Position numbers and translations under genes: made by a program. A stretch of 25,167 bases of DNA from a virus, in the IMG/VR virus record IMGVR_UViG_3300035698_012377, positions 1 to 25,167 of that record. One strand, 5' to 3'. The notes below the pieces were generated by a model, which made no database searches, was not told the origin of the DNA, and saw only the letters and a list, made by a program, of their open reading frames with translations. This document shows positions 1-25,167 of the stretch, one piece after another (the first letter of the stretch is position 1; each line of letters begins with the position of its first letter).

Positions 1-571
1 AATCATAACATTCCTCATTTTGGTTGCAGACGTTACAATTACCATTGCCGCAATTGCATCGCCTTTTGATTAAATTCCTTTTCCTTAAAATGAATCCTCC
101 CCGGGTTGACTTCTTACCTTTTTGATAAGTTTGTTCAAACAATGGATAGTCATTCTCATTATCGTTTAAAAAGTCCACTAAGATAGTCCTAAGTCCATCT
201 GCTGTCAACTTTTCCGAATCTCTCTTCTCATTCCTTTCACCAGAGGTAATAGTTTCCGAATACTCGCTGTTCGCCTTCTGTCCGCCTTTGTTGGTAAGTT
301 GTAACATCAATTTAGGCAGTATTCTATATTTTACATAATAAGCAAGGCAAGGCTTGATAAAGTCATCCAATAGAGTAGTATTTTTGGATGACAAGGTTTC
401 TGTCCCAACTTCGACTAAAAGTAAGTTGTAAAAATCCTTTCCTAATATTGGTCGAATCCACTCATATTGAGTCGTCAGAATTTCACTATCTTGAATCTTT
501 GCACTGTTAAAATTTCTGCCTTCGATAAAAGATAATGTCACTATCTCATCTGCCGTAATTAATAGAACCAT
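1..571 (-). CDS. Head-tail connector-like protein with Cys-rich C-terminus (partial, runs off window start)
   Basis: An open frame from an ATG at 571 runs without a stop to the window edge, giving 190 complete codons. The first ~150 residues look like the small helical gp6-type head-tail connectors of Bacteroidetes phages: an early ITADEI segment, a WIRPILGKDFY motif, then helical LLDDFIKPCLAYYVKY. The place directly after the portal (11 bp downstream of its stop) supports a neck or head-completion role. Unusual is the basic, Cys-rich end: RRCNCGNGNCNVC is followed by another Cys, giving five Cys within 17 residues, spaced like a metal-binding knuckle. The true C-terminus is outside the window. 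The connector call is by resemblance and position only. Confidence 0.65.
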   Translation of the reverse strand, partial: MVLLITADEIVTLSFIEGRNFNSAKIQDSEILTTQYEWIRPILGKDFYNLLLVEVGTETLSSKNTTLLDDFIKPCLAYYVKYRILPKLMLQLTNKGGQKANSEYSETITSGERNEKRDSEKLTADGLRTILVDFLNDNENDYPLFEQTYQKGKKSTRGGFILRKRNLIKRRCNCGNGNCNVCNQNEECYD

Positions 572-582
572 TGACTTTGTTT

Positions 583-1785
583 TTACATAACTTCAAATAA
601 GAATTTCTTTTGCATTTCATCTTCTTCATCATAAGGCAAACCTCGGTCTGCTCTAGCTTCCCAAACTTTAAGGAATTTATCAAGTTCTGACTTTACTGGT
701 GACTTATTTATAAAGGTCAAATTGGTTGCATCAATGCCTAAAATAGTATTCAACGCAAGTTTAATTGGACTTAACATCAAATTTTGTTCTGGCAGTATGG
801 TATCTAGCAAAGCCATGTTGTATTCATTAAGAATCTTGTCCTTATCGAATCCATTTGAGTCACCTAACGACATCAAAGAGCGGTACCAACTATGAGCCGA
901 TATTAACTCCCTAATTGCTTCTTCCGACATTTTATGCCAATCACCTTCAAACTTTTGTTCAATAGGGATAAATTTAGATTGCTTACCATCCAAGTCCGAA
1001 ACTATGAAGACGACTTTCCCCTGCATATCTTCTCCACTATACTCTGCCTCAAGTTCGTTTTTTAGTTCCAAACTTGCCTCTTCGCTTTCAAACTCTCCAG
1101 ACACCATCATTATTCCACTTGACTGAAAACTATTATCAAGCCTTGCGATATTCCATCTGTTGGTCTTATATGCTATCGCTGAGGCATCCAAACCAGCTAC
1201 CCAATCCATTATGCCATAATTAACAAACTCGGGTTCATAACTCTTAATATGAACCATAGTCCTAATTATTCCATCACTATTCGCATCCGATACATAAGGG
1301 AATTTTGGTAAGTACTCTGGTAAGCTTCTTTTATCTCTCCAGTTTGCCTTTATTACAAAGCCCAATTTATCGTCAGAAATTCTTACTGTCGTGTGGTCAT
1401 GGTGCTCAAGGTTCAGAAATTCATTATTACTATTCGTTATAAATTCCAAGTAGGCGTTACCATCCGATAACCTATCTAAAATTAGATTCCTTAAAACCTC
1501 TGTCAAACTTTGACCACTCGAATTTACATTTTTAGTCCACTCGAATAGGTTTTCGTCTTCAGTACGAAAACCATGTCCGCCAATGAAGTTCATCTTCTTA
1601 TTTAATATACCTCTATGAACTCCACTTTTCCTGTTTAAAGCCGCAATGGCTTGTGGGAAAAGATTATCAGACCCAAAAGGAATTACTCCAAACCTTTTGA
1701 TAAGCCGTTCAGAAATTAAAGAATCTGGCGTTGCAACGGGGACTTTAGAACTATTAATCTGAAATGTCTTTGTCTTTTGCCGCAT
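583..1785 (-). CDS. Phage portal protein
   Basis: This 400-residue protein has the look of Bacteroidetes-phage portals. Near the N-terminus is a GVIPFGSDNLFPQAI segment followed by a helix with KSGVHRGILNKKMNFIGGHGF, which matches the usual 'pyGsdNlfP ... S..h.gil..k...i.G.Gf' pattern of this family. The portal forms the dodecameric ring at the capsid vertex through which terminase pumps DNA. The length is typical. The ATG at 1785 lies inside the end of the 76-residue gene upstream (32-bp overlap), suggesting translational coupling. The connector-like gene follows 11 bp downstream. The portal comes after the capsid gene rather than before the protease, unlike the standard HK97-type order. Confidence 0.8.
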   Translation of the reverse strand: MRQKTKTFQINSSKVPVATPDSLISERLIKRFGVIPFGSDNLFPQAIAALNRKSGVHRGILNKKMNFIGGHGFRTEDENLFEWTKNVNSSGQSLTEVLRNLILDRLSDGNAYLEFITNSNNEFLNLEHHDHTTVRISDDKLGFVIKANWRDKRSLPEYLPKFPYVSDANSDGIIRTMVHIKSYEPEFVNYGIMDWVAGLDASAIAYKTNRWNIARLDNSFQSSGIMMVSGEFESEEASLELKNELEAEYSGEDMQGKVVFIVSDLDGKQSKFIPIEQKFEGDWHKMSEEAIRELISAHSWYRSLMSLGDSNGFDKDKILNEYNMALLDTILPEQNLMLSPIKLALNTILGIDATNLTFINKSPVKSELDKFLKVWEARADRGLPYDEEDEMQKKFLFEVM

Positions 1786-1984
1786 CTACTTTTTTCTTTT
1801 TTTGAACGATAGGTTTCTTGACTACTTCTATTGGGTAGCCAATAACTTCTTTTAAATATCTTAAATCTTTTTGCGTCAAATTAGAATCTAACAAGAAGAC
1901 TCCAGACTTATTCCATTCGCAAGGTCGAGCGAAAACCCTCAAACCTTGCATTTCTAATGGAATTTTATATGTTACATCTGCCAT
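1754..1984 (-). CDS. Small hypothetical protein between tail-tube-like protein and portal
   Basis: A 76-residue protein with no function that I recognise. The N-terminal half is short and beta-like (MADVTYKIPLEMQGLRVFARP). The C-terminal ~25 residues are a lysine-rich, probably disordered tail (KKPIVQKKKKVDAAKDKD). It starts 22 bp after the upstream structural gene and overlaps the portal start by 32 bp, so it belongs to the head operon. The packed arrangement and coding-like composition suggest that it is a real gene. A minor head or neck component is a guess from position only. Confidence 0.6.
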   Translation of the reverse strand: MADVTYKIPLEMQGLRVFARPCEWNKSGVFLLDSNLTQKDLRYLKEVIGYPIEVVKKPIVQKKKKVDAAKDKDISD

Positions 1985-2006
1985 ATAAATTTATTTTATT
2001 TTACTA

Positions 2007-2540
2007 TTAAGTAAGTGGTACAGAACCTGTAAACGTTCGAGGTAACTCTGGTGACGTGTTTGCCAAAGTAAGAACAAATCCTTGTAGGTCTGTCAATGCC
2101 CTTCCACTTGTACCTGTGCCACTCGTCAACTCCAAGTAGTGCTCTTTTTGAAAGTAGTTGTCGTACCCCAATACCCAATTATCGCCTTGGTTGGTCTTTA
2201 CGATTGCAATTAAACCACAATTAGAGGCATCCGAAATTTCCTGTACGGCATCTCTCGAAAGTTGAGACAATTTATCCATATTAAACTCAATGGAATTTTC
2301 TGAAGCCACGATTCCATTAGCTGGAGTTGGGTTCATCAATAATTCTGCTTCGCCTTTTTTGAACTCGTATTTTTTAAATACTTTGTCAGTAACAGGAGTC
2401 ACCGCTGACCAATCACTTGAGTCAGAAGAGAGTGTAAATTCCGTTAGATCCACCACTTGAATTAAGTAGATAATTGCGACCCCAGAACGTCTAGCACCAC
2501 AGTCCGCACTTTTTAAATATCCTGCTAATAAATATAACAT
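2007..2540 (-). CDS. Putative tail-tube or other abundant virion structural protein
   Basis: A 177-residue protein. The N-terminus has SADCGARRSGVAIIYLIQ, and the C-terminal half has NCGLIAIVKTNQGDNWVLGYD followed by a run rich in Gly and Thr and ending TFTGSVPLT. This pattern (a Cys plus GG/SGV start, 'vivk...G.w.l.G.d', then 'sGta..d..g..ltl....sp.l...f') resembles a family of major structural proteins, probably tail-tube subunits, in Bacteroidetes phages; I recall the family only by pattern. It lies just after the capsid gene, behind a strong terminator-like hairpin and without an evident promoter of its own, so it is probably expressed by partial read-through. A head decoration or stopper protein is the main alternative. 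Confidence 0.5.
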   Translation of the reverse strand: MLYLLAGYLKSADCGARRSGVAIIYLIQVVDLTEFTLSSDSSDWSAVTPVTDKVFKKYEFKKGEAELLMNPTPANGIVASENSIEFNMDKLSQLSRDAVQEISDASNCGLIAIVKTNQGDNWVLGYDNYFQKEHYLELTSGTGTSGRALTDLQGFVLTLANTSPELPRTFTGSVPLT

Positions 2541-2550
2541 TGTTTTTTTA

Positions 2551-2591
2551 TATTAAAAAGAGGCTTTAGGCAATCTCACCTAAAGCCTCTT
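2551..2591 (-). terminator. Strong intrinsic terminator or attenuator after the capsid gene
   Basis: A perfect 13-bp inverted repeat, arms 2558-2570 and 2579-2591 (AAGAGGCTTTAGG and its complement), with an 8-nt loop. On the minus strand it is followed by a T-rich stretch (CTTTTTAATA). It lies 45 bp after the capsid stop and 18 bp before the start of the next structural gene. No TAnnTTTG box is visible between hairpin and next gene, so it probably sets a step-down in expression rather than a full stop. Confidence 0.8.
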
Positions 2592-2635
2592 AATGATTTA
2601 TTAAATCAGTCCTAAGTATTCTTAACTAATCTTTA

Positions 2636-3706
2636 TTAAGCATTCTCTCCCCAAGTCCCTGTAATCAATTGCGGATGAATAAACCCAGCATTAAACTCGA
2701 AATTCAAACGTGAACGTCTTTCCTCTTCATCCAAGTTTGTCCAAATACGTGCGTCCGTATGCGTTCCCAAACCAAATAACATAAATAAGTTACCAGGTGT
2801 TGACAAAATCGCACGGTGTCTTTTGCTGTTTCCAAAGTCTGCCTCGAGAGCGGTTTCAATCGGCATGGGTACTATTGGAATGCCCTTATATGTCAATCGA
2901 ACAATACCATCAACCAAAGCAGTACGACTCGAATCCAAGCTGTCCGAATCCGATAACGTGTCCTCATAATTTTCTCTAAATTCATCAGTCGCATAAATTC
3001 TCAATTCGACTGCTGGAATAGACTTTAAGATACGGTCTGCGTTACGATACATCTTCTTGAAATAAGCAAGTGCCACGTCATCTTTCAATGACTGGTCAGA
3101 ATTTACGTCCGAGTTTGTCAAGGCGTATAATTTCACCTTTTCACCGCCTGTTTCACTTTGCGATGCCACAATGGCTGTCCAAATACCGTCAATTGCGTTG
3201 TAACGTCTGTCACCATCTCCATCTGAAAAACTAGTAGATGAGTCACCAGTTACATAGTTGCCACCGCTACCGTGTGTCTTTGACTTATCACCCAACCACA
3301 TATTCTTTATCAAGCCTCGCATGGTCGCCTCAAGTAAAATACCTGTTTCTGCCTCTTCGATGTCGGTACCATCCAAGTCACCAATGTCAAATCCGGGGTT
3401 GTTTGCCAATAATCTTCTTTGAACTCGATCCAAGTAAGTATCTAAGTCCAAAGACATTTCTTTTTTGAAACGTTCACAAACAATTCTGACAGGAATTAAA
3501 GCACCAGAGTCGCCACCCATGTAGCCTTTAGTTCGTTTGTAAACATTGTCATCCGCAATTCCTAAGTAAGTTAGGTTTTTTGCGTTGTCCACAGTTGTCC
3601 AAATTGTCACCCCTTCAGGTAACATCATTACTTCAGCTGGTTGAATGAATAATTCTTCTATATTCTCACCGCTGTAATCCAGAGTTCCATTGTATTCCAA
3701 TGCCAT
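2636..3706 (-). CDS. Major capsid protein
   Basis: A 356-residue protein placed directly after the protease-scaffold gene, where the HK97-type capsid gene normally lies. Supporting features are the typical length, acidic and structured composition, a mid-protein region with IWTAIVAS and a KLYALTNSDVN segment, and the conserved-looking C-terminal stretch LFGLGTHTDARIW followed by LNFEFNAGFIHPQLI, which resembles Bacteroidetes-phage capsid C-termini. It forms the icosahedral shell. The N-terminus (MALEYNGTLDYSGENIEELF) shows no long delta domain, consistent with scaffolding being supplied by the upstream fused protein. The strong hairpin just downstream fits a highly expressed gene. Confidence 0.75.
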   Translation of the reverse strand: MALEYNGTLDYSGENIEELFIQPAEVMMLPEGVTIWTTVDNAKNLTYLGIADDNVYKRTKGYMGGDSGALIPVRIVCERFKKEMSLDLDTYLDRVQRRLLANNPGFDIGDLDGTDIEEAETGILLEATMRGLIKNMWLGDKSKTHGSGGNYVTGDSSTSFSDGDGDRRYNAIDGIWTAIVASQSETGGEKVKLYALTNSDVNSDQSLKDDVALAYFKKMYRNADRILKSIPAVELRIYATDEFRENYEDTLSDSDSLDSSRTALVDGIVRLTYKGIPIVPMPIETALEADFGNSKRHRAILSTPGNLFMLFGLGTHTDARIWTNLDEEERRSRLNFEFNAGFIHPQLITGTWGENA

Positions 3707-3766
3707 GACTTATTATTTTTTTTCTTTATAATATTAAAAGCTAAACTGAAAACTGAAAACAAGAAT

Positions 3767-4870
3767 TTATCTGCTCATTAAAGCCTTGTAATTCAACTCC
3801 GATGCCGCCTCGTTTCCTTTGTACTTTCGTACTTTTTTCACAATCGGATCCTGCCCTCCAGCAACTTGTTTCTTTAATCCTTTGTTTTTGGAGATGGTGA
3901 CTTTCAAAGCATCCACTTCTACTTTCAAGGCAGCAACTTCAGTTACGGATGTAGCCTTTTCAGTTTCCAAAGCAGCCTTTTCAGTTTCCAAAGCGGTCTT
4001 TTCAGTTTCCAAAGTAGTCTTTTCAGTTCCAAAGGCAGTCTTTTCATTTTCCAAAGCAGTCTTTTCATTTTCCAAAGCAGCCTTTTCAGTTTGCAATGTG
4101 GTCTTTTCAAGTTCCAAGGCGGTCTTTTCAAGTTCCAAGGCGGTCTTTTCATTTTCCAATGTAGCCTTTTCAGTTTCCAAGACAGAAACCTTAGCTTCTA
4201 AAGCTGTTTTGGCGTTGCTAATTTTTTCCAATTTGGAAACTGCTGCCTCTTCAGTTACATCCTTTCCCCAAAATTTGTCCCAAACACTCATTTCATTTGA
4301 CATAGTATTCTCTTTTAAGATTGATTTTTTGTATTCCTTAACTTCATTAATTCCCAACTGCTTTTCAAGTGAAAAAGTAGCACCTTGGTTTGCTGGTATT
4401 GAAACGACAGAAACTTCTAACAACTCCAATTCTTTAATTATCCAAGCCTCTTTTTCTGGAGAGTAGTCAAAGTCTAAAAGATAGAATCCGATTGAAAAAG
4501 TTTTAAGCAGACCCATTGAAATTTTCCGCCCGGCTACATCTGAAACGTCAATTGCACATTTTACAAAAAGTCCTTTCTCGTCAACCAAAAGTTCCACGAC
4601 TTTTCCAATGACTTTATCAAGCGAGTGATTAAATAATACAATCGGATTCGCACGGAAATTTTTCAAGGCTTTTTTATTCCAAGCGGATGGAGGAATTATA
4701 TCACCGTGTCTGTCAATTTCGTCCGTACTTGCGTAGCCTTCTATGTATATGAATCCATCTACATCGCCTTCCGCCTTTTCCGCTTTTTTAAAGTTTGCAG
4801 AAATTTCGAGCCTCTTATTTTTCACCCTTAATGCCGTTGCACTTCTACTGCCTTTAGTATCGTTATTCAT
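3767..4870 (-). CDS. Prohead protease fused to a heptad-repeat scaffold domain
   Basis: From the chosen ATG at 4870 the protein is 367 residues. Residues ~30-170 are an HK97-type prohead protease (U35/S78-like): His82 in VLFNHSLDKVIGK, Ser126 in LKTFSIGFY, and the family signature LLEVSVVSIPANQGATF. Residues ~190-330 form a long coiled coil containing eleven consecutive seven-residue xxEKxxL units (232-308), as expected for a scaffold or delta domain. The frame stays open upstream to 5011, but that stretch (Cys/Phe/Tyr-rich) is not protease-like and a candidate promoter box lies inside it at 4905-4912, so 4870 is preferred. An internal ATG at 4303 (residue 190, MSNEMSVWDKFWGK) could make a free scaffold, as lambda Nu3 is made within C. 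The capsid gene follows 60 bp downstream. Confidence 0.85.
   Translation of the reverse strand: MNNDTKGSRSATALRVKNKRLEISANFKKAEKAEGDVDGFIYIEGYASTDEIDRHGDIIPPSAWNKKALKNFRANPIVLFNHSLDKVIGKVVELLVDEKGLFVKCAIDVSDVAGRKISMGLLKTFSIGFYLLDFDYSPEKEAWIIKELELLEVSVVSIPANQGATFSLEKQLGINEVKEYKKSILKENTMSNEMSVWDKFWGKDVTEEAAVSKLEKISNAKTALEAKVSVLETEKATLENEKTALELEKTALELEKTTLQTEKAALENEKTALENEKTAFGTEKTTLETEKTALETEKAALETEKATSVTEVAALKVEVDALKVTISKNKGLKKQVAGGQDPIVKKVRKYKGNEAASELNYKALMSR
3947..4177 (-). repeat. Eleven tandem 21-bp units encoding coiled-coil heptads
   Basis: Exactly eleven in-frame 21-bp units encode the series ETEKATL, ENEKTAL, ELEKTAL, ELEKTTL, QTEKAAL, ENEKTAL, ENEKTAF, GTEKTTL, ETEKTAL, ETEKAAL, ETEKATS. 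The DNA units are nearly identical to one another, which explains long open frames on the other strand in this stretch. The number of units could change by slippage or recombination without breaking the frame. Confidence 0.95.
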
Positions 4871-4904
4871 TAATTTTCGATATTGAACTTTATAAAATGT
4901 TCTA

Positions 4905-4912
4905 CAAATATG
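4905..4912 (-). promoter_or_regulatory. Candidate promoter -7 box for the head operon
   Basis: On the minus strand the sequence reads CATATTTG, seven of eight positions of the Bacteroidetes -7 consensus TAnnTTTG. Transcription would start about 7 nt downstream, leaving a ~28-nt A/T-rich leader before the protease ATG at 4870. No good TTG/TTTG -33 element is visible, so the call is tentative. The 242-bp gap (4871-5112) also holds the inverted repeat at 5050-5078; nothing else is recognised there. Confidence 0.35.
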
Positions 4913-5049
4913 ATAATATACGCCCACATTAAAAAAGCATATTGATTTAAGTAGGCACGTTTGCACTCCTTTTTTAATTATTCCCACATTATATTGCGAA
5001 AATAAACACAATAATATACCTTTGAATATTCGATTTTTAAAGTGTTTAT

Positions 5050-5078
5050 TTTAGCCAACGTAATTATTGTTGGCTAAA
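5050..5078 (-). terminator. Inverted repeat after the 82-residue gene, possible terminator
   Basis: Perfect 10-bp arms TTTAGCCAAC / GTTGGCTAAA with a 9-nt loop, 34 bp beyond the stop of the small HTH-like gene. Position between two transcription units suits a terminator. On the minus strand it is not followed by a clear T-run (the T-run is on the plus strand side), so it could instead be an RNA-processing or protein-binding site. Confidence 0.45.
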
Positions 5079-5112
5079 TTTTTACTTTATTGGATGAACA
5101 TCCACTTTTAAA

Positions 5113-5361
5113 CTACTTTTTAAGCCTATTTGCGACATCCTTAACGTGTTCTTTACTCACATTATACTTATTAGCTATTTCCGTATAAAATCGCCCTTGA
5201 AGAATCTCTGACTGAATGAAGGTACGGTTCAACTCGTATTTTGACAGACTACTAAAGAATATCAATTGACTGTCCGATAATTGCGAAACATCATTTATTT
5301 CTACTCCAAGTACATAGGTTGCGGCAGTTAGTATTGATTTATACTTTGTTTCTAAAGCCAT
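5113..5361 (-). CDS. Small putative helix-turn-helix protein
   Basis: An 82-residue, mostly helical protein. The last ~28 residues (GRFYTEIANKYNVSKEHVKD, then VANRLKK) read as a helix-turn-helix: first helix FYTEIANKY, turn NVS, recognition helix KEHVKDVANRLK, like the HTH of sigma region 4 or small phage regulators. The N-terminal part (MALETKYKSILTAATYVLGV) has no match that I recognise. Its ATG overlaps the tape-measure stop by 10 bp, so it is made with the tail genes, and it lies just upstream of the candidate head-operon promoter. A role in switching on the head genes is possible but not shown. It could equally be a small tail protein that happens to look HTH-like. Confidence 0.6.
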   Translation of the reverse strand: MALETKYKSILTAATYVLGVEINDVSQLSDSQLIFFSSLSKYELNRTFIQSEILQGRFYTEIANKYNVSKEHVKDVANRLKK

Positions 5362-8300
5362 GTAGAATTTATTTTTACCTGTTCTACCTCATCCGTTTTT
5401 GCAATTATGTCTTTAGTCGTCACAATTACTTTTTTATCATTAATCGCTTTAGTAATTCTATCGGATAGCATCTCTCCAAATTTGTTCATGTTATTGTTAT
5501 TCATCTGCTGTTGTTGAACAAATGGTGGCGTTAATGAAGTTGGCAACTTACCACTAAAGCCACCATTTGCCAAAGTTGGTAATCTACCTCCCACGGCTTT
5601 TATTCCAGCACCCTTCAAAAAACTCCGTCCTGTACCCTTGTAAGTGTTTAAAGAATCTGCAATTTGTAATGGAGTACCTGTTAGATTTAATCTTTCTTTT
5701 GATGCCAAAGCTTTTCGGTTTATTACTGCCTCCCCCTTTTCAATTTCGATTAATTCTCCACCTTCGCTATGAAGACGACCTGTATCTAAGTACATACCTT
5801 TTTCTGCTTTGTCAATTGCCGCAACTTCAAAAGCCGCCTTTACTCCAATGGCTGCCGCTGCAAAAAGCGAAGCTGGAAATGGAGTAGTCGCCAATACAGT
5901 AAGAATGGCTGCCGCTGCATTTATTACCGCCATTCGTTTTTTTAACTTCTTGTCCTTTTCGAGTGCTATTTCACTAGCTTTCTCGGACTGCACTCTGGCT
6001 CTGGTTTCTATGTCTTCCTTACCTTTGGAGTATTCTTCTTCAGTAATTAATCCAGCTGCTTTTTGAGCATCCAAAGTCTGTAACTCCATTTCTGCACGAC
6101 TCTTGTAATATTCCAAGTCCTGTTGTAATTGGCTTTGAATTTGGGCAGCCTTTGCATCCGATATTCCATTAAACACGTCATTTGCCAATCCAATTGCGGC
6201 ATCTTTGACTTGCTGACCACCTTCTTCATCCGTACCAAACAAGTTACCAATGCCTGTATTGATAGCAGTTCCCGAATCCTGTCTAAAGTCATTCGCTTTG
6301 TTTACGAATCCTGTAGCCTTAACAGGTGCCTGTAAGGATTGAATTTCGGACTGTAATTTTTTCAGTTGGCTTAATTGGTCTTCATTCAATACTCCTGTAG
6401 ATTCCAACTCGGCTCTTATTAGTTTTAACTTTTGATTGGCAATATCTAAAGCAATTTTCTTTTTAGCTTCCGCCAACTCTTCTTCCCCAACTATTGTAAG
6501 TTGGGCAAAATTGTTTTGAATGGCAAGTTCGTCATCCAGTTTATCTGCTTTGAATTTATAAGAATTTTCTGTTTCCGCTTTAGACTTCAAAGCATATTTT
6601 TCATCAATGTCAGAAAGGTTGCTAGAATGTTCTATTTCACGTTGCTCAATTATTTTATTAATTGACTCGTTAAAAAGGATCTCATTTTTAGATAGTGATT
6701 CCTTATTGATTAATTGTAGTTTCAAGTCTTCAATATCGTTTGAGAATCTATCTTGTTTTAATTTCTTGTCCTTTATTATTCCATCTTCGAGGTTTTTTAA
6801 CTCTTCTTCTGTTGCCTTTCTTTGTATTTTTTGTAATTCACTCGCCAATTTTTCAGCTGCCTTAATCTTTTCTTCTGCTTTCTTCTCCTGTTCTTTTTTA
6901 AGTTTTTCAGCCTCCTTTTCAGCTGCCTTCGCTTTCTTTTCAGCTGCCTTCGCTGCCTTCTCATTTTCGGCTTTGGTAAGTTTGGCTTTTTCCATCGCCT
7001 TCTGTTCCATAACTTCGGCTTTTGCCGCATCCTCTTTAGCTTTTGCAGCCGCATCCGCACTCGCCTTGCTAACTGCCTTTTCAGTTTCCAAGTCATCTAT
7101 ACTACCAGTGAACCCTTCTTTAAATGCCTCGCCAACACTTTTGCCCGAACGCAATATATCTACTCTTTTTGCCTTTAGTTTTAGTATTTCTTTATCTAAA
7201 TTTTCACTCGTCTTACCAAAGGGATTAAGTTTTTCTGCCTCCAGTTTTAAGATTTCCATCTGAAGTAAAATATCCTTAAAGGCGTTTATAAGATTGTCCT
7301 TCATTTGAGTAGCACCAGCAATTACACCATTTAAAATATTGGGTAGATTTTTGAGAAGGTTCATCCAATTTTGGACATAATTTCTTAACAAATCAAATGC
7401 AAATGATAATAAATCTATGTTTTTAATTCCCCACAACACGGCATCTACAACGTTTGTCAATACATCCACAACAAAAGTAAGCACCCCAGCAACTACATCA
7501 AAAACTTCTGCCATTATACTGCCTTCATCCGATACACCCTCCGTAGCTTCTCCCGTATCGAATAGCATTGAGTAATACTCGCCAAGGCTACTAAACAACT
7601 CCTTAAAAGTTTCAATGACAGGCGAAAATGCGACTATCAATTCATTGAGGGTTTCTATTAAAAAGGCTTGTGCCTCGGTCTGCAAAACGTTAAAAGCACC
7701 GCTCTCGTCTGCCAGTAATTTAGTCAATTCATTTTTAGCAGTAGATAGTCGTTCGTTGGCATCCGCTAAATTATTGGTTCTGTCCAAATATGCCTGTTGT
7801 TCGACTGTCAATTCTTTAGTACCATTACGCATATCAGTTACGGTTTCAAGATACTGAAGACCGACTTCAGAAAGGATTGCGGCATCCTCACCAGCACCTT
7901 TGAACACGTCTGCAATTAAAGTCTGTTGTTCTTTAATTGGTAGATTAGAATCTCGAATCTTTTTAACAAAAACTTCTATACTACTCCCCACAGACACGGT
8001 TCCATCATTGATGTCTTTGAAGAATTTATCTGCGTATTCTACTCCAAAAGCTTTTTGGAATGCATCTTCAGTTGTCTTACTTTGTTCGGTGACAGAAAGT
8101 CCAAACTCCTTTATTGCGTCAACTCCTTTGTCATTATAAAATCCTAAGAGTTCATTAGCAGTTGCGGCATCTATAAAATCCTTTGCAGACAGACCCGCAT
8201 TTTTAAATTGCGATGGGTACTCCTTTACCAAATCCAAAAACTTACCACTCGCATCGGCACCGCCTTGAAAGCCACCCTCAATTAATTCCGATGCCTCTAA

Positions 8301-9323
8301 AAAAGATATTCCATATTGCAATGAAAAGTTTTTGGTAGCTTCCAATAGTTCATCCTGTTCCTTACCATACGTGTTGGCAATTTTATCCACTTGGACCACA
8401 ATTTTATCCAATTCATCTCCTGTGGCGTTACTTAACAAAGCTACTTTATCACGAAATACTGAAAACTCGGAAACCAATTCATTCACCTTAACTGCCGCTG
8501 CCACGGCACCAGTAGCAATTGCCCCAAATATAGCACCCGTTGCAGCACCTTTGCCAAGTCCAGAAATTAAACCGCCAAAGTCACCAAAGCCACCAGCCAA
8601 GTTCATCAAACTGTCTTTGTACCTTCCCACGTTTGACCTTCCGTCGTTTAAACCCTGATCAAAATCCACTATTTTCTTTTTGCCTTCCCCAACTTTTTTG
8701 TAAAGTTCGTCATATGCCTTATTTGTTATGGAAATTCCTTTCACATGACCATCCAATTCATCTTGAAGATTCTTTACTTCAACTCGAAAATGCGACATCG
8801 AGCCTACATTTTTCTCCAAAGCCTTACTCTCATCGTTTAAAGCCTTGTTTAGTGACTTTTTTTGATTCTGTAAGACCTTTGTTTCTGCAATTATTTTTTT
8901 TAATTGTGTTTCTTCTTTGGACAGAATGAGATTAGATTTATCTCTGCTGTCGTTCAAAGCCTTCACAGCCTTATTATATTGTTGTTCCGATACAATATTG
9001 GACTTTAATCTTTTGGATAGCTTAAACAGTGCAGAGTCCGCTTCGGTAGTTGTCATTTTGCCATCTCTTACACGCTTCTCCACTTTCCTTTGAGCATCGG
9101 CGTATAACTTTAAATTAGAGTTTGATTCCTTATAAGAATCCGTTAGTTTTTTGAGGTTGTCGTCATATTGGCTTATGACCTTATCTGCTGACTTGATTTC
9201 CTTTTTTAAATCGGATTTCGCCTTGGATGTTTTTGCCAAGGCTACTTCTACCTTGGCAATATTCTCGACTGTTTTTGAATGACCAAGTACTTCTATTTCA
9301 AAAGCAATTGTCTTGTTTGCCAT
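5352..9323 (-). CDS. Tail tape measure protein
   Basis: From the ATG at 9323 (MANKTIAFEIEVLG, 10 bp after the previous stop) the product has 1323 residues. An in-frame ATG at 9392 would start inside the preceding gene and is less likely. Residues ~1-220 are coiled coil. Then comes a Gly/Ala-rich hydrophobic stretch (GLGKGAATGAIFGAIATGAV) and a TP901-like tape-measure core with NATGDELDKI and the DLVKEYPSQFKNAGLSAKDF region. Next is a Lys/Ala/Glu-rich coiled coil (about 790-860), and last a C-terminal hydrophobic segment plus the HSEGGELIEIEKGEAVINRKAL motif region common at tape-measure ends. It sets tail length and may help DNA entry. It implies a long-tailed particle, most simply a siphovirus. 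It lies ~6 kb from the chaperone-like genes rather than next to them, which is unusual. Confidence 0.9.
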   Translation of the reverse strand: MANKTIAFEIEVLGHSKTVENIAKVEVALAKTSKAKSDLKKEIKSADKVISQYDDNLKKLTDSYKESNSNLKLYADAQRKVEKRVRDGKMTTTEADSALFKLSKRLKSNIVSEQQYNKAVKALNDSRDKSNLILSKEETQLKKIIAETKVLQNQKKSLNKALNDESKALEKNVGSMSHFRVEVKNLQDELDGHVKGISITNKAYDELYKKVGEGKKKIVDFDQGLNDGRSNVGRYKDSLMNLAGGFGDFGGLISGLGKGAATGAIFGAIATGAVAAAVKVNELVSEFSVFRDKVALLSNATGDELDKIVVQVDKIANTYGKEQDELLEATKNFSLQYGISFLEASELIEGGFQGGADASGKFLDLVKEYPSQFKNAGLSAKDFIDAATANELLGFYNDKGVDAIKEFGLSVTEQSKTTEDAFQKAFGVEYADKFFKDINDGTVSVGSSIEVFVKKIRDSNLPIKEQQTLIADVFKGAGEDAAILSEVGLQYLETVTDMRNGTKELTVEQQAYLDRTNNLADANERLSTAKNELTKLLADESGAFNVLQTEAQAFLIETLNELIVAFSPVIETFKELFSSLGEYYSMLFDTGEATEGVSDEGSIMAEVFDVVAGVLTFVVDVLTNVVDAVLWGIKNIDLLSFAFDLLRNYVQNWMNLLKNLPNILNGVIAGATQMKDNLINAFKDILLQMEILKLEAEKLNPFGKTSENLDKEILKLKAKRVDILRSGKSVGEAFKEGFTGSIDDLETEKAVSKASADAAAKAKEDAAKAEVMEQKAMEKAKLTKAENEKAAKAAEKKAKAAEKEAEKLKKEQEKKAEEKIKAAEKLASELQKIQRKATEEELKNLEDGIIKDKKLKQDRFSNDIEDLKLQLINKESLSKNEILFNESINKIIEQREIEHSSNLSDIDEKYALKSKAETENSYKFKADKLDDELAIQNNFAQLTIVGEEELAEAKKKIALDIANQKLKLIRAELESTGVLNEDQLSQLKKLQSEIQSLQAPVKATGFVNKANDFRQDSGTAINTGIGNLFGTDEEGGQQVKDAAIGLANDVFNGISDAKAAQIQSQLQQDLEYYKSRAEMELQTLDAQKAAGLITEEEYSKGKEDIETRARVQSEKASEIALEKDKKLKKRMAVINAAAAILTVLATTPFPASLFAAAAIGVKAAFEVAAIDKAEKGMYLDTGRLHSEGGELIEIEKGEAVINRKALASKERLNLTGTPLQIADSLNTYKGTGRSFLKGAGIKAVGGRLPTLANGGFSGKLPTSLTPPFVQQQQMNNNNMNKFGEMLSDRITKAINDKKVIVTTKDIIAKTDEVEQVKINSTWL

Positions 9324-9333
9324 ATTATTATTT

Positions 9334-11931
9334 TTAGTACTGAAAAAAGTAAGATTTGACAAAGTCTTTGCCAAAATAAATCCATTCCACACGTCCGGGT
9401 AGGCTGCTCACATTAATTGTAAGACCTCCACCAAATACGATTGCCGTAACTTCAAAAGTAACACTCAAGGTGTCAATTTCACCCGAATATAGTTGTTTGG
9501 ATTCTGTTTGTTCGGTGCCTCTATAATTAAAGGAAACAGAAGTTGTACCAGTCACTCCACCAATATTTTTAACCTTAACTGTAATTGTAAGTTCTTCTGC
9601 CTCTAAATTGAATGAAGACGTAATTTCATAAAATTCAAAAATCGGTATTTGATAAATTGGTAAGAATCTTTTTGATAAGATTTGTACAAACTCCGTATAA
9701 GTCGAACCTACATCATTAGGGTCGTACTTTGATATTTTATTAATCCGTGCCAAAATTAATTCATTTCTTAATCTTATTTTGTAGATACTCCTATAATCTC
9801 TCCTTAATGAATTAACATTATTGAAACCAGCGATGTCATAAGGACTAAAGTATATGTACCCAGAAAGCAATTTGCTTTGTTCTACTTCATTTATGAACTG
9901 CTGAAAATGTTTAGTTACCAACCCGACACAATTAACTTGGTCATCCATATTTAAACTATTCATGTTTACATTTTCGTCATCGAAGAAGAATAAATGTGGT
10001 ACATTAGTTCGTGTCGTACTGCCTTGTTTCCAAGTATCGGATGACAATGTCTTTAAGCCATCATAATGAAGGATTCTTACTCCATGACCTTCAAACTTTT
10101 CAATTAATCGAATTTTCGGAAGCTTCAGCTCATTCAATCCAATTTGTCCAATAAAGTCCATAAATGTAGCTGAAAAATCAAATTCTATCTCATCAGTTTC
10201 CTTTCCCTTAAATTGGCTATTGTTTGAAACTACGGAACTGCCATAGTCGATATTGAAAATATTTTTTAAGTAAGTAAGTTGAAAATCATTGTCATCCTGT
10301 TTATACTTATATCGAGTATTTTTTCCCTTCTCATCCATTATCTCGAATATTTCAAGTTCCTTACTTGCGTCCACTTTATCTTCCCAACTTATAACATTTG
10401 AGTAGTCGTAAAACTTGTCGTAATCTTCTATGTATATAACACGTTTCTCCAAGTCTGTCATAACGATTAATTCAAAGTTCCTAATTATAGAAGTTATAAA
10501 TTCGAGTTGTGACCATTGTGGTAAGAATCGCATTAGATGGATGGTATCTCCTTCGCTCTTTGGAATAAATCTCAATCTATTCTCAAACCGACAAGCACCC
10601 TTCAGAAATGTTATATCTCCATCGGATGACAAGTATCTAACTATAATATAGACCTTTGAGGTTATTGGAATTTCCATGTAGGAAAATGTAGTCGTTTCAA
10701 TGTAGTGGGTTCCTGTATAAGTAGCCGTGCCAACTCCATTTTGATATGACTTATTTCCAGAGGCATCCTCAACAACTACAAAGAATTGTAACACCATTGA
10801 TTTGGTGACAGTAAACCTTAAAGCGAAGTAGAAAGTCTGTGTTAAGGCTGCCCTCGGGTTGTAAAGATGATTCGATACTTCAAAGGAATTAGTGTTGTCA
10901 AAATTGGTTTGATAATCTACATTGTCAAATTCTATAATATACTCGGCCGTACTTGATGTTCCATTGGAAACGACTTTATCTTCATTAATACCTGCTCTAA
11001 ATTTGAAATTATCTTCAAATCTTAGTTGACCATCAAAGCCTGTAAATTGCTCATGAGCGATGTATTTTTTAGATAGTATATTATTCAAGAAATTAGATTC
11101 TATCTTGAAACCGATGCCTAAAAAGATTCTCTGGAATACTTCAGCAACGTTTATAACAGGGTACCTGTCCGTAACTCTTAATCTGTTGTTTCTGCCAACT
11201 ATTTCAATATACCCATATCCATCTGCTACAAATTGAATGTTATCACATAATATTTTAGAGTTTCCTTTACCATCATAGTCATTGGTGACAGTAAATGAGT
11301 TCTCTAAAATATTATAGGTGTCTTCTTCAAATCTAAAAATCAATATATCTTTATTGGAAAAGTCATTCGGGAATACTTCTCCATTGATTATAAATTCTGT
11401 TTTATTGGAGTTTGCTAGAATAGCTTTGTGAACGTAAAAAACGCCTAAAAAGTCACTATTTATCACAGGATAAATGTAAGGTTTAATGGCGTTTGGAACT
11501 TCAGCAGACTCTTGGCTTGTTTGGGTCCACGGATGCGAGTAGTCCCAAAAGTCCAAGTCCCAAAGCATTAACTCGATTAAATCGTTTGCCCAATTACCAC
11601 TATTCCCAATTATATAGAACTCGAATACTGTTTTATTATCAACTATCTTAACTTTTGAAAACTTTACTCTACCAGAAATTAAGGTACTAGAACTCTCAAG
11701 CCTTGCGGTATATTTTTTGGATAGGCGGATGGCATCTTTTGAGGTAATATAATCTGGAAACCCAAACACACGTCTTACTTTATCCGTTGCATCCAACTCG
11801 ATTAAATAGGAAACCGCATTAGAACGTTCTTTCGTGTTTCTAATGTCAATTACGGAATAATCGAATAGGGTTTCAATGCTTTTGGAAACATCGAGTAATT
11901 CATTATTAATATAAAGGCGTGTGTTATTCAT
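9334..11931 (-). CDS. Large tail-tip or baseplate protein
   Basis: An 865-residue, beta-rich protein. The N-terminus (RLYINNELLDVSKSIETLFD, then IRNTKERSNAVSYLIELDAT) resembles large tail proteins of Bacteroidetes phages that begin with a Dit-like domain ('l.ing...d.......t....di.di..r.s..s..i.l...d'). The middle repeats this style (RYPVINVAEVFQRIFLGIGFKIES). The last ~100 residues (about 760-860; SFNLEAEELTITVKVKNIGG onward) look like an Ig-like or CARDB-like adhesion domain. The gene sits between the small 122-residue gene (9 bp) and the tape measure (10 bp). Likely roles are distal tail, baseplate hub or host contact. The exact component cannot be named without a structure search. Confidence 0.6.
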   Translation of the reverse strand: MNNTRLYINNELLDVSKSIETLFDYSVIDIRNTKERSNAVSYLIELDATDKVRRVFGFPDYITSKDAIRLSKKYTARLESSSTLISGRVKFSKVKIVDNKTVFEFYIIGNSGNWANDLIELMLWDLDFWDYSHPWTQTSQESAEVPNAIKPYIYPVINSDFLGVFYVHKAILANSNKTEFIINGEVFPNDFSNKDILIFRFEEDTYNILENSFTVTNDYDGKGNSKILCDNIQFVADGYGYIEIVGRNNRLRVTDRYPVINVAEVFQRIFLGIGFKIESNFLNNILSKKYIAHEQFTGFDGQLRFEDNFKFRAGINEDKVVSNGTSSTAEYIIEFDNVDYQTNFDNTNSFEVSNHLYNPRAALTQTFYFALRFTVTKSMVLQFFVVVEDASGNKSYQNGVGTATYTGTHYIETTTFSYMEIPITSKVYIIVRYLSSDGDITFLKGACRFENRLRFIPKSEGDTIHLMRFLPQWSQLEFITSIIRNFELIVMTDLEKRVIYIEDYDKFYDYSNVISWEDKVDASKELEIFEIMDEKGKNTRYKYKQDDNDFQLTYLKNIFNIDYGSSVVSNNSQFKGKETDEIEFDFSATFMDFIGQIGLNELKLPKIRLIEKFEGHGVRILHYDGLKTLSSDTWKQGSTTRTNVPHLFFFDDENVNMNSLNMDDQVNCVGLVTKHFQQFINEVEQSKLLSGYIYFSPYDIAGFNNVNSLRRDYRSIYKIRLRNELILARINKISKYDPNDVGSTYTEFVQILSKRFLPIYQIPIFEFYEITSSFNLEAEELTITVKVKNIGGVTGTTSVSFNYRGTEQTESKQLYSGEIDTLSVTFEVTAIVFGGGLTINVSSLPGRVEWIYFGKDFVKSYFFQY

Positions 11932-11940
11932 TTTTAGATT

Positions 11941-12309
11941 TTATCCGATTAAAACATTATAAATAATTCCGTTTGAGGATTCGAGTTGTTTTATTTGAAC
12001 ACTTTTTTCTTCCGTTGTCATTAATAAAATGCAGTCGGGTTTCTGTGGTTCATAGTCCAGAAAATAATCTACTTTAAGTTTATCTTCATATTCTACCCTC
12101 CCTACCCTGTTGGAACAAAAATCTTCAAATTCAAATTCATTTTCAAATAAGAATCCAAGTTTAGACAAAGATTCGAGTAATTTCTTCTTAAATACTACCA
12201 TGTAAGCATCAACGGCAACTTTAATTGCGGATTCTAACAAATCATTTCCAAATGTTTTATCATTGCTTAAATAGTCTGTACTCGCTTCGGTTTTTAAAGG
12301 TTTTATCAT
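11941..12309 (-). CDS. Hypothetical tail-operon protein (122 aa)
   Basis: A protein that I do not recognise. The N-terminal half is helical (NDLLESAIKVAVDAYMVVFK followed by KKLLESLSKLGF). The C-terminal half is beta-like and acidic (VGRVEYEDKLKVDYFLDYEP). It has no signal peptide or membrane segment. The start codon shares one base with the stop of the upstream 84-residue gene (TAATG), and the baseplate-like gene starts 9 bp downstream, so the three are translated as a coupled set. A small tail or baseplate-assembly protein is likely from context only. Confidence 0.6.
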   Translation of the reverse strand: MIKPLKTEASTDYLSNDKTFGNDLLESAIKVAVDAYMVVFKKKLLESLSKLGFLFENEFEFEDFCSNRVGRVEYEDKLKVDYFLDYEPQKPDCILLMTTEEKSVQIKQLESSNGIIYNVLIG

Positions 12310-12563
12310 TATTGATTTTTTTGGATGACGATTCTTTTTAAATCATTTATTACCACTTTTAAAGTAGTGATTTTAATAGTTAATTCAATATCTCTGTGTA
12401 CATCAATAGAATCTACTTTAAGATCTTCAAATACTATGATTTCGAGTTCATAGGCATCTATTAAATATCCTAAAGCTATTATACAACAATTTTGATTTCT
12501 ACTGTTAACATCGCCTTTAATCGGTGGCTCTGGAATATTCTTAAATCTTGGTAAGTTTGCCAT
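12309..12563 (-). CDS. Hypothetical tail-operon protein (84 aa)
   Basis: A small protein without recognised family. It begins MANLPRFKNIPEPPIKGDVN, has two Cys (NCCIIALGYLIDAYELEIIV), and ends in an amphipathic stretch with LTIKITTLKVVINDLKRIVI, which could form a short coiled coil. It starts 2 bp after the upstream 357-residue gene and overlaps the next start by one base (TAATG). Tight packing in a structural operon supports a real gene. Function unknown. Confidence 0.6.
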   Translation of the reverse strand: MANLPRFKNIPEPPIKGDVNSRNQNCCIIALGYLIDAYELEIIVFEDLKVDSIDVHRDIELTIKITTLKVVINDLKRIVIQKNQ

Positions 12564-12565
12564 AA

Positions 12566-13639
12566 TTAATAATTATCAAAAGCCTCAAACGAAAAGTTTA
12601 AACTTAGTTGAACCAGAGTTCCGGAACTCTTGGATGTAATGGAACTCGATTTTATTGTTATTGCTTTTCGGGTTCCTTCTTCATTAAGCCAAACGGACTT
12701 TGAGGCTTGTAACTCCACTAACCAATTTGCTGTTAACTCGCTCACGAATCCACTAAAAACATTTACCATTTTTTGAGTACTGCTTTGGAGTATTCCAACT
12801 TTGTGAAAATCGGGTTGATGGCTATTGGGTAGATACTTTTCAATTTCGGTTTTTTGAGTTTCACTACTTATTGTGACGTTTCCTGTAAAGTTAAAACAAT
12901 CAAGTCCGCCAAGGTTATTAATCCACTCAAGTCTGTAAGCCTTACAAGGATTCCTAACTTTAAAAGTTACGACTTTTGATATTCTTTCTTCTCCACTATC
13001 CTCAAGCCATATTTCCATCTTATCTACATCGGATGCAGGGACTTCAACTATAAACACTCCGCAGCCGTTGGTTATAGAACCCGAATAATTAGTTGCGGTA
13101 TTCGAGTTTCCTACAAATTTTTCAATTACCAATACAACGTACTCTAGATTAGTTATGAAATATAAATATGCCTTTTCATTGATTCCAATATATTGATAAT
13201 TTGGGGCGTTTGTCAGAAAATTAGATGTAGTATCTTTTAGGATAAAACTATCAAGGTTTGAACTATAATAGTCAAGATTAATCATGTTTGCTTTGTAAGT
13301 ACTTGATGTCGTTGTACTACCCGTACTAAGTATTCCAATGGAGTTGTCGTAATACTCCGTAAAGACACAATAGAACGGTCTTAATGACTTAGGTACGTCA
13401 TAAGTTCCAACCGTATTGTTTACAAATTCAAACTCCAAGAAAGCCTTTAAAACATTGTTCAAATTAAATTCAAAGACACCATCAACTTTTTTAGCAGTCA
13501 AAGTAACTGCCAAAGATGACGAAATATAAACCTTGCACTCTAAAATTAGAGAGGCAGCGGACACGTTACTTGTACAAACGAATATTATAGATTTATACAC
13601 GCTATTGTGATCACTCGGATTCTTAGTTATTGTTATCAT
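12566..13639 (-). CDS. Beta-rich tail or baseplate protein (357 aa)
   Basis: A 357-residue, Ser/Thr/Asn-rich, mostly beta protein. The opening MITITKNPSDHNSVYKSIIF followed by CKVYISSSLAVTL and FEFNLNNVLKAFLEF fits a pattern common in Bacteroidetes-phage tail proteins ('NP....ivf.......y...vyi.......l....dg.f.fnl...l..fl'). Paired Cys occur at NPCKAYRLEWINNLGGLDCF. No catalytic motif is seen. It overlaps the upstream 118-residue gene by 17 bp and is 2 bp from the next gene. Together with the 865-residue protein it probably builds the tail tip or a receptor-contacting part. The assignment rests on composition and place. Confidence 0.5.
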   Translation of the reverse strand: MITITKNPSDHNSVYKSIIFVCTSNVSAASLILECKVYISSSLAVTLTAKKVDGVFEFNLNNVLKAFLEFEFVNNTVGTYDVPKSLRPFYCVFTEYYDNSIGILSTGSTTTSSTYKANMINLDYYSSNLDSFILKDTTSNFLTNAPNYQYIGINEKAYLYFITNLEYVVLVIEKFVGNSNTATNYSGSITNGCGVFIVEVPASDVDKMEIWLEDSGEERISKVVTFKVRNPCKAYRLEWINNLGGLDCFNFTGNVTISSETQKTEIEKYLPNSHQPDFHKVGILQSSTQKMVNVFSGFVSELTANWLVELQASKSVWLNEEGTRKAITIKSSSITSKSSGTLVQLSLNFSFEAFDNY

Positions 13640-13979
13640 TGGTGTTGAATTTAGAGTCCAATTTTCTTATTTTACCAGTTAACGACATCCTGTTTTCAGT
13701 CATCTTAATAAGCTTTTCAAAGGCAGAGTTATCTATTTTAATTCCCACATTTGCGTTCTCCACAACTCTTCGATAAGCATTGAATTTTACTTTTAATTGT
13801 ATTTTAGAGTGACCAGCTTGGAATGCTGAAGAGATTAATCTCATTGTCGCATCTATTAATTCAGTAGCCTTTTCGAGTCCATATTCTTTAGCCACTTCGA
13901 CTGTCTTTTCTGCCATTACTTTTATATTGAAAGGTAACGCCTTTTCCTTCTTCAGAACTATTTTTTTACGTCTAGACAT
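13623..13979 (-). CDS. Hypothetical helical protein in the tail operon (118 aa)
   Basis: A 118-residue protein of unknown family. It has a basic start (MSRRKKIVLKKEKALPF), a long amphipathic helical middle (AEKTVEVAKEYGLEKATELI) and a C-terminal Asn-rich tail. Its ATG overlaps the stop of the gp10-like gene by one base (TAATG), and its end overlaps the next gene by 17 bp. It may be a small tail-assembly or connector protein; the sequence itself shows no more. Confidence 0.6.
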   Translation of the reverse strand: MSRRKKIVLKKEKALPFNIKVMAEKTVEVAKEYGLEKATELIDATMRLISSAFQAGHSKIQLKVKFNAYRRVVENANVGIKIDNSAFEKLIKMTENRMSLTGKIRKLDSKFNTNDNNN

Positions 13980-14455
13980 TATTTTATTTCGATTTGAGTA
14001 TTAGTAATAAAGTGGTTTATAGATGCCTCAAAAAGAACGTAAACGGCATCTCTTATCATTTTTTCAATTTGCTTTTCATTGTCCTCCAAAGTACGACTTA
14101 CAAATTTCTTCTTTTTGTCATCTCCATCCGTTGGAATACCTTTTTTAAATATTGCCGCTTGGATTGCGAACGCCACAGAACGTTCGTCCTTACCTCGTAA
14201 ATTAATCTTCTTATCTTTTATCCATTCAATTAAGACATCCAAAGGCACACGCTTCACCCCAGCCTTTCTGCCACTTTCCACAAAGTCGCCATAATAAAGA
14301 TACTTACCAACTATTTTCCACCCTCCAATTTCTTGTGCCACAATTACCTCAATACTATTGTAAAGATTTTTTTTGGCAATATGATTTTGAGATTGTAATT
14401 CCTCTTTAATCATGTTTTCAAGTGTTTTCGCAATTGGTAACAATCCTTTCTTCAT
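13979..14455 (-). CDS. HK97 gp10-like neck / tail-completion protein
   Basis: A 158-residue protein matching the general form of HK97 gp10-like proteins. It has an N-terminal amphipathic helix (LPIAKTLENMIKEELQSQNH), a substitution-prone strand region, then GKYLYYGDFVESGRKAGVKR-VPLDVLIEWI, the usual 'Y..fvE.Gr.pG..Pp...l..Wi' pattern, and a second AFAIQAAIFKKGIPTDG helix. Such proteins act at the head-tail interface or help tail joining. It lies before the tail-tip genes and after a tail-terminator-like gene. A 73-bp palindrome-rich gap separates it from that upstream gene. Specific function is inferred from pattern, not from a search. Confidence 0.65.
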   Translation of the reverse strand: MKKGLLPIAKTLENMIKEELQSQNHIAKKNLYNSIEVIVAQEIGGWKIVGKYLYYGDFVESGRKAGVKRVPLDVLIEWIKDKKINLRGKDERSVAFAIQAAIFKKGIPTDGDDKKKKFVSRTLEDNEKQIEKMIRDAVYVLFEASINHFITNTQIEIK

Positions 14456-14463
14456 TATCCAGA

Positions 14464-14510
14464 CTTAAAAAGTTTTTAAGACAGTACTCGAAATATTTAA
14501 GTACTGTTTT
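14464..14510. repeat. Two adjacent palindromes, one shared with the terminator at 23710
   Basis: In the 73-bp gap between two tail genes lie two inverted repeats. One is CTTAAAAA-G-TTTTTAAG (14464-14480). The other is ACAGTACT ... AGTACTGT (14481-14507, 11-nt loop, extendable to 14478-14510 with one G-T pair). The second has nearly the same sequence as the terminator at 23710-23744. On the minus strand no T-run follows; on the plus strand it is followed by TTTTGTTTATT. It may be a weak or antisense terminator, or a binding site. Confidence 0.7.
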
Positions 14511-14528
14511 GTTTATTGTATTCTCATC

Positions 14529-14948
14529 CTAACAATATTTATCAAGTATTACTGTAAACACTACTTTATGGAGTATTACAGAATCATTAAAGGAATGCGA
14601 GTTGGGTTCCGTTGTTATACCGCCTTGGATTCGATATTCATTAGGTAGTTCCTCGCAAAATTCTAACATCATTTCATCCAAACTGTCCCAAATTTCAGTT
14701 TTATCTTCTTCTGTTAATTGTTCTCCATCATTGCGATAAAAATCGAGTTCACTAATGTAGATTACAATATCAAAAGAGATACTATCGTTTTCAAAATTAC
14801 TCCTTTTCCGTGGAGGCGTTAAAAGCATTAATGGATAGTTAATATTCCCGTCATTCATTAGCGATAAGAATCCAAATGTAAAAGTTTGGAAACCAATTTT
14901 ATTAATCGCTACATTGCCAAAGTCTTCTTTAAGTTTTGTGAAGCTCAT
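14529..14948 (-). CDS. Putative tail terminator or head-tail joining protein
   Basis: A 139-residue alpha/beta protein. Strand-rich segments (SISFDIVIYISELDF and a C-terminal SVILHKVVFTVILDKYC) flank a helix with EIWDSLDEMMLEFCEELPNE. This layout, together with the size and place next to a gp10-like gene, fits tail terminator or tail-completion proteins (lambda gpU or similar). No motif is diagnostic. Its ATG overlaps the stop of the 46-residue ORF in an ATGA arrangement, so translation is likely coupled to it. Confidence 0.45.
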   Translation of the reverse strand: MSFTKLKEDFGNVAINKIGFQTFTFGFLSLMNDGNINYPLMLLTPPRKRSNFENDSISFDIVIYISELDFYRNDGEQLTEEDKTEIWDSLDEMMLEFCEELPNEYRIQGGITTEPNSHSFNDSVILHKVVFTVILDKYC

Positions 14949-15085
14949 ATCTTTAGAATTGTTTGAGAATCCAAATAGTGTTTCAACTTTCCACTTTGGC
15001 TACATGGAGTAAAAGTATCTCCTTTTAGCTTTTCAATGACTGCCAACTTCCCTTTTTTGTAAAAGTATTCTTCAACGATATTCAT
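14945..15085 (-). CDS. Small 46-residue ORF coupled to the tail-terminator-like gene
   Basis: ATG at 15085, stop at 14945-14947. It encodes MNIVEEYFYKKGKLAVIEKL and continues to HYLDSQTILKI. It is charged and soluble, with a single Cys and no membrane segment. It fills most of the otherwise empty 166-bp gap between the chaperone-like gene and the 139-residue gene, and its stop overlaps the next ATG (ATGA). That packing is the main reason to call it a gene. Function unknown. Confidence 0.55.
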   Translation of the reverse strand: MNIVEEYFYKKGKLAVIEKLKGDTFTPCSQSGKLKHYLDSQTILKI

Positions 15086-15114
15086 ATACTAATATTTATT
15101 ATTTATTGATAAAT

Positions 15115-15375
15115 TTATGATTTGTCATATAATGAACTCGCATAATTACTTTCTGCAATTTTTATAGACACAAGCCTAAAAAAATCATAGAGGTTCATTT
15201 GTTCGACTTTTTTTACTTCTGTTGGACTTTCTGAAAGTGATACGATTTGAGCATACCATCCAAACTGTTGAAGTTCGGTGTCGTCTCCTTTTTTAACTCC
15301 GCTGCCAGCAAAAATATTTGGGAACGTTTCTTCAAGGTGTTGAAAAGTTCTACTAAGCAAAAAAAAACCTCCCAA
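15115..15375 (-). CDS. Tail-chaperone extension (T-like domain) in the -1 frame
   Basis: This open frame overlaps the last 163 bp of the 276-residue gene in the -1 frame. It encodes a domain with FGWYAQIVSLSES and KVEQMNLYDFFRLVSIKIAE, which looks like the conserved C-terminal (T) part of tail-assembly-chaperone fusions. Its only upstream start is a TTG at 15375 just before a run of nine T, so independent initiation is unlikely. A -1 slip at T TTT TTT (15366-15360) would join codon 228 of the upstream gene to the TTG at 15360 and give a 309-residue fusion ending at 15115. A simple sequencing or replication error in the T-run is the main alternative. Confidence 0.7.
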   Translation of the reverse strand: MGGFFLLSRTFQHLEETFPNIFAGSGVKKGDDTELQQFGWYAQIVSLSESPTEVKKVEQMNLYDFFRLVSIKIAESNYASSLYDKS

Positions 15376-16043
15376 GCGACATCCATAGTCAGTTCATCCA
15401 TAAAGAGTTCAGCACGACTCAAGGATTTCTGTTCATCATACTTCTCATTTTTCAGTCTGCAATGAATAGCAATTATATTTGATAGGGTTTCAATACGCCC
15501 ACCATCTAGTGCCTTCTCCGCAAGTTGTAAGTCTGCTGCCTCTGTAAATTCGATTGCAGTAACGTTGTTCATCGGTTGTTCAATGGATAAATTACCTATC
15601 TTAAATCGGTTCACCGTTGGCAGATAGAAAGTCTGTCCCCGAAAATCGAATGAACTTATTTTTTTGATTTTCAAATCAATAGGAAAATTCAATACGCCGA
15701 TGATGAACCTACTCAAATACTGTTGATAGAATGTTGTCCTTTGAGTTGGCATTAGTTGGTCAACCAAATTCTCATCTATATCTGTGAGGCATTTTATGAC
15801 CTCACCATAGAGTATTGGCAACGTCTTAATCAATTGTTCATCAGTTAGTGAACTGTTTAGGATGCCAATCTCTTTAGCCATCTCGTCAGTTTGCTTTTCA
15901 ATAGCGAAAGCATAAATCTTTTTGACAGCATCGGGAAACCTCATTGCAATTTTATATAGTTCAACGCCCTGTTTTAAGGTTACATCTCTCCATTCATCAC
16001 AAATATTTATCACGGTGCTGCCGTTCATCTCTCTTTGTACCAT
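15213..16043 (-). CDS. Putative tail assembly chaperone, zero-frame product
   Basis: A 276-residue soluble protein beginning MVQREMNGSTVINICDEWRD-VTLKQGVELYKIAM. The early 'W.dvTlkq' segment, a middle region with TFYLPTVNRFKIGNLSIEQ, and a helical end are typical of a group of Bacteroidetes-phage proteins in the tail-chaperone position; I know the group by pattern only. The reading frame passes through nine T at codons 226-229 (GTT TTT TTT TGC) and then continues 48 more codons that look less conserved (AAELKKETTPNFNSLDG) to the stop at 15213. It is the likely short (G-like) form, with the -1 product as the long (GT-like) form. It starts 7 bp after the acidic 187-residue gene. Chaperones of this type coat the tape measure during tail assembly. 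Confidence 0.6.
   Translation of the reverse strand: MVQREMNGSTVINICDEWRDVTLKQGVELYKIAMRFPDAVKKIYAFAIEKQTDEMAKEIGILNSSLTDEQLIKTLPILYGEVIKCLTDIDENLVDQLMPTQRTTFYQQYLSRFIIGVLNFPIDLKIKKISSFDFRGQTFYLPTVNRFKIGNLSIEQPMNNVTAIEFTEAADLQLAEKALDGGRIETLSNIIAIHCRLKNEKYDEQKSLSRAELFMDELTMDVAWEVFFCLVELFNTLKKRSQIFLLAAELKKETTPNFNSLDGMLKSYHFQKVQQK
15359..15367 (-). promoter_or_regulatory. Probable -1 frameshift site (T9 slippery run)
   Basis: Minus-strand sequence reads GAG GTT TTT TTT TGC in the zero frame, giving a T TTT TTT slippery heptamer (15366-15360). Directly upstream is a purine-rich GGGAGG. A weak 7-bp hairpin (TTTTCAA / TTGAAGA, 15346-15329) lies ~12 nt downstream. The -1 frame opens into the conserved T-like domain. 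Confidence 0.6.
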
Positions 16044-16050
16044 ATTTATT

Positions 16051-16614
16051 TTAGTCTAAAAAGTTTAGTTTTTTTAGAATCTTGCCTAATTCCTTTCTTG
16101 ACCTTTTGAACCTACTCCTACCTCTAAAATTAGTTTTTTGATGGAGTTCATCAAGTTCATCAAATGATTCCAATAGGTAATTAAAAAGCATTTCGAGTTC
16201 CTTACGAAAATAAACTTCCGTTTGTTCATCCGTTTGTTCAGCTGGTTTAATATTCCAAGGCAATGTGTCATCAACAACTAAATTATCCAACAACGGGTCG
16301 TCTTCAGAACTATCAAATGGAGTTTCCATCGGTTCATCTGGTTCATACGGTTTAATTATTTCACCCCGTGGATCTCCTTCATCACTTTCCAATGGTTCAT
16401 CATACGGACTATCCAATGGTTTATCCAATGATTCGTCCATAGCTTCATCAACAGGACTTTTCATCGGTTCATCCAATGGTTTATCCAGAGTCGGTTCCAA
16501 TTCGTTCACAGTCTTTTTTTTCGGTGTCGTGACTCTTTTTTTTCGAGGTTTGCGGACAGCCTTGGTAGGTTTCTTTTGAAGTTCATCACCGCTGCCTTTA
16601 ATTTCATTTTCCAT
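16051..16614 (-). CDS. Low-complexity acidic protein with C-terminal RGxxRFK motif (187 aa)
   Basis: Three parts are visible. Residues ~10-35 are basic and Lys/Arg-rich (TKAVRKPRKKRVTTPKKK). Residues ~40-110 are a strongly acidic, Pro-rich repeat region built of units like DKPLDEPM, DEAMDESL and DKPLDSPYDEPL, probably disordered. Residues ~130-187 are helical and end with NFRGRSRFKRSRKELGKILK. The last part resembles the end of the neighbouring 69-residue protein. Placed between terminase and tail-chaperone genes, it may be a virion-assembly accessory. The mixed charge blocks suggest binding to nucleic acid or another protein, but no function can be named. Confidence 0.6.
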   Translation of the reverse strand: MENEIKGSGDELQKKPTKAVRKPRKKRVTTPKKKTVNELEPTLDKPLDEPMKSPVDEAMDESLDKPLDSPYDEPLESDEGDPRGEIIKPYEPDEPMETPFDSSEDDPLLDNLVVDDTLPWNIKPAEQTDEQTEVYFRKELEMLFNYLLESFDELDELHQKTNFRGRSRFKRSRKELGKILKKLNFLD

Positions 16615-16649
16615 AATTGCAATATTTAATGTTTAATGTTAAAAGTTCA

Positions 16650-16859
16650 CTACTTTTCAAGTAGCATATTATAAATTTTTCTAACTGCTCTTTGCCCTTG
16701 CTTAAATCTAGGTAAGCCTCTATATTTTAAATTCTTTTGCATCACACAAAGTTTATCCATATCAATAGATATTTGCAGAAGTCCATCTTTGATTTGTTGG
16801 CGAAGAGTTTCTTCTTTTTGGTGTTCACTCGGGGCGACGTTGCTAGTTTCCTTTTCCAT
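16650..16859 (-). CDS. Small helical protein with C-terminal RGxxRFK motif (69 aa)
   Basis: I chose the ATG at 16859 (MEKETSNVAPSEHQKEETLR), 19 bp after the large-terminase stop. A frame extension to an ATG at 16910 would overlap the terminase end and add a less plausible 17-residue leader. The protein is helical and ends with LKYRGLPRFKQGQRAVRKIY. That segment lines up with FRGRSRFKRSRKELGKILK at the end of the next gene, so the two share a C-terminal module. The N-terminal half (QQIKDGLLQISIDMDKLCVM) is likely a coiled-coil or dimer helix. Function unknown. Confidence 0.55.
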   Translation of the reverse strand: MEKETSNVAPSEHQKEETLRQQIKDGLLQISIDMDKLCVMQKNLKYRGLPRFKQGQRAVRKIYNMLLEK

Positions 16860-16878
16860 AGTTGTTTTGATTAAATAA

Positions 16879-18279
16879 TTACCATTCACTTTTCCCTTTT
16901 TTCCCAACATGGATAGTTGCAGTTTTTGACTTGTACTCGAAAGCCATACGCATCATTATCATATCTCTCCAATCGGGTGAACGTCCTATTTGTTCTTTAA
17001 TAGTTTTTTTATCCACAATCCGTAACTTTTGGTCATTACTCGGTTGCCGTTTTAAAGTTTCAAGTTCTTGAATAATCTGTTCCTTTTCGTTTGTCGTCAG
17101 GATAGCATCTATATAAATTCCATTGGAGTTTATCTTTTCGGCAAGTTTATAACAGCATTGTGCCTGTGCATTTTGATATTGTTCTACTTCATCTCCTTTG
17201 TGTGGTTTTAATGGAGTTCCATTATTCACGAAAGCCACCGCCCTTGGTAAGAATCCTGTTTTCCCTCCAATTAATCCACCGACACCATCACTATCAAAAG
17301 CAATATTCCTTTGAGGAATTTCGTGTTTTGTTTGGAGATGTTTAATAGCACCTATGATTAAAGCACCTCCCGACTTTTCAAAGCTTTGAACTTCCTTTAA
17401 TCGCCAATTATTCCAACGCCCAACTATGAACTTGTCTGAGCCATAAGCCGCAATATCGCAAGTTAAGTATTGTTTGTTCTTATCTTCTATTTCATCTCCG
17501 ATTTCATTAAGTCCAATATGGTCGTTATGGAATAAGTCCATAATTTTATCGTACTCGCAAAGTGTATTAGGGTCATCGTCATATTCCCAATTACCTTTAA
17601 GCAGACGTTCCTTTTCAGCACCCTTTAATATTCTATTTAAACTGTCAAGGTAGCCACTATCTAACATATTATTGTCAGTTGGCAAGGCTTGGATGAACTT
17701 AATATGCCTTTCTAAAGTATTACTTTGATTCTTTTTATAGATTGAATACAGGTAGTTTTTTGATGGATTACAAGTCTGTAATAATTTACCCTTTAATCCA
17801 TACTTGTCGTTATTCCATCTACCAATTGAAATTTGTAAATTATTCTTACAGGACTCCGTGAACTCTCCAGCTTCTTCTATCCAACCCCTTGTCATTTGCA
17901 TTGAACCAAACCTCTCGAATAAAGGGTCAGAAGGCATATATTTTGCATCCAAAAGATAGACCTTGCTGCCATTATGTAACTTATAACAACTTTCTTGACC
18001 GTTATACTTATAATATTGATTCGTCACGCCCCAATTTTCCAATACCTCAAGTATGGATGGAACAGTAAATTTCTTTAAATCTTTTAAGGTTCTCCTAGCT
18101 ATAAAATAAAAAGTTTCTGGATAGATTAAAGCATCTCCAAATATTAGTGAACATCCTACATATGACTTGCCACTACCTTTAGAACCACCATATACAATTT
18201 CTTCTGTCGTGTCATCTATCCAAAACTTTGAACATTCCTTTTGCTTTAGATTTCCGTTTGTATCGAATAGTATTTCCAT
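16879..18279 (-). CDS. terL: Terminase large subunit
   Basis: A 466-residue DNA-packaging motor. ATPase half: Walker A GGSKGSGKSY (residues 31-40), the coupling region near ARRTLKDLKK, and a Walker B with catalytic acid in RGWIEEAGEF (131-140). Nuclease half with an RNase H-like acidic cluster: Asp275 in YLTCDIAAYG, Asp329/Asp331 in IAFDSDGVGG, and Asp439 in SPDWRDMIMM. The length is normal and all expected motifs are present, so it should be active. It starts at the base next to the small-subunit stop. It docks on the portal and cuts and translocates genome DNA. This is one of the most secure assignments in the window. Confidence 0.95.
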   Translation of the reverse strand: MEILFDTNGNLKQKECSKFWIDDTTEEIVYGGSKGSGKSYVGCSLIFGDALIYPETFYFIARRTLKDLKKFTVPSILEVLENWGVTNQYYKYNGQESCYKLHNGSKVYLLDAKYMPSDPLFERFGSMQMTRGWIEEAGEFTESCKNNLQISIGRWNNDKYGLKGKLLQTCNPSKNYLYSIYKKNQSNTLERHIKFIQALPTDNNMLDSGYLDSLNRILKGAEKERLLKGNWEYDDDPNTLCEYDKIMDLFHNDHIGLNEIGDEIEDKNKQYLTCDIAAYGSDKFIVGRWNNWRLKEVQSFEKSGGALIIGAIKHLQTKHEIPQRNIAFDSDGVGGLIGGKTGFLPRAVAFVNNGTPLKPHKGDEVEQYQNAQAQCCYKLAEKINSNGIYIDAILTTNEKEQIIQELETLKRQPSNDQKLRIVDKKTIKEQIGRSPDWRDMIMMRMAFEYKSKTATIHVGKKGKSEW

Positions 18280-18885
18280 TTACAAAATTTTCATTCCTAT
18301 AATTTGCTGAACGTTTAAATTCCCCTCTAATTCAATTTTAATTTTATCGAGTCCCAATAGCTTTGTTCTCCTTTCGCATTGTTTAGATATTAAATCCATT
18401 ATGGCTCTCGCCTCTCGCATATAAGAAACCTCACCCGGTGTTCTTGTTATGGTGTTTTGTTGTTCCATTGAATCGGGAGTATCGGTGCTAATAGGATTCC
18501 CATTCATGTCCAACTTACTTATTTTTTTACCAATTTGTCTTTCTTCAGTTAATGTAAATTCTTTAGACTTTTGCCAAGCCTCCATCATTTCATCGTACAT
18601 AGTCCATAACTTGCTTTCCAACTTATCAATTTTGGTCAACTCGATAAGCATTTTATCTTCTATGAAGTCGATTTTTTGTTCTTGCCAATCCTTTACTATT
18701 TTTTGTAAGTCCCTCGTAACTGTTGTTCGTGTTACGTAGCCTTCAACCTTTCTTTTAAGACATAATTTATCCGTTATCTCTTGATGTGTGTCACCCCTTA
18801 GAAACAACTCAGCAATAAGTGGAGCATCCGATTTTATCTCGGCTTCACTCCTTTTGTTCATTTTTTTTCTATTTGTTCGAGGCAT
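18280..18885 (-). CDS. terS: Terminase small subunit (putative)
   Basis: A 201-residue helical protein immediately upstream of the large terminase, with no gap. Residues ~20-65 form an HTH: IAELFLRGDTHQEITDKL, a short turn, then VTRTTVTRDLQKIVKDW as recognition helix. This suits DNA recognition at the packaging site. A long central helical region follows (IDKLESKLWTMYDEMMEAWQ), which could be the oligomerisation part, and an ILGMKIL-like tail. The upstream non-coding region contains direct repeats that might be its target. The name rests on the HTH plus gene order; small subunits vary too much for direct recognition. Confidence 0.75.
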   Translation of the reverse strand: MPRTNRKKMNKRSEAEIKSDAPLIAELFLRGDTHQEITDKLCLKRKVEGYVTRTTVTRDLQKIVKDWQEQKIDFIEDKMLIELTKIDKLESKLWTMYDEMMEAWQKSKEFTLTEERQIGKKISKLDMNGNPISTDTPDSMEQQNTITRTPGEVSYMREARAIMDLISKQCERRTKLLGLDKIKIELEGNLNVQQIIGMKIL

Positions 18886-18971
18886 ATATTACAAGATTAA
18901 TATTCCACTAATGATTTATAAATAGGTTCATCCAATTTTAAGTTTTTGATTTTTAATAGTAATTAAGGATG

Positions 18972-18979
18972 CAAAAATA
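18972..18979 (-). promoter_or_regulatory. Candidate late promoter -7 box upstream of the terminase genes
   Basis: The minus strand reads TATTTTTG, a full match to the Bacteroidetes -7 box TAnnTTTG, 87 bp upstream of the small-terminase ATG. A convincing -33 TTTG is not present at 19-21 bp, so it may need an activator. It lies between the upstream direct repeats (19012-19035) and the start of the packaging genes. Confidence 0.45.
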
Positions 18980-19011
18980 ATAAACACTTTTAGTAAAATA
19001 GATTTTATGCG

Positions 19012-19035
19012 AGTGTGCATTCCTATAAGTGTGCA
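19012..19035. repeat. Direct repeat AGTGTGCA x2, possible packaging or regulator site
   Basis: Two exact copies of AGTGTGCA (19012-19019 and 19028-19035) spaced 16 bp start-to-start, in the 335-bp non-coding stretch (18886-19220) upstream of the small terminase. Phage packaging sites often lie in or near this gene and use short direct repeats. An activator site for the promoter box 30-60 bp downstream is equally possible. Confidence 0.45.
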
Positions 19036-19065
19036 GTTGGCTTTAATTTTACTATAAGCAAGTTG

Positions 19066-19161
19066 TTACGATAAAACATCTAAAATTGCTAAAATAGCTT
19101 CTGTTTTCATAAAGTATATTGTGTTATTATCCTTTACGACTTCATATATTCTAAATTCCAT
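19066..19161 (-). CDS. Possible 31-residue ORF in the pre-terminase gap
   Basis: ATG at 19161, TAA at 19066. It encodes MEFRIYEVVKDNNTIYFMKT followed by EAILAILDVLS. The composition looks protein-like (two short strands, then a helix). It starts just after the terminator-like hairpin and has no clear promoter, so it may not be expressed. Listed because nothing else explains this stretch. Confidence 0.3.
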   Translation of the reverse strand: MEFRIYEVVKDNNTIYFMKTEAILAILDVLS

Positions 19162-19174
19162 ATATAAAGAAATT

Positions 19175-19209
19175 AAAAAGCCACCAAGATGAATAGTATC
19201 AATGGTGAC
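19175..19209 (-). terminator. Terminator-like hairpin after the 81-residue gene
   Basis: On the minus strand GTCACC (19209-19204) can pair with GGTGGC (19185-19180, one G-U), enclosing a shorter GAT/ATC pairing, followed by TTTTTAATTTC. An alternative pairing CCAAGA/TCTTGG overlaps it. It lies 11 bp after the stop at 19221 and ends the early-looking exonuclease unit before the packaging genes. Confidence 0.5.
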
Positions 19210-19220
19210 TCTTGGTTTTA

Positions 19221-19466
19221 TTAATTTATTGCATCTCTTTCACTACGAAAGTCTTTTATTGATATTTGAGTAATACTCGTGATTCCAATATCTTGAACTC
19301 CATTGATTTTAAGCTTCAACAGCCTTTTAATTAATTTAGAATCAAATACTCCATTGTTTAACATTACAACGTTTGAACCTCCCCCTGTACCTCCGTCCGC
19401 ATACATTATGAGATAACATACGAAGTAACATTTTGGAGTTGGTCTTTTTTTACGTGAGTAGTACAT
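19221..19466 (-). CDS. Hypothetical protein coupled to the exonuclease gene (81 aa)
   Basis: An 81-residue basic protein, MYYSRKKRPTPKCYFVCYLI, then a Gly-rich turn (YADGGTGGGSNVVM), and a C-terminal part (FDSKLIKRLLKLKINGVQDI) with a strand ending TSITQISIKDF. The strand-GGTG-strand-helix-strand layout suggests one small alpha/beta domain. I do not recognise the family. Its ATG lies 17 bp inside the end of the exonuclease gene, so the two are co-translated. A terminator-like hairpin follows its stop. Confidence 0.65.
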   Translation of the reverse strand: MYYSRKKRPTPKCYFVCYLIMYADGGTGGGSNVVMLNNGVFDSKLIKRLLKLKINGVQDIGITSITQISIKDFRSERDAIN

Positions 19467-20088
19467 TAGGTTCTATTTGACTCATTAAAATTATTTTGCC
19501 CTTTTTATCCTCCATGACTTTGAAGAAACAAGCCAACAAAGCTTCCGTATCGGCTTTTGAATTATGTGCACCATCAAATTTTTTACCAAATAGCTTTAAG
19601 TGCATTTCCTGTAACGACGGCCACTTGAAACCATGATAATTTTTAATACCAATGTAACGTGATAATGGCTTCATTGTGTCAATAGAAACTACATTTTTAG
19701 GAAAAGTAGCCTTTGGGAATGTTCTGGCAAGTTCCGAAAATACTACATTAAAGTCGAACTCCATGTTATGAGCGACTAGGATAGTTTTATCCACTTGTTG
19801 AAAATCCATTACAAAGTCCATCAATACATCCTTTAATGGTCTGCCGTTCTCTTTTGCCAACTCTTCAGAAATTCCATGTATCTCAATCGAATCTTTGTCT
19901 GGCTTAAAGTTTTCGGGAATAACAATGAAGTCACCTTCTGACAGTCTTTCTCCATTTTGCTTACAAAGAATCCAACTAATAGAAGCAATGCGAGGATAGT
20001 TGTCCAAATCTTCATAGTATGGCTTACCAAATTGTTTAGGTAGTCCCCAAGTTTCGGTATCGAAAAATAAAAAATTAATTGATTCCAT
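19450..20088 (-). CDS. DnaQ-type 3'-5' exonuclease (DEDDh)
   Basis: A 212-residue exonuclease with all three motifs of the DEDD superfamily. Exo I is LFFDTETWG (Asp10, Glu12), Exo II is LVAHNMEFDFNVV (Asp112), and Exo III is GAHNSKADTEALLACF (His175, Asp180), which marks the DEDDh subclass of the polymerase III epsilon / RNase T type. A typical HGIS segment lies at 71-74. It removes nucleotides from 3' ends of DNA or RNA. As a stand-alone phage protein it may serve genome replication, proofreading or nucleotide salvage. It is co-transcribed with a small putative regulator upstream (16-bp gap) and the 81-residue gene downstream. Confidence 0.9.
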   Translation of the reverse strand: MESINFLFFDTETWGLPKQFGKPYYEDLDNYPRIASISWILCKQNGERLSEGDFIVIPENFKPDKDSIEIHGISEELAKENGRPLKDVLMDFVMDFQQVDKTILVAHNMEFDFNVVFSELARTFPKATFPKNVVSIDTMKPLSRYIGIKNYHGFKWPSLQEMHLKLFGKKFDGAHNSKADTEALLACFFKVMEDKKGKIILMSQIEPNVLLT

Positions 20089-20104
20089 TTTTAAGTGTTT
20101 AATT

Positions 20105-20461
20105 TTATAACGGTTTTAAAATCATTTTGACATTGTTAACTTCTATCGTCACGGTTGCACTTTGTTGCGCAAGAGCCTTTGAAATTATTTTAATGCTCAT
20201 TGGATTGTCACTACCAAGATAAGTGGAGAAAGCACTTGCATTAACTTCTGTGCTCTGTGTAAATTCCAAGTGTGTACTAAAGTTTACCCCAGCTAAGGCG
20301 GCCACGAACTGCTGTAAGGCAAGTCTTATTCCTTTCTCATCCTCATATTGAAAATTAGAGAATACGGATTGAATTTTATCCTCTGAGAATTTTATCTCTT
20401 CATCTCCATACAGTCCTTTGATAGGTCTTTTGTTACTATCGAGTATTTCTTTTTTCGGCAT
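20105..20461 (-). CDS. Small protein with possible Xre-like HTH, first gene of the minus operon
   Basis: A 118-residue protein. Residues ~70-100 (TEVNASAFSTYLGSDNPMSI then KIISKALAQ) line up well with the recognition half of Xre-type HTH domains ('.gvs.s.fS..l.G..nPs...l.kia.aL'). The first helices are poorly matched, so the domain may be diverged. A strand-rich tail follows (VTIEVNNVKMILKPL). It is the first gene of the leftward unit, and a perfect palindrome sits 12 bp before its ATG, as expected for an autoregulated repressor. It could also be a recombination or DNA-binding accessory protein. The regulator call is an inference. Confidence 0.5.
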   Translation of the reverse strand: MPKKEILDSNKRPIKGLYGDEEIKFSEDKIQSVFSNFQYEDEKGIRLALQQFVAALAGVNFSTHLEFTQSTEVNASAFSTYLGSDNPMSIKIISKALAQQSATVTIEVNNVKMILKPL

Positions 20462-20473
20462 CTTTGTTTTTTT

Positions 20474-20490
20474 TTGTAAACTGTTTACAA
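20474..20490. promoter_or_regulatory. Perfect 17-bp palindromic operator in the divergent intergenic region
   Basis: TTGTAAAC-T-GTTTACAA has 8-bp arms with a single central base, the usual form of a dimeric HTH-repressor site. It lies 12 bp upstream of the 118-residue gene. It touches a minus-strand TAATATTG (20495-20488), a one-mismatch -7 box without a good -33. The whole 109-bp gap (20462-20570) serves both divergent genes. On the plus strand TACAATTG (20525-20532) is an equally weak -7 candidate. Confidence 0.6.
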
Positions 20491-20570
20491 TATTAGCACA
20501 ATATTAAAACAATTATTTTAAATTTACAATTGAATAGGTATTTAATGACAAATAAATAAATCAATAACTA

Positions 20571-22109
20571 ATGACTTTTGAAAATTTATTGAATAAGCCA
20601 AAATTTAACCTTGAAACGTTAACGACACACGAGCATGATGGAAAAGATTACATAAAGGTTTCCGACTTTGCGGTGTTTATATCGGGACACGCTCAAACAA
20701 TAGTAAGGCAGATAAAAAAAGAGAATGAGTCTTATGTGAAAAACATTTCTGCTTTAAATGGTAACTGTATCGAGGTTTCGGTATTTGAGGATGCAATAAA
20801 GAATCAGCCTTATAATCTCAAATCTTTGTTGTCTATTATAGAAGAATCTAAAGAACGAGCCAAATCAATAATAATTGACAACTCAAATGTTTTAATCCTA
20901 AAGACTGAATATGATAATCTATTGGAGTATAAGAGAGATTCTATACTAAAGCAAAATGAGATAAATTCTTTAGAAACTCAAATTGGTAAAATGTTTTTCG
21001 AGATTGAAGTGACGGAAAAAATAAAGGATGCCTGTTCAAAGATTTCGACACTATTAGCTAATGAAAACGATGCCGCAATTAATAAATTAAGAAACCGATA
21101 TGATGGACAAGTTGGTGATTTGTTTAGTAAGGCGACACTCGACTTAAAGGTAATAGAGGCAGCGGACAGACAAAAGAGAGAATTAGATAAAAAGCATAAA
21201 GATGATTTGGTTAGAATTAAAGCGATTAATGATAAATTCATTAATGATTTGGAGTTAAAATATAATCAAAAGGTCGCATTTATGAAAAATAATGAAGACG
21301 CAAACTCCAAAGATAAAGTGTATAAGGATGGACTCCTAGTTTCTAAACACAATGAATCTATCAATGCACTCAAGGTTGAAAATAAAAAGGCTACTGATTT
21401 GATTCTTTTGGAATTAGAAAAATTGAAAGTGGAGTATGGAACTTTAGAAGATGACTTTCAGAAAAAAGATAGTGATTTGTTAGATAATCAATTATCCAAT
21501 ACGACACAAAGTAAGAATTTTTTAAGCCGGGTAGCCACGGATCCAATATTTCAATCTATTTATTTGTGCATGGTTATTTTTGGTACCATAACAATTGGTT
21601 ACTTTGAATTATACTCCTCCTTTACAGGACAAACAAATCAGCATTGGACTTCGGGAACTGCTTTGGTAATAGTTTCTATTTGTTTGGGAATGGCTTTGGT
21701 TTGGACTGCTTACAACGTACAGGATGGCATTTGGAAAAATATCGCCATGACAATCTTTGCAATGTGCGAGTGGTCATCCTTTAGTTCCTTCATCCAATTA
21801 GAACTTGCCTATCCAGATGGGTTGGCAAGTTTTATAAATGCGGCAAAGTTGACGGCCTTTAGTTTGCTTTTGCCTGTGCTTACTGTCTTACTATCCAAGT
21901 CGGGTGAAAGTAAAAAGTCATTGATTGAAATTTCGGACAGCCTTGACGATTTGATTAAAACTTTGGCAGATAATAAAGTTATCTCTTCAAATGTTTTGAT
22001 AAATTACTACAAAAAGCTTATTGTCATTCGTTCGGAAAAGAACAATATTTCACCTATATTTGAATTTTATAAAAGGATTCGAGTTGTGTTGAAAGATTGG
22101 TGGAAATGA
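20571..22109 (+). CDS. HTH / coiled-coil / four-helix membrane protein of unknown function (512 aa)
   Basis: Three parts are visible. Residues ~20-75 (DYIKVSDFAVFISGHAQTIV onward) look like a small winged-HTH or excisionase-type domain: 'yikvsdfA......tv.r.Ik'. Residues ~80-310 are a long charged coiled coil. Four hydrophobic segments follow at ~327-350, 362-381, 388-410 and 419-441, and a basic soluble tail (to 512, ending RVVLKDWWK) faces the other side or the cytoplasm. With four membrane passes both ends would be on the same, presumably cytoplasmic, side. No family is recognised. It is divergent from the virion block, closed by its own terminator, and next to the lysin gene. Possible roles are superinfection exclusion, host sensing, membrane tethering of DNA or a holin-like task; none is shown. 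The leader (TAAATCAATAACTA then ATG) is A/T-rich with no Shine-Dalgarno. Confidence 0.8.
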   Translation: MTFENLLNKPKFNLETLTTHEHDGKDYIKVSDFAVFISGHAQTIVRQIKKENESYVKNISALNGNCIEVSVFEDAIKNQPYNLKSLLSIIEESKERAKSIIIDNSNVLILKTEYDNLLEYKRDSILKQNEINSLETQIGKMFFEIEVTEKIKDACSKISTLLANENDAAINKLRNRYDGQVGDLFSKATLDLKVIEAADRQKRELDKKHKDDLVRIKAINDKFINDLELKYNQKVAFMKNNEDANSKDKVYKDGLLVSKHNESINALKVENKKATDLILLELEKLKVEYGTLEDDFQKKDSDLLDNQLSNTTQSKNFLSRVATDPIFQSIYLCMVIFGTITIGYFELYSSFTGQTNQHWTSGTALVIVSICLGMALVWTAYNVQDGIWKNIAMTIFAMCEWSSFSSFIQLELAYPDGLASFINAAKLTAFSLLLPVLTVLLSKSGESKKSLIEISDSLDDLIKTLADNKVISSNVLINYYKKLIVIRSEKNNISPIFEFYKRIRVVLKDWWK

Positions 22110-22137
22110 TGATTTTAATTTGGTTTTGTTTAGAGTT

Positions 22138-22170
22138 AGGCTACTTCATTTAAAATGGAGTAGCCTTTTT
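22138..22170 (+). terminator. Intrinsic terminator after the membrane-protein gene
   Basis: Arms AGGCTACTTCATTT (22138-22151) and AAATGGAGTAGCCT (22153-22166) pair over up to 14 bp with one G-U, with inner A/T pairs likely open as the loop. A run of T follows (22166-22171). It is 28 bp after the stop codon. Confidence 0.85.
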
Positions 22171-22203
22171 TATTGGAGTATTGAAAAATTAATCTTTTAT
22201 ATA

Positions 22204-22235
22204 TTTGAAATATAGAAAGATATATTATATTTTTG
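22204..22235 (+). promoter_or_regulatory. Bacteroidetes-type promoter for the lysin gene
   Basis: TTTG at 22204-22207 is 20 bp upstream of TATTTTTG at 22228-22235, matching the Bacteroidetes consensus TTTG-N19-21-TAnnTTTG exactly. Transcription should start near 22241, leaving a ~60-nt leader before the ATG at 22300. A second box (TATATTTG at 22200-22207, with TTG at 22181) overlaps it and may be an extra promoter. Confidence 0.75.
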
Positions 22236-22299
22236 TTTCTAAATTACAATTTATTTTGTAAAAAATATTTTTGAAAATCTTAAATAACTTTAAATCACT

Positions 22300-23688
22300 A
22301 TGAGGCAGTTAATTTTTTTTACATTATTAGTATTATTCACTTTTTGTTCATGCACTACGGAAATTAAGCAGATTGAAACCCCTCATAAAGTAGAGATTCC
22401 AATCGCCTCTTCTATGGTCTTATTCCAAACGTCCGAAGATGGATTCCAAAGAGATGCTTTGCCGATTAATTATGTCAATTCTTTTTATGCGAGGTTTACA
22501 GGAAACAGAAATGACAAAGTCGAGTACATAGATAGATTTTTGCCTGTAGCTATTAGCATGGAACAAAAGTATTCTATTCCTGTGGCTTTCAAGTTGGCAC
22601 AGGCTATTTTAGAAAGTGGTTCTGACAGTAAAAAATGTTTAGAGTCAAATAACCACTTCGGTATAAAATGTAAGGATGAGTCATATGGAGAAAATGGATG
22701 CAAAGATGGCTTTGCCACTTACCTTTCACCTTGGGAGAGTTGGAACTCTCACAGCAGGTTTTTAACTGAAAGAAAGTATTATAGTCATATCAAAGACATT
22801 TGTAATGGTGACTCGGACTGTTGGGCAAAAAAAGTCGGTCCTATTTATTGTCCTGACGAGGGGTACGTTGAGGCACTTTTGGCAGTCATGGATTCGTATG
22901 GATTAAGAAAGTATGATGTATTTTCGTATGATGAAAAATACAATTTGCCTACTCGAATCAATGTTTCACCATCCGATATAAACAGCGGTAACTTTTTACC
23001 TGTTGGGAATTATACTTACTTGCTGAATCCTTCGCATGGAGAAGACACAAAGGGCAAAATGAAGACCTTTGAAACTCCACTAAAAAATGGCGAGTATTCA
23101 ATATATGAGTGGATCCTAAACAGGCGAGTTTCCAAACGTCTTGAGATGCGATGTAAGGAATTAAATATTCCATACCGAGTATTAGTTAACGAGGACAAAG
23201 ATATAAGTAGGACGGAACGTGTTAGGCGTTCTAATGAATGTGAACAAAGTATCGGCAAGACAATACTTATTACCATAGATCACAACGCTGCACCTTTTGA
23301 CAATTCTAACGAACCATCTATTTCAGATGAATATGATGAACCTAAAGAAGTAATTGCAAATGGAAAGGGACTTCAAGTAGCTTCGGGAATGGAGGCTTAC
23401 CATTATGCGAACAATGGCAGAACTAAACATTTTCTCGATGTATTGGGAATGAATATTGACAAACGTTTACCGGGTTGGTATTCGAGAGGGACAAAGACGG
23501 CAAGGTTTCAAACGATAATGGAAACGAATATGCCTTCAGTAACTTTGGAATGCGGGTTTTTTGATAATAAGGCAGAAGCTAATTTTTTGAATAGTGACGT
23601 GTTCCTTATAAAATTAACAGAAGGCATCATTGAAACTTTTTGCGTATTCAATGGAGTACAATATGAGCCTTCTGCACTCTTAAAGTAA
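22300..23688 (+). CDS. Two-domain lysin: GH73-like glucosaminidase plus Amidase_3, with export signal
   Basis: A 462-residue peptidoglycan hydrolase with two cutting domains. Residues 1-18 are a signal peptide (MRQLIFFTLLVLFTFCSC); Cys18 after Ser is a plausible lipoprotein acceptor. Residues ~70-205 match GH73 / FlgJ-type glucosaminidases: helix AFKLAQAILESGSDS with catalytic Glu105, NNHFGIKCK, and a FATYLSPWESWNSHSRFL strand. Residues ~237-455 match N-acetylmuramoyl-L-alanine amidase (Amidase_3): zinc ligands His246 in LLNPSHGED, Glu270 and His328 in ITIDHNAAP, and catalytic Glu417 in VTLECGFFDN. The first domain would cut glycan strands, the second the peptide stem. Many Cys (for example KCKDESYGENGCK) suggest disulfides and export to the periplasm. 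It has its own promoter and terminator. It is likely the phage endolysin, but a virion-associated or moron enzyme cannot be excluded. Confidence 0.85.
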   Translation: MRQLIFFTLLVLFTFCSCTTEIKQIETPHKVEIPIASSMVLFQTSEDGFQRDALPINYVNSFYARFTGNRNDKVEYIDRFLPVAISMEQKYSIPVAFKLAQAILESGSDSKKCLESNNHFGIKCKDESYGENGCKDGFATYLSPWESWNSHSRFLTERKYYSHIKDICNGDSDCWAKKVGPIYCPDEGYVEALLAVMDSYGLRKYDVFSYDEKYNLPTRINVSPSDINSGNFLPVGNYTYLLNPSHGEDTKGKMKTFETPLKNGEYSIYEWILNRRVSKRLEMRCKELNIPYRVLVNEDKDISRTERVRRSNECEQSIGKTILITIDHNAAPFDNSNEPSISDEYDEPKEVIANGKGLQVASGMEAYHYANNGRTKHFLDVLGMNIDKRLPGWYSRGTKTARFQTIMETNMPSVTLECGFFDNKAEANFLNSDVFLIKLTEGIIETFCVFNGVQYEPSALLK

Positions 23689-23709
23689 TACACAGTCCTT
23701 AAAATAATT

Positions 23710-23749
23710 AAAGACAGTACTTAAAATATTTAAGTACTGTCTTTTTTTT
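23710..23749 (+). terminator. Strong intrinsic terminator after the lysin gene
   Basis: A 16-bp perfect stem (arms 23710-23725 and 23729-23744, core GACAGTACTTAAA) with a three-base loop is followed by eight T. It begins 21 bp after the stop. The core AGTACT palindrome recurs at 14481-14507. Confidence 0.9.
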
Positions 23750-23808
23750 ATGCCTACTCCTGTCCTATTCAATAATTATAAATTCTTTTTTAAATTAATT
23801 TTCATACC

Positions 23809-23946
23809 AAGACCCGACAGAGCCTCATCCACAACTATACACCACAAATTAAATTAATATTTTTTCAAAATAGTTTCTTTATTACAAATATTATTCCGTA
23901 CATTTGTAACATCATAAAAACGAATAATCAATTATCATAAATCAAA
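23809..23946 (+). repeat. Promoter-bearing direct repeat, copy 1
   Basis: About 140 bp beginning AAGACCCGACAGAGCCTCAT and ending in TAAATCAA. It matches copy 2 at 24852-25006 over nearly the whole length, with a few substitutions and a short length difference near the centre. It contains a promoter (-7 box at 23899-23906) and leads directly into the 96-residue gene. The gap from the lysin terminator to this repeat (23750-23808) is A/T-rich and otherwise empty. Confidence 0.9.
23874..23906 (+). promoter_or_regulatory. Bacteroidetes-type promoter of the 96-aa/DnaJ unit
   Basis: TACATTTG at 23899-23906 is a full -7 match (TAnnTTTG). TTTC at 23874-23877, 21 bp upstream, is a near -33 element. 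The start would be near 23912, giving a ~45-nt leader before the ATG at 23958. Confidence 0.65.
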
Positions 23947-23957
23947 AATCGAAAATC

Positions 23958-24248
23958 ATGCTAATAACTAAAAAAGAAATTGCTTACTGTTTAAATATTT
24001 ATGGTGCAGATTACGGATGTAATAGAATTATACTAAGTAAAAACGGTTTTCAGTTGGAGTATCGAACGGAACTTGGTGAACCTAAACTTAATGTGGGTAC
24101 TGCTTTAGAGGCAGCAGAACCTTTAAGAATAGCAATAAACAAAGCGCATAAAATCTATCAAGAGCATGGTAATATGTTAACACACGAAAGCTTAAAAAAC
24201 GAATCCGATTTGGTAAAAAGGTCTGCTATTTATAAAATAGAACGATAA
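23958..24248 (+). CDS. Hypothetical protein paired with the DnaJ-domain gene (96 aa)
   Basis: A soluble 96-residue protein, MLITKKEIAYCLNIYGADYG, with a strand-rich centre (CNRIILSKNGFQLEYRTELG) and a helical C-terminal half (ALEAAEPLRIAINKAHKIYQ). No family is recognised. It is the first gene after the repeat-borne promoter, and the DnaJ-domain gene follows 45 bp downstream in the same unit. Its close tie to that gene suggests a shared job or a substrate/partner relation, which is inference. Confidence 0.7.
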   Translation: MLITKKEIAYCLNIYGADYGCNRIILSKNGFQLEYRTELGEPKLNVGTALEAAEPLRIAINKAHKIYQEHGNMLTHESLKNESDLVKRSAIYKIER

Positions 24249-24252
24249 GTAA

Positions 24253-24287
24253 TAAATCAATAATAAATCAATAAATCAATAAATCAA
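24253..24287 (+). repeat. TAAATCAA tandem leader repeats before the DnaJ-domain gene
   Basis: Four copies of TAAATCAA (24253, 24264, 24272 and 24280; the last three are contiguous, with TAA between the first two) fill the 45-bp gap before the ATG at 24294. One copy precedes the 512-residue gene (20557-20564), one ends promoter repeat 1 (23939-23946) and two end promoter repeat 2 (24991-25006). It looks like an A-rich translation leader used in place of a Shine-Dalgarno. Confidence 0.75.
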
Positions 24288-24293
24288 TAAGTT

Positions 24294-24767
24294 ATGAAAT
24301 ATTTTAAAGATTGCCAGACAGTACAAGACATCAAAAAAGAATTTCGAGTACTCGCCCTCCAGTTCCATCCAGACCGTGGAGGGGACTTGGAAACCATGAA
24401 AACTATCAATACAGAATATGCTTTCGCAATTGCTAATAAATTAAGCGGAACAGAGTTTCAAGATGCCGAATTAAAGATTTCTGAAGATTTCAAAAATATA
24501 ATAGATGCCTTGATAAATCTTGAGGGACTCGTCATCGAGTTGGTTGGTAGTTGGATTTGGATTTCTGGAGATACGAAACCTCATAAAAGCACCATTAAAT
24601 CTTTAGGAATGTTTTGGGCTAGGAAAAAAGAAATGTGGTACTACCGCCCGAGTAATTCTAAAGGCGGAAGAGGGACAAAGTCTTTTGAACAAATAAAGAC
24701 AAAGTATGGTAGCCAAACAGTAACGAAAGCAAACACAACCTCAAAATCGTTTTCAAAATTATCATAG
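24294..24767 (+). CDS. J-domain (DnaJ-like) co-chaperone, phage type
   Basis: A 157-residue protein. Residues 1-45 form a compact J-domain: YFKDCQTVQDIKKEFRVLAL, then the diagnostic HPD in QFHPDRGGD, then a final helix (MKTINTEYAFAIANKL). Residues ~70-120 have a second small domain with IDALINLEGLVIELVGSWIW, ISGDTKPHK, and WARKKEMWYYRP, a combination seen with J-domains in mobile elements and phages of Bacteroidetes and others. The HPD should stimulate the ATPase of host DnaK. The partner domain may bind a target; its role is not known. The tail is Ser/Thr/Lys-rich. It shares a promoter with the 96-residue gene and ends at its own terminator. Confidence 0.85.
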   Translation: MKYFKDCQTVQDIKKEFRVLALQFHPDRGGDLETMKTINTEYAFAIANKLSGTEFQDAELKISEDFKNIIDALINLEGLVIELVGSWIWISGDTKPHKSTIKSLGMFWARKKEMWYYRPSNSKGGRGTKSFEQIKTKYGSQTVTKANTTSKSFSKLS

Positions 24768-24778
24768 TTATTAGTTTT

Positions 24779-24824
24779 AAAGTCCTCGGATGTGCAAAAG
24801 TACGGCATTTGGGGACTTTTTTTT
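24779..24824 (+). terminator. Intrinsic terminator after the DnaJ-domain gene
   Basis: Arms AAAGTCC (24779-24785) and GGACTTT (24813-24819), extendable inward by T-G and C-G pairs, are followed by eight T (24817-24824). A second T-run (24827-24834) follows. It closes the promoter / two-gene unit. Confidence 0.8.
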
Positions 24825-24851
24825 AATTTTTTTTAATCTTTGGAATTTCCT

Positions 24852-25006
24852 AAGACCCGACAGAGCCTCATCCGCTACTCCATTACTACTCCATCCACAA
24901 ATTAAATCATTATTTTTTCAAAATAGTTTCTTTATTACAAATTATATTCCGTATATTTGTAACACAATAAAAAGGAATAATCAATTATCATAAATCAATA
25001 AATCAA
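24852..25006 (+). repeat. Promoter-bearing direct repeat, copy 2 (no gene behind it)
   Basis: It shares the 22-bp start (AAGACCCGACAGAGCCTCAT and two more bases) and the promoter core with copy 1. The -7 box is TATATTTG at 24952-24959 with TTTC at 24927-24930. It ends with TAAATCAATAAATCAATAAC and TA, the same leader end as that of the 512-residue gene, but CTC stands where the ATG would be. No plus-strand ORF follows before the window end. Confidence 0.85.
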
Positions 25007-25042
25007 TAACTACTCTTAATTTTTTACTCATTGCTAAAACTT

Positions 25043-25167
25043 TTATTCGATTCCTTTAAATTGTTTAAATTCATTCATTATGTAAACCATTGCATTCGAC
25101 AAGTCGTTTTCTGGTGCCTGTAAGTAATTAGAACGTACATGGTTTAAGACATCAATCCATCTTTTGT
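25043..25167 (-). CDS. C-terminal end of a gene cut by the window edge
   Basis: A minus-strand frame enters at the edge and stops at 25043. The 40 or so visible residues (KRWIDVLNHVRSNYLQAPEN, then DLSNAMVYIMNEFKQFKGIE) are helical and protein-like. The composition looks coding, and the stop is followed by A/T-rich non-coding DNA. It is convergent with promoter repeat 2. Too short to identify. Confidence 0.6.
   Translation of the reverse strand, partial: KRWIDVLNHVRSNYLQAPENDLSNAMVYIMNEFKQFKGIE

Follow-up and report, generated by a model that had tools for sequence, protein, structure and literature searches.

Comparative analysis points to a tail-chaperone-like protein made in a short and a long version by -1 frameshifting in Bacteroidota phages

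The window analyzed here is the whole stretch of 25,167 nucleotides of the IMG/VR virus record IMGVR_UViG_3300035698_012377 (positions 1 to 25,167). On its minus strand, a gene found in the list of open reading frames and matched by the profile of its N-terminal domain runs from an ATG at 16043 to a stop codon at 15215-15213 (15213..16043). In this zero frame it encodes 276 aa, the predicted short form, composed of a 228-aa shared part and a 48-aa zero-frame tail. The gene passes through a run of nine T's (T9, 15359..15367) that is read as ...GAG GTT TTT TTT TGC TTA... and contains the slippery heptamer T_TTT_TTT in the phase GT[T TTT TTT] TGC (15360..15366). The open stretch of the -1 frame spans 15393 to 15118 and is followed by a stop at 15117-15115. 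A shift into this frame at the heptamer would add an extension of 81 aa plus the stop codon (15115..15360), which forms the C-terminal domain of the putative long form. The fused product would thus have 228 + 81 = 309 aa, with a VFF|LLS junction and the motif FGWYA at residues 261-265. Past the T-run, the zero frame continues for another 48 codons, and the first 16 or so codons past the slip (15312..15359) appear, on family-level evidence, to be read in both frames. All of these figures agree with the original prediction, in which the strand had gone unstated.

Across the whole window, this T9 is the only run of at least nine identical bases that lies inside a gene; the other T9 of the window (20467-20475) is intergenic. 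The near-identical, independently assembled contig IMGVR_UViG_3300037328_000122 (L002), which has 99.77% identity over 12.8 kb, shows an identical T9 and overlap, and the same run length is found in the cultured Nonlabens phage P12024L.

The minus strand carries, in order, the small and large terminase subunits, two small genes, the frameshift gene, tail and neck candidates, an 865-aa protein, the tape measure protein, a small gene, the head protease, a candidate major capsid protein, and the portal. The large terminase subunit (16879..18279, minus strand) was recognized by phrog_2 (1.5e-20), and the tape measure gene (5352..9392, minus strand) by phrog_1533 and phrog_3336 (tail length tape measure). 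The frameshift gene follows the large terminase subunit directly in most relatives and after the two small genes in the window. The tape measure gene lies about 5.7 kb further downstream in the window, with tail genes between. The distance of some 6 kb, which had been predicted as a departure from classic cases, is real, but this contig is not unusual in it: in the phage group, the frameshift gene precedes the tail genes and the tape measure. As judged by gene size, position, and partial similarity, the gene order of the window is common to three genomic elements. The two small genes (16051-16614 and 16650-16910, minus strand) match no known family; they resemble each other in a C-terminal stretch (..YRG/FRG..RFK.., pairwise BLASTP E 2e-4) and are perhaps a duplication. 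Within the head protease gene, a 21-base unit is repeated in tandem about 11 times (3953-4180, minus strand); the repeats encode EKTALE-type heptads, probably a coiled-coil part of the scaffold.

Direct searches with the window protein matched the twin contig only, and no family was found in this way. A terminase-led search retrieved a second phage type (L004, L005) with a shared gene order and a homologous overlap at a T10 run, where the zero frame reads TCG TTT TTT TTT TGG and the -1 frame continues to FGWFATLHALAKG. Terminase-led searches of genomes and viral contigs, combined with an iterated profile, brought together more than 20 loci, most of them with the extension in the -1 frame, and genome searches with the extension profile added Bacteroidota genomes. 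In one family of these (G103; loci L182, L183, L184), the extension profile matches once in each of 60 out of 301 genomes, and the elements have the gene order of the window where examined. They represent either a prophage type that is very common or a phage-derived element that has been retained.

The N- and C-terminal domains were modelled apart, because a single alignment of all fragments was misaligned. The family was assembled by profile iteration, and a leave-one-out test guards the membership of the window. With a C-terminal domain profile built without the window, its -1 frame reading frame scored E = 1e-8 and the next best reading frame 0.79; with an N-terminal profile built in the same manner, the zero-frame reading frame scored 7e-5, its best single domain reaching only 0.01. 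By this sequence comparison, the window belongs to the family, with leave-one-out support that is strong for the extension and weaker for the N-terminal part. The terminase relatives 11b, P12002L, phi10:1, and Versailles had another gene order and, where searched, no extension. Gene gp10 of Flavobacterium phage 6H (L150, 10044-10939) was left out on account of an early stop in the -1 frame. This gene shows a weak fold match (E 0.31) and is followed by an unannotated -1 frame reading frame; it may belong to the family as a distant relative or contain an error in its sequence.

We then counted slippery sites over all loci, including the window and excluding the twin contig. The loci were gathered by similarity and are not a random sample. 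The heptamer T_TTT_TTT lies in phase at the frame junction in 48 loci, Bacteroidota genomes among them, and is invariant there; these loci form 18 groups at less than 70% identity, a number that depends on this threshold. The length of the run is T7 in 15 of them, T8 in four, T9 in 26, and T10 in three, so that the heptamer is the sole part common to all. All 48 loci have a T immediately before the two Phe codons, although comparable two-fold sites show T and C in nearly equal numbers (946 vs 977); the Phe codons of the heptamer are TTT in 96 of 96 cases vs 72% elsewhere. In two further loci (L064, L114), this position is occupied by A_AAT_TTT, also a standard heptamer, in which only four T's occur. 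Two others (L082, 11794-12159; L118, 12047-12400) show the -1 overlap with AGT TTT A and without a standard heptamer. The extension is encoded in one frame in 14 loci, mostly without the T-run; one such relative (L050) retains FFF as TTC TTC TTT. L018 (2461-3186) keeps a T10 and reaches the long form in one frame through one extra T upstream (GGTTCG), which may be a real variant or an assembly error.

The search for the same T-run and frame overlap in related phages thus succeeded, and with 48 in-phase heptamers and a conserved -1 extension the predicted programmed frameshift is borne out by comparison. The concern raised with the original prediction, namely that homologues might encode the long form in one frame or that the T count might be wrong, applies in almost no case: the 48 loci require a -1 shift at any run length, and the T10 of the L004/L005 type, which still requires it, answers the point. 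Errors of sequencing or assembly, or a newly arisen frameshift making a pseudogene of what is truly a one-frame gene, would be consistent with the error-prone nature of homopolymers and with the one-frame long form of L018. We give this explanation almost no weight, as against it stand the same layout in 18 divergent groups that differ in codon phase and include both a cultured phage and bacterial genomes, the constant T count between near-identical contigs from different samples, and the selection in both frames.

In the -1 frame after the run, pN/pS was 0.07 in the T10 group, 0.23 in the T7 group, and 0.03 for L051/L052. Over the same stretch, the zero frame gave 1.05 (T7 group) and 0.94 (L051/L052), and every difference within the T10 group was non-synonymous in the zero frame. 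By these substitution patterns, the -1 frame past the run is under purifying selection. The zero-frame stops vary across the loci and lie 18-97 codons beyond the slip. Nevertheless, in each of the 18 groups the zero frame remains open beyond the length expected from synonymous shuffling (Fisher 1e-8), with no excess openness of the third frame or of upstream controls in the same test. Among 30 sequences of one family, synonymous variability in the first eight extension codons was 0.21 vs about 0.5 in most other intervals, and the zero-frame peptide YPxLSKP[KR] was largely conserved. Using 18 divergent representatives with the first two codons fixed, we found zero-frame residues 3-10 conserved beyond shuffles (z = 5.3) and residues 11-16 weakly conserved (z = 2.2), with no conservation of later residues and none of the third frame. 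For the window alone, zero-frame conservation was not significant in most pairs; it was significant with L051 and L055, and over part of the stretch with L044 and L180. Significance in close groups such as the T10 group was disregarded, as common ancestry makes it too high. Both ends of the protein therefore appear to be used, as had been suggested from the open zero frame, and the dual coding appears limited to about 16 codons. The peptide reading of the zero-frame signal rests on which positions are free to vary, and part of the signal could stem from an RNA element.

The cultured phage P12024L displays the same arrangement. Its large terminase subunit (gp39) is followed by gp40, which contains a T9 (ATA CTT TTT TTT TAT) and has the zero-frame tail YHLGNDLGIYTQ. 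The -1 frame runs to 24640 and contains KWGWYHTF, and the junction of the long form would be LFF-LSF. This phage was matched by the extension profile at E = 4.9e-5 and by the N-terminal profile at 2.2e-9; P12024S, 99% identical to it, has the same arrangement. GenBank lists gp40 and gp41 of P12024L as separate hypothetical proteins, the 3' part being given as a 55-aa gene with its own ATG. If this annotation were a guide to the family, the extension would be a separate gene translated from its own start codon or by reinitiation. We regard this as very improbable, since the conserved extension begins at the T-run itself, the heptamer is held in phase, the zero-frame stops are scattered over 18-97 codons past the slip, and the two parts are fused in single-frame homologues.

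The preference for T9 suggested another route to the long form, in which RNA polymerase adds one U on the run by transcriptional slippage, so that a fraction of the mRNA encodes the long form in a single frame. Runs of Tn with n > 8 have been cited for such slippage (PMC3711429). However, slippage depends on run length (PMC1088944, PMC3711429), and the T7 and T8 loci would be poor substrates. The same layout occurs with T7 only (15 loci) and T8 only (4 loci), and the A_AAT_TTT homologues have just four T's. The abundance of T9 can be explained otherwise: in the T-run loci displayed, the residue following the slip is F, Y, or L, and an F or L after FF in the long form places extra T's beside the heptamer. 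T9 can thus be common because of the post-slip residue and need not mean transcriptional slippage. Because of the T7 and T8 loci, we downgraded transcriptional slippage to an unlikely explanation.

We therefore favor -1 ribosomal frameshifting as the likely way in which a tail-chaperone-like protein is made in two lengths. According to this scheme, most ribosomes would stay in frame on GTT TTT TTT TGC and make the 276-aa short form. A minority would slip by -1 on U_UUU_UUU, with both tRNA-Phe re-pairing, and make the 309-aa long form with the conserved C-terminal domain, and selection would act on both ends across the first ~16 codons past the slip. Among homologues, the slippery heptamer, the -1 extension, and the start of the zero-frame end are conserved in sequence; from these patterns and the gene context we infer the ribosomal nature of the slip, the ratio of the products, and the chaperone role. 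Several points weigh against the scheme, namely that the products are predicted from sequence, the gene standing apart from the tape measure, L018, the two loci L082 and L118, and the 14 one-frame loci. We detected no stable downstream RNA structure in nine sites (z from -1.9 to +1.3), and low-efficiency tail frameshifts may lack stimulators (PMC5009743).

A function like that of tail assembly chaperones is suggested by the position of the gene in the tail module together with its two-form design. In phage lambda, the part shared by gpG and gpGT binds the tape measure protein and the extension binds the tube protein (PMC5009743). The protein studied here would likely act in a similar way, its shared part coating the tape measure and its extension recruiting tail tube subunits. 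As for the features of a lambda G/GT-type gene, comparison supports a short form and a -1 extended long form from one gene, and an in-phase heptamer lies at the overlap except in L082 and L118. The gene does not stand just upstream of the tape measure in the window, and Pfam, PHROGs, NCBIfam, and hhalign revealed no sequence or profile relation to known chaperones. The profile search for tail-chaperone families proposed with the original prediction gave no match in the families searched, and hhalign detected no relation to lambda G, lambda T, or P2 E. A fold model of the natural fusion in L018 (pLDDT 67) matched no solved structure and mainly resembled uncharacterised viral proteins; the model of the window's short form (pLDDT 60) was too poor for a search.

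The predicted identity as a tail assembly chaperone thus holds as far as gene context and two-form logic go, and finds no counterpart in profile or fold matches. As no profile, family, or fold comparison tied the gene to a known chaperone family, we do not file it as a member of one; by analogy, it most likely works like a chaperone. The frameshift could also be programmed in a protein of a different kind, such as another morphogenesis or packaging factor linked to terminase. The position after the large terminase subunit and the absence of a chaperone family match fit this alternative, but the gene heads the block of tail genes, and a short and a long form with a shared N-terminal part are usual for tail chaperones of long-tailed phages (PMC5009743). 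On balance, we consider such a factor rather unlikely, although less so than transcriptional slippage, and prefer a tail-chaperone-like role, which would make the protein a probable assembly factor for the tail module of many Bacteroidota phages and prophages.

Dozens of related phages and prophages, a cultured marine phage among them, have this arrangement without annotation. Long-tailed phages are characterized by conserved frameshifting in their tail genes, yet for this group the two parts of the gene are listed as distinct families of unknown function, with no frameshift marked. We lean slightly toward a broader reading, a widespread and unrecognized family of two-form tail chaperones in Bacteroidota phages. 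Its genes would be truly dual-coding past an all-U site, the short form would have its own conserved C-terminal end, and the protein design would persist while the site switches among a T-run, A_AAT_TTT, and an in-frame fusion. The loci form a natural series of slippery sites on which the needs of a Bacteroidota ribosome for slipping can be tested, and the cultured phages P12024L and P12024S make the gene open to testing.

Among the closest known entries and systems are two PHROGs families: phrog_32199 corresponds to the N-terminal part of the homologue in P12024L (gp40) and phrog_38404 to its C-terminal extension (gp41). They represent the same two parts but are filed as separate families of unknown function, with the joining frameshift unannotated. 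Genes with transcriptional slippage of the Thermus dnaX and Shigella mxiE type have a homopolymer of about nine or more at the frame change; the window has T9, and 19 of the 48 homologues have only T7 or T8. Phage P2 E/E+E', like the family described here, uses a -1 frameshift on a T-rich heptamer (GGT TTT TTG). The P2 gene, however, adjoins the tape measure gene T, its first frame terminates no more than a few codons after the slip, and we found no sequence relation to the gene described here. With respect to lambda G/GT, the family differs in its all-T heptamer, in having no detectable sequence relation, in following terminase where the lambda gene sits between tail tube and tape measure, and in a zero-frame end that extends 18-97 codons past the slip with a conserved start. 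It resembles lambda G/GT in its tail-gene neighbors and in that two products would share their N-terminal part, with the longer arising by a -1 shift near the end of the first frame.
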